Source: Psychromonas ingrahamii 37
Lineage (GTDB): Bacteria > Pseudomonadota > Gammaproteobacteria > Enterobacterales > Psychromonadaceae
DNA length: 64,000 bases
Assembly: GCF_000015285.1 (NCBI RefSeq)
Contig: NC_008709.1
Span: forward strand, 1,364,001-1,428,000
Direction of reading: 5' to 3'
Shown here: one piece after another, positions 1 through 64,000 of the stretch
How the letters are laid out: each line of letters starts with the position of its first letter
Position numbering within the stretch: position 1 is the stretch's first letter
Translations under genes and position numbers: made by a program
Notes under the pieces: generated by a model
Seen by the model: the letters and a program-made list of their open reading frames with translations, nothing else
What the model was told of the DNA's origin: nothing
The model's database searches: none

Positions 1-2
1 AT

Positions 3-329
3 AAAATTGCCTCGGTTTTTATTAATCGGATGCGCATTGGTATGCGCTTACAAACCGATCCAACCGTTATTTATGGTATGGGGGATCGTTATGATGGACG
101 AATCCGCAGTAAAGATTTGCGTGAGGAAACGGATTATAACACTTACCGTATTAATGGGTTGCCCCCTACACCCATTGCGATGCCAAGTGAAGCTGCGCTG
201 TATGCCGCGCTGCACCCATCGACAACAAAATACTTGTACTTCGTGAGCAAGGGGGATGGCACCTCTTATTTCTCTAAGAGTCTAAGAGAGCATAATAATG
301 CTGTGCAAAAATATATTTTAGGAAAATAA
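3..329 (+). CDS. mltG: endolytic murein transglycosylase MltG, C-terminal part
   Basis: This is the last 108 codons of a gene that begins outside the window; the reading frame is open from base 3. The residues around [17 protein letters not shown] and the following VIYGMG match the conserved end of the YceG/MltG domain, a membrane-anchored lytic transglycosylase that cuts nascent glycan strands and so ends peptidoglycan polymerisation. The catalytic glutamate lies upstream and is not visible. The gene is followed 4 bases later by tmk, the usual yceG-tmk-holB order of gammaproteobacteria, which supports both the identity and an operon. An in-frame internal ATG at 30 is not a likely start. Confidence 0.93.
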
Positions 330-333
330 CAAC

Positions 334-1005
334 ATGCCCGTTTCGAAAAAGTCAGCTGCAGAAATATTAGTGAGTAAATTTATCGTTATAGAAGGCCTTG
401 AGGGAGCTGGCAAAAGTACGGCTGTCTCTTATATAACCAAGTGGTTATTCAAGCAGAATATAGCGACCTGCGATACTGTTTATACGCGTGAGCCGGGTGG
501 CACGGAATTGGCGGAAAAAATGCGCGATATAGTGAAGATCGAAGTCACTGGTGAAAAATTAGATGATAAAGCGGAATTATTACTGATGTATGCAGCCCGT
601 GTGCAACTCGTTGAGCATATAATTAAACCGGCATTAGTTGCGGGAAAAATTGTTGTGGGCGATCGCCATAATATGTCCTCTTTAGCTTATCAAGGTGGTG
701 GGCGAGGCATTGATTTAGCGCTGATTGAAGTGATCAAAAAGTTGGCATTAGGTGACTTTAAAGCAGACTTAACACTTTATCTGGATATTGATCCCGAACT
801 TGGTTTACAACGCGCAAGAGGGCGCGGAGAGTTAGATCGTATTGAGCGGCAAGCGATTGATTTTTTTGATCGTACGCGAGCCGTTTTCCTCTCTTTAGTA
901 GCAAAGGATAAAAATGCAGTCACCATTAATGCTGGTCAGTCCCCAGAGTTAGTTGAAAAAGCTATCTTTGTGGCCTTAGATAAATGGGTAATGAGTCTTG
1001 CTTGA
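334..1005 (+). CDS. tmk: thymidylate kinase
   Basis: The 223-residue product phosphorylates dTMP to dTDP in dTTP synthesis. It has a P-loop GLEGAGKST at residues 21-29, the REPGGT substrate loop near 50, the DRH motif with YQGGGRG after it, and a LID segment [12 protein letters not shown] typical of the enterobacterial type. The ATG at 334 is preceded by TAGGAAA about 8 bases upstream. An in-frame GTG at 370 would give the shorter N-terminus usual in the family but has no Shine-Dalgarno, so the ATG is preferred. The stop codon lies 2 bases before the holB ATG, consistent with translational coupling. Confidence 0.97.
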
Positions 1006-1006
1006 T

Positions 1007-2035
1007 ATGACCTTGGAAAACAGCAAAAAATCCGTCGTTACTCCCTGGTTAACGCCGGTATTTAAGCAATTAATAAACACTTTTCAGGCGGGTCGATTTG
1101 CGCATGCTTTATTATTTACAGGTTGTGCGGGAATTGGTAAGTTTGAACTTGGAAAGCACCTTGCCAAGTACCTTTTATGCTCCAATAAACAAGCTGCGTC
1201 CTGTGGACATTGCCATTCCTGTCAGCTTTTTGAGGCGCAAAATCATTTAGACTTTCATCTATTACAAAATGAAACTAATAAATCGATTGGTATTGAACAG
1301 GTAAGAAACTTAATTGCTAAGCTTAATGAGCGTCCCCATTTAGGGGATAATAAAGTGGTTATTATTAAAAATGCCAACTTATTAACCACGGCAGCAGCCA
1401 ATGCATTACTTAAAACTCTGGAAGAGCCACAGGGTAATAGTTACTTGATTCTGCTTACGCGCAGCCATCACCAACTTATGCCGACCTTATTAAGCCGTGT
1501 TCAGCATACTCATTTACATACGCCGGAAGATACCGAGTTGTTCGCTTGGCTTGCTTTGCAGGGATTTAATATTCAAGATATAGGTTTATTGCGCCTCTAT
1601 CAAAATAGTCCTTTTGCTTTATTAAGTCACTTGCAGAGCGTGCGGGCAGAAACAGGGGATGATGAACGCCGAGAGTGTGTCGAGGGGTTGTTTTATTTGC
1701 TCAGTCACCCGGAAACTTTATTTACCTTTAGTGTGTTTCTGGCGGAACAGGCGGAACAACGTTTGTTATTACTTTTCTATCTTTTACATGATTTACACAA
1801 GCTAAAATTAGCCGAGTGTATTGCCGGCAACGAAATTCAATTAGAAAGCGATGCCGTGTATGGATTTGCTTATCCACAATTACAGATTTGGAAAAATCGA
1901 ATAAGCTTAAAAAGTTTACGTTTTTTATGCGACGAATTATTGCAAACGCGTAATCTGTTAGTTGAGCATTCGGCATTAAAAAAAGAACTTTTGATTAATG
2001 CCCTGTTAATCAAAATAAAAAATGAATTTAAATGA
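1007..2035 (+). CDS. holB: DNA polymerase III subunit delta prime
   Basis: This is the delta-prime subunit of the clamp loader that places the beta sliding clamp on DNA. The 342-residue protein has a degenerate P-loop GCAGIGK near residues 39-45, the four-cysteine zinc site (C58, C66, C69, C72 within CGHCHSC) and the sensor/SRC-like LLKTLEEP and LLSRVQ segments of the family. The ATG at 1007 lies just after the tmk stop; a TTG at 998 in the same frame would overlap tmk. Its position between tmk and tatD is the standard order. No pilZ gene follows, unlike in pseudomonads. Confidence 0.95.
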   Translation: MTLENSKKSVVTPWLTPVFKQLINTFQAGRFAHALLFTGCAGIGKFELGKHLAKYLLCSNKQAASCGHCHSCQLFEAQNHLDFHLLQNETNKSIGIEQVRNLIAKLNERPHLGDNKVVIIKNANLLTTAAANALLKTLEEPQGNSYLILLTRSHHQLMPTLLSRVQHTHLHTPEDTELFAWLALQGFNIQDIGLLRLYQNSPFALLSHLQSVRAETGDDERRECVEGLFYLLSHPETLFTFSVFLAEQAEQRLLLLFYLLHDLHKLKLAECIAGNEIQLESDAVYGFAYPQLQIWKNRISLKSLRFLCDELLQTRNLLVEHSALKKELLINALLIKIKNEFK

Positions 2036-2062
2036 TCATTACTGGGTTGTTTAATCAGCAAT

Positions 2063-2154
2063 ATTGATAGTGAACAAGCAGCTGCTTTGAGCTTAATCCT
2101 CGCGTGAAATTGATAGTGAATAAGCAGGTACTTTGAGTTTAACGCCAGCGTAAA
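2063..2154 (+). repeat. two tandem imperfect 46-bp copies
   Basis: The units at 2063-2108 and 2109-2154 start with ATTGATAGTGAA and match at 37 of 46 positions by eye. They fill most of the holB-tatD gap. No reading frame or hairpin explains them, so they look like a local tandem duplication that has since diverged. Confidence 0.75.
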
Positions 2155-2199
2155 TAGGCGTTAACAACTTTTGCAGAATAGGTAAGTTAAGGAATTAAA

Positions 2200-2976
2200 A
2201 TGTTAGTAGATTCGCACTGTCATCTGGATCGTTTAGATTACAAAAATAAGCATAAAGATTTATCTGACGTGGTTAATAAAGCCAAAGAACAGGGGATAGA
2301 CCACCTGTTAAGTGTCTGCGTGACCTTAAAAGATTATCCTGCAATGGCTGAATTAATTGCGCCATTTCAGGAGATATTCAGCTCCTGTGGTGTGCATCCG
2401 CTTTATCAGGATGAAGTGCTTAATGAGGACCTTTTACTTGAATATGCACGACAGGAAAAAGTCGTTGCGATAGGTGAGATGGGCCTGGATTTTTTCTATT
2501 CGCCAGAAAATAAAGCCGAGCAGGAAGCTTCTTTTAGAAGCCAGATTCGCGTGGCAAAAATAGTTAACAAACCGATAATAGTGCATACCCGTGATGCGCG
2601 TGAAGCGACCTTAGAAATTTTGCGTAGCGAGGGCGCTGAGCAGGTTGGCGGTGTTCTGCATTGTTTTACGGAATCCCTAGAAATGGCCCAAGCGGCAATG
2701 GAGATGGGCTTTTATATTTCTGTTTCAGGGATTGTTACCTTTAAAAATGCAAAGGAGTTACAAGCTGTGATTAAAGAAATTCCATTGGAGCGATTATTAG
2801 TTGAAACTGATTCCCCCTATTTAGCGCCTGTTCCGCATCGGGGGCAGGAAAATGAGCCTGCTTATACGCGCGATGTTGCTAAATTTGTTGCAGCCTTAAA
2901 AGGGGTCACATTAGAAGAGTTGGCTGCAGTGACAACGGCTAACTTTTTTAGGTTATTTGCGCATGCGAAAAAATAA
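2200..2976 (+). CDS. ycfH: TatD-family metal-dependent hydrolase (YcfH type)
   Basis: The 258-residue TIM-barrel hydrolase has the metal-binding DSHCHLD at residues 4-10, GEMGLDFFY near 90, the VHTRDA histidine and a C-terminal ETDSPYLAP. These are the ligand positions of the TatD DNase/amidohydrolase family. YcfH is its closest known relative by length and by its place after holB; its natural substrate is not settled, and 3'-5' exonuclease activity is known for TatD itself. The ATG follows a TTAAGGAAT Shine-Dalgarno region. The gap from holB (164 bases, with a tandem repeat) suggests it may have its own promoter. Confidence 0.93.
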   Translation: MLVDSHCHLDRLDYKNKHKDLSDVVNKAKEQGIDHLLSVCVTLKDYPAMAELIAPFQEIFSSCGVHPLYQDEVLNEDLLLEYARQEKVVAIGEMGLDFFYSPENKAEQEASFRSQIRVAKIVNKPIIVHTRDAREATLEILRSEGAEQVGGVLHCFTESLEMAQAAMEMGFYISVSGIVTFKNAKELQAVIKEIPLERLLVETDSPYLAPVPHRGQENEPAYTRDVAKFVAALKGVTLEELAAVTTANFFRLFAHAKK

Positions 2977-3822
2977 AGCCCTGCTTATTAATAAAGTGCT
3001 ATAACATTGGCTTGATAAACAATAACTTGATAAACAACGGCTTGATAAGTAAATCGTGTTATGTCACCAAGCCGTCCCAGCTGCTCGCGGTCATTATTTG
3101 ATCTAATCTTCTTAATTTCACGCCGCAACTGATAGCATTGGAAAAATCAAAGGATTTGCCAATTATATTTATGCGCAAACCGCTAAGACTGTTGTGTGGC
3201 CTGAAATGTAAAATATTATGAATAGCCGTGCTAACTTTAAGATTAGCCCAGTTTAACTCGGTTTTTTACTGAACAGGTGAAATAAAATTGCTTGACCTGA
3301 TCATTACCCTCTATCCTCATTTCCCCTAAGAGACAGCATAAAAGTAACTGTTTTTAAACTATTCTTAGTTACCTGGCTAGGGGGCAACTTTATCTTTAAG
3401 CTGTTACCTGTTATTCGCTGCAAAATCAATTCCATCTCTATTTTTAAGCGTAATTTTTTAGTGTTTTTTGGCTTATTTTGCTGATGATGAACTACAATTT
3501 ATTGTGTCAGGTTGAATGATACTGATCTGTATAAATATCTAATCAACTATGCTGGTTAAAGCAGATAATAACAATGTTATTGACAATGTTATTGACAAGG
3601 TTATTTCAATTCCAATAGAGCAAAATATTGGTCGATCAAACACTTTGTTATCATCCATTTTGTCAAGCATTTTGGGTTATTTAATGATATAGATTGGTAT
3701 TGCTGGCAAACATGCAGTCAAATTTGTTGCTATTTAAATAAATACTATATTACTGGCTTTGCCTATGTGAATTTTTATTATGGTAGAAAGGCCGAGGTAA
3801 GATATAAAAGAGGATCTACGTT
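2977..3822. other. 846-base gene-free region upstream of the cold-shock gene
   Basis: No convincing gene is seen on either strand. Near its start the region holds three copies of a roughly 15-base unit beginning CTTGATAA (3011, 3026, 3041). The last few hundred bases probably include the promoter and long untranslated leader typical of cspA-like mRNAs, but no cold-box could be identified with confidence. The AT-rich composition is like that of other intergenic stretches here. Confidence 0.6.
3571..3606 (+). repeat. 12-bp direct repeat, three copies
   Basis: Two perfect copies of ACAATGTTATTG (3571-3582, 3583-3594) are followed by a third with two changes. The unit is close to self-complementary with its flank. 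It lies about 220 bases upstream of the cold-shock start codon, so it could be regulatory or simply slippage. Confidence 0.65.
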
Positions 3823-4026
3823 ATGAGTATTGGGACAGTTAAGTGGTTTAATGCAGATAAAGGTTTTGGTTTCATTACACCAGAGGAAGGGGGAAACGAC
3901 TTGTTTGTACACCATTCTCAAATTAAAACGGGAGGGTATGCGACTCTCAACGAAGGCCAGAAAGTTGAATATGAAGTTGGGGAAGGTCAGAAGGGACCCT
4001 GTGCCAATAACGTTGTGCCTCTTTAA
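3823..4026 (+). CDS. cold shock domain protein, CspA family
   Basis: The 67-residue protein is a single cold-shock domain that binds single-stranded RNA/DNA and melts RNA structures. RNP1 (KGFGFI, residues 13-18) and RNP2 (LFVHHS, 27-32) are intact and the N-terminus GTVKWFN is canonical. The ATG follows AGAGGAT with good spacing. The C-terminus ([10 protein letters not shown]) is slightly divergent from the usual GPQAANV pattern. It is monocistronic and preceded by a long gene-free leader. Which paralogue of the csp family it is cannot be said, so no symbol is given. Confidence 0.95.
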
Positions 4027-4038
4027 GAGTAAGTATTT

Positions 4039-4161
4039 TACGGCAACAGAGTTAGTCTGTGCACAAGGATAGGTATTGATGGCGCATTGTCAATCTGCAC
4101 AAAAAGATAGGCGCTGTTGCCGTATTGTTAGTTTTGCGCATAAGGACAGGCGCTGTTGCCG
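4039..4161 (+). repeat. three degenerate 29-bp direct repeats with an inverted partner
   Basis: Copies start at 4056, 4094 and 4133 (period 38-39) and share the pattern TCTGCACAAGGATAGG; the last two end in GCGCTGTTGCCG. The 11-mer TACGGCAACAG at 4039-4049 is the exact reverse complement of 4114-4124, so RNA from the 3' side of the csp gene could fold into a long-range hairpin. Confidence 0.7.
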
Positions 4162-4211
4162 CCAGTATTTTTTAATCTGTATCACTTTATGGGCAACGAA
4201 GGAGAATAATG

Positions 4212-4391
4212 ATGAAAGTTTCAATCATTGAAAATGATGGTGAGCGCATAGTGGCATCCTACGAAATAAGTTTCGTCGAGCTAGACCATGAACCTTCAGA
4301 TGAGGAATATTATTCTGAGGCATGGCAACGGGCAATTGAAGAAGACCTTGTGGTAGAGGATGATTTAGAGGATTACCGTTTTAGCTTTTAA
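4212..4391 (+). CDS. small acidic protein of unknown function
   Basis: This 59-residue reading frame has a strong AGGAGA at 4200-4205 spaced 6 bases from the ATG at 4212; an adjacent ATG at 4209 is too close. The product begins MKVSIIENDGERI, has a beta-like N-terminal third, and is very acidic afterwards (HEPSDEEYY and EEDLVVEDDLEDY). It has no signal peptide, membrane segment or recognised motif. It follows the csp gene on the same strand after 185 bases of repeats and may share its transcript. I do not recognise the family. The good ribosome site and the biased composition make it likely to be real. Confidence 0.6.
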   Translation: MKVSIIENDGERIVASYEISFVELDHEPSDEEYYSEAWQRAIEEDLVVEDDLEDYRFSF

Positions 4392-4416
4392 TTTAAGTCT
4401 TAAAGAAACATATTAT

Positions 4417-4635
4417 GTGGACGATAAGCAAACAGTGTCATTACTGCACTGCTCAAAAGATTATCATTATATCAAGGATTTCAGGTTGATTCTGAATAGC
4501 TATAAACAGCAAGGTAATTTTAACTATCTGCTTAGTGGTAAATATTTCATCCAGTTTAGACCTCTCAGATTGATAAAAAAGGTTGCTCGTACCACATTTT
4601 ATTACTCCGACCTTCAGCGTATCTGTGAAAAATAA
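4417..4635 (+). CDS. hypothetical protein, doubtful
   Basis: This 72-codon frame starts with GTG 25 bases after the small acidic gene and has no clear Shine-Dalgarno. The predicted product is basic and aromatic-rich (a C-terminal half with FRPLRLIKKVARTTFYY) and has no recognisable motif. It may be a real small gene translated in tandem with its neighbour or a chance open frame. Confidence 0.3.
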   Translation: MDDKQTVSLLHCSKDYHYIKDFRLILNSYKQQGNFNYLLSGKYFIQFRPLRLIKKVARTTFYYSDLQRICEK

Positions 4636-4747
4636 TAATACAGTAAAAACCTTTATTACTCATGCTATTGAATAATAAAATGAACAAAGTGCGGGTTGTA
4701 GGCACATTCTGACGTTCATACCGTCTGCTAAGAGTGTTATGGGCGGT

Positions 4748-5335
4748 TTATATTTTATCGATTACATCCTCAATGGTCGTAATGCCAAACATAATCTTTT
4801 TAATGAAAGATTCTGAGCTAGAAACTAAATTGAAATTGGGATGTTGGGACCATATCTGCTGTAGTTTTTGATCCAGAATAATTGCTTTTTGAGCTGATTC
4901 ATTTCTGACCGGGTTATTACTTTTGATTTCTTGACCTGACTTCGCAGCCGTTTCAAAAAAAATGACCGCATCATAGCGACTTAATTCAAAATTCAATGAA
5001 GTATTCATTGTTTTAAAAAAGTCTTCTTCTGAATGTGGCCAATAGGCAAGTCCATCTAAACAACCCCTGTCGCACAGGATAAGGCCATCTGGGGTCGTTT
5101 TTCGCTGAATATCTTCTAAGTGCCTTTGTAAATTAAAGATGGCGACTTGCTGTGCGCAGGCTACTTCTGTTACGAAGGAGCGATCAATACCACCACTAAA
5201 TATCATCGTCGCAGCTTCAGGCACCGAGACGATTTTTCCTTTTAATTCACGTCGAAACAGATCCAGAGCCGTTGTTTTCCCACCTCCGGGGCCACCGGTT
5301 AACACAATACGTCTCTTTATATTTAATTTATTCAT
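4748..5335 (-). CDS. AAA_28-type P-loop ATPase/kinase
   Basis: The 195-residue protein has a Walker A GGPGGGKTT at residues 14-22, a VPEAAT motif some 20 residues later, and a DRGCLDGLAYWP segment. This is the arrangement of the AAA_28 group of predicted nucleotide kinases, related to the NadR kinase domain and TTD14. The substrate is unknown. I start it at the ATG at 5335 (MNKLNIKRR), placing the P-loop at the usual distance; an upstream in-frame ATG at 5377 would add 14 residues with no family counterpart. It stands alone, facing away from the queC side, with no operon partner. Confidence 0.8.
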   Translation of the reverse strand: MNKLNIKRRIVLTGGPGGGKTTALDLFRRELKGKIVSVPEAATMIFSGGIDRSFVTEVACAQQVAIFNLQRHLEDIQRKTTPDGLILCDRGCLDGLAYWPHSEEDFFKTMNTSLNFELSRYDAVIFFETAAKSGQEIKSNNPVRNESAQKAIILDQKLQQIWSQHPNFNLVSSSESFIKKIMFGITTIEDVIDKI

Positions 5336-5474
5336 AGTACTTCCCATATTGATAGATTTAGTAAAAATCTTAACCAATTTCCAACATATTGTTATTTTGG
5401 AATTTTTATAGAGTAATAAAAATTATGGCTATTAATTATTATTATTCAATATCTGTACTTAGCTATTCTTTAGG

Positions 5475-5621
5475 TTAAAAAATATTGGCAAGGCGTTTAT
5501 TTAAAGCGGCAGGATTGAGCTGATATTTATGTGTCTTGGTATAAAAGTGTTCTGCGCTGCGCTGATCAAAGTTTATATTGAATAATACAGTCTCTTTGCC
5601 GGTGCCCAGCGCAGAACGTTT
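5475..5621 (-). pseudogene. coding-like gene remnant downstream of queC
   Basis: The 433-base stretch 5378-5810 contains no intact gene, but on the minus strand a frame is open from 5621 to a TAA at 5475-5477. It reads protein-like throughout, with GTGKETVLFNINFDQRSAEH and ending NPAALNKRLANIF. No start codon or ribosome site precedes it. Just upstream a different frame reads VYLSSTHVAQSKNV, so a frameshifted older gene is likely. I do not recognise the family. Confidence 0.4.
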
Positions 5622-5810
5622 TTAGATTGAGCAACATGTGTAGACGAAAGGTAAACAGACGCTAAATTTTATTCTATGCCCAATTGGGTTGTTAATATGA
5701 TCACTGCTAAGGCTTTTAAGTGCTGGACAGCACAGGCATATTATTGTGCTTTCATATTTACTGGGATCATTATAATGCCTTTAATTATATTGGCATCAGC
5801 GAGGGTGTAA

Positions 5811-6476
5811 TTAAGTGTCTTCATATGCAATGGGATCCTTAAGGCCGTTAGCGGCAAAGGCTTCTAGGCGTTCAACGCAGGATCCGCATTTGCCACAGGC
5901 TTTCTCTCTGCCGTTATAACAGGTCCAGGTTTTACTATAATCAAGACCCATTGCCAGTCCATCTTTTAAAATACCGCTTTTGTTATTGTTTAAATAGGGC
6001 GAAAAAATTTCTACTTTTTCATAATTAGCCACGGCAGCGACGTCATTCATTTTTTCAACAAAAATTGGCCTGCAATCGGGATAAATTTCATGATCCCCCG
6101 AATGTGCACCGTAATAAACCTGTTCGGCACCGAGTGAAACGGCGTAACCAATAGCCAAAGATAATAAAATCATATTACGGTTGGGGACTACCGTGGATTT
6201 CATGCTTTCCTGTTGGTAATGGCCCTGCGCAACATCAATGCTGCTGTCGGTTAATGAAGAACCGCCAATTAACTGGTTAATGGCTGAAATATCAATAACT
6301 TTGTGGTGGACTCCTAATTCTTCACAGACCTCTCGCGCCACTTCAATCTCTTTAATATGGCGCTGCCCATAATCAAATGTTAAAGCATAAGGGGTTAAAC
6401 CTTGTTGCATGGCTTTGTGTAATACGGTGAAAGAATCCATGCCTCCAGAGTAAATTACGACAACTTTTTTAGACAT
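5811..6476 (-). CDS. queC: 7-cyano-7-deazaguanine synthase QueC
   Basis: QueC converts 7-carboxy-7-deazaguanine to preQ0 with ATP and ammonia in queuosine synthesis. The 221-residue protein has the PP-loop SGGMDS at residues 10-15, VPNRNM, the [12 protein letters not shown] active-site stretch, and the C-terminal zinc site of four cysteines ([15 protein letters not shown]). It is divergent from queE, the preceding enzyme of the pathway, with a shared 183-base promoter region (6477-6659). No preQ1 riboswitch could be seen there. Confidence 0.97.
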
Positions 6477-6659
6477 AAGGCATTTTTCCCAATTGATTTA
6501 CATATAAAGCGGATCCTGAGTAATAATACATAAGTTTTTGAACCCTTTGAATTTTATTGTTATCTTTTTGTTCTATATAAAAATTAAGTTTTAAATATGT
6601 TCACTTACTTATTGCGTTACACTGACAAGATCCTGCTACCAATCGAGCATAATAAAGCA

Positions 6660-7337
6660 ATGAATCAAAACTATAAAGTAAACGAATTATTTCAAACTAT
6701 TCAGGGAGAAGGTTTTAATACCGGTGTACCTGCTATTTTTCTACGTTTACAGGGGTGTGATGTAGGTTGTGCCTGGTGCGATACTAAACATACTTGGGAA
6801 ATAAACCCAGATAAACAGACAGAACTGATTTTATTAACCGGCAGCAGTAATGAATCAACACGTTGGGCAAATGTTAACGCGCGGGAGATAGTTGCTGAAA
6901 TTAAACGTCTTGGATATAGCGCTAATTTAGTGGTGATCACCGGTGGCGAACCTTGTCTTGCAGACTTGCGAGAGTTAACCACTGTACTGCATGAGTTTGA
7001 CTTTAAAACTCAGATCGAAACCAGTGGCACTTATCCTGTTTTAGTTGCGCCGCCGACCTGGGTGACTCTCTCTCCAAAGGTTAATATGCGCGCAGGTAAA
7101 GTTGTTTTGCAATCGGCTCTTGAACGTGCCGATGAAATTAAACATCCTGTTGGTACTGAAAAAGATATCGAACAGTTAGATGCATTATTGGAAAATCTTA
7201 AATCGATAGAAGATAAAGTTATCTGTTTACAGCCAATTTCGCAAAAGGTAAAAGCGACGCTTTTATGCAGTCAGGTCTGTATCGAACGTAACTGGCGTTT
7301 ATCGGTGCAGATGCATAAGTATCTGGGAATCGATTAG
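6660..7337 (+). CDS. queE: 7-carboxy-7-deazaguanine synthase QueE
   Basis: QueE is a radical SAM enzyme that contracts the ring of 6-carboxytetrahydropterin to 7-carboxy-7-deazaguanine. From the ATG at 6660 the product has 225 residues, as in E. coli. The cluster-binding cysteines are C33, C37 and C40 (GCDVGCAWC), with TIQGEG before and VITGGEP after. An in-frame ATG at 6597 would add 21 residues (MFTYLLRYTDK...) with no family counterpart; neither start has a strong ribosome site, so the family length decides. The C-terminus WRLSVQMHKYLGI is canonical. Confidence 0.95.
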   Translation: MNQNYKVNELFQTIQGEGFNTGVPAIFLRLQGCDVGCAWCDTKHTWEINPDKQTELILLTGSSNESTRWANVNAREIVAEIKRLGYSANLVVITGGEPCLADLRELTTVLHEFDFKTQIETSGTYPVLVAPPTWVTLSPKVNMRAGKVVLQSALERADEIKHPVGTEKDIEQLDALLENLKSIEDKVICLQPISQKVKATLLCSQVCIERNWRLSVQMHKYLGID

Positions 7338-7428
7338 TGATAGTCAATAGACTATTTGATTTTTGAAAAATCGATAATTTTCCTGAAGGGGGACCAAAGT
7401 TGCAGTAATAGCGGCCCTCGTGTGTACT

Positions 7429-7691
7429 TATACCCATGATACTTCAAGATGCAAAGTCAGCAAGGAAAATTGTGCTGAGATGCAAGGCATAAAATTGAAG
7501 TATAGTTATTCTACAGAGAGATTTTATAACAACGTAGATTGGTACCATTTTTCTTGCCCTACGGGGCGCAAGTTCGAAAACCAGCGCTGCGTTGCACCAA
7601 TCGCAAAGGGAATAACCATTACCTCATGTTGCGTCTTGCACTGGTTTCCGATCTCGCGCCTGACAAAGCATTTTGAAGTAACATGGGTATA
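7429..7691. mobile_element. MITE-like element with 24-bp terminal inverted repeats
   Basis: The left end 7429-7452 (TATACCCATGATACTTCAAG then ATGC) and the right end 7668-7691 are inverted repeats matching at 22 of 24 positions. The 263-base interior carries no credible gene. An open frame through it is incidental. The interior is GC-richer than its flanks (around 7560-7660, with CCCTACGGGGCGC). I recognise similar TATACCC-ended repeats as common in marine Vibrio/Shewanella-type genomes, but no transposase partner is visible here. It fills most of the queE-hrpA gap. Confidence 0.7.
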
Positions 7692-7735
7692 TACCCAAAC
7701 TATTTGAAGCTGAATTCTTAAATAGTTTGAGTATA
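7690..7735. repeat. TATACCCAA palindromic unit (hairpin)
   Basis: The arms TATACCCAAACTATTT and AAATAGTTTGAGTATA pair with one mismatch around a 14-base centre. The unit abuts and overlaps the right end of the MITE-like element. Related units lie at 34208-34252 and 45918-45960. Confidence 0.7.
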
Positions 7736-7808
7736 AGATAAAGCACTGCTGTCTTTATTGTATGCACCTTGCTAGGATCTGTTTTTTGATTCTTGTTAGG
7801 TATTTCTT

Positions 7809-10800
7809 TTGACCATTTCTGCTGCTACTTTAAAAAAACATCTCTCCCAGGCTTTATACCAAGACCAATTTGCTTTGGCGCGTCGTATTGATGCAGCTAA
7901 AAAACAAAAAACAGCTGAAAAAGTAGAGCATGCTCTGGTTAAAGTAGCCTGCGATATTCAGTCATCAATCGATGTACGCGCCTTGCGACTACTCAATTTA
8001 CCTAAAGTGAGTTACCCGCCAAACTTACCCGTGAGCCAGAAGAAAGATGATATTTTGGCTACTATTCGTGATAACCAAGTGGTTATTATTGCCGGGGAAA
8101 CTGGATCGGGTAAAACCACTCAGATCCCTAAAATTTGTTTAGAGCTAGGTCGTGGTGTGTCGGGCCTGATCGGCCACACGCAGCCCAGGCGAATTGCGGC
8201 ACGTACAGTGGCCAACCGTATTGCTGAAGAGCTTGATTCTATTGTGGGTGAAACGGTCGGTTACCGGGTACGTTTTACGGATAAAGTCAGCGAACGGTCT
8301 TATATTAAGTTAATGACCGACGGTATTTTATTGGCTGAAATTCAAAACGATCGTTTTTTAAGTAAATATGACACTATTATTATCGATGAAGCCCATGAGC
8401 GCAGTCTGAACATCGATTTTTTATTAGGTTATCTGAAACGTTTATTACCGCGCCGTCCGGATCTTAAAGTTATTATCACTTCTGCGACTATTGATCCCGA
8501 ACGCTTTTCCAACCATTTTATCTCTGCCCGTGGTAAAAAAGCGCCGATCATTGAAGTCTCCGGCCGTACTTTTCCCGTTGAAACCTTATATCGTCCGTTA
8601 GAAGATTATGCGGGGGGTGATCAAATTGAAGGTATCTTTAACGCAGTCGATGAGTTACAGCGCTTAGGGCGTGGTGATATTCTGATCTTTATGAATGGTG
8701 AACGAGAAATTCGAGATACAAGCGACGCACTAAACCGCCGTAATTTACGTGATACTGAAGTATTACCGCTGTTTGCGCGGTTAAGTGTTGCCGAGCAGAA
8801 TCGTATTTTCCAACCGCATCAAGGCCAGCGTATTGTGTTAGCAACTAACGTGGCAGAGACCTCCCTTACGATCCCAGGTATTAAATATGTTATTGATACC
8901 GGTACAGTGCGTATTAGTCGCTACAGTTACCGTACTAAGGTACAACGTTTACCAATTGAACCTATTTCACAAGCAAGTGCAAATCAGCGTACAGGGCGTT
9001 GCGGACGTGTCAGTGAAGGGGTGTGTATTCGCCTTTATAGTGAAGATGATTTCCTTGCCCGTCCGGCGTTTACCGATCCGGAAATTCTACGCACCAATCT
9101 TTCATCGGTTATTTTACAGATGCTCTCGTTAGGCCTCGGCGATCTTAATAAATTCCCCTTTGTGCAACCGCCTGAAGATCGTAATATTAAAGATGGTTTA
9201 GTCTTATTAGAAGAGTTAGGGGCCGTTGATCTTACCCTTCAGGAAGCGCAGAAAAAACTTACCCCCTTGGGCAGGCAATTAGCTAAACTGCCCGTTGATC
9301 CACGTTTGGCACGAATGATTTTAGCGGCGCAAGAGTATGGTTGTGTGCATGAAGTGATGGTGATAAGTGCAGCATTAAGTATTCAGGATCCGCGTGAACG
9401 GCCAATGGATAAACAACAAGCCGCCGATGAAAAGCATCGCCGATTTGTTGACAAAAATTCCGATTTTATCGCTTTTGTGAATCTTTGGGATTATATCAAA
9501 GAGCAGCGTCATGAGCTTTCTAGCAGTCACTTTCGTAAAATGTGTCAAAAAGAGTTTCTGGCTTACATGCGGGTGCGCGAGTGGCAGGATATCTATACGC
9601 AAATTAAACAGGTTATTGATGAGTTAGGCATTAAAATCAATAGCGAAGCGTCAAATTTTGATGCTATTCATCAAGCGTTATTAGGGGGGTTATTATCGCA
9701 CATAGGTTTTAAAGACAAAGAAGCTGAATACCTCGGTGCGCGTAACAGTAAGTTCTATCTGTTTCCAGGATCTGCTCTGTTTAAAAAACAGCCCAAATGG
9801 ATAATGGCGGCTGAATTAGTGGAAACAGCGAAACTGTTTGGACGAACGGCTGCACGTATCAAACCTGAATGGATTGAACAGCAGGCACAACACTTAATTA
9901 AACGCAGTTACAGTGAGCCGCATTGGCAGAAAAAGCTGGGGGTGGTTGGCGCATTTGAAAGCCAGATCCTATACGGCGTGCCGATTGTTACTAAACGTAA
10001 GGTCATTTACACAAAAATAGATCCGCTTTTATGCCGGGAGCTCTTTATTCGTCATGCGCTGGTAGAAGGTGAATTTGTCACTCGTCATCAGTTTTTTAAA
10101 GAGAACCAACTGTTACTTGAAGATATTGAGGAATTAGAGCATAAATCCCGTCGCCGCGATATTTTGGTGGATGATGACACTTTATACTATTTTTATGATC
10201 AGCATATCCCAACCGATGTAGCCAGTGCTAAACAGTTTGACAGCTGGTGGAATCGCGAAAAGGAAAAACAACCTGATTTATTAAATTACCAACGCAGTTT
10301 AGTGATGGCCCACGGCGCAGATCAAGTGACTGAAAATGCATACCCTGATTGTTGGCAGCAGGGAAACTTTAAGCTGCGCTTAAGTTATGCTTTTGAGCCC
10401 GGTACTGCTCAGGACGGAGTCTCTGTTGATATCCCGCTGGCATTATTAAATCAACTGCAGCCCAGTGGTTTTGATTGGCAGATACCCGCATTGCGTGAAG
10501 AATTATTAATTGCATTGATTAAAACTCTGCCAAAACCAGTACGTCGTAATTTTGTACCCGCGCCAAATTACGCACAGGCCGCATTGGCCGTGATGGAGCC
10601 GCTAAAAACACCTCTGCTTGAAGCATTTGAGAAACAACTGCTGCGCATGACCGGGGTACGTATTCCGGAGAATTCATGGGATATAACGGCATTACCAACA
10701 CATCTTAAAATAAAATTTAATATTATTGATGAGCAGGGAAAAATCATAAATCAAGGGACAGATTTAACACTTTTACAGCATCAGTTAAAAGGAAAAGTAA

Positions 10801-11699
10801 AAGAGACCTTGTCTAAAGTGTCGAAGCAGGGCATTGAAAAAACAGATTTAGTGACATGGAGTTTTGGCAAATTACCTAAGTCATTTAGTAAAGATCATGG
10901 CGGGTATCAAGTTAAAGCTTTCCCGGCACTGGTGGATAAAAAGAAAAGTGTTGCCATTGAACTGTTTGACAGTGAACAAAAAGCCGCTCAAATGAGCCGC
11001 GAAGGTCTGCGCCGTTTAGTCTTATTAAATGTGCCGTCACCCATTAAATATCTGCAAAAAAGTTTGCCTAATAAGGCCAAATTAGGCCTCTATTTTAATC
11101 CCTTTGGCCAAGTAAAAGAGTTAATTGATGATTGTATTAACTGTGCTATTGATACGATTTTAAAGGATCAAAAAAGCCCCAGTACAGAAGCTGAATTTGA
11201 AGTGGAAAAAGAGAAAGTACGTGCAGAATTGGCTGACACAACATTAAAAATCACGCAGTTGGTTGAACAGATATTAACCCTCGCTTATGCGGTGAATAAA
11301 AAACTCAAGGGAAAAATTGATTTAACTCTGCTGGTGGCCCAGGGAGATATTAAAGCGCAATTAAATCGTCTTATTTTCCCTGGATTTGCTTGTCAGGTTG
11401 GAGAGGCTAAATTAACGGATTTAAAACGTTATTTAATGGCATTGGAAAAACGCTTAGAAAAGCTTCCTGTCAATCCAAACCAGGATCGTCTGCATACTAT
11501 CGCACTCAATGAGTTAGAAACGCGTTACCATAGTCTTTGTAAAACCCTACTTGCAAGCGAAAATGATAATGAACAATTAGCTGAAATCTATTGGATGATG
11601 GAGGAGTTAAGGGTGTCTTTATTTGCGCAGCAGTTAGGCACCGCTTATCCCGTTTCAGAAAAACGTATCAAATTAAAGTTAGCTGAATTAAAGGGATAA
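7809..11699 (+). CDS. hrpA: ATP-dependent RNA helicase HrpA
   Basis: The 1296-residue DEAH-box helicase is close in length to E. coli HrpA (1300). It has Walker A GETGSGKT at 96-103, DEAH at 193-196 followed by ERSLNIDF, the SAT motif after it, the QRTGRCGR motif VI, and the HA2/OB and long C-terminal extension of the bacterial family. HrpA is known to unwind mRNA and rescue stalled or collided ribosomes. The frame starts with TTG at 7809 (TTG ACC ATT), with GTTAGG about 8 bases upstream; no ATG is available near the family N-terminus. A terminator-like hairpin follows the stop. Confidence 0.96.
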   Translation: MTISAATLKKHLSQALYQDQFALARRIDAAKKQKTAEKVEHALVKVACDIQSSIDVRALRLLNLPKVSYPPNLPVSQKKDDILATIRDNQVVIIAGETGSGKTTQIPKICLELGRGVSGLIGHTQPRRIAARTVANRIAEELDSIVGETVGYRVRFTDKVSERSYIKLMTDGILLAEIQNDRFLSKYDTIIIDEAHERSLNIDFLLGYLKRLLPRRPDLKVIITSATIDPERFSNHFISARGKKAPIIEVSGRTFPVETLYRPLEDYAGGDQIEGIFNAVDELQRLGRGDILIFMNGEREIRDTSDALNRRNLRDTEVLPLFARLSVAEQNRIFQPHQGQRIVLATNVAETSLTIPGIKYVIDTGTVRISRYSYRTKVQRLPIEPISQASANQRTGRCGRVSEGVCIRLYSEDDFLARPAFTDPEILRTNLSSVILQMLSLGLGDLNKFPFVQPPEDRNIKDGLVLLEELGAVDLTLQEAQKKLTPLGRQLAKLPVDPRLARMILAAQEYGCVHEVMVISAALSIQDPRERPMDKQQAADEKHRRFVDKNSDFIAFVNLWDYIKEQRHELSSSHFRKMCQKEFLAYMRVREWQDIYTQIKQVIDELGIKINSEASNFDAIHQALLGGLLSHIGFKDKEAEYLGARNSKFYLFPGSALFKKQPKWIMAAELVETAKLFGRTAARIKPEWIEQQAQHLIKRSYSEPHWQKKLGVVGAFESQILYGVPIVTKRKVIYTKIDPLLCRELFIRHALVEGEFVTRHQFFKENQLLLEDIEELEHKSRRRDILVDDDTLYYFYDQHIPTDVASAKQFDSWWNREKEKQPDLLNYQRSLVMAHGADQVTENAYPDCWQQGNFKLRLSYAFEPGTAQDGVSVDIPLALLNQLQPSGFDWQIPALREELLIALIKTLPKPVRRNFVPAPNYAQAALAVMEPLKTPLLEAFEKQLLRMTGVRIPENSWDITALPTHLKIKFNIIDEQGKIINQGTDLTLLQHQLKGKVKETLSKVSKQGIEKTDLVTWSFGKLPKSFSKDHGGYQVKAFPALVDKKKSVAIELFDSEQKAAQMSREGLRRLVLLNVPSPIKYLQKSLPNKAKLGLYFNPFGQVKELIDDCINCAIDTILKDQKSPSTEAEFEVEKEKVRAELADTTLKITQLVEQILTLAYAVNKKLKGKIDLTLLVAQGDIKAQLNRLIFPGFACQVGEAKLTDLKRYLMALEKRLEKLPVNPNQDRLHTIALNELETRYHSLCKTLLASENDNEQLAEIYWMMEELRVSLFAQQLGTAYPVSEKRIKLKLAELKG

Positions 11700-11719
11700 T
11701 ATTTCCGATATGCCCTTTT

Positions 11720-11756
11720 AAAAAGCTCATCATGTTCAGCATGTTGGGCTTTTTTT
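11720..11756 (+). terminator. rho-independent terminator of hrpA
   Basis: AAAAAGCTCATCATG and CATGTTGGGCTTTTT pair with two weak positions around TTCAG, and the stem runs into a T tract. It lies 20 bases after the hrpA stop. Confidence 0.7.
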
Positions 11757-11886
11757 AGCCTACAAAAAAGATTGATGACTCTTGACTGATAAAATGAACA
11801 GAAAAATCTTTTCATTTTATCGTGTTTGTTATTAGAGTGAGATTGATTTTAGAAGGTGTTCACAAACTTAATAGAGAGGATTGAAA

Positions 11887-11970
11887 TGGTGGAGGGGGAC
11901 GGATTCGAACCATCGAAGCTTTCGCGGCAGATTTACAATCTGCTCCCTTTGGCCGCTCGGGAACCCCTCC
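11887..11970 (-). tRNA. tRNA-Tyr (GTA anticodon)
   Basis: Read on the minus strand, the gene opens with GGAGGGGTTCCCGAGCGGCC and closes with the paired CCCCTCC then A and an encoded CCA. The D-loop, the long class II variable arm and the T-arm GGTTCGAATCC are all present. The anticodon GTA is at 11934-11936 in an ATTGTAAAT loop context. It is a single copy here, not the tandem pair often seen. Confidence 0.97.
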
Positions 11971-11985
11971 TTCATTTCGCGATGG

Positions 11986-12013
11986 ATAATAGCAGAAACT
12001 GACCGTTTGTGAA
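11986..12013 (-). promoter_or_regulatory. sigma-70 promoter of tRNA-Tyr
   Basis: On the minus strand a TTCACA box (12008-12013) and a TATTAT box (11986-11991) are separated by 16 bases. They are followed by a GC-rich CCATCGCG discriminator, the pattern expected for a stringently controlled stable-RNA promoter. The tRNA begins 15 bases after the -10 box. Confidence 0.6.
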
Positions 12014-12123
12014 GCCTTGGAAATAGAAAAACAGTAAATAAAATCAGCTTGTTGCATATTTCTCTTGTTTTGTACAATAAGTAACAAAAAGTGTTTAAAT
12101 TAAAGATAAATGGGAGGAGGGAA

Positions 12124-12145
12124 AATGCTGTTAAATAACAGCATT
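12124..12145 (-). terminator. perfect 22-bp palindrome, possible purU terminator
   Basis: AATGCTGTTA and TAACAGCATT pair perfectly around two bases. On the minus strand the stem is followed by TTTTCCC, a short T tract. It lies about 250 bases beyond the purU stop, with an unexplained open stretch between, so its assignment to purU is tentative. Confidence 0.45.
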
Positions 12146-12169
12146 GACAGGGGGATTTTCAAGTGTGTG

Positions 12170-12399
12170 CTACTGAGAAATTTTAACGGATAAATCCTTA
12201 GACCAATTTACCAAGGGAAAACATTTGAAAAAGCCGTTATCAGCACAATTTAACCGACCGACTTGCACCGTTGATTGCTGTGAAATACTCATAGCACCCA
12301 GAGCGACCAAAGTATGACCTGTCGAATAATTGACCAAACTGACATTGGCTCCTTTTACATTATTGCTCAGGTTTAGCGCTGCTGAGATTGAACGTTTGT
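12170..12399 (-). other. coding-like open stretch after purU
   Basis: The 429 bases between the tRNA and purU hold no standard gene. On the minus strand one frame runs open from inside the purU end to a TAG at 12170-12172. It reads protein-like (for example NVSLVNYSTGHTLVALGAMS and NGFFKCFPLVNWSKDLSVKI). The only ATG would give 40 residues and lacks a ribosome site. It may be the tail of a decayed gene. I cannot name a family. Confidence 0.3.
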
Positions 12400-13236
12400 T
12401 TATTGAAAAACCACGGTGCGATTAGCATAAACAAAAATTTTGTCATCTAATACCTGCTGTAATGCACGGCTTAATACAGATTTTTCTACATCTCGTCCTG
12501 CTTTTACTAAATCATCAGCAGTATAAGAATGATCAATGTGGGTTACATCTTGAGTAATAATAGGTCCTTCATCAAGGTCATTATTGACAAAGTGAGCCGT
12601 CGCGCCAATAATTTTCACTCCACGATCGAAGGCTTGCTGATAGGGTTTAGCACCAATAAACGCGGGCAGAAATGAGTGATGAATATTAATCAGTTTATTT
12701 TGATAAACCTTAACAAATTCAGGCGTTAAAATGCGCATATATTTAGCCAGAATCACATAGTCAGGCGCATAGGGCGAAATAGCCTCTAGCACTTTTTTTT
12801 CATGCTCTTCACGATTTAAACCTTCATGACTGACGGTATGATAGGGGATATTAAACTTAGTCACTAACTCTTCGAGTGTATTGTAATTACCAATAACAGC
12901 TGCAATTTCAACATCAAGACCACCGTAAGTACTTTTCATTAAAATATCACCAAGACAATGGGCTTCTTTGGTGACCAAAATGACAATACGTTTTTTTTGT
13001 GCTGAGATTAATGCCCGATGAGAGCCTTTTGGTAAGCTAAAATCTAAATCGGCTAATAGCGTCTGATCATTGAAATAACCTTCAATTTCAGTACGCATAA
13101 AAAAACGCCCATGCTGGTGGTCGACAAATTCATTATTTTTAATAATATTTAACTGATGCTTGTGGCAAATATTGGTGATTTGAGCAATCAGACCTTTGCT
13201 GTCAGGGCAATCCGTCAGTAGTGTTTTCTTTTCCAT
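12400..13236 (-). CDS. purU: formyltetrahydrofolate deformylase
   Basis: PurU hydrolyses 10-formyltetrahydrofolate to formate and tetrahydrofolate, balancing one-carbon pools and feeding PurT. The 278-residue protein has an N-terminal ACT regulatory domain (about 1-80, TDCPDSKGLIAQI) and a C-terminal formyl-hydrolase fold. The catalytic residues lie in INIHHSFLPAF and in ATAHFV plus EGPIITQD. The start ATG is preceded by AAGAGATG. It is followed upstream on the same strand by ychJ, the same neighbour as in E. coli. Confidence 0.97.
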   Translation of the reverse strand: MEKKTLLTDCPDSKGLIAQITNICHKHQLNIIKNNEFVDHQHGRFFMRTEIEGYFNDQTLLADLDFSLPKGSHRALISAQKKRIVILVTKEAHCLGDILMKSTYGGLDVEIAAVIGNYNTLEELVTKFNIPYHTVSHEGLNREEHEKKVLEAISPYAPDYVILAKYMRILTPEFVKVYQNKLINIHHSFLPAFIGAKPYQQAFDRGVKIIGATAHFVNNDLDEGPIITQDVTHIDHSYTADDLVKAGRDVEKSVLSRALQQVLDDKIFVYANRTVVFQ

Positions 13237-13272
13237 TTTTCATCTCTTCTTTGTTGTGACTAATGCGCTGCG

Positions 13273-13749
13273 TTATTTAGCACAACACTTTTTGTGTTTT
13301 TTACCGCTGCCGCAGGGACAGGGGTCATTGCGTGGTATCTTACCTGATTTTTGCTCAGGATAAATAAGTCCATCACAATAAAGCCAACCATTATTTTCTT
13401 TCACAAAATTAGAACGTTCATGGTGACAGAAGAGTTTACCCTGATCTAAGTACCAGGCTTTAAATTCCACGTAACCTGAATCGGAAAAACTTGCCGTGCT
13501 TAAAATTTGTAAGTTTTTCCAATCAACCGTTTGTTCGGTTAAGACTTCAACACTCAAATCCCCCCGGTAGTCAGGATGATAAGTATTATATAAATAATCA
13601 CCTAGTTGATACACAAAGGCACTAAAACGGGAGCGCATCAGTTGCTCGCAGGTAACAGGTTTAACGGTTTTTATATGAAATGGAAAACAACATTGTTGAT
13701 ATGTTTTTTCACTTTGACAAGGGCAGGTTTGCTGATTTAATTTAGACAT
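13273..13749 (-). CDS. ychJ: YchJ/UPF0225 family protein with SEC-C motifs
   Basis: This 158-residue protein carries two zinc-knuckle SEC-C motifs. One is at the N-terminus (CPCQSEKTYQQCC, residues 9-21) and one at the very C-terminus (NDPCPCGSGKKHKKCC), flanking an NTF2-like middle domain (MRSRFSAFV to CDGLIY). The C-terminal motif resembles the SecB/ribosome-binding tail of SecA, but the family's role is not established. The purU-ychJ pair is conserved, and the 36-base gap suggests one transcript. Confidence 0.93.
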   Translation of the reverse strand: MSKLNQQTCPCQSEKTYQQCCFPFHIKTVKPVTCEQLMRSRFSAFVYQLGDYLYNTYHPDYRGDLSVEVLTEQTVDWKNLQILSTASFSDSGYVEFKAWYLDQGKLFCHHERSNFVKENNGWLYCDGLIYPEQKSGKIPRNDPCPCGSGKKHKKCCAK

Positions 13750-13766
13750 TTTATATTCGGCTGCGT

Positions 13767-13794
13767 ATAAAAAAAGCGTTCCGCGGAACGCTTT
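13767..13794 (-). terminator. rho-independent terminator of asnB
   Basis: AAAGCGTTCCGCGGAACGCTTT is a perfect 22-base palindrome followed on the minus strand by a T tract. It lies 29 bases after the asnB stop and before ychJ, so it separates asnB from ychJ-purU. Confidence 0.88.
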
Positions 13795-13822
13795 ATAAAG
13801 TTAACTAAGCATTTACATTTAG

Positions 13823-15493
13823 TTAGGCAAGATTGTATGCATCATTATGAATGCCTGCTGCACGACCAGAAGGATCTGCATTATTTTGGAAACTCTCATC
13901 CCAGGCTAATGCTTCAACGGTTGAACAGGCAACTGATTTACCGTGCGGTACACATTCTGCAGCACTGTCCAGCGGGAAGTGCTCGGCAAAGATAGTACGG
14001 TAGAAGTAAGCTTCTTTGGTATCGGGGGTATTAATTGGAAACTTGAACTGCGCAGTTTCTAATTGTTGATCTGTTACTTGCGTTTCAATATGCGCTTTTA
14101 ACGTATCTATCCAGTTGTAACCGACACCATCGGAGAACTGCTCTTTTTGACGCCATAAAACTTCACTTAACAGCTGACCTTCAAAGGCTTCACGAAGAAT
14201 GTTTTTTTCAATACGGCCATCTTTGATCATTTTAAGTTCAGGATTGGTACGCATAGCGACATCCATAAACTCTTTATCTAAGAAAGGTACGCGTGCCTCA
14301 ATGCCCCAAGCCGCCATTGATTTATTAGCACGTAGACAGTCAAACATATGCAGTTTACTGAGTTTACGGTTTAATTCTTCATGTAATTCTTTTGGATTTG
14401 GCGCTTTGTGGAAGTACAAGTAACCGGCAAATATTTCATCAGCTCCTTCACCTGAAAGAACCATTTTTATGCCCATCGCCTTAATCTTACGTGCCATTAG
14501 GTACATAGGTGTCGCAGCGCGGATAGTGGTTACATCGTAAGTTTCAATATGATAAATAACTTCACGCAACGCATCGATACCATTTTGTACGGTAAAGATA
14601 ATAGGGTGGTGAATAGTGCCTAATTCTTTGGCTACTTTTGCAGCGGCGGCTAAATCAGGCGAGCCTTCAAGTCCGACAGAAAAAGAGTGCAGTTGTGGCC
14701 ACCATGCGCCGCTTTCACCATTATCTTCAATACGCTGTTTAGCAAATTTTTGCGTGATAGCCGAGATAACAGATGAATCTAATCCACCGGACAGTAAAAC
14801 ACCGTAGGGTACATCACACATTAATTGACGCTTAACAGATGCTTCAAGTGCTTCGCCAATTTCAGCCGCGCTGCCGCCGTTATCTTTAACTGCATCATAT
14901 TCCATCCAGTCACGCGCGTAATATTGAGTAATTTCACCCACTTCACTGTCTAAAAAGGATCCCGTTGGGAATTCCTGAATTTTTGTGCAGATAGGTGTTA
15001 ATGCTTTCATTTCTGACGCCACATAAAAATTGCCATGTTCATCCCAGCCCATATAGAGCGGGATAATACCCATATGATCACGGCCAATCAGGTATTTATC
15101 TTTTTTGGCATCGTATAAACAAAAAGCAAAGATACCATTTAAATCATCCAGAAAATCACACCCTTTTTCTTCGTACAAAGCTAAGATAATTTCACAGTCT
15201 GATTTTGTTTTAAACTGATAACCACAGGTTAATTCAGCTTCTAACGCTTTGTGGTTATAAATTTCACCATTCACTGCAAGGATATGTGTATTATCCTGAT
15301 TGTACAGCGGTTGTGCGCCGGTATTGACATCTACAATGGAAAGACGCTCATGAACCAGTATTGCTTTATCAGACGAGTAAACACCGGACCAATCGGGGCC
15401 ACGGTGACGAAGTAGTTTAGACATTTCAATAGCTTGTTGGCGTAAAGCGATCGGATCGCTTTTAATGTCAAGTACACCAAAAATAGAACACAT
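13823..15493 (-). CDS. asnB: asparagine synthetase B (glutamine-hydrolysing)
   Basis: AsnB makes asparagine from aspartate, ATP and glutamine. The 556-residue protein begins MCSIFG, so Cys2 is the glutaminase nucleophile. The N-terminal Ntn domain has RHRGPD and RLSIVD, and the synthetase domain has the PP-loop LLSGGLDSS and later SGEGADEIFAGY. The length matches E. coli AsnB. A strong palindromic terminator follows it. The ATG lies behind a GGTAAC region rather than a perfect Shine-Dalgarno. Confidence 0.97.
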   Translation of the reverse strand: MCSIFGVLDIKSDPIALRQQAIEMSKLLRHRGPDWSGVYSSDKAILVHERLSIVDVNTGAQPLYNQDNTHILAVNGEIYNHKALEAELTCGYQFKTKSDCEIILALYEEKGCDFLDDLNGIFAFCLYDAKKDKYLIGRDHMGIIPLYMGWDEHGNFYVASEMKALTPICTKIQEFPTGSFLDSEVGEITQYYARDWMEYDAVKDNGGSAAEIGEALEASVKRQLMCDVPYGVLLSGGLDSSVISAITQKFAKQRIEDNGESGAWWPQLHSFSVGLEGSPDLAAAAKVAKELGTIHHPIIFTVQNGIDALREVIYHIETYDVTTIRAATPMYLMARKIKAMGIKMVLSGEGADEIFAGYLYFHKAPNPKELHEELNRKLSKLHMFDCLRANKSMAAWGIEARVPFLDKEFMDVAMRTNPELKMIKDGRIEKNILREAFEGQLLSEVLWRQKEQFSDGVGYNWIDTLKAHIETQVTDQQLETAQFKFPINTPDTKEAYFYRTIFAEHFPLDSAAECVPHGKSVACSTVEALAWDESFQNNADPSGRAAGIHNDAYNLA

Positions 15494-15679
15494 AATGTTA
15501 CCTTTTATTTAAAGCGGATATCTACAAGATATCGAGTGCTAAGTTATTAATGTTTGTCCATTTACTGTGAAAAAACAAAAAACAATAATTTGATAGACGA
15601 TTTTTGCAGAATAATCAATAAAAGTCACACTAAATCACAGTAATAAGTTATAAATAAGTCTATTTGGACAAATGAATGA

Positions 15680-17296
15680 TTATAACTCTTGTTTATGGTG
15701 ATCTTTTAGCAATGAAATCTGTAATTCAGAACAAACATGGCGCGCAAAACCAGAGCCTGCTTCCTCATACATATTGTAAACTTGATTAACACCAAATTCA
15801 TTTAATTCCGCTTGATCGCTTTTATAATGGGCAAGTGCTGCGACTTTAAAATTGGCACTGCTAATTTTATTAAGTTGCTCTGCCGCATAACGATTACCAT
15901 TATGATCCGGCATAGCTAATAAAATAAGTTTAATATTATCTGTTAGTTGTAATTTATTCCAAAAATCTGAATCTAACGCATCACCGGTTATCACCCGTCT
16001 TCCATGGGCGCGATGATCTAGGGTTTTTTGATGATTGTAGTCAATCCCCATTACCCGTTCACCGTAGGTTATTTTTAGCGCCTCATAGGCGCCTGTCCCT
16101 ATTTGACCCATCCCTAACACTAATATTTGTGCATCACCCACCCGCACCGGGCGATCATCTTTATGTAAACGTTTTGCCTGAAAACGTTTTAAAGGATGGC
16201 TAAAGCGGCTGTAGATAGTATCCGAAAATTTATTCAATAACGAGGCGATAATAAAGCTAAACGAGACGGCAATGGCGATGATAATCAACCAATCTTGAGA
16301 TAACCAACCTTTATGGGTGGCAAGGGCGGCGACAATTAAGCCAAATTCACTATAATTTGCCAATGAAAACGAAGTGAACAGAGAAGTCCGTGAGCGTAAT
16401 TTAAATCGGCTTAAGGTGAGGAAATAAAGTGTAATTTTTCCTAATAACAAAATGGATAAAATGCCTGCAACCATAACATGATCAATATTTGGCAATCCAC
16501 CCAAGCCGATACTCAAAAAGAAGCAGATTAAAAACAGCTCTTTCAAATTAAATAAAGATTTGGCCATATCTTTAGCACTGGGGTGTCCCGCAAGTAGCAT
16601 TCCTGCGATTAGCGCGCCTAAATCTGCCTTTAAGCCGGCAAATTCAAATAAACCTGCTCCGACAACCAAGGCTAAAAAGAAACCATATAATACTAATAAT
16701 TCGCCGTGGCCTGCTCTATCTAATAGTTTAAATAAAAGAGGGCGGATAAGGGGTAACCCTAATAATGCAACGGCCCAAATTGATGGCATTTCCCCGATCG
16801 AAACGGTTAAAAACAGGACAGCAAAAATATCCTGCATAATCAAAATACCGATTGCTATCCTGCCATAAAGTGAGTTTGTTTCACTTTTTTCTTCTAGAAT
16901 TTTCACCGCAAATACGGTACTTGAAAAACTTAATGTAAAGGAGACAAGTATTAACTCCATTATTTTGAGATCAATAAAAAAGATTAAACCAATCACTTTT
17001 AAGGACAAGAGCAGCAGGGTATAAAAAATAATACTGGCGATAAGATGAATACTCGCACCTCCCCAAACTTCGCTTTTAAAGAGGGTGCGGATATCTAATT
17101 TTAATCCGATAGAAAAGAGTAATAAGGTGACACCTAAATTCGCCAGACTAACCAACCCTTCACTCGATTCAAAACCGAAAAAATTAAGGACAAAACCCGC
17201 TATTAAAAACCCAACCATTGGCGGTAAGCTAGTAAAGTTAACCACCATACCGAAGGTGAAGGCGGTGCCAATAAAAAGTAGTATAGAAAAATCCAT
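15680..17296 (-). CDS. Kef-type cation:proton antiporter (CPA2) with TrkA-N domain
   Basis: The 538-residue protein has about a dozen hydrophobic helices (residues 1-370) with the CPA2 signatures GFLIAGFVL, FSSTVFAVKIL and LKADLGALIAGMLL. A C-terminal Rossmann RCK/TrkA-N domain opens with ILVLGMGQIGTGA. It likely exchanges potassium (or sodium) for protons and is gated by a nucleotide ligand. It lacks the KefF partner gene and the full length of KefB/KefC (about 600), so it is nearer the YbaL-like subgroup. I start it at 17296 (MDFSILLF), behind GAG with good spacing; the ATG at 17341 adds 15 residues unlike the family. Confidence 0.88.
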   Translation of the reverse strand: MDFSILLFIGTAFTFGMVVNFTSLPPMVGFLIAGFVLNFFGFESSEGLVSLANLGVTLLLFSIGLKLDIRTLFKSEVWGGASIHLIASIIFYTLLLLSLKVIGLIFFIDLKIMELILVSFTLSFSSTVFAVKILEEKSETNSLYGRIAIGILIMQDIFAVLFLTVSIGEMPSIWAVALLGLPLIRPLLFKLLDRAGHGELLVLYGFFLALVVGAGLFEFAGLKADLGALIAGMLLAGHPSAKDMAKSLFNLKELFLICFFLSIGLGGLPNIDHVMVAGILSILLLGKITLYFLTLSRFKLRSRTSLFTSFSLANYSEFGLIVAALATHKGWLSQDWLIIIAIAVSFSFIIASLLNKFSDTIYSRFSHPLKRFQAKRLHKDDRPVRVGDAQILVLGMGQIGTGAYEALKITYGERVMGIDYNHQKTLDHRAHGRRVITGDALDSDFWNKLQLTDNIKLILLAMPDHNGNRYAAEQLNKISSANFKVAALAHYKSDQAELNEFGVNQVYNMYEEAGSGFARHVCSELQISLLKDHHKQEL

Positions 17297-17471
17297 ATGA
17301 AGCTCATTTGATAAAGGGGAGAAGTAATGCCAATGACACATTGCGGTTCAACTTGATTGCTGCTTTTATTATATTTTCCTGCGCATTTAAAACCTTTTAA
17401 TAAAAAACGGTGGTAAATTGATTTTATAATATTTTACAATATTTTGACATGCATCAGTTAAAACAATTAGG

Positions 17472-19178
17472 TTAAAAAAAGGAAGGATCAACTTTTTTGG
17501 TTGTTTTATTGCCCACTTTATTATGGGCTAGGTCGATTTTATTTGGGGATTGTTTTTGTTGTGCTTTTAGTAACTCAATATGCTTAGGCAGTGAATAAGT
17601 TAGAAAGGTTGTTGTATCTGGCCATTTTCGTTGCACTACTAATTTAATGCCATCCTCTAATAACCATTGAAAACTTGCCTCGCCTTCCATAGGTTCACCT
17701 TCAGAGGTATCAGGTTCACCATATTTTTGTTTCACAGTCTCTTTAATACGAGTAATTAAATCAGGATCACTTCTGCCGATAAAAGTATAATGAGCGCTGG
17801 CAAAATAATCTTCACGTGTATAGGTTATTTCCAGCTGACTTGTTCCTTCAACGATAGCACCCGTAAAATACGTATCTGACCAATCGGCAGGGTTTTCAGA
17901 AATAACGGTTATCTGCTTATTTTTGATTTCTTTGGATAATATCTGTCTATTAGTACAGGCTATCCGCACTGAAAAAAGCTCTGTTGTGGCATTTTCTAAA
18001 CAAAATCTGTGTTTAGATAGTTTTTGATAGTTAACCTTAGCCCAAGTTTCAGGGGATTCTTGATATAATTTTAGCGCGTACTCAATATCTATGGGCACAC
18101 CTATACCCTGCTCATAATAAGCAGCTAACTGCGCGCTTGCGGACACATCCCCTAACTCTGAAGCCTTTTGATAGTAATCAAAGGCTTTAGATTTATCAAC
18201 GTTTATACCCTGTTCACCATTTTCATAAATAAGACCAAGATGATGATAAGCTTGGGGATGATTTTTGATTGCGGCTTGCTTGTACCAATTAATCGCAAGG
18301 CGAATGTTTTGCTCGACACCGCTGCCACCTTGATAAAGCTTGGCAAGTTTATATTGTGCAGCACTATCACCCTTATTTGCCGCGCTTTCGTACCATTTTA
18401 TCGCTTCTTTCAAATCGATTTTACCCGCTTTACCATTTTCGTAAAATTCACCCGATTTATAAGCTGCAGGCGCAAAATGTTTTGCTGCTGATGCTAAGTA
18501 TAAAGAGTGCGCACGTTGGTTATCCTGAACAACGCCACGGCCCAATTCATACAGTTGAGCAAGGTAAAAAGTTGCATTGGCACTGCCTTGTGAGGATGCC
18601 TCTTTATACCATTTTATGGCTGCCTGATAATCTTGTTTAACGCCTTTACCCGATTGGTAAATTTTCCCTAAATGGAGCTGTGCAGAGAGATGCCTTTGCG
18701 CAGCCGCTTTACTAAACCAAAGAAAACTTTGCAGATCATTTTGCAGTGCACCGTTACCATCTTGATAGTGTAAACCTAATTGAAATTGGGAATCTACATG
18801 ACCTTGATTAGCGGCTTTTAAATACCATACTACCGCGCTTTCAGGGTTTGCTATCGCTTCAGTACTATTGTCATAAATAGATGCCAGGACATATTGTGCT
18901 GCAACATTATTCTGGATTGCAGATTTTTTGTACCAATTGGCAGCTTGCTTGATATCTATTAAAACTCCTTGTCCACTTTCATACATCCAGCCTAAAGCAT
19001 ATTGCGCGGCAGGATCTCCCTGCTTTGCTAATTTTCTCCACAATGAAGCTGCACGCGTGTAGTCACCAGCCTGGGCGGCTTCATAGGCGTCATTAAAATT
19101 AGGGCGAGCGAAAGAATTCGAGCTTAATAAGACCGTACTAAGAAGTGCAATGGCTGCTAACTTAAACAGTGTAATAAT
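17472..19178 (-). CDS. Sel1-repeat exported protein, start codon damaged or unusual
   Basis: The protein consists of about nine Sel1/TPR-like repeats of roughly 36 residues (pattern AAQYxLGxxYxxGxGVxxDxxxAxxWYxKAA), followed by a C-terminal domain of about 200 residues with no recognised family. The frame is open well upstream of a TTG at 19043. From 19178 it encodes a signal peptide, ITLFKLAAIALLSTVLLSSN then SFA before RPNF, joined smoothly to the first repeat. No in-frame ATG exists; the only ATG (19182-19180) is one base out of frame. So translation starts at a rare codon such as ATT, or a one-base insertion has broken the start. The IS30 remnant ends 80 bases upstream. Export to the periplasm is inferred from the signal peptide. 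Confidence 0.7.
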   Translation of the reverse strand: MITLFKLAAIALLSTVLLSSNSFARPNFNDAYEAAQAGDYTRAASLWRKLAKQGDPAAQYALGWMYESGQGVLIDIKQAANWYKKSAIQNNVAAQYVLASIYDNSTEAIANPESAVVWYLKAANQGHVDSQFQLGLHYQDGNGALQNDLQSFLWFSKAAAQRHLSAQLHLGKIYQSGKGVKQDYQAAIKWYKEASSQGSANATFYLAQLYELGRGVVQDNQRAHSLYLASAAKHFAPAAYKSGEFYENGKAGKIDLKEAIKWYESAANKGDSAAQYKLAKLYQGGSGVEQNIRLAINWYKQAAIKNHPQAYHHLGLIYENGEQGINVDKSKAFDYYQKASELGDVSASAQLAAYYEQGIGVPIDIEYALKLYQESPETWAKVNYQKLSKHRFCLENATTELFSVRIACTNRQILSKEIKNKQITVISENPADWSDTYFTGAIVEGTSQLEITYTREDYFASAHYTFIGRSDPDLITRIKETVKQKYGEPDTSEGEPMEGEASFQWLLEDGIKLVVQRKWPDTTTFLTYSLPKHIELLKAQQKQSPNKIDLAHNKVGNKTTKKVDPSFF

Positions 19179-19257
19179 CCATTAAATTTAAATCCATGAG
19201 CATTAGTTTGACTTGCCTATAGCGTTTATTTAGTCAGTGCTAAGTAATAAGGTGGCA

Positions 19258-20345
19258 GATTCAACTTTGAAGTGCATAACCACTAAGCGGCTATAGCCAC
19301 TCTATGTTCAGCCATTAATTTGGCTGGCGTTTTGTAATTTATTTTTTTCTTGGTCTATCATTGAGTTTGACTATTACATCTTGAACTTCTGATTGCGATA
19401 CTTTTTTGAAGTCTGTTGATTTCGGCCAATATTGTCGTAATAGACCATTGGTGTTTTCATTCAATCCTCGTTGCCACGAACAATAAGGATCTGCAAAATA
19501 CACATCACATTTCAAACTCTCAGTCATTTCTTCATGATAAGCAAATTCTTTACCATTATCCGCAGTGATCGTTATTACGGAATCTTCAAACGGTTTTAAC
19601 AAAGCAATGGTGGCTGCTGTGACTGTTTTCGCTGATTTGTCATCTACACGTGTCGACACCGTAAAGCTAGTTTTCCGCTCTACAATAGTGACCAACGCGC
19701 CACTGTGTCCTTTGCCAATAACCAGGTCGATTTCCCAATCACCCATTCTGCTTTTATCATCAACAACTTGTGGGCGCTCATCAATACTTATGCGGTTCTT
19801 TATAAACCCTCTACCTGCTTGCTTATCTTTATTGCGTGTTTGGTAAATTTTTCCTTTCCTACGTAATTTTTTGAATAAGTTACCGCCACTTTTTTTATCT
19901 GACCAAACATGCTGATAAATGGTTTCATGGCTAATATTGATGCTTTGTTGCTCTCTAAGCCTGCCTGATATCTGCTCTGGACTCCATTTTTCTTTAATTC
20001 TGGAGTCAATTAACTCAATGAGACTTGTTGTCATTTTAATGGCTTTACAAGCGGCTAATCGACGCTTATCTGATGATATTTGAGCTTGCTGAATACGATA
20101 ACCACGCTTACCTGTATTACGGGACAACTCCCTGCTAATCGTTGATTGGCTAACACTTAGTTACTTTGCTATTTTATTTTGACTCAAACCTGTTTTCTTT
20201 AAGGCATAAATCTGGCATCGTTGTTCGTAGGTCAGTTGGTTATATGTTTTCATTGTTGCATCTCTTGCCGGAGAAAAAGCGATTAGCATATAGTCAGCTG
20301 ACCGTTTTTTCTACCTATTCAAGTTATGCACTTATTATTTGAATC
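19258..20345 (-). mobile_element. IS30-family insertion sequence, decayed
   Basis: The element has imperfect terminal inverted repeats at 19258-19280 and 20323-20345, both reading GATTCAA inward and sharing AAGTGCATAAC. It carries a single transposase frame whose corrected stop lies 3 bases from the left end. A target duplication could not be recognised. With two lesions in the transposase, the copy is expected to be immobile unless helped in trans. Confidence 0.85.
19283..20253 (-). pseudogene. IS30-family transposase, interrupted
   Basis: The gene starts at ATG 20253 (MKTYNQLTYEQRCQIYALKK) with the N-terminal helix-turn-helix. It is interrupted by a TAA at 20163-20161, exactly in IAK-stop-LSVSQSTISREL, where the family has a sense codon. 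The catalytic DDE core follows (GDWEIDLVIG, ITADNGKEFAYH, and RGLNENTNGLLRQYWPK). Near the end a run of seven A bases puts the frame into a stop after NDRPRKK. One extra A would restore INYKTPAKLMAEH and a stop at 19283. The piece 19339-20127 alone is still open but lacks both ends. Confidence 0.9.
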
Positions 20346-20944
20346 GAAGGGTTAATATATATATTTTAATTATTTTTTATTATATAGGGAGTTATCATCT
20401 GTGATCGCTATAATTTTTCAGAAATATTAATTATTTGTGAAAGGTATCACTGTTAATTACTTTACTTATCATGTTTTTAGTATTATTAGACTTGACTAAT
20501 TAAACTAATTAAACTAATTAAACTAATTAAACTAATTAAAGAGCTTAGTTTCGATGAAATAGAGGTTGAAAATTTGCAAAAATATGATGCAGTGAATACT
20601 ACCAAACGACAAAAATAGTTAATCTAGCCAACGGCTAAGATTTATTACAATATATTTAATAATCTAGCTTAATGTAACCGCCAGTGTATTCCGGTTTAAG
20701 TATGCGTATTTTAATTGATAAGCTTATTTTAAAACAATATATTGAATTAGAAGTTAATTATCTGAACTGACATTTTTTGGGACTGGTTATTGACTGCGGC
20801 ATTATTTTTCAGATCAACATGGTAAGGATAGGGCATCTGCTGTTGATGAAAAGTCATATTACTGAAGGGGAGAGACCCATAAGTTGGTGAAAATTATCCT
20901 GTCAACTTTGAGTCAAAATAGGTGCTTTATCACTATTAATGAGG
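20346..20944. other. 599-base AT-rich gap between IS30 remnant and yfaE
   Basis: This stretch contains a five-fold 9-base tandem repeat (listed separately) running into a short open stretch that ends at TAG 20616-20618 (from GAG at 20541: ELSFDEIEVENLQKYDAVNT and a few more). No start codon or ribosome site precedes it. Otherwise nothing is recognisable. It lies downstream of the yfaE stop, and no clear terminator was seen. Confidence 0.55.
20495..20539 (+). repeat. five perfect tandem copies of ACTAATTAA
   Basis: The array is exact over 45 bases. In one plus-strand frame it reads as repeated Leu-Ile-Lys and continues open for 25 codons after it. It could be a slippage array inside a former gene. 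Confidence 0.9.
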
Positions 20945-21196
20945 TTAATAGGTTTCCAGGATAATATCCTGCTGGGATTTTGTGCAGCAGGTTAACACTT
21001 CGCCATCACGAAGATAGGCCATTGGGTAGTTTATATAGTCAACTTTGCCGCCAATTAATCTGCAGCGGCAAACACCACAATGGCCATCACGGCAATGATA
21101 TTCCTGATGAATTGCTTGAGCTTCCAAATTCTCAAGCAATGTTTTTTTGGTATCGAGTGGATATTCAATCCCGTTAACGGTTATTTTTTTACTCAT
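20945..21196 (-). CDS. yfaE: 2Fe-2S ferredoxin maintaining the NrdB radical cofactor
   Basis: The 83-residue plant-type ferredoxin has the cluster cysteines in CRDGHCGVC and a fourth in VLTCCT. In E. coli, YfaE keeps the diferric-tyrosyl radical of NrdB reduced and active. Its stop-to-start spacing of 9 bases after nrdB on the same strand is the classical nrdB-yfaE operon order. The length and the short N-terminal KKITVNGIEYPL strand match the family. Confidence 0.95.
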   Translation of the reverse strand: MSKKITVNGIEYPLDTKKTLLENLEAQAIHQEYHCRDGHCGVCRCRLIGGKVDYINYPMAYLRDGEVLTCCTKSQQDIILETY

Positions 21197-21205
21197 AATG
21201 GCTGT

Positions 21206-22351
21206 TTATAACTCAAAGGTACTGAGATCTTCACTGTCAACTTTACTGTCAATTTGCCCTACCAGATAGGAACTGATTTCTGTCTCTTGCGGAGCAACCT
21301 GTACGTTATCACTTACCAGCCAATTATTAATCCATGGAATTGGGTTACTCTTAACTTCAAACTCAGGGGCATAACCAATTGCCTGCATACGCAGATTTGC
21401 AATATATTCAACATATTGGGACAATATTTGTTCATTTAGGCCAATCATTGATCCGTCTTTAAACAGGTACTTAGCCCAATCTTTTTCTTGCTGAGCCGCT
21501 TGTAAAAATATTTCCCGCCCTTCAGCAAAACATTCAATAGCAATCTCAGCCATTTCAGGATCATCTTTTCCATCAGCCCAAAGGTTTAAAATTTGTTGCG
21601 TCGAATTGAGGTGAAGGGCTTCGTCCCGCGCAATTAATTTTATTATTTTTGCATTGCCTTCTAATAGATCACGTTCGGCAAAGGCAAATGAACAAGCAAA
21701 AGAAACATAAAAACGAATGGCTTCTAACGCATTAACAGAGCAGATACAAAGGTAAAGTTTTTTCTTAATGGCGCGCAGGTTTAATTTTTCAACTTGATTT
21801 TCCAGATTGATATAATCAATGTCAGTTTGTTCCAATCCGTGCAGTTGCATAAACTGCGTAGCATGGATTAAAGCATCATAATAACCGGAAATATCCGTCG
21901 CGCGCTTTTGAATTTCTACGTTAGTGACGATATCTTCAAAAATTTCAGCCGGTTCAGTAAATAGATTACGTAAAATATGGGTGTAACTGCGACTGTGAAT
22001 TGTTTCAGAAAATGACCATGTCTCAATCCAAGTTTCAAGTTCTGGTAATGAAACAATAGGTAGTAGCGCAATGTTCGGGCTACGACCCTGAATTGAATCT
22101 AATAATGTTTGGTATTTTAGATTGGAGATGAAAATATGCTGCTCATGATCTGGTAAGTTTAAAAAATCGATACGGTCACGGCTTACATCAATCTCCTCTG
22201 GTCGCCAGAAAAACGATAACTGCTTTTCAATTAACATTTCAAATACAGCAAAGCGTTGTTGGTCATAACGCGCTACATTGACCGGATTGCCAAAGAACAT
22301 GGGTTCCTTCATTGCATCATTAGGAATTGTCGAGAAAGTTGTATAAGCCAT
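21206..22351 (-). CDS. nrdB: class Ia ribonucleotide reductase beta subunit
   Basis: NrdB carries the diiron-tyrosyl radical cofactor that drives nucleotide reduction in NrdA. The 381-residue protein has the metal ligands in the D85 region, E116 and H119 ([11 protein letters not shown]) and a second DEALH set. The radical tyrosine is Y123. In relatives nrdB directly follows nrdA; here about 4.9 kb with two opposite-strand genes lies between, and nrdB has its own upstream region with NrdR boxes and a hairpin (22445-22475) in the expected leader. yfaE follows after 9 bases. Confidence 0.97.
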
Positions 22352-22621
22352 AGAATGCTCCAGATGAACGTTTAAATTATGAATAAAGAGTCTAAAATTT
22401 TATTGTTGTTAGCGAGGCTAAGCAAGTTTAATTATAATCAATAGAATGCTCAGCTTATAATATTAAGCGAGCATTTCTTTTGTCGTCATAGTTGATTATA
22501 TTTTGTTATGTGCTGAAAAATGTGTATCACTGAGAGGGGGGGATAAAACCCTTTACTTTTAAGCTATTCATCTTTTTCATACCTATTAACACCTTACTAA
22601 CTGTCTACAAGCTAAATTATA

Positions 22622-22669
22622 TCACTTGAATTAGTGTGTTGGAATTAATTTTGACACAAGATATAGTGT
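22622..22669 (-). promoter_or_regulatory. tandem NrdR boxes upstream of nrdB
   Basis: TCACTTGAATTAGTGT (22622-22637) and ACACAAGATATAGTGT (22654-22669) both resemble the NrdR consensus ACACWATATATWGTGT, and their starts are exactly 32 bases apart, three helical turns, as known for paired NrdR boxes. They lie about 270-320 bases before the nrdB start. The 695-base gap 22352-23046 also holds a 31-base hairpin at 22445-22475 and, on its other half, the region upstream of the lipoprotein gene. Confidence 0.7.
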
Positions 22670-22813
22670 TTTATTTGTTAAGTATACAAACTTTCATGAG
22701 ACCTTATTATATTCAATTACTTAACATATTAAATCATCTTTTGATCTAAATGCTGATTTTTTTATTTACATTTTGAGCCTATTTGTAATGTGGAAAAGAT
22801 GATTAAGGGGAAC

Positions 22814-22879
22814 ATGAATTCACTTAATAAACTGGCGCTGAGGCTAAAAAAGGAATGTTTGCACAATAAGTTAAAGTAG
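22814..22879 (+). CDS. possible 21-residue peptide ORF
   Basis: An ATG at 22814 follows AAGGGGAAC, an excellent Shine-Dalgarno. The frame encodes MNSLNKLALRLKKECLHNKL and one more residue before TAG. It is short and basic, and lies 170 bases before the binding-lipoprotein gene on the same strand. Only the ribosome site supports it. Confidence 0.25.
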   Translation: MNSLNKLALRLKKECLHNKLK

Positions 22880-23052
22880 CCTAGGCCAGTACGGTGCTTT
22901 CGCTCATATAAAATAAATTTTATTACAATAGACCTGATCTATTTTTGTGAAATAAGCTGTTCGTAATATCGCTCTTCTGATATATAGTATATTGATTCTA
23001 TTACTTATTAAAATCAATGTCATTTTATTATCAACCTTGAGGTGCTGTGGTT

Positions 23053-24057
23053 ATGACTCCTACTATCAGAATATTTACTTCCGCTTTATTTGTTCAATTT
23101 ACAGGCATTATACTGCTTACGCTCTTTATGGTGGGCTGCGGTGAAGACGCCGCACCGAAATTCTCAGTAGAATTAAAAAGCAAAGTGATACAGAACGAAC
23201 CACAAGATAAACACACTATTGCGCTGGTGATGAAAACACTCACCAATCCTTTTTTTAAAGAGATGGAACGGGGGGCTCGTCGGGCAGAAAAAGATTTAGG
23301 GATTAACTTATTGGTCAAAACTGCTGCACAAGAGACGTCCATACAGCAACAAATTGGCATCGTTGCTGACCTTATTGAGCTCAAGGTAGATGCACTAGTG
23401 ATTGCCCCGGGTGATTCTGTTGAGCTTATTCCAATTTTAAAGCACGCTCAAGATAAGGGTATTATTGTGATTAATATCGATAATCTTCTGGATCAAGAAT
23501 ACTCAAAAAAAGTGGGTCTGCTAAATGTTCCTTTTATCAGCGTTGACAATGAACTGGCAGCCTACAAGTCAACCAAAGTGCTAACTGAAAAATTAACTCA
23601 ACCAACAGAAGTGGCTATTATAGAAGGGATACGTGGTGCATTAAATGCTGAGCTTCGAAAAAACGGCGCTATCCGAGCATTTTCTGAAAGTAAATTTGCA
23701 ACCCTCGTTGCAACAGAAAGTGCCAATTGGAAAATTGATGAAGCCTTTGAACTGGCTGCAAAACTCTATAACAAAAACCCCAATATCGGCGCTATATTTT
23801 GCGCTAATGATATGATGGCATTGGGGGTTATTGAATACCTTCAATCGACGGGAAAAGATAATGTGCAGGTAGTGGCTTTTGATGCTATCCCCCAAGCCCT
23901 GAACGCGGTTCAATCAGGTGTGCTTCTCGCGACAGTAGATCAGGACGCGGCAGAGCAGGGCTATCAAGGTATTTTATCTGCCAACAACATTCTATCCGGC
24001 AAAAAAACACCCCTCAAGATTACCATTGAAGCCAAAATTATCACTAAACTAGAATAA
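23053..24057 (+). CDS. periplasmic-binding-protein-like lipoprotein (RbsB/LuxP-type fold)
   Basis: The 334-residue protein has a lipoprotein signal peptide ending LFMVGC with Cys29 as the lipid site. Two Rossmann-like lobes of the Peripla_BP_4 sugar-binding class follow (ALVMKTLTNPFFKEMERGA, LVIAPGDS, AIFCANDMMALGV, VVAFDAIPQALNAV, TVDQDAAEQGYQG). Such proteins bind ribose-like sugars or, in LuxP/LsrB, autoinducer-2. The ATG at 23053 has TGAGGTG 8-9 bases upstream; a GTG at 23047 is worse placed. No ABC permease or ATPase is near, and the stop is 18 bases before a membrane GGDEF-EAL gene, so a sensory rather than a transport role is inferred. The ligand is unknown. Confidence 0.88.
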   Translation: MTPTIRIFTSALFVQFTGIILLTLFMVGCGEDAAPKFSVELKSKVIQNEPQDKHTIALVMKTLTNPFFKEMERGARRAEKDLGINLLVKTAAQETSIQQQIGIVADLIELKVDALVIAPGDSVELIPILKHAQDKGIIVINIDNLLDQEYSKKVGLLNVPFISVDNELAAYKSTKVLTEKLTQPTEVAIIEGIRGALNAELRKNGAIRAFSESKFATLVATESANWKIDEAFELAAKLYNKNPNIGAIFCANDMMALGVIEYLQSTGKDNVQVVAFDAIPQALNAVQSGVLLATVDQDAAEQGYQGILSANNILSGKKTPLKITIEAKIITKLE

Positions 24058-24075
24058 TAGTTGCTCGAGGTGGTT

Positions 24076-26940
24076 ATGAATATCAGTTACAAAAAAATAT
24101 TTCCAAAATATATCGGTTTTCTGTTGATCGTTAGCGTGATCCCTCTGTTAGCCGTCGGGATTATTTCATATCATAATGCCAGCCAAGCAATCCAGGATGC
24201 CGCAAGACGATTCTCAACTGAGTTACTTAATCATAAAATTGAATTGTTGGAATCAAAATTAGATCAAGTTGAAAGTTTAATTGTTAATATATCCAGTGTA
24301 GAAGCGATAACCAATGCACTTGATGATGAATTCTCTGAGTCGAATACCTACACTGATCTCGCCACACAGGCCAAAATCGGCTACATACTAAATGGTTACT
24401 TAAGCCTTCAAGGGTTAGTTTCAATCGATATTTTCACTTCTGGTGGCACACAATACCATGTTGGCGACAGCTTAAATGTAGGAGAAAATAGAAACGACAT
24501 TAGAGAGCTGATTTGGCAAGAAACACTTGCTAGTCCGAAACAGATATATTGGTCAGGAATATTACCTAACGTTAATAAATCATCAAGCCATAAAATGGTG
24601 TTAGGCGCAGCAAAGATAATTAAAAAGATTGATCATATCTCATTGAAGACTCGACCTATTGCATTGATATTAGTCAGCATTAATATAGAAAATTTAAATG
24701 AAAGCATTACGGATAAAGAGAGCGATGGGGGCGTTAGCGCCTATCTTATCGATCAACGAGATAATATAGCTTATAGCCATAAAAAGAATGAGATAGGCCA
24801 ATCTGTAAAAGAGCTCTTTCCTTTTGCTGTCGCTAAGCAGCAGCGTTTGAACAGCTATACCTGGAATGGAAACGACTACTTTATTCAAAGCCGTGCAATC
24901 ACTAAGTATAATTGGCAAATTTTCAGCCTGATTCCTCAAAAAAATCTGCGCCGGGATATAAATAGAATAGGGGTTATTACCTTCTACCTTGTATTCGCGG
25001 GAATATTATTGACCTGTATTGCTGGTTGGTATTTTTCTCATAATATTGTACAGCCTATCAAAGATGTTATTACCGCCTACAAGGGCCTGCAAAATAAGAC
25101 GCTTAAACAGACAAAGAGACTTCCTGTAAGAAGTGATGATGAAGTGGGTGAATTGGTAAAATGGTTCAATACCTCTTTGGATAATCTGGAGGCGCGTGAG
25201 TTATACGAAAATGCGCTTAGGGAAAGTGAAGAGCGATATGCATTAGTTGCCAATGCTACAAATGAAGGCTTATGGGACTGGAATATCACAAAAAATGAGA
25301 TGTATTTTTCACCCCGGTTTTTTGCTCTTCTTGGAAAAAATGTAGATGAGAATAGTTCCTTAAATACTATCGAAGACTGGTATAAGCTAATTCATCCAAA
25401 GGATATTATTTTGGTAAAATCAGCAATAAATGATTGTTTGAATGGTAAAACAGCCCATTTCCAATGCGAGTACAGATTATTACATCATGATGGCCGTTAT
25501 CGTTGGATTCTTTCAAGGGGACTTGCCATTTGGGATAGTTCTGGTGAGGCAATACGAATGGCCGCTAGTCACAGTGATATTAGCGATCAGAGAGATGCAA
25601 AAGACAAATTAAGATATGATGCCTTTCACGATAGTCTTACGGGTCTTTATAATAGATCTTGGTTCGTAAGTTATTTACAGGAATTATTAAGTGGCCACTC
25701 AAGAAACAAAAATTTAAATTTTGCCGTCCTATTTTTAGATTTGGACCAATTCAAGCTAGTCAATGACACTCTCGGTCATGCTGCTGGTGACAAGTTACTC
25801 ATTTATGTTGCTGAGCGCTTAAAAAAATGTCTCCGTGAGACCGATATGCTTGCACGTTTTGGTGGGGATGAATTTGTTATTTTGCTTAAAAGTGATGAAA
25901 ATTATCGTTTTATACAAATTGCTGAGCGAATTATTGAACAACTTTCCTTATCGTTCTCAATAAATAATAACTATATCCACACAGGTGCAAGTATTGGTAT
26001 CACGCTACTTGAGACAGGGTATCAGGATGCTTACGAAATGCTAAGGGATGCCGATATCGCAATGTATCGAGCTAAGCTCAATGGTAAAAATTGCCACATT
26101 GTTTTTGATGAAGAGATGCGTTCTCAACTGCTTAAGCAAGTTGACACCGAAAAATTGCTGCGACAAGCCATCGAAAACGATGAATTGACACTCTATTATC
26201 AGCCTATTATCTCATTGTCTGATGGGAGACTTACTGGTTTTGAAGCGCTATTAAGATGGAACAATCCAATACTTGGCAATGTTAGCCCTGATGTTTTTAT
26301 TCCGTTAGCTGAAGCTAACGGTACTATTATTCAGTTGGGCCAGTGGGTCTTTGAATCCGCATTTATTCAATTGAAAGCGTGGAAAGAAGAGTTTACAGGC
26401 TTTGATAACTTAGTCTTGTCGATTAATATGTCACCCGTACAGTTTCTCGATAAACTATTTTTGAAAAATTTTCCTAAACTAATGGATACCTACAATATTA
26501 AAGGCTCAGAGATAGCCATTGAGATTACAGAAACCGCAATCATTCACAAAAAAGCATTAGCAATCAAAGTTATAAATGATTTTAAAAAGTACGGTATTCA
26601 CATTCATTTGGATGATTTCGGAACAGGCTACTCCTCTATTAGCCACTTGGTTGGGTTTCAAATAGATCTTATAAAAATTGATCGTTCGTTTATTGAGCTG
26701 CTCGGTGTAAATTCGAAGGAAGATAAGCTCGTTCAAGCAATCATTAATTTTGCTCATAACCTTGGTATTAAATGCACCGCAGAGGGAATAGAAGAAGCAG
26801 CCCAACAAAGATTATTAAGTATCGCAAACTGTGATTACGCTCAGGGTTACTTTATAGCGAAGCCTGCACCAGCCAGTCAATTAACGGAATTTATACGCGA
26901 GCATTTATCTAGATCTAAAGGTTTGCTACCCCCTGAATAA
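24076..26940 (+). CDS. membrane GGDEF-EAL protein with periplasmic sensor, HAMP and PAS domains
   Basis: The 954-residue protein has a first membrane helix at about 10-28 and a roughly 270-residue periplasmic region, probably a double Cache fold. A second helix lies at about 299-320, then HAMP (to about 375), PAS (about 383-505), GGDEF (from 516, with an intact RFGGDEF whose GGDEF is near residue 597) and EAL (EAL near 723, with DDFGTGYSS). Both catalytic signatures look complete, so it may make and degrade cyclic di-GMP. The ATG at 24076 is preceded by CGAGGTGG, much like the neighbour's site. Coupling to the lipoprotein upstream recalls NspS-MbaA and LuxP-LuxQ in logic. Confidence 0.92.
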   Translation: MNISYKKIFPKYIGFLLIVSVIPLLAVGIISYHNASQAIQDAARRFSTELLNHKIELLESKLDQVESLIVNISSVEAITNALDDEFSESNTYTDLATQAKIGYILNGYLSLQGLVSIDIFTSGGTQYHVGDSLNVGENRNDIRELIWQETLASPKQIYWSGILPNVNKSSSHKMVLGAAKIIKKIDHISLKTRPIALILVSINIENLNESITDKESDGGVSAYLIDQRDNIAYSHKKNEIGQSVKELFPFAVAKQQRLNSYTWNGNDYFIQSRAITKYNWQIFSLIPQKNLRRDINRIGVITFYLVFAGILLTCIAGWYFSHNIVQPIKDVITAYKGLQNKTLKQTKRLPVRSDDEVGELVKWFNTSLDNLEARELYENALRESEERYALVANATNEGLWDWNITKNEMYFSPRFFALLGKNVDENSSLNTIEDWYKLIHPKDIILVKSAINDCLNGKTAHFQCEYRLLHHDGRYRWILSRGLAIWDSSGEAIRMAASHSDISDQRDAKDKLRYDAFHDSLTGLYNRSWFVSYLQELLSGHSRNKNLNFAVLFLDLDQFKLVNDTLGHAAGDKLLIYVAERLKKCLRETDMLARFGGDEFVILLKSDENYRFIQIAERIIEQLSLSFSINNNYIHTGASIGITLLETGYQDAYEMLRDADIAMYRAKLNGKNCHIVFDEEMRSQLLKQVDTEKLLRQAIENDELTLYYQPIISLSDGRLTGFEALLRWNNPILGNVSPDVFIPLAEANGTIIQLGQWVFESAFIQLKAWKEEFTGFDNLVLSINMSPVQFLDKLFLKNFPKLMDTYNIKGSEIAIEITETAIIHKKALAIKVINDFKKYGIHIHLDDFGTGYSSISHLVGFQIDLIKIDRSFIELLGVNSKEDKLVQAIINFAHNLGIKCTAEGIEEAAQQRLLSIANCDYAQGYFIAKPAPASQLTEFIREHLSRSKGLLPPE

Positions 26941-27266
26941 TGGTTCTGCTCAATTGCCTATAGAAGGATTGGCTATCCAGTCTTTCCTATTCGTAAATTA
27001 TCGGCAGGTGTTGATAACGGTAACATCTGCTCCCATAAAAAGTCGCAGGTAAAAGTGGTAAAAACTGAGTATCATATTGAGGGTGAGGTACTATTTTTAC
27101 TGAATATTTCATGTTTTTACTGTATCTCATAATGAAATAAATGCAGCAAAGAGATATAAATAGAGTCTAAAAGAAAGGATGTGTAAAACACATCCTTTAA
27201 GTTATTTAAATATAAGTATTACTTCAACTTATCCACAAAAATGAGACATTAATAAAAACTCACCAG
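26941..27266. other. gap between the GGDEF-EAL gene and nrdA (convergent)
   Basis: This 326-base stretch holds a bidirectional terminator (27174-27198) and a perfect DnaA-box 9-mer TTATCCACA near 27229-27237. No gene is visible and no insertion-sequence end or target duplication was found that would explain the split of nrdA and nrdB. Confidence 0.5.
27174..27198. terminator. bidirectional terminator between convergent genes
   Basis: AAAGGATGTG and CACATCCTTT pair perfectly around TAAAA. On the minus strand the stem is followed by a T-rich CTTTTAG stretch, fitting the end of nrdA, and A-rich sequence on the other side gives some T tract for the plus direction. Confidence 0.8.
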
Positions 27267-29540
27267 TCATATTTTACATGCACCGCCAGCACAGTCATCG
27301 GCTTCATCTATGATGTTTTCATCATCTGCACCATCGCGGGTATTGTGGTAATACAATGTTTTAACACCCATTTTATAAGCAACCAACAAGTCTTTTAAAA
27401 GATTAGTCATTGGCACTCGCCCTTCAGAAAAGCGTTTTGGATCGTAATTGGTATTTGCTGAAATTGCCTGATCGATGAATTTTTGCATTATGCCAACTAA
27501 TTCAAGGTAACCTTGATTGTTTGGAATATCCCACAATAACTCATAGTTTTGTTTATATTTTTCATACTCAGGCACCACTTGCTTTAAAATACCATCTTTA
27601 CTTGCTTTAACGCTTACAAAACCGCGTGGTGGTTCAATACCATTAGTTGCATTAGATATTTGACTCGATGTTTCAGAGGGCATTAATGCCGATAAGGTAG
27701 AATTACGCAAACCGTGTTTAACAATATCACTGCGCAGGGTTTCCCAATCGAGATGATACTGCTCATCACAAATATTATCTAAGGACTTTTTGTATGTATC
27801 GAGCGGTAAAATACCCTGTGAGTAACGTGTTTCGTTAAATTTAGGGCATGCACCACGCTCAAAAGCTAGTTTGTTAGACGCTTTTAAAAGATAATATTGA
27901 ATGGCTTCAAAGGTTTTATGGGTTAGATTATTGGCGCTGCCATCTGAGTATTTAACACCGTTTTTAGCTAAATAATAAGCGAAGTTGATAACCCCTATGC
28001 CTAGCGTTCGACGTGCCATACTGCTGTTTTCAGCTGCTTTGACCGGGTAATCCTGATAATCCAATAAGCTATCTAATGCGCGCACAGCAAGTTCTGCAAG
28101 CTCTTCCAGTTCATCAAGTGACTCAATTGCGCCTAAGTTAAATGCCGATAAGGTACACAGGGCAATTTCACCTTCTTCATCCATGATGTGCTGCAAGGGT
28201 TTCGTTGGCAGGGCAATTTCAAGACATAAGTTACTTTGACGAATAGGGGCAACCTTACTGTCAAAGGGACTGTGTGTATTACAGTGATCTACATTTTGAA
28301 TGTAAATACGGCCTGTACTGGCACGCTCCTGCATTAAGAGAGAGAACAACTCAACGGCTGAAATACTTTTTTGACGAATATCAGGATCACCTTCGTATAA
28401 ATTATATAAACGCTCAAATTCATCTTGATCTTCAAAAAAAGCATCGTATAAACCGGGGACATCCGAGGGACTGAACAAGGCGACATTTTTTTTGTCTATC
28501 AGGCGCTGGTAGAATAAGCGGCTTAGTTGCACCCCATAGTCGAGATGACGTATGCGGTTGGAGTCAATACCACGATTATTTTTTAACACCAATAAAGATT
28601 CAACTTCCAAATGCCAAACAGGGTAAAAAACCGTCGCTGCACCGCCGCGTACGCCACCCTGAGAGCATGACTTTACCGCGGTTTGGAAGTGTTTGTAAAA
28701 TGGGATACAACCTGTGTGGAAGGCCTCACCACCTCGAATAGCACTGCCCAATGCACGAATACGACCAGCATTAATGCCGATTCCGGCGCGTTGTGAAACA
28801 TATTTAACAATTGCGCTTGATGTCGCGTTGATCGAATCAAGACTATCACCCGTTTCAATCAATACGCATGAACTAAATTGACGCGTTGGCGTGCGCACTC
28901 CTGCCATAATAGGCGTGGGTAATGAAATTTTAAATTGTGAAACCGCATCATAAAAACGTCTAACATAAGATAAACGTATGGCAGGCTCATAATTAGAAAA
29001 CAGACAGGCTGCCACCATCATGTAAAGAAATTGTGCACTTTCATAAATATCACCGGTGACACGATTTTGAATGAGGTATTTACCTTCAAGCTGTTTTACT
29101 GCGGCATAGGAAAATTTTAAATCACGATCATGAACGATAAATTTTTCCATCTCTTCAAACTCTTGCTTGCTATAGTCTTCAAGAAGATGCATATCGTACT
29201 TGCCTTTAGAACACATTTTACTAACGTGTTCAAAGATACTTGGCGGCGTAAAACGTCGATAAGCTTTTTTACGCAAATGGAATACCGCAAGATGTGCCGC
29301 TAAATATTGGTAGTCTGGTGATGTCTCTGAGATAAGGTCAGCGGCCGCTTTAATAATAGTCTCATGTATATCATCGGTACGGATACCATCATAAAACTGA
29401 ATATGTGAATTTAATTCAACCTGAGAGACTGAAACATTTTTTAAGCCTTCTGCAGCCCAAGTGATAACTCGGTGAATCTTATCAAGATCAATGCGTTCTC
29501 TTTTGCCATTTCGTTTTGTGACAAATAGGTTTTTTTTCAT
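27267..29540 (-). CDS. nrdA: class Ia ribonucleotide reductase alpha subunit
   Basis: NrdA reduces ribonucleoside diphosphates. The 757-residue protein has the N-terminal ATP-cone (FVTKRNGKRERIDLDKI), which sets dATP feedback. It also has the redox-active cysteines in FSSCVLIETGDS and ALCTLSAFNLGA, the thiyl cysteine in QSNLCLEI, and the flexible C-terminal tail CAGGAC used for thioredoxin/glutaredoxin reduction. Upstream lie a near-perfect NrdR box pair and two DnaA boxes. It is the expected neighbour of ubiG, but nrdB is 4.9 kb away, behind two genes of opposite strand. Confidence 0.97.
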   Translation of the reverse strand: MKKNLFVTKRNGKRERIDLDKIHRVITWAAEGLKNVSVSQVELNSHIQFYDGIRTDDIHETIIKAAADLISETSPDYQYLAAHLAVFHLRKKAYRRFTPPSIFEHVSKMCSKGKYDMHLLEDYSKQEFEEMEKFIVHDRDLKFSYAAVKQLEGKYLIQNRVTGDIYESAQFLYMMVAACLFSNYEPAIRLSYVRRFYDAVSQFKISLPTPIMAGVRTPTRQFSSCVLIETGDSLDSINATSSAIVKYVSQRAGIGINAGRIRALGSAIRGGEAFHTGCIPFYKHFQTAVKSCSQGGVRGGAATVFYPVWHLEVESLLVLKNNRGIDSNRIRHLDYGVQLSRLFYQRLIDKKNVALFSPSDVPGLYDAFFEDQDEFERLYNLYEGDPDIRQKSISAVELFSLLMQERASTGRIYIQNVDHCNTHSPFDSKVAPIRQSNLCLEIALPTKPLQHIMDEEGEIALCTLSAFNLGAIESLDELEELAELAVRALDSLLDYQDYPVKAAENSSMARRTLGIGVINFAYYLAKNGVKYSDGSANNLTHKTFEAIQYYLLKASNKLAFERGACPKFNETRYSQGILPLDTYKKSLDNICDEQYHLDWETLRSDIVKHGLRNSTLSALMPSETSSQISNATNGIEPPRGFVSVKASKDGILKQVVPEYEKYKQNYELLWDIPNNQGYLELVGIMQKFIDQAISANTNYDPKRFSEGRVPMTNLLKDLLVAYKMGVKTLYYHNTRDGADDENIIDEADDCAGGACKI

Positions 29541-29614
29541 TCAGGATACCTTATATCTAGCGACAACTGTGTTACTTAACATGCAGTTTTAATAGTGTTG
29601 CTCATTGGTCAAAA

Positions 29615-29662
29615 ACACAACATATTGTGTTTGATAGCGCGAGGTGACACAAGATAAAGCTT
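29615..29662 (-). promoter_or_regulatory. tandem NrdR boxes upstream of nrdA
   Basis: ACACAACATATTGTGT (29615-29630) is a near-consensus NrdR palindrome; ACACAAGATAAAGCTT (29647-29662) is a degenerate second box starting exactly 32 bases further on. They lie 75-122 bases before the nrdA start, where repression would block the promoter. Confidence 0.78.
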
Positions 29663-29698
29663 TTTAAGTTTTTTTCAAGCAAATGTTTTTAGCTTTAC

Positions 29699-29719
29699 AG
29701 TGGATAAAATTGTGGATAA
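29699..29719 (-). promoter_or_regulatory. two DnaA boxes upstream of nrdA
   Basis: On the minus strand, TTATCCACA (29711-29719) is a perfect DnaA box and TTATCCACT (29699-29707) has one change. DnaA is known to control nrdAB in E. coli, linking dNTP supply to replication initiation; the same arrangement is inferred here. Confidence 0.65.
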
Positions 29720-30395
29720 CTAGCGCATAAAAAAACAGGTTAGTATTAACTAACAAATAGCTTAAGGGAGGGGCTGAGATCAATGAAATGCAACCTTTAT
29801 TTTTAACCCCGGATAATAATTATATCAGTAAATATAATTAGGAATAAAATTCAACTAACTTCTACTCTATTCCTGTTTTTGCATTTTCTGTCGATTAAAC
29901 GTGGGCAAAAATAAGAAAGTTTTTTCAATTATTGTGTGCTGTCGTTTTAATCGCTGCTGTTTTAGAAACGCGAGCATAGGAGTGTATGTTCACAATCAAG
30001 TTATTGACAATAAATTTGTCAAACCTTTGGGTAGTTTAGGGTCATATTGACATCGAGATCAACAAAGGCTGCAAAAGTTAATCTCATAGGTGCTTCAAGG
30101 GCAGGTTAATAATGAATGCGATTGCTATTAATACCGTTTGTTATTAATTAAATTTAAAAAATAACATGCGGTAAAGATGATGAAGTTACCTGCGCAAGAA
30201 AATTGTCACACGGATATCTTTTTGCAGGGTAAGTACTTTCATAATGAAAATGGTGAAAATAGTGTTTATATGTCAGTTTGTTGTCATATTTTTCATTCGG
30301 CAAGATGCTTGCTTAATAAGCATAGTGACAAAGAAGCAGGGGATGTATGCTTCTCTGTCACTACGTCCCTGCAGATCTGACCCTGTTGATAATAA
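29720..30395. other. 676-base gap between nrdA control region and ubiG
   Basis: No convincing gene is seen. A strong hairpin at 30325-30361 has arms GTGACAAAGAAGCA and TGCTTCTCTGTCAC (one mismatch, 9-base loop). It lies 35 bases after the ubiG stop, so it may end ubiG transcription, although no T tract follows it. Open frames around 30177-30426 lack ribosome sites and look incidental. Confidence 0.5.
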
Positions 30396-31121
30396 TTACA
30401 GAGCTTTTGTACACCTTAGCATGTAATTAACATTGACATTTTTAGTAATAACAAACTCGCTCTGCAGCGGATTAAATTCTACACCGCATAAATCTTCACA
30501 GTTTAATGTGGTGCTATCAATAGCCGTTAATAACTGCGAAGGGCGGATAAATTTTTCATATTCATGGGTGCCTTTAGGTACCCATTTCAATAAATTCTCG
30601 GCACCCACAATCATCATTAAATAAGCCTTGAAGGTTTTATTAATAGTAGAAAAATAAACCGTACCACCCGGTTTGAGCAAATCGCAACAAGCTTGCACAA
30701 TAGAGGCAGGATCCGGTACATGCTCTAACATCTCCATGCAAGTCACTAGATCAAATTGACCTGCATGTTGTGATGCAAAATCCTCTGCGGTTATTTTTTG
30801 ATACTGTACTTTTGTTTGCGTCTCTAATGCGTGCAGCTTAGCAATTTGTAACGCAGCATGCGCCATATCGATGCCTATTACATTCGCTCCTTTTTTTGCC
30901 ATGCTTTCGCTGAGAATACCGCCACCACAGCCAATATCTGCAATTGACTTGGCAAATAATCCCTCGGCGCCCTGCTCTATATAACGTAACCGAGTTGGAT
31001 TAAGCATATGTAATGGTTTGAAGTCACCTTCTAAATCCCACCATTGTTCGGCCATTGCTGAGAACTTTTCAATTTCTTTTGGATCAACATTGTTTGCAGT
31101 TGTACTGTTATTGACTGACAT
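30396..31121 (-). CDS. ubiG: ubiquinone biosynthesis O-methyltransferase UbiG
   Basis: UbiG performs both O-methylations of ubiquinone synthesis with S-adenosylmethionine. The 241-residue protein has the class I methyltransferase motif IADIGCGGGILSESMAKKGA, then VIGIDMA, and the family segments WWDLEGDFKPLHMLNP and MEMLEHVPDP. It is divergent from gyrA, as in E. coli and most relatives. The C-terminus (VNYMLRCTKAL) is of the usual length. Confidence 0.96.
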   Translation of the reverse strand: MSVNNSTTANNVDPKEIEKFSAMAEQWWDLEGDFKPLHMLNPTRLRYIEQGAEGLFAKSIADIGCGGGILSESMAKKGANVIGIDMAHAALQIAKLHALETQTKVQYQKITAEDFASQHAGQFDLVTCMEMLEHVPDPASIVQACCDLLKPGGTVYFSTINKTFKAYLMMIVGAENLLKWVPKGTHEYEKFIRPSQLLTAIDSTTLNCEDLCGVEFNPLQSEFVITKNVNVNYMLRCTKAL

Positions 31122-31499
31122 TAATCTTTACCCGGTTTTTGTAGATAAGACATTATAACGAGTAAAAAAGATAAAACAATTAACCTAAGCCGCCCATAGA
31201 TTTTCGAAAATATTTTAAAGGGTGATGACTTCTAATCAGAGAAGTTTCAGCGGATTAAGTTGGGAAAGGCAGTTAAATAGCTAAAATTAACCCCCTGCAG
31301 AAGCTTTAGATAAACATAGGGCTGTACAAAAAAAGACCACAAAGGACCTCTTGCCGCTTATTTGCGCCATAGATTGATTCTGAGCTTATATTAATTGAAA
31401 AATGCCGCTCAATTCATCTCTTCATCAATAATATGTGTTAGAATGCGCAACTCACAAAAATTCAATCGATATATTAATAAAATAAGGATCTTGGCCTCT

Positions 31500-34196
31500 A
31501 TGAGCGAATTTGTATCAGACGTTTCTCCGATCAACATTGAAGATGAATTAAAGACTTCTTATCTTGAATATGCAATGAGCGTCATTGTTGGGCGAGCTTT
31601 ACCCGATGTACGCGATGGTCTTAAACCGGTTCACCGCCGTGTTTTATTTGCCATGAATGTATTGCGTAATGACTGGAATAAACCTTACAAAAAATCAGCC
31701 CGTATTGTTGGTGATGTGATAGGTAAATATCATCCGCACGGTGATACTGCGGTATACGATACTATTGTTCGTATGGCGCAAGATTTCTCTCTTCGTTATA
31801 TGCTTGTTGATGGCCAGGGTAACTTTGGTTCAGTCGATGGAGATAGTGCTGCTGCAATGCGTTATACGGAAATTCGTATGCAGAAATTGGCGCATGAATT
31901 ACTCGCTGATTTAGAGAAAGAAACTGTTGATTTTGTGCCTAACTACGACGGTACAGAATTTATTCCTGAAGTAATGCCAACAAAAATTCCTAATCTATTA
32001 ATTAACGGATCATCAGGTATTGCGGTCGGTATGGCAACCAATATTCCACCCCATAATTTAGGTGAAGTGATCGATGGTTGTTTAGCTCTGATTGAAGATG
32101 CAGACATTACTATTGATCAATTAATCGAATTTATTCCCGGACCTGATTTCCCTACTTCAGGTATTATTAATGGCCGCAAGGGTATTATTGATGCTTACCA
32201 CACTGGCCGAGGAAAAATAAAAGTTCGCGCAAAAGCGGATATTGAAGTTAATGACAAAACCGGTCGTGAAACGATTGTGGTGCATGAACTTCCTTATCAG
32301 GTTAATAAAGCGCGTTTAATTGAAAAAATTGCTGAATTCGTAAAAGATAAAAAAATAGAAGGTATTAGCGCGTTACGTGATGAGTCTGATAAAGACGGCA
32401 TGCGGATGGTGGTTGAAGTTAAACGTGGCGAAGTGGGTGAGGTGGTTTTAAATAACCTTTACGCACAAACACAGATGCAAGTGACCTTCGGTATTAATGC
32501 TGTGGCGCTTGACCATGGTCAACCAAAGTTATTTAACCTCAAAGAGATGTTGGAAGCCTTTATTTTACACCGACGTGAAGTGGTCACGCGTCGTACTGTC
32601 TTTGAGCTGAAAAAAGCGCGAGAACGTGCACATATACTGGAAGGTTTAGCTATTTCTCTTGCGAATATAGAACCTATCATTGCATTGATTCGCCATTCAG
32701 CAACGCCAGGCGAAGCTAAAATCGCGTTACAAGCGCAGGGTTGGAATTTAGGTCATGTGTCTGCAATGCTTGAGGCCTCAGGTGTTGATGCGGCACGTCC
32801 TGATGGTTTGGCCATTGAATTTGGTGTTCGTGACAACCAATACTTTATGACTGAAGTACAAGCGCAGGCTATTCTCGATTTACGTTTACAAAAACTAACC
32901 GGTCTTGAACACGAAAAAATATTAACTGAATACAAAGAACTGCTTGAAATTATTGCGGCATTATTATTTATCCTAGAGAACCCTGAACGTTTGATGGAAG
33001 TTATCCGTGAAGAGTTAGAAGAGATTAAAGCCAACTTTGCTGATCCTCGTCGTACTGAAATCACCGCCAGTGAAACCGATTTAAGCATAGAAGATTTGAT
33101 CACTGAAGAAGATGTGGTGGTCACTCTTTCCCACGAAGGTTATGTTAAATACCAAGTATTAAGCGATTACGAATCACAACGTCGTGGTGGTAAAGGCAAA
33201 GCGGCAACTAAGATGAAAGATGAAGATTTCATCGAAAAACTATTAGTTGCAAGCACCCATGATACGATTTTATGTTTCTCTACACGTGGCCGTTTATATT
33301 GGTTGAAGGTATTTCAGTTACCGTTAGCATCACGTCAGGCACGTGGTCGTCCTATTGTTAATATTCTGCCGCTTGAAGAAGGCGAACGTATTACGGCTAT
33401 TTTACCTGTTCGTGATTATGCCGATGATAAATTTGTCTTTATGGCGACAGCAAACGGCACGGTCAAGAAAACCGCATTAAGCGCTTATAGTCGCCCACGT
33501 AACAGTGGCCTGATTGCAATTAATCTTAATGAGGATAATGAGTTGATTGGCGTTGGTATCACCGACGGCAGCAATGAAATTATGATTTTCTCCGATGCAG
33601 GTAAGGTGGTGCGCTTTAAAGAAGCAGAAGAAAGTGCAGTACTTGATGAAAATGGTGCGCCGGTACTAGATGAAGAGGGTAATCCTGAAATCAAAGTTAA
33701 AGGTGTTCGTGCAATGGGGCGTACCGCAACTGGCGTTCGTGGTATTAAATTAAAAGAGGGCGAAAAAGTTGTGTCCTTGATTATTCCAAACGAAACCGGC
33801 CATATCTTAACCACCACTGAAAATGGTTACGGTAAACGTACACCCCTTGAAGATTACTCGTCTAAGAGCCGCGCAACTCAAGGTGTTATCTCAATTAAAG
33901 TCAGCGAGCGTAACGGTAAAGTAGTGGGGGCAGTTCAAGTTGATACAAACGACGAGATCATGCTGATCACCAACAGAGGGACGTTAGTACGTACCCGCGT
34001 TAGTGAAGTGTCAGTGGTTGGGCGTAATACTCAGGGGGTGACGCTGATTCGCACCGCTGAAGGTGAGAAAATCGTTGCTCTACAACGTATTGAGGAAATT
34101 GAGGATCTGCCCGTTTATGAAGAAGACGAGGTAACCGGCAGTGAAACGACTGAATTAAACGCTGAAGCTTCTGCTGATCAGACAGAAGAAGTATAA
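31500..34196 (+). CDS. gyrA: DNA gyrase subunit A
   Basis: The 898-residue protein begins [18 protein letters not shown] at ATG 31500, colinear with E. coli GyrA; an in-frame upstream ATG at 31395 would add 35 residues unlike the family. The catalytic tyrosine is Y122 (AAMRYTEIR). The quinolone-determining positions are Thr83 and Asp87 (HGDTAVYD). The GyrA box QRRGGKG opens the C-terminal beta-propeller. One blade carries an acidic insertion ([16 protein letters not shown]), and the tail is rich in Glu and Thr. A palindromic repeat and a terminator follow. Confidence 0.97.
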
Positions 34197-34207
34197 CCGT
34201 AAGTCAT

Positions 34208-34252
34208 CCCCCAATTACTTGAATCTGCCTGTTCAAGTAGTTTGGGTTTATA
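34208..34252. repeat. degenerate TATACCCAA-type palindrome after gyrA
   Basis: TACTTGAA (34216-34223) and TTCAAGTA (34232-34239) pair exactly. The outer parts (CCCCCAATT and GTTTGGGTTTATA) are decayed forms of the ends of the unit seen at 7690-7735 and 45918-45960. Confidence 0.55.
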
Positions 34253-34257
34253 GGTTT

Positions 34258-34286
34258 AAAAAAACGGCTTTTGCCGTTTTTTGTTT
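34258..34286 (+). terminator. rho-independent terminator of gyrA
   Basis: AAAACGGC and GCCGTTTT pair around a TTTT loop, extended by flanking A/T pairs and followed by TTGTTTTT. It lies 62 bases after the stop. Confidence 0.9.
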
Positions 34287-34510
34287 TTGCAGACGAATAA
34301 TCGCAATGGGGATTAACGCGTGCAGTCAATATTAAGTAAATATGCCTTTTTTTATTGATAATCTTATTTTAAAAAAACACAAGGTATCAAAAATTAATCA
34401 TACGAACTTGATTTTGTTGGCACTAGCTGTTTCTTCATCTTACATTTAATGCTAGTTTTACCACCCTAAATAATTTAATTCACCCTCTTATATTCTAAAG
34501 AAGAAAACCG

Positions 34511-35599
34511 ATGAGTAAAATATTTAATTTCTGCGCAGGTCCGGCTATGTTACCTGAAGCCGTTATGGAAAAAGCACAAGAAGAGTTTTGTAACTGGCAA
34601 GGGCTGGGGGTTTCTGTGATGGAAATCAGCCACCGTAGTCCCGAATATATTGAAATGGCCGAGCAAGCTGAGCAAGATCTGCGTGATTTGTTGGCTGTAC
34701 CTGATAATTATAAAGTCCTTTTTTGTCATGGTGGTGGACGCGGACAATTTGCTGCGGTGCCATTAAATCTGCTGGGCGATAAACTGGATGTGGATTATTT
34801 AATCAGCGGACAATGGTCAAAGTTGGCGGTAGATGAAGCGAAAAAACACGCCCGAGTGACCGAAACCAGTGTTCTCAGCGAAACAGCCGAGGGTAAGGTA
34901 AGTGTTAAAGCCGCTGCTGACTGGAACGTTAATGCTGGCGCCGCTTACGTGCATTACTGCCCCAATGAAACAATCGAAGGTATTGAAATTTTTGAAGTAC
35001 CTGAAACAGGGGTTGTGCCGCTGGTTGCCGATATGAGTTCAACGATTTTATCCCGTCCAATTGATGTTTCTAAATTCGGTGTTATTTACGCTGGCGCACA
35101 AAAAAATATCGGCCCATCGGGTTTGGCAATCGTGATCGTGCGTGACGATTTAATCGGCAAAGCACGCAAAGTTATTCCGTCTATTTTTGATTATAAAGTG
35201 CAGGCTGATGCCGGATCAATGTTTAATACTCCGCCAACTTATTCATGGTACCTGGCAGGCCTCGTTTTTAAGTGGTTAAAAGAGCAGGGTGGTTTGGTCG
35301 AAATAGAAAAGAAAAATATAGCAAAAGCCGAGTTACTTTATAATTTTATCGACAGTTCCAAGTTGTATCGCAATAATATCGACAAATCAGTGCGTAGCCG
35401 TATGAATATTCCCTTTCAACTTGCAGATGAAAACTTAAATGCACTTTTTCTAAAAGAGTCTAAAGACGCTAACCTGCTGACCCTCAAAGGTCATCGGGCA
35501 GTCGGTGGAATGCGTGCCAGTATCTACAATGCAATGCCAATTGAAGGTGTGCAGGCGTTAGTTGATTTTATGGCAAAGTTTGAAGCTAACTACGCATAA
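34511..35599 (+). CDS. serC: phosphoserine aminotransferase
   Basis: SerC makes phosphoserine in serine synthesis and acts in pyridoxal-phosphate synthesis. The 362-residue class V aminotransferase starts [15 protein letters not shown]. It has the [13 protein letters not shown] phosphate-binding stretch, the PLP lysine in [11 protein letters not shown], and the substrate arginines near SHRSPE and GGMRASIYN. The ATG follows AAAGAAG. The following genes are hisC and aroA on the same strand with short gaps, a known serC-hisC-aroA grouping in which pheA and tyrA are absent here. Confidence 0.97.
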
Positions 35600-35715
35600 A
35601 ATTGATTTATAATAAGCACTTAAAAAGTTCCCTAAAACCATCCAGTTTAAACACCCTCAGTAGAGGGGGTGATAATCGGTTAATACAAATTGCTATTAGA
35701 AACTAAGGATTAAAG

Positions 35716-36828
35716 ATGAGCTGTGATTTTTTAACGCTTGCTAATGCGGGGGTGCAAAAACTGCATCCCTACCAAGCCGGTAAACCAACGTCTGAATTAG
35801 AACGAGAACTTGGCATCAGTGATATTGTCAAACTTGCTTCCAATGAAAATCCGTTAGGTCTGAGTGAGAAAGTGAAATCTGCACTGCAAAGTGAATTTTC
35901 TGAATTAGCCCGTTATCCAGATGCCAACGGTTTTTACCTTAAGCAGGCACTTGCCGATAAATATAACGTCGGGTTAAATCAGGTGACCCTAGGAAACGGC
36001 TCAAATGATTTGCTTGAACTGGTTGCGCGGGCATTTGTAAGCGCTGAAAATGAAGTGATATTTGCGCAGTTTGCTTTTGTTGTTTATCCAATAGTGACAC
36101 AAGCGATTGGCGCAAAAGCAGTGGTTGTTCCGGCAAAGCATTACGGTCATGATTTAGCGGCAATGGCCGCTGCCGTGACGGATAAAACAAAACTTATCTT
36201 TATTGCCAATCCGAATAACCCAACGGGCACTTTTCTAGAAGCGGCTGACATTCTAGCCTTTCTGAGTAAGGTGCCGGCGCATGTCTTAGTCGTATTGGAT
36301 GAGGCCTATTTTGAATATGCAGCGCCCGAACGACGTGGTAATGCTATCGCATGGATTAAAGATTTTCCCAATTTAATTGTTTCCCGAACCTTCTCAAAAG
36401 CCTATGGTCTTGCGGGCTTGCGTGTCGGTTACAGCGTTTCAAATCCGCAAATTGCAGATATCCTTAATCGCGTACGCCAACCCTTTAACTGTAATGCTCT
36501 AGCGCTTAAAGCGGCAGAGACCGTTTTACAAGATGATGAGTATTTACAGGCGGGGATTAAGTTAAATAATGCGGGCATGGCAGACTTAAGTGCTTTTTTC
36601 AGTCAACATAACCTTGAATATATTCCTTCAATGGGAAACTTTATTACGGTCAATGTTGGCCAATCTGGGGACGTTGTCTATCAGGCGTTATTACATGAAG
36701 GTGTGATTGTACGCCCGATAACGGGCTACGGCTTAAGCGACCATCTGCGTATTAGCATCGGCCTGTTCGATGAAAACCAGCGTTTTAAACAAGCCTTAGT
36801 TAAAGTGCTTAAGTTAGATCAAAAATAG
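35716..36828 (+). CDS. hisC: histidinol-phosphate aminotransferase (HisC2-type)
   Basis: The 370-residue class I/II aminotransferase has [10 protein letters not shown], the NPNNPTG motif, the DEAYFEYA stretch and the PLP lysine in [16 protein letters not shown]. HisC converts imidazole-acetol phosphate to histidinol phosphate. Placed between serC and aroA and apart from other his genes, it is the HisC2 type that may also aminate aromatic keto acids, an inference from context. The start ATG has AAGGAT upstream, and aroA begins 9 bases after its stop. Confidence 0.92.
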
Positions 36829-36836
36829 AGGATAGG

Positions 36837-38123
36837 ATGGAACAATTATTATTACAGCCAATTGCTAAGGTGGACGGTGAAATTAACCTACCTGGCTCTA
36901 AGAGCCTTTCTAATCGTGCGCTTTTGCTGGCCGCTTTAGCGCAGGGTACAACGACACTGACCAACCTGTTAGACAGTGATGATATTCGTCATATGTTAAA
37001 TGCATTAAAAAAATTAGGGGTCAATTATCAGCTTTCAAAGGATAAAAAACAGTGTGTTGTTGAAGGTTTAGGACGGGCGTTTAATACTGCTGAATCAGGT
37101 CTATTGGAACTCTTTTTAGGCAATGCCGGCACAGCGATGCGGCCGCTATGTGCCGCTTTGTGTTTAGGTCAAGGAGAATACATTCTAACCGGTGAGGCGC
37201 GAATGTTTGAACGTCCTATCGGCAGTTTAGTGGATGCATTACAGCAGGCCGGTGCACAGGTGACATACCTTGAAAATGAAAATTATCCGCCCTTAAAAAT
37301 CAAAGGAACGGGGCTTAAGGGCGGTAAAATAAAAATTGACGGCAGTGTTTCCAGTCAATTTTTAACCGCTTTTTTAATGGCCGCACCGATGGCAATGGAA
37401 GATACTGAAATTGAAATAGTCGGTGAATTGGTGTCAAAACCTTATATTAAAATCACCCTGCAAATCATGCATGATTTTGGCATTGATGTTGATAATCATA
37501 ATTTCGAACGTTTTATTATTAAAGGCAAACAAACTTATAGTGCGCCCGGGCATTATTTAGTTGAAGGAGACGCCTCTTCAGCTTCCTATTTTTTAGCCGC
37601 AGGCGCGATTGCCGGGGGCTGTATTAAAGTGACTGGTATCGGTAAAAAATCGGTTCAGGGTGATATTCAATTTGCCGATGCATTGGAAGCAATGGGGGCA
37701 AAAATAGAATGGGGTGATGATTATATTAAAGCCAGTAAAGGTGAGTTAAAAGCCATTGATATGGATATGAATCACATTCCTGATGCCGCAATGACGATTG
37801 CTGTTGCCGCTCTCTTCGCAACGGGTACGACCAAAATTCGCAACGTTTATAACTGGCGCGTTAAAGAGACCGACCGGTTATACGCGATGGCGACAGAATT
37901 ACGTAAAGTTGGCGCAACCGTTGTTGAAGGGCATGATTTTATTGAGGTCACTGCGCCCGAAAAATTAATTCATGCTGAAATTGATACCTATGACGATCAC
38001 CGAATGGCGATGTGTTTTTCATTAGTGGCGTTGGGTAATACACAGGTGACTATTAACGATCCTAAATGTACCTCAAAAACCTTTCCTGATTATTTTGAAA
38101 AGTTGGCTTCTGTGAGTTGCTAA
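36837..38123 (+). CDS. aroA: 3-phosphoshikimate 1-carboxyvinyltransferase (EPSP synthase)
   Basis: AroA joins shikimate-3-phosphate and phosphoenolpyruvate in chorismate synthesis. The 428-residue protein has [17 protein letters not shown] at the N-terminus, [13 protein letters not shown] (the GNAGTA loop), [14 protein letters not shown] and the C-terminal [15 protein letters not shown]. It is 9 bases behind hisC with GAGGATAGG as the ribosome site. The last 33 codons recur, diverged, at 42007-42105. A perfect palindromic terminator follows within 20 bases. Confidence 0.97.
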
Positions 38124-38141
38124 TCAATAGCGCTTACCCAT

Positions 38142-38176
38142 AATCACGCCCTGCAGTGCAGGGCGTGATTATGTTT
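38142..38176 (+). terminator. rho-independent terminator of aroA
   Basis: AATCACGCCCTGCA and TGCAGGGCGTGATT are perfectly complementary and the stem is followed by ATGTTTTTCT. It begins 19 bases after the stop. Confidence 0.9.
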
Positions 38177-38178
38177 TT

Positions 38179-38617
38179 CTGTTCTTTTCATTTCCCATTA
38201 TTCCCATGCCTGTTTTTCGGTAGATAGGTGATGGACTGACATCTAGAAAAGCCGCTGCTTTGGGATATTAGCATCATCAAAATTGCGTGCAGTCTTGATT
38301 TTTCCGTTTAACATTCGCTAATGCTCCGATCACGCTAAAGCTATTATCAACCGCTTAATAGCATGGTCTGCGATTGTGCTTTTACTTTACTTGATAGCGT
38401 ATTTAAAGGCGTTGGCAGGTGTGCTTAGCTGATCATTCGAGGTGCTTACAGTGCGGAATCTTCCACAATTAAAACATTAAGTTTACCAGCCATTAATTTG
38501 TCCTGCTTTTATTATGCAAATCGCTGCTTACTGAGCGTTCCTAGATTCGGGCGGTTTTTTTACGAGTATTTTTAAGCGTGCCTATGCGCATTATGAGAAT
38601 GCCTTTGCAAAAGGGTA
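38179..38617 (-). other. gene debris after aroA, including a receiver-like fragment
   Basis: No intact gene is present. On the minus strand 38493-38446 reads MAGKLNVLIVEDSAL then a stop, and the same frame continues APRMIS. This resembles the start of a response-regulator receiver or CheB domain (VLIVDDSALMR-type). Near 38270-38170, also minus, KAAAFLDVSPSPIYRKT resembles a small helix-turn-helix. Both are too short for certainty and are reported as possible decayed pieces. Confidence 0.3.
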
Positions 38618-38767
38618 TTACAAGTGCGCTGGTGGAGGAAAGGGGCTGTATGCAGGCACAATAAAGAATAAAAGGGTTGCTCCTAAACCTTGATGGATTG
38701 CTTTGCTCAATCTATTATCCTTACAATAAGCGACTTGAACAACACTTTTATGGGTGTCTAACCCCAT
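38618..38767 (-). pseudogene. IS110-like transposase, N-terminal remnant
   Basis: The 49-residue frame opens MGLDTHKSVVQVAYCKDN, the beginning of the DEDD/RuvC-like transposase of the IS110 group, where the aspartate of GLD is the first catalytic residue. The resemblance fades after about 25 residues and the frame stops at 38618. Upstream of its start, TGCTAGCCT (38791-38799) and AGGCTAGCA (38846-38854) form an inverted repeat around 46 bases. Confidence 0.5.
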
Positions 38768-38901
38768 GAAAATAATGCTATTATTATATATGCTAGCCTT
38801 TATTTGGTTTCTTTTACCACAACGACTAAGTAACCTGCGAATAAGAGGCTAGCACCGTCGTGGGGAGTCATTATATTTAAACAAAACAAGAGGAAATAAT
38901 A

Positions 38902-39300
38902 GTGAAAAAATTAATAATATTGACTGTTGCCGTATTATCAATATCAGCTTGTAGTGTAGGCCCAAATCAAATCCGTTCTGCGGGAGTAGATCAGGTTTTT
39001 TCAAGTCAGAAAGATGCCAAAGATGTTGCAAGTTGTGTTAAAAATAAATGGTCGGCCTGGGTAAATAAATTTGATGATTGGGGGGTCGTCAATTCAGTAG
39101 AAATAGCTGACGGTTATTCTGTTTCAGCCCAAAGTTATGGCACTGATCCGGAAGATGGTTCTGGTAAAAAGCCGAACACTGTCAATTACTTAGCAGATAT
39201 TGAAAATAAAGATTCAGGCAGTGTCACAAAGCTTTATCAATATTTTTCATTAAACTTAGGGGATAACCCTTTTGTTGCTGCGGCAGCAGAATGCCAGTAA
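38902..39300 (+). CDS. hypothetical lipoprotein
   Basis: The 132-residue product has a textbook lipoprotein signal peptide, MKKLIILTVAVLSISAC, with Cys17 as the lipid site. GTG at 38902 is the start, with AAGAGGA at 38888-38894 giving ideal spacing. The mature part has two more cysteines (ASCVKNKW and the final AECQ), which could form a disulfide. It has no recognised domain. The next gene is 460 bases away. I do not know its function; the location suggests the envelope. Confidence 0.75.
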   Translation: MKKLIILTVAVLSISACSVGPNQIRSAGVDQVFSSQKDAKDVASCVKNKWSAWVNKFDDWGVVNSVEIADGYSVSAQSYGTDPEDGSGKKPNTVNYLADIENKDSGSVTKLYQYFSLNLGDNPFVAAAAECQ

Positions 39301-39759
39301 TACTTGCCTAATACTAAATCTATTCATTTTTTGTTCATTTATGCAGGCATTTTTCCTGTGGCTAAACAGATCACTTAAATGAGTGGAATTGGTATCAGTT
39401 GCGACACTCGCACTTTATTCCATTGCCACTGTTTTTGAAAACACTCAATAACGGTGGCAGCTTAGCCACCGGACACAAAGCGTGATCTCTGCTTGAAAAC
39501 TTTTGCCTCTAAGCCTGTAAAAATAAATTGATAAGCGAGCGAGAGTAAAAAAAGCTTGAAGTCTCACCTGTGGTTGTCATAAATTAACAGGCCGTCAGGC
39601 TGGCATTGCAACTAAAAAGTAAACCAACATACACTGGCCTATAAAAAGCAAATCAACAGCAGTTGAATTGGTGTTCTTTTTACACCTTTTAGATAAAAAA
39701 TATAAGGTTTGGTGTTTTTTCTTTTTAGAATCAACTTTTTTAAATAACGGAATGTAAAC
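39301..39759. other. 459-base gap, no gene seen
   Basis: The only structure noted is a small hairpin, GGTGGC (39453-39458) with GCCACC (39465-39470). Near the end an A/T-rich imperfect hairpin around 39670-39715 may be a promoter-proximal leader or terminator. Nothing coding could be supported. Confidence 0.5.
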
Positions 39760-40158
39760 ATGATTAAAAATATTGACCTAACCATCGACATAACCAAGGC
39801 GGAGCAACTTTTAAGCGGCAGTGATGCCTTTATCCTGAATATAGTCGCTTTATGGTGCAGCGACTGCACGGCACAAGCTGAAAATTTACCCGCATTTGCA
39901 CAGTTACTTTCCGATCAGGGAATGCCTGTTTATCAACTCAATGTGCAGAACATTAAAGATCAATATCTGTCAGCACAACATAAAGCACTGACGATTAAAC
40001 TTGGCGGGCGCGGTTATCCGCGTACGGTGTTAATGTTAGGTAATAAAATAGTTGATTCAGATAATATCGAAATTATCAGTGCTGAGCAACTTGCAACCTT
40101 AGCGAATAAATTTACTCTGCTGTTAAGTAATAGCCAGTGTATCAAAGACAGCCTTTAA
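39760..40158 (+). CDS. thioredoxin-like fold protein with CSDC motif
   Basis: The 132-residue protein reads as a small thioredoxin fold. A beta strand FILNIVALWCSDC carries the CxxC motif CSDC at about residues 34-37. It also has the GRGYPRTVLML strand with a cis-Pro-like position, and no signal peptide, so it would act in the cytoplasm. Reductase or disulfide-exchange activity is inferred from the fold only, because the active-site spacer SD is unusual (thioredoxin GP, DsbA PH). The start ATG has a poor ribosome site (AACGGAATG). No operon partner. Confidence 0.65.
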   Translation: MIKNIDLTIDITKAEQLLSGSDAFILNIVALWCSDCTAQAENLPAFAQLLSDQGMPVYQLNVQNIKDQYLSAQHKALTIKLGGRGYPRTVLMLGNKIVDSDNIEIISAEQLATLANKFTLLLSNSQCIKDSL

Positions 40159-40201
40159 ATTTTATATTAGCTCAGGAGAGCTTAATGCAAAATCTCTTTT
40201 A

Positions 40202-40440
40202 ACGGCTGCTCGAGAGCACTGGTCTGTTGAAAATAACTGGCATTGGTAATTAGATATATCCATAAATGAAGGTGCATGCAGGATAAAACAAAAAATTCTA
40301 CTGAGAATTTAGCAACAGTACGTTATGCTACTTTAAATCTCTTAAGAACAGATAGATCTTTTTAAAGGTGGAATTAAAAGAAAGCATAAACAAGTAAATA
40401 GAAGTGACGACTATAGAGGAAAAAATGGTGTCAGGACTTT
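40202..40440 (+). pseudogene. ISAs1-family transposase, C-terminal remnant
   Basis: The gap 40159-40549 contains a decayed transposase tail. One frame reads REHWSVENNWHW-stop-LDISINEGACRIK, then by a frame change NSTENLATVRYATLNLLRTD, and after another change KGGIKRKHKQVNRSDDY. This is the order of the ISAs1 C-terminus (R-HW-IEN-LHW-LD-F-ED-CR, then ENFA-LR-IALNLL, then KGGIK-KR). A stop (TAA) and at least two frameshifts make it dead. No element ends were found. Confidence 0.75.
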
Positions 40441-40549
40441 CTCTGATTTCTTTATCAATGTGTCAATAGGGGCGAGAAGTGTGAGCTAAAACGGTTCATA
40501 ATCTTACCCTTTGCGGCTAATATAGGTAAATCTATTACGGGCGTTAATA

Positions 40550-41467
40550 ATGTCAGATTCAATTGAATTTCTTAAATCAGTACTTAATACGATCACCGAC
40601 CAGATAGTTGTTATAGATAAGAACGGTGATATAAAATTTGTCAATCACAGCTGGACTGAGTTTGGCCGGGATAATGATTGTCAAATAAAGACTGAATGGA
40701 TTGGCATAAATTACCTTAATGGATATGATAATACTTCTGGGGCAGACGCTGATTTCGGCGTTACGGCAGTAAATGGAATTCGAGCCGTCATTATCGGGCA
40801 ACAGCCTGATTTTTACCTTGAATATGCTTGTCATAGTCCAGATGAAAAACGATTTTTCATGATGCAGGTAACACCTTTTATACATCAGGAAGTCCAATTT
40901 TTTGTCATCTCTCATAAAAATATTACTAATCGAAAGTTAGCCGAGGAAAAAGTCCTTCACTTATCCCAGATTGATGGTCTCACCGGTATTGCCAATAGGC
41001 GATATTTTGATGAGACCCTTGAAAATGAGTGGAAGCGCTGTGCTCGTTCAAAACAACCACTTACACTTGCCATGATTGATGTTGATCATTTTAAGTTGCT
41101 CAATGACACATATGGGCATCAAGCCGGTGATAATAGTCTGGTAATGATTGGCAATCTGCTTAAAGACTTAGCTCAAAGACCTGCCGACCTCTGTTGCAGA
41201 TACGGTGGAGAGGAGTTTGCAATCATTATGCCACAAACATCAAACGCTCAGGCTGTGCATATTGCCAGTAAACTTATAACACTTATCGCAGCTCTTAACA
41301 TTCCCAATAAAAAATCACCCACCAAAGCAATATTAACAGTGAGTATTGGTCTGGCTACTGTCTTACCCAGTCAAGAAAATGATACAAGAAGTCTCATTGC
41401 TAAAGCAGATAAATCACTTTACAGAGCAAAAAAGAAGGGAAGAAATCGAGTTGAGTCGAACCTTTAG
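40550..41467 (+). CDS. PAS-GGDEF diguanylate cyclase
   Basis: The 305-residue soluble protein has an N-terminal PAS domain (residues 1-130, VVIDKNGDIKFVNHSW) and a GGDEF domain (from about 143, DGLTGIANRRYFD) with GGEEF at 219-223. An RxxD inhibitory site is not evident where expected. It would make cyclic di-GMP, with PAS sensing a cytoplasmic cue. No signal peptide or membrane helix is seen. It is an isolated gene in the debris field between aroA and mreB, so it may belong to the acquired DNA. Confidence 0.9.
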   Translation: MSDSIEFLKSVLNTITDQIVVIDKNGDIKFVNHSWTEFGRDNDCQIKTEWIGINYLNGYDNTSGADADFGVTAVNGIRAVIIGQQPDFYLEYACHSPDEKRFFMMQVTPFIHQEVQFFVISHKNITNRKLAEEKVLHLSQIDGLTGIANRRYFDETLENEWKRCARSKQPLTLAMIDVDHFKLLNDTYGHQAGDNSLVMIGNLLKDLAQRPADLCCRYGGEEFAIIMPQTSNAQAVHIASKLITLIAALNIPNKKSPTKAILTVSIGLATVLPSQENDTRSLIAKADKSLYRAKKKGRNRVESNL

Positions 41468-41488
41468 ACCTGCGTATTATCCTTGATC

Positions 41489-41881
41489 TTACATCCCAAA
41501 CTCAGTAACCAGCAATCTATGATCTGAGTCGGGGACAAGCTGGTAATCTTTGCTGATAACCTCAAATGAATCACTGATCAGACAATGATCGATATAAGCG
41601 CTGCTGAGCAGAACCAGAAGCGGGTTCTCCCCGTTATAAGACCAACAGAAAATGTCGAAAAAGGATTGCTGCTGTTGATTAATAAACTGTTTTTCTGCCG
41701 ATTTTTAAAGTGTGCCGATCAGACAGTGGTATTGAGATTGCCAATAATAATTTTTTATTGCCGTCATGGTGCAAAAGCCTGTTCAGCGAAAGAGTTAAGT
41801 GTGCTGTCTCTTAACGACTAATAAACCAGTACTTCTCGGTGATACCGGATGCAGCGTAAAGAGATGAACAGGGCTTTTTAC
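41489..41881 (-). pseudogene. endonuclease/exonuclease/phosphatase-family gene, decayed
   Basis: The minus strand preserves the family's motifs in pieces. HLFTLHPVSPRSTG corresponds to the THPLPP stretch. IIIGNLNTTV then a TGA (41721-41719, where tryptophan is expected) and SAHFKN match GDFNTTPW-S-HF. After a frameshift, SSAYIDHCLISDSFEVIS and VPDSDHRLLVTEF match the IDHxxxS and SDHxPL ends. The stop is at 41489-41491. It is broken by at least one nonsense codon and frameshifts. The neighbouring gap 41468-42408 otherwise holds the aroA-tail fragment and the mreB leader. Confidence 0.75.
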
Positions 41882-42006
41882 TTTCAGGATTTGTATGATC
41901 GCTTTAATAATATGGCCGCTTTGCAGACGATATTATGTTTTTTTTGCTCGACGATCGGTTGTTATTTTTTGTCGCTGATAAGCTTAGGGTTTTCTGTTTT
42001 TTATTT

Positions 42007-42105
42007 GTGGTATTGAGTAATACACCGGTTATTATTAATAACCCTAAAGGTCGCTTAAAAATCTTTTCTGATTATTTTAAAAAGTTAGCATCTGTCAGTT
42101 TGTAA
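42007..42105 (+). pseudogene. diverged duplicate of the aroA 3' end
   Basis: The 33 codons read VVLSNTPVIINNPKGRLKIF then SDYFKKLASVSL and stop. They align codon for codon with the aroA end ([32 protein letters not shown]). About 62 of the last 81 bases match. It has no start of its own and is not expected to be expressed. It bounds a 3.98-kb segment whose other boundary is the real aroA end. Confidence 0.85.
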
Positions 42106-43452
<1,347 letters not shown>

Positions 43453-43644
43453 TAACGCGCCGAGTCATGACCGTTAGACTCATTAACGGATCGATTTAAC
43501 GCCTTGATAGCCTAGTTATTAATTGATTGATAACCTGTTTGTTGCAATTGATAGCTAGCTTCTTCTAATTTACCCTGAGTCCCAAGTAGCAGGCATTGTT
43601 TAATGTACTTGCTGTAATAACTTTTTCCTAATTAATCTGTCACA

Positions 43645-44625
43645 ATGAAAACAATTTTTACGCGCGGCCCTTCATTTTTATTAAGACTATCCATAGTGGT
43701 AGTTTTTTCGGTTTTTTTATTTGTTGCTGACAGCAACTTCAATCTCTTTGCATCATCACGTATTTATTTAAACTCCCTGGTCAGCCCTGTGCAATACGTT
43801 GCTGATCTGCCTGAAAAATTATTCAGTGCCATCTCTGCTAGTGTGATGACTCGCCATGAGTTAAAAGCGCGTAATCAACAGTTAGAAAAAGACAATTTAC
43901 ATCTCAAAGCTGACCGCCTATTACTCACCCAATTAGAAAATGAAAATAAGCAGTTACGTGAGCTGCTCAGCTCAAATCGCACCTTTACCAACAAAAGAAT
44001 GATAACCGAAGTGATGAGTTTACGCTCAGATCCCTTTTCTCATCAGTTATTGATCGATAAAGGCGCGGTAAACGGTGTTTATGTCGGCCAACCTGTTATT
44101 AATGAAGATGGTGTGGTTGGACAAGTTTCTCAGGTAGGCAGTACAACCAGTCGGGTTTTACTGATTGTTGATGTAAGCCATGGTATTCCGGTGCGCGTTC
44201 AGCGTAATGATCTTATTGCCGTGCTCCATGGTAGTGGTGATTGGAATAGGCTAAATGTGCCTTTTGTACAAAGTAATGCCGATTTAAAAGAAGGTGATTT
44301 ACTGGTCACGTCAGGTTTGGGGGGGCGTTTCCCTGCAGGTTACCCGGTTGCGACAATAAGCCATGTTAATTATCAAGAAGGCGCGGCTTACGCTGATGTG
44401 AGCGCAACACCTGTTGCTCCCCTCCACCGCAGCCGTTATTTATTGTTGTTATGGAATGAGGATCAATATAATGAATCTGATTTATCAAAGGATAGATTAA
44501 CAACATCAGCGGCACTGGCCACAGAGAATGCTGATAATTCAAAGACAAGCCCTGATTCTCTGAACACGCTAGAGACAGACAAAAAAATCGAACCGCTGGA
44601 ATCGAAAAATGTCATTGTTCAGTAA
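43645..44625 (+). CDS. mreC: rod shape-determining protein MreC
   Basis: MreC is the bitopic scaffold of the elongasome and activates PBP2. The 326-residue protein has a membrane helix at about 14-30, a coiled coil at about 70-105 (QQLEKDNLHLKADRLLL), and the beta-domain with VIDKGAVNGVYVGQPVI-like and GLGGRFPAGYPVA motifs. It ends with a Ser/Thr/Asp-rich tail after the conserved RYLLLLW. Its last 17 bases overlap mreD, suggesting coupled translation. No strong ribosome site precedes the ATG. Confidence 0.96.
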   Translation: MKTIFTRGPSFLLRLSIVVVFSVFLFVADSNFNLFASSRIYLNSLVSPVQYVADLPEKLFSAISASVMTRHELKARNQQLEKDNLHLKADRLLLTQLENENKQLRELLSSNRTFTNKRMITEVMSLRSDPFSHQLLIDKGAVNGVYVGQPVINEDGVVGQVSQVGSTTSRVLLIVDVSHGIPVRVQRNDLIAVLHGSGDWNRLNVPFVQSNADLKEGDLLVTSGLGGRFPAGYPVATISHVNYQEGAAYADVSATPVAPLHRSRYLLLLWNEDQYNESDLSKDRLTTSAALATENADNSKTSPDSLNTLETDKKIEPLESKNVIVQ

Positions 44626-45091
44626 CTATATGGCCATTTACTTTACTTATTTTGCAGGTTTAGTCTGTGCTATTGTTCCTCTTCCTATCATGCTGAATGC
44701 TTTTCGTCCCGATTGGATGATCCTTATTATTTTTTATTGGGTACTCGCATTACCGCATCGGGTTAGCATCGTGCATGCGTTTATTTTAGGGGTAGTATTT
44801 GACCTTTTATTAGGCTCTACGTTAGGCATGCATGCCTTATTATTTTCATTTTTAGCCTACATAGTCATTACCAATTACCAACTTTTTCGTTATTTCACTC
44901 TGGTACAAACAACCCTCTTAGTCGGTTTGTATTCTTTACTGTCGAAACTGGCGTTATATTTGATGGCATCAAGCTTACAAGATATTATTTTACATCAATC
45001 TTATTTCTGGTCAGTCTTTACCTCGATGCTGGTTTGGCCCTGGTTTTTTCTTTTTTTGCGTTTTATTCGTCGCCGTTTTAAGGTCGTATAA
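44609..45091 (+). CDS. mreD: rod shape-determining protein MreD
   Basis: This 160-residue integral membrane protein has about five helices and the family features FRPDWMILIIFYW and FDLLLGSTLGMHAL. It completes the MreBCD complex. It overlaps mreC by 17 bases and maf starts 2 bases after its stop. Confidence 0.94.
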   Translation: MSLFSNYMAIYFTYFAGLVCAIVPLPIMLNAFRPDWMILIIFYWVLALPHRVSIVHAFILGVVFDLLLGSTLGMHALLFSFLAYIVITNYQLFRYFTLVQTTLLVGLYSLLSKLALYLMASSLQDIILHQSYFWSVFTSMLVWPWFFLFLRFIRRRFKVV

Positions 45092-45093
45092 GC

Positions 45094-45672
45094 ATGAACG
45101 TTTCTATCTATCTTGCATCGAGTTCACCTCGTCGTAGTGAACTTCTAAATCAAATTGGAGTCTTATTTGATCGAGTGAAAGCTGCCATTGAAGAAAAACC
45201 GGAAACAGGTGAATCAGCGCAGGATTATGTTTTACGTTTAGCATTACAAAAAGCGCAAGCAGGTTTCAAAAATAGCGATAAAGAGAGACCCGTTTTAGGG
45301 GCTGATACAATTATTGTTATTGATCAAAAAATATTAGAAAAACCACGTGATAAAAAACATGCCCGGGAGATGCTGCAATTATTGTCGGGGCGAGTTCATC
45401 AAGTCTTTACTGCAGTGGCACTGGTACAAGGTGTTTATACAAAAAGTACTCTGGTTAAAACCGAGGTGAGTTTTAAAAAATTGAGTGAGCAGGATATCTC
45501 TGATTACTGGCGCTCCGGTGAACCTGTTGGTAAGGCTGCTGGTTATGCTATTCAAGGAATTGCCGGAAAGTTCATTAACAATATATCAGGTAGTTATAGT
45601 GGCGTTGTTGGGCTGCCGCTTTTTGAAACAGCAGAACTGATTCGTGAGTTTATGGAAGAAGTTAATCATTAA
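45094..45672 (+). CDS. maf: Maf-family nucleoside triphosphate pyrophosphatase (YhdE type)
   Basis: The 192-residue protein begins MNVSIYLASSSPRRSELL, the substrate and metal loop of Maf. It has ADTIIV and the Maf-a type YAIQGIAGKF stretch. The YhdE subfamily hydrolyses dTTP/UTP and modified bases, helping to keep non-canonical nucleotides out of nucleic acids. Its position after mreD and before rng (mreBCD-yhdE-rng) is conserved. The gap to rng is 358 bases. Confidence 0.95.
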   Translation: MNVSIYLASSSPRRSELLNQIGVLFDRVKAAIEEKPETGESAQDYVLRLALQKAQAGFKNSDKERPVLGADTIIVIDQKILEKPRDKKHAREMLQLLSGRVHQVFTAVALVQGVYTKSTLVKTEVSFKKLSEQDISDYWRSGEPVGKAAGYAIQGIAGKFINNISGSYSGVVGLPLFETAELIREFMEEVNH

Positions 45673-46030
45673 GATAAAATTTATAAATGAAATTAATAAA
45701 TGCTGTTGAGAACGCTTTCTTTGATTGTAAACTTGCCCGTTTGATTTTTTTGTTATGGCACCAATTTGCAAGGAAGGCTTGCTAAATCAAGACCTTTGTA
45801 ACTGACATAACAGCGCGAATCTGAGTAGGAAATTAAATAATAAATTTGTCGTTAGAGAATGAAAAGTAAAGACAAGTAATTGATGACTCATGAGGTTATT
45901 GCTTGTTAATAAGTATTTATACCCAAGCCTCTTGGCGATGTAGTAAGAAGTTTGGGTATAAATTGCTGCTTCATATTGTTTATATTATTAAGCGATACAG
46001 CTTATAAAAAATTTTAAAGGAATTGGTCTA
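45673..46030. other. 358-base gap between maf and rng
   Basis: The gap holds the palindromic repeat at 45918-45960 and otherwise A/T-rich sequence. The rng ribosome site AAAGGAATTGG precedes the ATG at 46031. No gene is seen. Confidence 0.6.
45918..45960. repeat. TATACCCAA palindromic unit
   Basis: TATACCCAAGCCTCTT (45918-45933) and AAGAAGTTTGGGTATA (45945-45960) pair with two mismatches. It is the same family as the unit at 7690-7735. Confidence 0.7.
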
Positions 46031-47506
46031 ATGTCCGTTGAATTATTAATGAATATCACCCCCACCGAAACACGCGTTGCGTTAGTTGAAGGTGGTGTAC
46101 TGCAAGAGCTACATATAGAGCGTCAGGCGACCAAAGGAATTGTTGGTAATATATACAAAGGCAAAGTCAGCAGAGTGTTAGCCGGCATGCAAGCCGCTTT
46201 TGTTGATATTGGCTTGGAAAAGGCGGCATTTTTACATGCTTCAGACATTGTGCCCTTTACAGAATGTGTTGCCAAGAATGAAAAAGCAAAATTTAAAGTT
46301 GCAGATATCTCACAACTTGTCCGTCCAGGGCAGGATATTATGGTGCAGGTGGTTAAAGATCCGCTCGGCACTAAGGGAGCCCGTCTTACAACTGATATAA
46401 CCTTGCCTTCACGCTATTTGGTTTTTATGCCTGGAACAGGCCATGTTGGTGTATCACAGCGTATTGAAAGTGCACAGGAACGTGAACGTTTAAAGGTAAT
46501 CGCCCAAGGCTGCTGTGTCAATGATCTGGGCGGCTTTATTATCCGTACAGCGGCAGATGGCGCACCGGAAAAGGAGTTGATTAACGATGCGGCTTTTTTA
46601 CTCCGAGTTTGGCGTAAAGTATTGACGCGTCGTAAGCGGACTGCTAGCAAAAACAGGCTACTTTACCGTGACTTAGGACTCGCATTTCGTATACTGAGAG
46701 ATTTTGTTGGTGAGGAAATAGACAGAGTACGTATTGATTCGCGATTAAATTTTAGTCTGATTCAGAAGTTTACCCATGATTTTGTACCTGAACTGGAGGA
46801 TAAAATCGAATGTTACCGGGGTAAAAGCCCTATTTTTGATCTGTTCGATGTTGAAAATGAAGTGCAGCGTGCATTAGAGCGTAAGGTGGAACTTAAATCA
46901 GGTGGATATTTGATTATTGATCAGACCGAAGCGATGACCACTGTTGATATTAATACCGGTGCATTTGTTGGCCATAGAAATCTTGAAGAGACGATATTTA
47001 ATACCAATATTGAAGCGACACAGGCTATTGCCAGGCAATTACGTTTACGCAATTTAGGCGGTATTATTATTATTGATTTCATCGACATGCAGTCAGTTGA
47101 ACATAAACGCAGAGTATTTAACAGTTTAGAACAAGCATTGTCAAAAGATCGTGTTAAAACCAATATCAATGATTTTTCTCCCTTAGGTTTAATTGAAATG
47201 ACACGCAAACGCACGCAGGAAAGTTTAGAGCATATTTTCTGTGGTGTTTGTGAGCAGTGTAGTGGACGCGGTTATATTAAAACAGTAGAAACCGTTTGTT
47301 ATGAAGTTCTGCGTGAAATATTACGCGTGAATCGCGCCTATGATGCTGATCGTTTTGTTGTTTATACGTCACCTAAAGTGGCTGAGGCATTAACGGGGGA
47401 TGAATCTCATAACCTGGCTGAATTAGTTTTATTTATGGAAAAACCGGTTAAAATTAATGCTGAGCCTCTCTATGGTCAAGAACAGTTTGATGTTGTAATG
47501 ATGTGA
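46031..47506 (+). CDS. rng: ribonuclease G
   Basis: RNase G is an endonuclease for the 5' end of 16S rRNA and some mRNAs. The 491-residue protein has the N-terminal S1/RNase H-like part (IYKGKVSRVLAGMQAAFVDIG), the catalytic aspartates in TTVDINTGAFVG and IIIDFIDM, and the zinc-link motif CGVCEQCSGRG. The length matches E. coli RNase G (489). It is followed 82 bases later by yhdP, as in relatives, with a 24-residue frame between. Confidence 0.96.
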   Translation: MSVELLMNITPTETRVALVEGGVLQELHIERQATKGIVGNIYKGKVSRVLAGMQAAFVDIGLEKAAFLHASDIVPFTECVAKNEKAKFKVADISQLVRPGQDIMVQVVKDPLGTKGARLTTDITLPSRYLVFMPGTGHVGVSQRIESAQERERLKVIAQGCCVNDLGGFIIRTAADGAPEKELINDAAFLLRVWRKVLTRRKRTASKNRLLYRDLGLAFRILRDFVGEEIDRVRIDSRLNFSLIQKFTHDFVPELEDKIECYRGKSPIFDLFDVENEVQRALERKVELKSGGYLIIDQTEAMTTVDINTGAFVGHRNLEETIFNTNIEATQAIARQLRLRNLGGIIIIDFIDMQSVEHKRRVFNSLEQALSKDRVKTNINDFSPLGLIEMTRKRTQESLEHIFCGVCEQCSGRGYIKTVETVCYEVLREILRVNRAYDADRFVVYTSPKVAEALTGDESHNLAELVLFMEKPVKINAEPLYGQEQFDVVMM

Positions 47507-47517
47507 TAGGAAGATAT

Positions 47518-47592
47518 ATGACCTTTAAAAATTCAGGTATTCGAAGTGCTGATCTAGGCTTTATTTTCTTTCATATTGAGTCGGTAAATTGA
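47518..47592 (+). CDS. possible 24-residue leader peptide before yhdP
   Basis: An ATG at 47518 follows ATAGGAAGAT, a good Shine-Dalgarno 11 bases after the rng stop. The frame encodes MTFKNSGIRSADLGFIFFHI and four more residues, and its TGA (47590-47592) overlaps the TTG start of yhdP (47589-47591). The overlap is what translational coupling would need, but the short frame may be incidental. Confidence 0.35.
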   Translation: MTFKNSGIRSADLGFIFFHIESVN

Positions 47593-50500
47593 AATTCTGC
47601 TCTTTAAAATGGCTTAAACGGATATATGCATTAATTGCAGTTAAGCTGTTTATTTTAGCTTTTTTATTAACCTTATCACGCATTATATTTGTCAGAATTG
47701 ACGACTATAAAATCTATGCAATGCAATGGTTAAGCTCCGAATATAATGTTAATTTAACCTTTGAAGATATCTCTGCCGGTATTGACTTCTCAGGACTTAT
47801 TTTAAATGTCAGCGGGATTGAATTGGTCGATTCTGTTGATCTGCCTTATCAGTTTAAACTTGATCATTTGTTTATTTACCTTAATTTTTGGCAGAGCCTC
47901 AGCGAACAAACCTTAGTGTTTAACCGAATATCTGCGCAGGGTGCAGATATTACAATTAAACCAACCGGGAAAAATAATGCTAAATCTGAAAGCTCCTCTG
48001 TCACTACGGCGGCATTGCAGAAAATTTTATTAGTGCAACTGAGTAAGTTTTCAATAAAAGATAGCCAGCTTCATTTTACAGATCCCCTGCAACGCAATAA
48101 AACGGTTGTGATAGAAAAGTTAAATTGGATAAACGAAGAAGGGCGTCACCAGGGGAGAGGTTATGCTTCAATGCTCAACGGCCTTGCCGATAACTCTCTG
48201 AATTTTGTGGTGGATTTAGTTGGACAAAATGAGCCTTTGGCTGGTCATCTTTATGTTGCAGCCGATAACTTCAATATTAGTCATTATTTAACTGCACAAG
48301 TAAATCCTAATGCGCAACTATTTGATGCGGTATTAGGTTTTAAAGCTTGGGCTGAATTTTCCTCTAATAGACTGCAAAAGCTGCAATTGCAATTAAATAA
48401 CACCCAATTGCATTGGTCACAATTGGGGCAAGATTATCTATGGAAGATAAACAGTGGATTGGTGCAATTTACAAACACTAATGACGCGTGGTTATTAGAC
48501 AGTTACAATCTTGATATAGAGTCAAACCAAAAAAAAATGCAAGGTCTTAATGTTCAAGGGCACGGTACGGCAGCGAGTGCTTATTTTGCACTTGATGGGG
48601 TAAACATAAAAGATTTAATGCCTTTATATTTATTACGTTCTGATTTACAAGCAAAAACAATAAATTCCTTGTCAGCTTTTGACCTTAACGCACGACTCGA
48701 TGATTTTTCACTGTTTAAAAACAGTGCGGATAAGCTGCAGTTTTCTGCCCATCTAAGCCAATTTAAGAGCGAACCTCAAGGTGCCATGCCCGGAATAAGT
48801 GATGCTCAGATTGACGTTATTGGTGATCTTTCAAAAGGTAAGTTAAATATTACCTTACCTAAACAGAGTCTCACTTTTGATGGGCAATTTAGCCGAGAAA
48901 TGCCGCTTGAAAGTGCGCAACTTGATTTACAATGGTTACAAATGCCTACTGGATTTAAAGTGTTTAGTGAGCATACGGTATTAAATACGCGCGATCTTAA
49001 TAGCACTACTGCGTTTTCACTTTTTTTCCCCAATCAAGACCAGAAAAATCAAAGTCCTTTTTTAAGTTTGTATAGCTATGCAGATCTCAATGATGCCAGT
49101 AAAGCACAATATTATTTACCCGTTAAAGCGCTGGGTAATAAAGTCTTTAATTACCTGCAGCCAACCCTAAAAAAAGGACAGGTAAAGGGGGCGAAAATAT
49201 TATGGTACGGTGCATTAAATCAATATCCCTACGGTCAGAATAACGGCATTTTCCAGGCTTGGGTACCATTACGAGGATCCGAATACGATTTTTATGGCGA
49301 CTGGCAAGGACTCACCAATCTCGATTTAGATATTCTCTTTGAGAATGATGGACTGACTATGAATGCGCATAGCGCCTCTTTGCAGGAGGTGGAGGTTAAA
49401 AAATTGACGGCGAGCATTGATCATTTAAATCCCAATGGCATTTTAACTGTTAACGCAGAAATCACTGAAGACGCACAAAAAATAAGTGACTATTTAAAAG
49501 CTTCTCCTCTTAAGGAAAGTGTGGGTAAAGCACTCTCGGTTATTGAAGTCGAAAAAAAATTAACCGGTGCACTAACGTTAACCATCCCTTTTAATCAAAA
49601 AACGCAGAAGAGCAAAACCTTGGGCACCATTCAGCTGGCAAAAAATAATGTTAATATTAAGTTAGCTGAAGATCTGATCCTGCCTTTAAAAAACGTGCGG
49701 GGAGAGTTTAGTTTTATCAATGGCAACTTGATGGCAAATAACCTTCAGGGCCAATTATTTGAACAACCAATACAGATTTCTTTTAACAGTGAAGCACAAC
49801 AAGACAGATATCAAGTGAACGCCGATTTGTCAGGAAATTGGGATTTGATGGGATTAACAGATGCACAAACCATTCTGAATCCGCTAAAAATATCAGGACA
49901 ATTAGATTGGGCTGCCGCGATAAACTTTGATAATTTTCTGGCGAGTGGTTATCAATATAATGTTGCCTTTAATTCTGCAACACGGGGAGTGGATATCGCG
50001 CTTCCTTATCCCTTTGAAAAAAATGCGTTGCAATCCTGGCCGACAGATATCGTTGTTTCAGGTGACCAAAACAGCAGCACTATTGAGGCAAAAATAAAAA
50101 ACACCTTGTGGTTTAGTGGAATCGTTGACTATCGAGAAAAACACAATAATATTCCCTATTTTGTGCTTAATATAGGGACGGATAATGTCTCTGAAATTGA
50201 TAAAACCAAGCAGGTTATTAATGTTAATCTGGATAACCTTAATATCGCCAGTTGGTATCAAAAATGGGTGTTGTTTGACAAGTGGAGGGGCAAGCTTAAG
50301 ACACAAGGAAAAAGCAGTCAAAGGATTAAGTTGGATGAAATTAACGTCAGCATTCAACATGCTGATTTATTTTCACAACCCTTAAATAATTTAAAAGTAC
50401 GCGCTGTCAACGATCATAAAAAGTGGGATATGGCCGTTGACTCTGATAATTTACAAACAGCAGTGGAGTTGCGCAATGGAGAACCTATGCGGCTCGATTT

Positions 50501-51473
50501 TGATATTAAAAAGTTGAATTTCCACTCGCTGGATTTATCAAATATCAATGCAGATCAAGGATTGGACTCAAATAATCAAGCACAAGATCGTAATTTATTG
50601 AAGGATTACCCCGAAATTTTGGTTGATTGCTTAGAGTGTATTTATGGCGATATAAATTTATCGCCAATGCGCCTGCATATTTTTCCTAACAAAAAAAATC
50701 TTAATATTAATTACATTAAAATTGGGAATGAGAAAGAATTTACCGAGATATCAGGCGTTTGGGATCAATATAAAACTAACCTGATTGTTAAAAGTGTCGG
50801 TAACGAGGTCAACGATATTGTAAAAAGGCTAGGTTATAGCAGCCCGATGATCTATTCTAAAGCTGAATTAAGCGGGGCTTTAAATTGGATTGGCGCACCC
50901 TGGTCTTTTAATTTAGATTCTTTGAAGGGTACTTTTTCTGCCAAATTAACCGATGGTGCTATCACTGAGGTTAATGATAACGGTGCGCGTTTATTAAGTT
51001 TATTTAGTCTTGATGGGATTCGCCGCACACTAAACAATGAATTTAACAATGTATTTTCAAAAGGTTTGAATTTTGATCAAGCAAACTTTTCAGGTAGTAT
51101 TACCGATGGTATTGTTAAAAATGATGATTTTTATTTAAATGGCTCTGCCGGGAAAATATCAGGTAAGGGGCTTATCGACTTGCCAAATAATGATACTAAT
51201 TATCAGATTAGTTACAGCCCTGCAATCACCTCAAGTTTACCCGTTTTAACTGCATTTGTGATAAGTCCCTTGACCGGAGCTGCCGTTTTTATGTTGGCTA
51301 AAATTTTAGAACCTGTTGTAGAGACGATTATTCGAGTTGATTTTACGGTTAAAGGTCCGTTGAATTCACCTGAAATCAAACTTATCAACAGAAAAAAAGG
51401 TAAAGTAACACTGCAAAACACTGAAGTGCTTCATGCAATAGAAGAACTCAAGCAAAAAAATGCCAAGAGTTAA
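47589..51473 (+). CDS. yhdP: YhdP, large AsmA-family envelope protein
   Basis: The 1294-residue protein has one N-terminal membrane helix (about 15-35, ALIAVKLFILAFLL) and a very long repetitive beta-rich periplasmic part, with the C-terminal AsmA-like segment (LNSPEIKLINRKKG). YhdP with TamB and YdbH is known to carry phospholipids to the outer membrane. E. coli YhdP has 1266 residues. It starts with TTG at 47589; no ATG is near the conserved first residues (KWLKRIYALIAVKLF). It sits in the rng-yhdP-nit-tldD order typical of the group. Confidence 0.93.
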   Translation: MKFCSLKWLKRIYALIAVKLFILAFLLTLSRIIFVRIDDYKIYAMQWLSSEYNVNLTFEDISAGIDFSGLILNVSGIELVDSVDLPYQFKLDHLFIYLNFWQSLSEQTLVFNRISAQGADITIKPTGKNNAKSESSSVTTAALQKILLVQLSKFSIKDSQLHFTDPLQRNKTVVIEKLNWINEEGRHQGRGYASMLNGLADNSLNFVVDLVGQNEPLAGHLYVAADNFNISHYLTAQVNPNAQLFDAVLGFKAWAEFSSNRLQKLQLQLNNTQLHWSQLGQDYLWKINSGLVQFTNTNDAWLLDSYNLDIESNQKKMQGLNVQGHGTAASAYFALDGVNIKDLMPLYLLRSDLQAKTINSLSAFDLNARLDDFSLFKNSADKLQFSAHLSQFKSEPQGAMPGISDAQIDVIGDLSKGKLNITLPKQSLTFDGQFSREMPLESAQLDLQWLQMPTGFKVFSEHTVLNTRDLNSTTAFSLFFPNQDQKNQSPFLSLYSYADLNDASKAQYYLPVKALGNKVFNYLQPTLKKGQVKGAKILWYGALNQYPYGQNNGIFQAWVPLRGSEYDFYGDWQGLTNLDLDILFENDGLTMNAHSASLQEVEVKKLTASIDHLNPNGILTVNAEITEDAQKISDYLKASPLKESVGKALSVIEVEKKLTGALTLTIPFNQKTQKSKTLGTIQLAKNNVNIKLAEDLILPLKNVRGEFSFINGNLMANNLQGQLFEQPIQISFNSEAQQDRYQVNADLSGNWDLMGLTDAQTILNPLKISGQLDWAAAINFDNFLASGYQYNVAFNSATRGVDIALPYPFEKNALQSWPTDIVVSGDQNSSTIEAKIKNTLWFSGIVDYREKHNNIPYFVLNIGTDNVSEIDKTKQVINVNLDNLNIASWYQKWVLFDKWRGKLKTQGKSSQRIKLDEINVSIQHADLFSQPLNNLKVRAVNDHKKWDMAVDSDNLQTAVELRNGEPMRLDFDIKKLNFHSLDLSNINADQGLDSNNQAQDRNLLKDYPEILVDCLECIYGDINLSPMRLHIFPNKKNLNINYIKIGNEKEFTEISGVWDQYKTNLIVKSVGNEVNDIVKRLGYSSPMIYSKAELSGALNWIGAPWSFNLDSLKGTFSAKLTDGAITEVNDNGARLLSLFSLDGIRRTLNNEFNNVFSKGLNFDQANFSGSITDGIVKNDDFYLNGSAGKISGKGLIDLPNNDTNYQISYSPAITSSLPVLTAFVISPLTGAAVFMLAKILEPVVETIIRVDFTVKGPLNSPEIKLINRKKGKVTLQNTEVLHAIEELKQKNAKS

Positions 51474-51616
51474 TGCTCATGGTAGGATCTCGGCTCTCTA
51501 TTTTAGCGTGGTTTGAGTTTATTTCTGCACCTGTTTTTACTCATTAGCCGTGCAGATGTTAACGTCTGCAGTATTATTGAGGATCATGATCTGTATACTA
51601 TGAAAGGAAACTGACA

Positions 51617-52441
51617 ATGAGTTTTAGTCTATCAGCAATACAAATGCACAGTTTGAGTCTTCCTAGTGAGAATTTAGCGCGTTTAAGGGTCTTGTTAGCG
51701 GCATTGTCTCCTATTCCAGGGCAATTGGTGCTATTGCCTGAGAATGCTCTCTGTATTGCAGACAAAGACCATTATTTAGCTTTATCCGAAAATTTGGGAA
51801 AGGGTTATTATCAGTCACTGTTGAGCGCCCTTGCAAAGCATTACCAATGTTATTTAATCTGTGGCAGTTTCCCGATTAAAAGTACCATAACGGATAAAAT
51901 ATTTACAACTTGTTTGGTGTTTTCGCCTTTGGGTGAACTCATCAGTCACTACCATAAAATGCATCTTTTTGACGCACAGGTTGCGGACCACAAAGGAATT
52001 TATAAAGAGTCAGATACCTTTGTTCCCGGGCAAGAAGTGAAGTTGTTTAACTGGGACTGTGGCGCTTATTCAGTCAAAGTTGGATTAACTATCTGTTACG
52101 ATTTACGTTTCCCGGGTTTATTTCAAACATTACGCAAACAGGGAGCGGATATTTTATTAGTGCCCGCCGCCTTTACACAAACAACAGGACAGGCGCACTG
52201 GTTACCTTTATTACAAGCCAGGGCAATAGAAAATCAGTGTTATATTATTGCTGCGAATCAGAGCAGCCATGAAACCTATGGTCATTCCATGATTATTTCA
52301 CCCTGGGGTGAAGTACTTGAACAATTAGCAGAGGGTGAAGGCAGTATTCACCACCTCTTTGAAAAATCACAGATAGAAAAAATTCGTCAAGCTATGCCGA
52401 TACTTGAGCATAACCGTTTTACAACCTTAACCAGCTTTTAA
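51617..52441 (+). CDS. nitrilase-superfamily amidohydrolase (Nit1-like)
   Basis: The 274-residue protein has the catalytic triad of the carbon-nitrogen hydrolases: Glu in LLPENAL, Lys in YHKMHLFD and Cys in TICYDLRFP. It resembles deaminated glutathione amidases (NIT1). Its position between yhdP and tldD is conserved in Vibrio and Shewanella. AGGAAACTGACA is the ribosome site, and tldD follows after 19 bases, so the two are probably cotranscribed. Confidence 0.9.
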
Positions 52442-52460
52442 AAGTTTAAAGGAAATATTC

Positions 52461-53906
52461 ATGTCCTTCGATAAAGTATGCGAACGATTTTTAGCCCCTG
52501 CACAATTACAAATTAGTGATTTAGAATCTCAGCTTGCAGCTCTTAATAGCAATCAAATTGATTATGCCGACTTTTATTTTCAGTCAAGTCGACACGAATC
52601 GTGGTTGTTGGAAGATGGGATTGTCAAAGATGGCAGTTATAACATTGAGAAAGGTGTTGGCATCCGTGCGGTTTCAGGAGAAAAAACAGGTTTTGCCTAT
52701 TCTGATCAAATTTCGTTAAAAGCAATTAAAGAGGCCGCTGATGCGGCTAAAAGTATTGTTAAAAGTGGTCAGGAAAAACAGCTAAAACTTATTCTGCCAA
52801 CCCCTTCGAAGTTAATTTATGGTGAATCCGATCCTCTGATAAGTTTATCGAGAGAGAAAAAAATTGCGCTCTTAAAGCAGGTTGATCAGTTTACCCGCGC
52901 CTTAGAGCCTTCGGTCACCGATGTCACTGTCTCTCTAAATGCTGTTTATGAAGAAATTCTGGTGGCCGCGACCGACGGTACCTTAGCCACTGATATTCGC
53001 CCGTTAGTTCGTTTTGGTTGCTCGGTGTTGATTGAAAAAAAGGGTAAACGAGAGCGTGGCAGTGCAGGTGGCGGTGGACGTTTTGATTTGGACTATTTTA
53101 TTGATAGCAGCGAAGGAGAAGAAGTTGTGTTCGGTTATGCGCGTGCAGCCGTTCATCAAGCTTTGACTAATATTGAGGCTATCGACGCGCCCGCAGGCTC
53201 AATGCCTGTTATTGTTGGTGCAGGCTGGCCGGGTGTGTTATTACATGAAGCAGTAGGACATGGTTTAGAAGGTGACTTTAATCGTAAAGGTTCATCGGCT
53301 TACGCGGGACGCATTGGTGACAAAGTCGCGTCAGAGCAGTGTACTATCATTGATGACGGTACCCTTGGAGATCGTCGCGGCTCTCTTAATATCGATGATG
53401 AAGGCACTAAAACTCAACGTAATGTGTTAATCGAAAAAGGTGTTTTAAAAGGTTATATGCAGGATAAAATGAATGCTCGATTGATGGGGGTTGCACCTAC
53501 CGGCAACGGCCGCCGAGAATCCTATGCCCATTTGCCAATGCCGCGTATGACCAACACTTTTATGCTTAATGGCACTTATGCTCATGAAGAATTAATTGAA
53601 AGTGTTAAAAAAGGTATTTATGCACCTAACTTTGGTGGAGGTCAGGTTGACATCACCTCGGGAAAATTTGTGTTCTCCGCTTCCGAGGCTTACCTGATTG
53701 AAAATGGTAAAATCACTACACCGATTAAAGGTGCTACCCTGATTGGTAACGGTTTTGATACGATGCAACAAATCTCTATGGTCGCCAATAATATGGCGCT
53801 GGATTCAGGTGTCGGTGTATGCGGTAAAGAGGGGCAGAGTTTGCCTGTGGGCGTGGGACAACCCTCAGTGAAAGTTGATCAACTAACTGTTGGCGGGACT
53901 AATTAA
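52461..53906 (+). CDS. tldD: metalloprotease TldD
   Basis: TldD is the metal-bearing half of the TldD-PmbA(TldE) protease, which degrades CcdA and matures microcin B17 and other peptides. The 481-residue protein contains [13 protein letters not shown] with the HExxxH zinc motif, followed by the conserved [10 protein letters not shown]. The partner gene pmbA lies 1.7 kb downstream, on the same strand and separated by two genes. The ribosome site AAGGAAAT precedes the ATG. Confidence 0.97.
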
Positions 53907-54078
53907 ACAAATTTTCTGCAAAGTAAACTGGTCTAGTGTGAAGCGCTAGGCTTAGGCTGGTTATTTTAGGGATTTAAAATAATTAAGTTAGGGTTAATGT
54001 TAACGCAAAAAATTGATTGGATTTTTATGTGGATTGTTATTAGGTTGTCTATCGTTATATTATTTTATCAGCCGTGTT

Positions 54079-54705
54079 ATGTATTACGGTGAGAGACTCA
54101 ATAGCATCACGCATCTGGTGGGGGCGGTTTTAGCCCTCATTGGTTTTGGTGTATTATTAACACTGGCTATGCAAGAGAATAATTGGCGAATATTGGTCAG
54201 TTTTACTATTTTTGGCTTTACCCTTGTGCTGCTTTATTCTATGTCTACTTTGTATCACAGCTTGCACTCTCCGAAACTTAAAAAAATATTCCAGAAGCTC
54301 GATCACATCTCAATTTACCTGTTAATCGCAGGCACCTATACACCTTACATGCTGGTCTCATTAGAAAATAATAACGGTCTGCTGATGCTGATAATAGTAT
54401 GGGGATTAGCTATTATTGGTTTACTCGTCGATATGTTGGTTAGCAAACGTATTGAATGGTTACAAGTGTCAATTTATTTGTTAATGGGCTGGATTTGCCT
54501 GTTTAATTATTCACAATTTCAGGCCGCTATCCCCGCTGCAGGGATGATTTGGCTGACCGTTGGGGGAATAGCTTATACGGCAGGTATTCTTTTTTATATT
54601 TTGGACACGCTGAATAAATTAACCCATGCTCATGGCATCTGGCACCTGTTTGTTTTATCGGGCTCTATCTGCCATTTCATCTCTATTGCTGGATATGTCA
54701 GATGA
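54079..54705 (+). CDS. hemolysin III family (YqfA/PAQR-type) membrane protein
   Basis: From ATG 54079 the protein has 208 residues, usual for the family, with the opening YGERLNSITHLVGA. It has about seven hydrophobic helices and the conserved TLYHSL, KKIFQKLDH, IAGTYTP and HGIWHLFVLSGS motifs whose histidines probably bind a metal. A TTG at 54013 would add an extra hydrophobic stretch, but it has no ribosome site. Haemolysis is not the established role of bacterial relatives. It is inserted between tldD and darP/pmbA. A bidirectional terminator follows. Confidence 0.85.
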   Translation: MYYGERLNSITHLVGAVLALIGFGVLLTLAMQENNWRILVSFTIFGFTLVLLYSMSTLYHSLHSPKLKKIFQKLDHISIYLLIAGTYTPYMLVSLENNNGLLMLIIVWGLAIIGLLVDMLVSKRIEWLQVSIYLLMGWICLFNYSQFQAAIPAAGMIWLTVGGIAYTAGILFYILDTLNKLTHAHGIWHLFVLSGSICHFISIAGYVR

Positions 54706-54770
54706 GTGAATAATTGGTTTAATAACACGATATTGAAGCAGTACTCGCATGGCGGAAGAGTTGTAAATCT

Positions 54771-54806
54771 AAAAAGAGAAATGAGTTGAGCATTTCTCTT
54801 TTTTTT
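54771..54806. terminator. bidirectional terminator between the hemolysin III-type gene and darP
   Basis: AAAAGAGAAATG and CATTTCTCTTTT pair perfectly around AGTTGAG. A and T tracts on both sides allow function for the two convergent genes. Confidence 0.9.
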
Positions 54807-54819
54807 GATGGGCCGAAAG

Positions 54820-55326
54820 TTATAAACAAATAGGTTTTAGGTAAGTAAATAAATCCTTGGCAGCCTTGGCGGGTTTTTCTAATTTTTTTTCCTTATTTGC
54901 CTGACGCACAAGTTGACGCAATTTTTGACGATCAAGCTGCGGATATTCTACTAATAACTGCTCTACTTTATTATCCCCAAGCTCGATTAACTGATCCCTC
55001 AACAATTCTAAGTTTTGTGTCGCATGGGTTAACTGCTGATGTTTATTGTTCAATTTATCAAGGGCAGTTTGAATCACGTCAATGTCTTCGGTTCTGAGTA
55101 CTTTACCTATATATTGTATTTGACGGCGCAGTGCTTCGTGCTTGCCGCTAATTTTATGGGCAACAGAAATAGCATGAAAAAGTGATTCACTTGCGGGTAT
55201 CTGAGCAAGTTGTTTTTTATTTAATGCAACTAGTTCACGACCAACCAATTTCAGGGCTTCAGCATCACGTTTAATTTGCGATTTACTGATTTCATCCTCA
55301 ACAACTTCTACAACTTTTTTATTCAT
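54820..55326 (-). CDS. darP: ribosome maturation protein DarP (YjgA, DUF615)
   Basis: DarP assists 50S subunit assembly at the peptidyl transferase centre. From ATG 55326 the product is 168 residues, strongly charged and mostly helical, with the family stretches SKSQIKRDAEALKLVG, LRRQIQYIGKVLR and LRQLVRQANKEK. A GTG at 55344 would add 6 residues; neither has a clear ribosome site. It is divergent from pmbA, the conserved yjgA-pmbA arrangement. Confidence 0.93.
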   Translation of the reverse strand: MNKKVVEVVEDEISKSQIKRDAEALKLVGRELVALNKKQLAQIPASESLFHAISVAHKISGKHEALRRQIQYIGKVLRTEDIDVIQTALDKLNNKHQQLTHATQNLELLRDQLIELGDNKVEQLLVEYPQLDRQKLRQLVRQANKEKKLEKPAKAAKDLFTYLKPICL

Positions 55327-55344
55327 AAATTTATTTTCTATCAC

Positions 55345-55650
55345 AGTTAAATGGAATAATTACTTACATGATAACATCATCACAAGAAGCTTGCTTTAAA
55401 GCATGTTATTCTATTATACGCGAACGATTCTAAAATGCAGTATTCACTGTGCCAAGAGGTGATTTTTCAGCATGATAAGTGCGCGTCATAAAGTGGCTAA
55501 TAACATGATATTGTTGCCGGGAAGGGTTATTGGCAAAAGCTTGTTAGCTGATTTTTATGGCGTATTCTTATTAACCAGGAATTTGTTTTTTAACTGATTC
55601 GGATACTTTTCACGATCAAATTTTATTTTATTCTAAGTGGTGTATTAATA
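55345..55650. other. 306-base divergent gap darP-pmbA
   Basis: The gap must carry promoters for both genes. A plus-strand ATG at 55472 with AAGAGGTG about 10 bases before it opens a 41-codon frame (MISARHKVANNMILLPGRVI and on) ending at TGA 55595-55597. It has no known relative, and I regard it as possible but weak. Confidence 0.4.
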
Positions 55651-56976
55651 ATGATTGAACAGAAACAACAACTCGAAAATGCGGTTAATGAGGCATTAAC
55701 ATTTGCTCAGCAGCTTGGGGTTAATCAGGCTGAAGTTGCACTCGGAAAGGCGACGGGTATTTCTGTTAATACACGCTTGGGAGAGGTCGAAAATATTGAG
55801 TTTAATCATGATGGTGCGATGGGAATTAGCGTGTATGTAAACCAATGTAAGGGAAGTGCATCAACGGCTGATTTAAGTTTAGAAGCCATTCACTCAAGCG
55901 TTAAAGCTGCGGTAGATATTGCCAAGTTTACCAGTAAAGACCCGTTCTCCGGTTTATTGGATCCTGAATTTTTAGAAAAAAATCCACTTGATTTAGATCT
56001 TTATCATCCCTGCAACTATACGACAGAAGAGTTTTTGGCAGTTGCCAAAGAGTGTGAGGAGATCGCATTATCCAGTGACTCGCGTATTGTGAACTCCGAT
56101 GGGGCCGCATTTAACAGTCATTCAAGTCTCAAAGTATATGGTAATACCAATGGTTTCCTGCACAGTTATGCAACCAGTCGTCATAGTTTAAGTTGTGTGT
56201 TAATTGCAAAGCAGCAACAGGAAATGCAACGAAATTACAGTTACACTAGCGGGCGGGACGTTAATGACCTATTGAGCGCAAAATGGGTGGCAGAAGATGC
56301 TGCAAAGCGTACTTTAGATCGTTTAGGTGCAACTAAAATAAAAACCCAAGAAAGCGCGGTTATTTTTGCCCCAGAAGTTGCTACCGGCTTATTTGGGCAT
56401 CTCGTTGGTGCTATCAGTGGGATGAGTTTGTATAAAAAATCAAGTTTTTTACTGGATAGTTTAGGGACGAAAATATTTCCTGAATGGATGCAAATTTCGG
56501 AGCACCCGCATATTATGAAAGGTCTAGCCAGTGCGCCCTATGACCAGGAAGGGTGCAAAACGATTCAGCGAAATATTGTTGAAAGTGGCGTACTGCAGAC
56601 CTATTTATTACCCGGCTATGCTTCTCGCAAAATGAAAATGGAAAGTACAGGCCATGCCGGAGGCATTCATAACTGGCATGTTAAAACAGGTGATTTAGAT
56701 TTGCCCGGATTATTTAAAGAAATGGGCACTGGGTTGTTTGTTACCGAATTAATGGGGCAAGGTGTGAATTTGGTGAGTGGAGATTATTCTCGCGGAGCGA
56801 GCGGTTTTTGGATTGAGAATGGGGTGATTGTTTGTCCTGTACATGAAATTACCATTGCGGGAAATTTAAAAGAGATGTTTATGGGGATTGAAGCGATCGG
56901 CAATGATATTGATCCGCGCAGCAGCCTTAAAACAGGCTCTATTTTAATTAACAAAATGAAAATAGCCGGGCAATAA
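55651..56976 (+). CDS. pmbA: metalloprotease PmbA (TldE)
   Basis: PmbA is the second subunit of the TldD/PmbA protease and lacks the zinc motif. The 441-residue protein has the TldE-type features RLGEVENIEFNHDGAMGI, TGHAGGIHNW and LVSGDYSRGASGFWIENG. It has its own promoter region and ends at a TTCG-looped terminator. A half copy of the TATACCCAA repeat (56978-56989) follows the stop. Confidence 0.97.
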   Translation: MIEQKQQLENAVNEALTFAQQLGVNQAEVALGKATGISVNTRLGEVENIEFNHDGAMGISVYVNQCKGSASTADLSLEAIHSSVKAAVDIAKFTSKDPFSGLLDPEFLEKNPLDLDLYHPCNYTTEEFLAVAKECEEIALSSDSRIVNSDGAAFNSHSSLKVYGNTNGFLHSYATSRHSLSCVLIAKQQQEMQRNYSYTSGRDVNDLLSAKWVAEDAAKRTLDRLGATKIKTQESAVIFAPEVATGLFGHLVGAISGMSLYKKSSFLLDSLGTKIFPEWMQISEHPHIMKGLASAPYDQEGCKTIQRNIVESGVLQTYLLPGYASRKMKMESTGHAGGIHNWHVKTGDLDLPGLFKEMGTGLFVTELMGQGVNLVSGDYSRGASGFWIENGVIVCPVHEITIAGNLKEMFMGIEAIGNDIDPRSSLKTGSILINKMKIAGQ

Positions 56977-56990
56977 TAGTTTGGGTATAA

Positions 56991-57022
56991 AAAATAAGCC
57001 TATTTTCGAATAGGCTTATTTT
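56991..57022. terminator. bidirectional terminator pmbA/rlpA
   Basis: AAAATAAGCCTATT and AATAGGCTTATTTT pair perfectly around a TTCG tetraloop. It serves the convergent ends of pmbA (plus) and rlpA (minus). Confidence 0.93.
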
Positions 57023-57031
57023 ATTTAAACA

Positions 57032-57814
57032 TTATTTCTTATGCACAATAAATGCCTGCGGGTAACCATTTTTTATTTCAGCCAATATTTTTTCTGCTCT
57101 TAACTGACTATTAAAGGGTCCTAAACGTAATTTGTAAAGTTCATCTTCTTCGATAAATAAACTTTTTACTTGATATTCAGCCCTGTATTTTTTACCTAAA
57201 TCATTAGCTTTGTCTGCGGAATAAGTGACTAAGTACTGAATGTAATAATCGCCGTTAAACTGATTGCTCAAATCTTCCTGTACAGGGAAATGGAGAAGTT
57301 GAATTTCAACTTTTGCCGTACCCGTTTTTAAAATATCGAGTTTATAGGCCGCAGCGTATGACAGATCAATAATTCGTCCTTCGTGAAAGGGTCCTCGGTC
57401 ATTGACCCGCACAACGATCCGTTTGTTATTTTCCAAATTTATTACCCTAACATAACTGGGTAAAGGTAAGTTTTTATGGGCTGCGGTCATTGCAAACATG
57501 TCATAACGTTCACCATTTGAGGTTAAGTGGCCATGAAATTTATTACCATACCACGAGGCTATGCCTCTTTCGCTCAGCTTGGTAATACCTGTCAGCACCC
57601 TGTAATCAATACCACGCACAGTATAATCTTTATTGCCACCCAGAGAATAAGGTTCATAACGAGGATTAACATCTTCAACATGACCCAATGGGGGAGGGTT
57701 ATCCGGACGGTGATCATTCTCTATTTGATAACGGCCGTCGGCAGTATCCTGAGAGCTGCATCCAATAAGCATCATAGTCAGCAGAAATATGAGTGATATT
57801 TTAAATTTGCGCAT
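57032..57814 (-). CDS. rlpA: septal ring lytic transglycosylase RlpA
   Basis: The 260-residue lipoprotein has a signal peptide ending LMLIGC (Cys19). It has a double-psi beta-barrel (GIASWYGNKFHGHLTSNGE and VRVNDRGPFHEGRIIDLS, with the catalytic-type Glu and Asp). A C-terminal SPOR domain (about 185-260) binds denuded glycan at the division site. RlpA in Pseudomonas cleaves naked glycan strands. It is the last gene of the mrdA-rodA-rlpA operon, 6 bases after rodA. Confidence 0.94.
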   Translation of the reverse strand: MRKFKISLIFLLTMMLIGCSSQDTADGRYQIENDHRPDNPPPLGHVEDVNPRYEPYSLGGNKDYTVRGIDYRVLTGITKLSERGIASWYGNKFHGHLTSNGERYDMFAMTAAHKNLPLPSYVRVINLENNKRIVVRVNDRGPFHEGRIIDLSYAAAYKLDILKTGTAKVEIQLLHFPVQEDLSNQFNGDYYIQYLVTYSADKANDLGKKYRAEYQVKSLFIEEDELYKLRLGPFNSQLRAEKILAEIKNGYPQAFIVHKK

Positions 57815-57820
57815 TTTTTA

Positions 57821-58921
57821 TCAGTTTGTATTAAAACGTTTATGGGTATTAATAGACATTAACACCCCGAAACCGGCTATTAAAGTAACAATTGAGGTGC
57901 CTCCATAACTTATTAACGGCAAGGGGACGCCTACTACGGGTAATAACCCACTCACCATGCCAATATTTACAAAAACATAAACAAAAAAAGTAAGGGTAAT
58001 ACTGCCTGCAACTAATTTTGTGAAAGCATCTTGGGCTTTGTTTGCTATCCATAAACCACGCGCAATAATAAACAGATAAATGGTTAACAACATTAAGATA
58101 CCGATAAAACCAAACTCTTCTGAAAAAACAGAAAAAATAAAATCAGTGTGGCGTTCAGGTAAAAATTCAAGCTGAGATTGTGTTCCTTGTAACCAACCTT
58201 TACCCGAGAGGCCACCTGAACCGATCGCTATTTTGGACTGGATAATATGATACCCCGCGCCAAGCGGATCAGATTCAGGATTAAACAGAGTTAATACACG
58301 ACTTCGCTGATAATCATGCATTAAATAAAACCACAGGACGGGGACAAATGCGATCAAAGCGGTCGCGGCTATTGAAAGATACAACCATGAAATCCCTGAA
58401 AGGAAAAGTGCAAAAACACCCGATGACGCGACTAATATAGCAGTGCCTAAATCTGGTTGTACTGCTATTAAGAGGGTCGGGACAAGGACAATTAACAAGG
58501 ATACAAAAATCTGTTTTAAACGTGGTGGTAAATTGTATTCGCTTATATAATAAGCGACCATAAATGGCATAATCAGTTTCATTATTTCAGACGGTTGAAA
58601 TTTTGTAAAACCCAGGTCTAACCAGCGTTGCGCGCCTTTGCCTGTATGACCAATGACCAGCACTGCGATTAGCAGTAATATAATAATAACAAAAATAGCC
58701 GGTGTCCAGCGTTGGTAAATTTCAGGGGGAATTTGCGCTATTACAAACATGACGGCAAGGGCAATGGCTAAACGAATGACTTGCCTGATTAACATCTCAT
58801 AACCAGCAACAGAATATAATATGGTTAGGCTTAACCCCATTAAAGAAAATAATCCTATTAGTAGCAGCGGATCTATGTGCAAACGATAAAAAATGCTCTT
58901 TTGAGCTTGCGTGCTGAGCAT
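57821..58921 (-). CDS. rodA: SEDS peptidoglycan glycosyltransferase RodA
   Basis: The 366-residue protein has ten predicted membrane helices and polymerises glycan strands in the elongasome with PBP2. The family motifs [28 protein letters not shown] and the C-terminal [10 protein letters not shown] are present. Its start is 2 bases from the mrdA stop, so translation is coupled. The N-terminal part has the usual short cytoplasmic lead-in. Confidence 0.96.
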
Positions 58922-58923
58922 TA

Positions 58924-60810
58924 TTATAAGCCTAACGATTGAGTAGCAGGAGAGGGTGACGTATTTTTAAAATATTCATCAAACAAAGAACGGACAATCG
59001 GGGCTGCGTGACTGCTACCACCCCCGGCATTCTCCAGAACAACACTGGCGACAATTTCAGGCTCTTTAAAGGGCGCAAATGCTACAAACATTGCATTATC
59101 CCGATGACGCTCTTTCATGCTATCGGCATCATAGGATTCATTTTCTTTGATATTAACAACCTGTGCCGTACCCGATTTACCGGCTACGGAATAGGAGGTG
59201 CCGACAAATGCTTTATCAGCAGTACCGGCTTTTTTATTAGTAACGGCATACATAGCATCTAAGGCGACTTCCCAGTAATGATCATCCTTTAGCTGGATCG
59301 GTTTTTGCGCTTCGCGTGTGGGGGTAAAAGTACTCTCCCCTGAAATAATGGACTGCAGCATATGTGGCTCTATTACCTTACCTTTCCGGGCTAAGATTGC
59401 CGTGGCTTTGGTTAGTTGAATCGGTGTAACCGTCCAGTAACCTTGCCCGATACCCACCGATATTGTATCACCGTCGTACCATTGCTCGTTAAATCTTGCT
59501 TTTTTCCATTCACGAGAAGGCATGATTGCTTTTGTTTCTTCCCCTATATCAAGACCACTATAATTGCCAAAACCAAACTTTTTCATAAAAGGACTCATGC
59601 GGTCAATACCCGTTTTATAGGCGGTTTGATAAAAAAAGGTATCACAGCTTTGTTCTATGGCCTTGTGAACATCAACTGTACCATGGCCCCATTGCTTCCA
59701 ATCACGAAAGCGGCGTTTAGAATTGGGGACAATCCACCAACCAGGATCGAATATTTCTGTTTGTTCGGTTATAACACTGGCATCTAACGCGAGCAAAGCC
59801 ATTTGTGGTTTAATGGTTGAGGCTGGCGGATAGCGTCCCTGAGTGGCCCGGTTAATCAGCGGACGGTCTTTTGATTGCAGGAGTGCCTGATATTCCCGCT
59901 GACTTATGCCTTGCACAAAAAGGTTAGGATCATAACTTGGACTGGAGACTAAACTTAAAACGCCACCTGTGTTCGCATCCAGTATAACCACGCTACCGCG
60001 ATTTTCACCCAATAATTGTTGTGCTTTTAATTGCAGTTTGACATCAAGGTTTAATATAATGTCTTTTCCCGGGATAGGCGGGGTAAAGCTCAGAGTACGT
60101 ATTACTTTTCCCCAACTGTCTACTTCAACTTGACGTTGGCCAGGCTCCCCATGTAATAAATCTTCATAATATTTTTCGATGCCCAGTTTACCGATATATT
60201 CCGTTGCCCGATAACGTGCGCTTTCGCCCCGCTTTTCAATTCGTCGCAGGTCAGCGCTATTAATTTTGGCGATATAACCCAAAGCATGCGTGAAGGTATC
60301 AGCAAAAGGATAAAAACGTTTAAGATTCGCTTGAATCGAAAAGCCTTTAAATCTATGTTGATTAACGCTAAAAAGAGCGACCTCTTTTTCGCTTAATTGT
60401 TGGCGAATGATGATAGCTTTGAAGGATCTTGCATAACGGTTTTGTTCGTTAAAATTTTTGATTTCTTGATCCGTTAACGCTAATAATTTTTGTAATTCAA
60501 GGATATTTTCATCTAAATTTTCTGTCTTATTAACGATCACCTGCAGATTATAAACTGGCCGGTTCTCGGCAATAATGATGCCATTACGATCATAAATAAG
60601 GCCTCTGTTTGGCGAGATCGTTTGTACACTTATACGGTTGTCATTTGAACGTGTTTGATATTTTTCAAAGGAGGTTATTTGCAGGTAATAGAGGTTGCTA
60701 ATTAATACCCCTATTGCAATGACTATCGCAATAAAAATTACCAGAGTACGGCGCATAAAGAGTGCGGATTCTGCGGAATGATTCCTTATGGGAATGCGTT
60801 TTTTAACCAC
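58924..60810 (-). CDS. mrdA: penicillin-binding protein 2 (transpeptidase)
   Basis: PBP2 crosslinks side-wall peptidoglycan in the elongasome. The 628-residue protein has one N-terminal helix (about 25-45), the dimerisation domain, and the transpeptidase motifs: the SxxK in PPASTIKP, the SxN-equivalent SCD in [11 protein letters not shown], and KSGTAQVVN. The length agrees with the family (about 630). It starts 7 bases after rlmH and continues to rodA. Confidence 0.97.
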
Positions 60811-60816
60811 GTCGTA

Positions 60817-61287
60817 TTATTCTCTATGGTATGGGTGGTTAATTGTTAAAGTAAAAGCGCGATATAAACTTTCGGCGACGATAACTCGTACTAAAGGATG
60901 GGGCAAGGTTAACGCTGAAAGTGACCAGCGTTGTTCAGACTTTGTAATGCATTCAGGCGCAAGCCCTTCAGGTCCACCGATTAATAAACTAATATTTCTT
61001 GCATCTAACTGCCATTTGCCCATCTCATCGGCAAGCTGTTCAGTTGTCCATGCTTGTCCCGTCACTTCCAGTGTGACAATTTTATTACCTTTGGGGATTG
61101 CTGCAAGGGTCAATTCCCCCTCTTTTTTCAATATCCGTTTTATATCCGCATTTTTACCACGCTTCCCAGCATTGATTTCCAGCAATTCAAGTTGCATCTC
61201 TTTTGGAAAGCGTCGCGCATATTCTTGGTATCCTTTTTCAACCCAGTCGGGCATCTTTGTGCCGACTGCGATTAACTGAATTTTCAT
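60817..61287 (-). CDS. rlmH: 23S rRNA pseudouridine-1915 N3-methyltransferase RlmH
   Basis: RlmH methylates pseudouridine 1915 in helix 69 of 23S rRNA on the assembled ribosome. From the ATG at 61287 the product has 156 residues, starting [20 protein letters not shown] as the family does, with LLIGGPEGL and [19 protein letters not shown] (the SPOUT trefoil). A GTG start at 61305 would add six residues and lie inside rsfS. Its ATG shares one base with the rsfS stop (TAATG). Confidence 0.96.
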
Positions 61288-61613
61288 TAAGCAGACTGTT
61301 CCCAAAGTTTTTCAAGTTGATAAAACTGTCTTGTTTCATCCTGCATAACGTGGACAACAACATTACCCAAGTCCAGTAATACCCACTCACTGCCCTCTAA
61401 GCCCTCGATACCTAACGGGGATTCACCTGCATTCTTGGCTGCCAGTGCGGTTTGTTCTGCGACAGAACGAACATGACGCTTAGAATTACCCGTACAGATA
61501 ATCATAGTATCAGTTACATCTGAGGTGGCAGAAACATCGATTACAGTAATATCTTTCGCTTTGAAATCTTCAAGATGTTGTAATACAAATTTTTTTAATT
61601 GTGCGTCTTGCAA
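61287..61613 (-). CDS. rsfS: ribosomal silencing factor RsfS
   Basis: RsfS binds L14 and blocks subunit joining in starvation. The 108-residue protein has [22 protein letters not shown] and [18 protein letters not shown], close to E. coli RsfS (105). It is the first gene of the rsfS-rlmH-mrdA-rodA-rlpA operon. The 302-base divergent gap to mraZ carries its promoter and the mraZ operator. Confidence 0.96.
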
Positions 61614-61915
61614 AGGGAATTCCTTTAATAATTGAGTTAAAAATTTAATCAGTCACATAGTATACCACGACCAATCTCTGCCGGGATAGTCTTGATGATC
61701 ATTTGACCTTTTTATATTCACACCGATTGATTTAATTAGCCCCATTTATTGTGACTGCTGCCAACTATACCGTTAAATAATTAGATCCTTTCCTTGCAAA
61801 AATGGCATAGTTTATTAGACTTCTGATCAAATGTGGGGGAAAGTGCACAAAAGTGGATCTTTTTCTCTAAATTAGCTCGTTTTCATTACAATAAAAAGAT
61901 GGATTTTAGATAATC
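61614..61915. promoter_or_regulatory. divergent control region rsfS/mraZ
   Basis: The gap separates the elongasome operon from the dcw cluster. The only clear structure is the MraZ operator listed next; no promoter boxes were firm enough to name. Confidence 0.5.
61833..61857 (+). promoter_or_regulatory. MraZ operator
   Basis: Three GTGNN repeats (GTGGG at 61833, GTGCA at 61843, GTGGA at 61853) are spaced exactly 10 bases apart. MraZ is known to bind tandem TGGGN-like repeats on this spacing before its own gene. They lie 60-80 bases before the mraZ start, where autorepression is expected. Confidence 0.75.
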
Positions 61916-62374
61916 ATGTTGCGTGGCGCGAATGCAATTAATCTTGATACAAAAGGAAGAATCGCTATTCCAACTCGATATCGAGATTGGTTGGGGGATA
62001 CTTGTCAAGGTCAATTTGTCTGTACTATCGATATCCAGTCGCCTTGTTTACTTATCTATCCGCTTAATGAATGGCTATTGATTGAAACAAAATTACGTGC
62101 TTTATCGAGTACTAACCCACAAGAGCGTCGTTTACAGCGTCTTATTTTGGGATATGCAACAGAAAGCGAATTAGATAAAAGTGGGCGAGCTTTAATCGCA
62201 CCAACCCTTAGACAACATGCAAAACTACAAAAAAAAGTGATGCTGGTGGGGCAATTAAATAAATTTGAATTGTGGGACGAAGATATGTGGAATCAACAGA
62301 TAAAAAATGATTTAGAGGATGGGTTGCCGACAGGAATAGAATTAAGTTCAGGGTTAAGGGAGTTTTCACTTTAA
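61916..62374 (+). CDS. mraZ: transcriptional regulator MraZ
   Basis: MraZ is an AbrB-like dcw-cluster repressor and a regulator of RsmH. The 152-residue protein has the two MraZ half repeats ([20 protein letters not shown] and [19 protein letters not shown]). Its stop TAA shares one base with the rsmH ATG. The gene starts the dcw cluster, as in most bacteria. Confidence 0.97.
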
Positions 62375-63321
62375 TGGCAAAACATACAACAGTATTATTG
62401 GATGAAGCGGTTAACGGCTTAGGTTTAAAAACAGACGGTATATATGTAGATGGTACCTTTGGACGTGGAGGGCATTCTCGGCATATTCTTGGCCAGTTAG
62501 GGGCACAGGGAAGATTAATAGCAATCGATCGTGATCCACGTGCGATTGAGACCGGCGAAGCGCTGATGAAAGAAGATCCTCGTTTTACTATTATCCATGG
62601 TCCATTCTCCGGGTTAGCGGAATATATAAAAGAGTTGGGGCTCGCAGGGCAAATAGATGGTGTGTTATTAGATCTGGGTGTTTCTTCTCCGCAAATTGAT
62701 GATGCTGATCGTGGTTTTAGTTTTATGCGTGATGGCCCGTTGGATATGCGCATGGATCCTACCTCGGGTATAAGTGCAGCACAGTGGTTGGCAAAAGCGG
62801 ATGTTGATGACATTGGATGGGTATTAAAAACCTTTGGAGAGGAAAAGTTTGCCTTCCGTATTGCCCGCGCTATCGTTGCGGATCGCACGGAAACACCCTT
62901 TTTACGCACGCTGCAATTGGCTCAATTAATTGAACGTCTCTGTCCTAAAAGAGAAAAGAAAAAACATCCTGCAACCCGCAGTTTCCAGGCTATCCGGATT
63001 TATGTTAATAGTGAATTGGAAGAGATTCATAAAGTACTTGATGGCGCACTGGAGATATTAGCTATTGGTGGACAGTTATCGGTGATCAGTTTCCATTCTT
63101 TAGAAGACAGAATAGTTAAACGTTTTATACGTAAACAGGAGAAAGGGCGAGAGTACCCCCCCGGTTTACCCTTAACAGAAGCACAGATGCAACATGGCAA
63201 AACGCTTAAATCTCTCGCTAAAGCACTAAAACCAAGTGCGGAAGAAATTAATGAGAATACGCGAGCACGCAGCTCTGTTTTACGTGTTGCACAGAAAATA
63301 GCAGAACCAGAGAGCGAATAA
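62374..63321 (+). CDS. rsmH: 16S rRNA (cytosine-1402 N4) methyltransferase RsmH
   Basis: RsmH (MraW) methylates C1402 in the ribosomal P-site. The 315-residue protein has the SAM motif [16 protein letters not shown], the catalytic-site stretch [12 protein letters not shown] and the downstream [17 protein letters not shown], then [12 protein letters not shown]. It overlaps mraZ by one base and is followed by ftsL after one base. Confidence 0.97.
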
Positions 63322-63322
63322 C

Positions 63323-63637
63323 TTGAGCACACCCAATACGCATTTATTATGTTTAATAGCCACCGATTTACGCAAACATTTTTTTGCTGTTTTGGTTGGG
63401 ATGCTGATTGTATGTAGCGCGATTTACAATGTTTATACTACCCATAAAACACGTGGATTGGTCACTCAAATAGAGCGCTTAGCACAGGATAAAGACGACT
63501 TGATGATGGAGTGGCGAAATTTATTAATTGAAGAGCACACATTGGATGAGCACAGTCGTATTCGTCGTATTGCGCTTAAAAAATTGTCCATGTCACAGGC
63601 AACAAAAAAGAACAGTGTATTGGTGGAACTGAGATGA
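63323..63637 (+). CDS. ftsL: cell division protein FtsL
   Basis: FtsL is a small bitopic divisome protein that pairs with FtsB and activates FtsWI. The 104-residue protein has a membrane helix at about 17-37 (FFAVLVGMLIVCSAIYNV) and a periplasmic coiled coil (LVTQIERLAQDKDDLMMEWR). TTG at 63323 is the start. Its stop overlaps the ftsI ATG (ATGA). Confidence 0.93.
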   Translation: MSTPNTHLLCLIATDLRKHFFAVLVGMLIVCSAIYNVYTTHKTRGLVTQIERLAQDKDDLMMEWRNLLIEEHTLDEHSRIRRIALKKLSMSQATKKNSVLVELR

Positions 63638-64000
63638 AAATAAAACGGCATTTGAAAAAGCAAAAAATGGCCCTAAAAACACCCGGGAAAAATGTTTATG
63701 AAACCTTTTCCTCGTGGCGTTATATTTTTGTTTCAATCACGGTTGCGACAATTGCATTGCTGTTAATCAGTCGCTTAGCTTATCTGCAGATTATTGAACC
63801 TGAATATTTAACCAACGAAGCGGATAAACGTAGTTTACGCATCACAGAATCAGTGGCTCATCGTGGTAACATTCAAGATCGAAATGGCGAAGAGTTAGCG
63901 ATCAGTGTACCTGCCTATGCAATTTGGGCGGATCCTAAAAGAGTAAAAGCGGCATTCGCTTTTACGGAGCAGGAATGGTTAGACAGTATTGTTGTTAATC
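63634..64000 (+). CDS. ftsI: peptidoglycan transpeptidase FtsI (PBP3), N-terminal part
   Basis: The gene runs off the window after 122 codons. It begins MKIKRHLKKQKMALKTPGK (basic cytoplasmic tail). A membrane helix follows at about 30-52 (YIFVSITVATIALLLISRLA), then the start of the periplasmic dimerisation domain with RSLRITESVAHRGNIQDRNG, the R-x-x-RG-x-I-x-DR-G signature of class B PBPs. The catalytic domain is outside the window. Order rsmH-ftsL-ftsI is the standard dcw arrangement. Confidence 0.95.
   Translation, partial: MKIKRHLKKQKMALKTPGKNVYETFSSWRYIFVSITVATIALLLISRLAYLQIIEPEYLTNEADKRSLRITESVAHRGNIQDRNGEELAISVPAYAIWADPKRVKAAFAFTEQEWLDSIVVN

Follow-up and report, generated by a model that had tools for sequence, protein, structure and literature searches.

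A Peripla_BP_4 lipoprotein and a dCache-GGDEF-EAL membrane receptor encoded side by side in Psychromonas ingrahamii 37: a probable solute-binding-protein-activated receptor

The gene pair and its features

Two adjoining genes in the window (the whole 64,000-nucleotide stretch of Psychromonas ingrahamii 37 DNA that was analysed) encode a lipoprotein of the sugar-binding type and a large membrane receptor (Table 1). Both open reading frames lie where the first-pass annotation had placed them, with 18 bases between the lipoprotein stop and the receptor ATG. The lipoprotein gene is read from the ATG at 23053 to a stop ending at 24057 and the receptor gene from the ATG at 24076 to its end at 26940; the list of open reading frames starts them at an upstream GTG (23047) and an upstream TTG (24061), respectively. 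The ribosome-binding sequences had been described as nearly the same, which is fair but not exact, because GAGGTG precedes both starts but its spacing is 8 bases for the lipoprotein and 3 bases for the receptor. The lipid anchor of the binding protein is borne out by a lipobox (M-V-G-C, with Cys29). The claim that no transporter is encoded nearby holds as to RbsC-like permeases, the type searched for by tblastn, none of which was found in the 64-kb window. Promoter-like sites across the scan showed no excess (20 versus 18.1 in shuffles), and terminator-like sites numbered 6 versus 3.1, one of them (27174-27198) downstream of the receptor. A plasmid search found a single record, with a match limited to the nrdA part.

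Table 1. Features of the lipoprotein and receptor genes in window coordinates
Feature	Position	Strand	Basis
Presumed ribosome-binding site of the lipoprotein gene, GAGGTG	23039..23044	+	read from sequence
Peripla_BP_4 lipoprotein, 334 aa, presumed sugar receptor	23053..24057	+	ORF, Pfam 9.5e-54, fold model
Lipobox cysteine, residue 29	23137..23139	+	invariant in 37-row alignment
Presumed ribosome-binding site of the receptor gene, GAGGTG	24067..24072	+	read from sequence
Receptor, 954 aa from ATG: membrane helix-dCache-membrane helix-HAMP-PAS-GGDEF-EAL	24076..26940	+	ORF, Pfam, model helices
Periplasmic dCache_1 sensor, residues 39-284, the part common to partner genes	24190..24927	+	Pfam 3e-9 (below cut-off), fold model, PDB matches, homologues
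HAMP, residues 321-373	25036..25194	+	Pfam 0.003 (below cut-off)
PAS_3, residues 409-497	25300..25566	+	Pfam 1.2e-19
GGDEF domain, residues 516-672, with GGDEF and RxxD	25621..26091	+	Pfam 7.5e-48, motifs
EAL domain, residues 695-930, with EAL, DDFG, KID, AEGIE and QGY motifs	26158..26865	+	Pfam 2.9e-70, motifs

The receptor architecture read earlier from the letters also stands: PAS_3, GGDEF and EAL scored above the Pfam cut-offs and dCache_1 and HAMP below them, and the catalytic motifs of both enzyme domains are present, the EAL motif check, made with a strict pattern, being relied on for the window's receptor only. In the receptor fold model, long helices flank the sensor, and a putative membrane span lies on either side of it. 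Among 29 partner receptors of homologous lipoproteins that were scanned, HAMP scored above cut-off in 22 and dCache_1 in 15; dCache_1 was unlisted in four (L020, L040, L057 and L098) and HAMP in three (L049, L051 and L098).

Conservation of the lipoprotein-sensor pair

A scan seeded with the lipoprotein only yielded 79 loci, 36 of them at 46-68% identity and 43 weaker. The same sensor domain was found in the adjoining gene at 35 of the 36 close loci, the remaining one being cut by a contig end, versus none of the 43 weaker loci (Fisher p about 1e-21, kinship ignored). Chance adjacency is rejected by this contrast, and the co-occurrence of the pair, for which the first-pass annotation had suggested profile searches, was found. 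RbsC-like permeases, searched in flanks of up to 6 kb, show the opposite distribution (0/36 close versus 29/43 weaker loci). Coupling of the lipoprotein to the receptor, the central earlier proposal, is supported by the gene neighbourhoods: homologues occurring mainly with ABC permeases were not seen in the close set, and it is the distant homologues that mostly adjoin such a permease. Other ABC genes lie near a few close homologues, with a signature at two loci (L023 and L036) and an ATPase-like ORF seen by eye at a third (L054). The gene order is reversed at two loci (L031 and L042).

The pair is present in five phyla and is rare among genomes. A search seeded with the sensor in 394 genomes of the order gave four matches besides that of the window, three of which adjoin a Peripla_BP_4 lipoprotein; the fourth (G029) is a partial, chemoreceptor-like gene with no binding protein adjoining. 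The lipoprotein was not found in 23 genomes of the same genus (0/23), nor the sensor in 397 further genomes sampled from the phylum, where only the window's own copy was recovered; because no more than about five candidates were scored in each genome by these profile searches, weak copies could be missed.

In a lipoprotein tree, a branch with support 94/93 (not starred) separates 40 paired lipoproteins from 14 sensor-less binding proteins, which were chosen from the weak loci (4 of 43) and from further loci (10 of 21). This tree leaves out L091 and includes L039, which was read slightly past its stop with an X at the stop. Lipoprotein and sensor distances are correlated over 34 pairs (Mantel r 0.825, with 0 of 5000 permutations as high), and a correlation of 0.53 was obtained among the distant pairs (515 pairs, lipoproteins more than 40% diverged), although this correlation is confounded by species relatedness. 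The sensor alignment was made without L098, the truncated L027 and L024, whose contig lacks a partner gene; L027 and L024 were also left out of the sensor tree. Members of this lipoprotein clade are near-obligate partners of this sensor clade. Adjacency of the genes is no proof of contact between the proteins.

The receptor might also sense without the lipoprotein, because direct binding of small ligands is frequent among dCache domains. In this case, the dCache domain would bind a ligand of its own, such as an amino acid, an amine, a purine or autoinducer-2 (AI-2), and the lipoprotein would be a second input or an accessory without control. The fold model of the sensor does match solved dCache domains, amino-acid chemoreceptor domains making up most of the 50 matches listed of 908, and dCache_1 domains of diguanylate cyclases have been described to bind small ligands (PMC8846402). 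However, the 35 pairings would go unexplained if the lipoprotein were dispensable. In addition, the RxWY-type motif, described for dCache domains of the amino-acid and AI-2 type (PMC12268683), is absent from the membrane-distal module of the window's sensor, in which it differs from CahR-type domains, and a permissive search of 35 sensors gave one chance-like match ('RLFF' in L054). A sensor that works on its own ligand is therefore considered rather unlikely.

Family, pocket and presumed ligand of the lipoprotein

The fold model of the lipoprotein has a mean pLDDT of 90.6 and its top structural match is 5dte. Among the best 60 of 73 PDB matches, the solved structures nearest to it are those of D-allose- and ribose-type binders. 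The lipoprotein falls under the cut-offs of the specific family models, namely those for D-allose (187.4 versus 335 bits), RbsB (137.1 versus 337 bits), TorT (34.4 versus 200 and 25.7 versus 310 bits) and LsrB (42.4 versus 384 bits). Eleven residues presumed to line the pocket (K61, N65, F67, E94, D143, N144, R202, W226, N252, D277 and Q297) are invariant in all 37 aligned lipoprotein rows, an alignment without L039, and the D-allose-binding protein of Escherichia coli has the same residue at ten of these positions. Two distant paired lipoproteins (L134 and L135) have two differences each. All eleven residues were also observed in seven of the 14 comparison proteins, each with an ABC signature nearby, and they are therefore not a mark of the sensor-paired clade, a role for which they were considered and rejected.

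The lipoprotein, whose eleven pocket residues recur in seven ABC-associated proteins, could also be an orphan transport protein delivering its sugar to a distant ABC transporter, with the receptor gene as an incidental neighbour. Its fold is that of ABC-linked sugar-binding proteins, and the genome contains 15 other PF13407 matches. In four of their neighbourhoods (1.5-kb flanks), an RbsC-like permease was matched at L001 and L004 and none at L005; the query was taken from the fourth, L002, whose own match is uninformative. This explanation is disfavoured and judged very improbable, given the lack of RbsC-like permeases near the close homologues, the separation of the paired clade from the comparison proteins and the same sensor adjoining the lipoprotein in all five phyla.

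The lipoprotein had been labelled as LuxP/RbsB-like, with a sugar or an AI-2-like molecule as the ligand. The mention of LuxP was too specific, since the nearest solved structures are of the D-allose and ribose type, LuxP is absent among the best 25 of 28 family matches and among the PDB matches listed, and LsrB lies far below its cut-off. For the same reasons, a sugar is a better guess than AI-2, and an allose- or ribose-like sugar is the candidate guessed here. An AI-2 receptor akin to LuxP or LsrB, with c-di-GMP as its output, would fit the presence of luxS in the genome (LuxS, 190.2 bits) and the Peripla_BP_4 domain described as common to LuxP and LsrB (PMC12268683). Set against this are the scores given above, the allose- and ribose-type nearest structures and a presumed pocket that agrees with that of the D-allose-binding protein at all positions except one. 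Neither the LsrB and LuxP models nor the RxWY search gave specific support for AI-2, LuxS notwithstanding, and such a receptor is highly unlikely.

Proposed mechanism, related systems and exchange of outputs

The gene pair very probably encodes a solute-binding-protein-activated receptor, and the best reading is that it works like NspS-MbaA or LuxP-LuxQ while being a member of neither family. As in other receptors of this type, a binding-protein gene adjoins a transmembrane receptor gene across genomes and no RbsC-like permease is present beside them, unlike D-allose and ribose ABC binding proteins, whose family cut-offs are missed. In the proposed mechanism, the lipoprotein would be held on the periplasmic side by a flexible tether and would take up a monosaccharide in its cleft. 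It would dock on the membrane-distal part of the dCache domain, and the closed, sugar-bound form would shift the receptor dimer. The HAMP and PAS domains would pass this shift to the cytoplasm, where the balance between c-di-GMP synthesis by the GGDEF domain and breakdown by the EAL domain would be altered. We infer the physical contact and the signal transfer by analogy with NspS-MbaA, LuxP-LuxQ, TorT-TorS and XylFII-LytS. That the sugar-bound form raises c-di-GMP is a guess, with a slight leaning towards this direction.

NspS-MbaA has been described in Vibrio cholerae and also in Sinorhizobium meliloti as a periplasmic binding protein with a membrane c-di-GMP receptor, in which NspS binds norspermidine. 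MbaA is a GGDEF-EAL protein, as is the window's membrane receptor with its intact motifs. NspS belongs to a binding-protein family other than the Peripla_BP_4 sugar type; the window's binder is of the latter type, with Peripla_BP families above cut-off and the polyamine-binding (PotD-like) family absent among the family matches listed. The window's binder also differs in being a lipoprotein and in its partner, a dCache sensor that in related proteins is joined to kinases as well. LuxP is likewise a Peripla_BP_4-type protein that docks on the periplasmic sensor, of the tandem-PAS type, of a membrane receptor. LuxQ, however, is a hybrid kinase that responds to AI-2, and it was not observed among the 50 listed fold matches or the 25 listed profile matches of the window's sensor.

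Other systems resemble parts of the pair. LytS is a membrane kinase controlled by XylFII, a binder of the same sugar-binding superfamily, and 5xsj matches the lipoprotein at 3.6e-23; the LytS sensor is not among the listed fold or profile matches of the window's sensor. The ligand of XylFII-LytS has been reported to be D-xylose (PNAS paper cited in PMC11113362). A binding domain of this superfamily also feeds a receptor in PDB 2x7x ('SENSOR PROTEIN'; match at 2e-10), presumably a Bacteroides hybrid two-component sensor, in which it lies inside the receptor and not, as in the window, in a separate lipoprotein. TorT, a periplasmic protein of the LacI type, has no transporter and controls the membrane receptor TorS, a kinase; the arrangement is similar, but the lipoprotein is well below both TorT cut-offs. 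ScrA-ScrB-ScrC combines a different binding protein with a signal-making enzyme. As in the window, a binding protein is paired with a cyclase/phosphodiesterase, which it has been reported to control in Vibrio parahaemolyticus (Trimble and McCarter, cited in PMC11113362).

The output proposed by the first-pass annotation, c-di-GMP, is consistent with the GGDEF and EAL motifs of the window's receptor, but it is only one of the outputs. Among 33 classifiable partners, 20 carry a histidine kinase and 13 GGDEF(-EAL), kinases thus being commoner among the relatives. A single origin of the GGDEF-EAL partners was rejected by the AU test on the sensor tree (p 0.0017), a test chosen after the tree was seen, and the starred branches of the tree alone force one output change only. 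The sequences point to a sensing module, formed by the lipoprotein and the sensor domain with varied outputs, that may be portable. There is an even chance that this module is a portable input cassette, in which the lipoprotein and dCache clades travel together in at least five phyla, the GGDEF-EAL and histidine kinase outputs have been exchanged more than once and the pocket has stayed nearly unchanged.

For many c-di-GMP enzymes, the input signal is not known. In the relevant passages of a census of c-di-GMP sensing published in 2022 (PMC8846402), SBP_bac_3 is said to be the sole domain of the periplasmic-binding-protein clan to have been studied in this context, and the sugars mentioned as inputs act through the phosphotransferase system. 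If the cassette reading is true, the pair would be the first dedicated sensor of an extracellular sugar for c-di-GMP that acts via a binding protein, and its relatives would provide naturally occurring receptors that share an input but differ in output. With a conserved lipoprotein and an apparently intact sugar pocket, a single purified protein is enough to test the input. Since the lipoprotein-sensor pair feeds cyclases or kinases depending on the lineage, these receptors are natural chimaeras in which one periplasmic event would lead to two kinds of output.

The gene pair and its surroundings

The two ORFs of the pair are separated by 18 bases, and their coordinates agree with those of the first-pass annotation. 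The lipoprotein is assigned to Peripla_BP_4 (Pfam, 9.5e-54), and its lipobox cysteine, residue 29, is invariant across the 37-row lipoprotein alignment. In the receptor, PAS_3, GGDEF and EAL are all well over the Pfam cut-offs; dCache_1 (3e-9), the periplasmic sensor, and HAMP (0.003) fall under them. Among 29 partner receptors (sensor-bearing receptors encoded beside a lipoprotein gene), HAMP is over the cut-off in 22 and unlisted in 3, and dCache_1 is over it in 15 (12 of 20 kinases and 3 of 9 GGDEF-EAL receptors) and unlisted in 4. The earlier reading of intact GGDEF and EAL motifs is borne out by the sequence, in which the GGDEF motif with its RxxD site and the EAL, DDFG, KID, AEGIE and QGY motifs, marks of active enzymes, were all found.

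In three proteobacterial lipoproteins out of 11 (L045, L049 and L050), Asp follows the lipobox cysteine (window 23140-23142); the remaining 8, including that of the window, have another residue there. By the E. coli sorting rule, these eight would presumably go to the outer membrane, opposite the inner-membrane receptor.

Coordinates of the pair and neighboring features in the window
Feature	Position	Strand	Remark
Transposase-like ORF	19339-20127		near the pair
nrdB	21206-22351	-	
Lipoprotein gene	23053-24057	same as receptor gene	ORF
Receptor gene	24076-26940	same as lipoprotein gene	ORF
nrdA	27267-29540	-	

The host genome is a single contig of 4.56 Mb, in which the pair is located between nrdB and nrdA (whole interval 21206-29540); these names are based on sequence resemblance and, for nrdA, one plasmid match. 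A match to nrdB is present in 14 of 15 same-genus genomes searched, with nrdA directly before it in 7 and a similar multi-gene block between the two in the other 7. Since these orders differ, the genus is variable at this interval. No match to the lipoprotein was seen in 23 same-genus genomes (E 1e-40), and the transposase-like ORF, which we take to be of IS30 appearance, fits with the absence of the pair from the same-genus genomes searched. In genome G000, 57 GGDEF matches were counted, a few of which are fragments, and three consecutive ones with similar scores are located at G000:C1:1499681-1507343.

Co-occurrence of the lipoprotein and the sensor

A scan of species genomes with the lipoprotein as the only seed resulted in 79 loci, divided by identity into 36 close loci at 46-68% (L019-L052, L054 and L057) and 43 weaker loci at 21-37%. 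The co-occurrence of the pair, proposed earlier as a check, was recovered: using tblastn with the sensor of the window on all 79 loci, the sensor domain was found beside 35 of the 36 close loci versus none of the 43 weaker ones (Fisher p = 1e-21, ignoring relatedness). The sole close locus without it, L024, stops approximately 190 bases past the lipoprotein gene. The partner gene is downstream of the lipoprotein gene in 33 loci and upstream in two cyanobacterial loci (L031 and L042), with a gap below 100 bases in 30 of the 35 (exceptions L027, L028, L035, L046 and L048). As for the transporter genes described as lacking near the lipoprotein, an RbsC-like permease (query L002, taken from the host genome) matched at none of the 36 close loci versus 29 of 43 weaker loci, in flanks of up to 6 kb that are shorter at contig ends (Fisher p = 2e-11, again ignoring relatedness). 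Other ABC genes occur near a few close loci, namely an ATPase signature at L023 and L036 and an ATPase-like ORF, seen by eye, near L054. Going by record titles, phototrophic groups make up 13 of the 36 close loci (3 heliobacteria, 8 Oscillochloridaceae and 2 cyanobacteria).

Of another 36 genomes from the order, one has the lipoprotein (G042, 41%). A profile of 35 sensors, searched against 394 genomes of the order (E 1e-15), matched five: the window's genome, G042, G065, G188 and G029. In G042, G065 and G188, a Peripla_BP_4-type lipoprotein directly adjoins the sensor gene, the partner being a GGDEF-EAL receptor in G065 and a kinase in the other two. G029 matched in part only (profile 203-341); the gene resembles those of chemoreceptors, and no binding protein was seen in its vicinity. 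Of 398 genomes sampled from the phylum, only that of the window has the sensor (E 1e-20). In the same genomes, the lipoprotein profile (E 1e-65) gave the window a score of 480.8 bits, and 21 matches in 20 other genomes reached no more than 270.9 bits; 18 of these 21 have an ABC ATPase signature and none has the sensor within 1.5 kb. In all of these profile searches, of the order and of the phylum, no more than about five candidates were scored in each genome, so weak copies can escape.

No described pair of this composition was known to the first-pass annotation. Among the matches listed, in titles and abstract starts of open-licence PubMed Central literature (subscription papers lie mostly outside it), no GGDEF-EAL or dCache receptor coupled to a Peripla_BP_4 lipoprotein was found, which weakly suggests that such a pair has no earlier description. 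In passages of a 2022 census of c-di-GMP sensing, SBP_bac_3 is named as the only binding-protein-clan domain to have been studied in networks of c-di-GMP (PMC8846402). That binding proteins (SBPs) can activate cyclases or phosphodiesterases is already known (PMC11113362).

Candidate ligand and proposed working

The fold model of the lipoprotein (mean pLDDT 90.6) matches sugar-binding proteins, including 5dte, 4yle, the allose-binding 1rpj and 8wl7, and the ribose-binding 2dri. Confidence is low between the anchor and the domain (mean 48 for residues 31-40 and 56 for residues 41-50), as would be expected of a flexible linker in the model. Of the earlier "LuxP/RbsB-like" label, the sugar-binding fold stands; LuxP is not among the family-model matches listed, and with the D-allose (187.4 versus a cut-off of 335) and RbsB (137.1 versus 337) models the lipoprotein scores far short of the cut-off, as it does with those of LsrB and TorT. 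LuxS is encoded in the genome. The lipoprotein is a candidate sugar binder.

Eleven positions (K61, N65, F67, E94, D143, N144, R202, W226, N252, D277 and Q297) show the same residue in all 37 aligned lipoproteins; going by the complexes with ribose and allose, we take them to be sugar contacts. The E. coli D-allose-binding protein is the same at all of them except N144 (phmmer alignment), and two differ in each of L134 and L135, which are paired lipoproteins of more distant kinship. All eleven are also present in 7 of 14 comparison proteins (binding proteins with no sensor beside them), each with an ABC signature nearby. The pocket is therefore no discriminator of the paired clade, for which it was ruled out as a mark, and its residues suggest that the paired lipoproteins bind the same ligands as those ABC transporters carry.

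When the sensor was modelled (pLDDT 85.8), its matches were dCache domains, those of chemoreceptors and of sensor kinases as well as one from a diguanylate cyclase of Aeromonas. An RxWY-type motif is associated with amino-acid and AI-2 dCache domains (PMC12268683). It was not found in the sensor of the window, and the other 34 sensors gave one chance-like match only, which fits with a sensor whose input would be a partner protein and not a small molecule. By analogy, the pair most likely works in the manner of NspS-MbaA and LuxP-LuxQ. The tethered lipoprotein would close around its sugar and thereby alter its fit to the dCache dimer; this change would be relayed via HAMP and PAS and shift the balance of the GGDEF and EAL enzymes.

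Output domains and divergence of the partners

Output domains were assigned for 33 partners, with Pfam run on 28 of the 35 and on L098, L134 and L135; L027 and L048, both truncated, fall outside the 33. GGDEF(-EAL) output is present in 13 (Gammaproteobacteria, Neisseriaceae and Oscillochloridaceae), of which L019, L032, L041 and L050 were assigned from the sensor tblastn, L019 ending before its EAL. The other 20 have a histidine kinase output, many with receiver domains, and belong to other Chloroflexota, Bacillota, Cyanobacteriota, Aestuariispira, Undibacterium and one Deltaproteobacteria-titled assembly (Myxococcota by the tree tool); this count includes L029, by close kinship to L025 and not by Pfam, and L037, although its first ORF is without the ATPase part. 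The L037 kinase frame is seemingly split into two ORFs (L037:6906-9726).

Mapped on the 36-row tree of the sensors, GGDEF-EAL as a label takes three changes (bootstraps 3-3), of which starred branches force one. A single clade of all 14 GGDEF-EAL sensors is rejected (p-AU 0.0017, in a test run after the tree was seen, with labels from output domains rather than the tree and with long branches present, L098 foremost), and outputs have most likely been swapped more than once. In the lipoprotein tree, one branch divides 40 paired lipoproteins from the 14 chosen sensor-less binding proteins (support 94/93, not starred). Lipoprotein and sensor distances are correlated (34 pairs, Mantel r 0.825, 0 of 5000 permutations this high; r 0.53 for 515 more distant pairs), which is partly shared species history.

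Immediately after the paired kinase, two loci from Desulfosporosinus encode a receiver-EAL protein that also matches GGDEF weakly (L036:9789-11468 and L052:9777-11450), and this arrangement may provide a phosphorelay as a possible second route to c-di-GMP.
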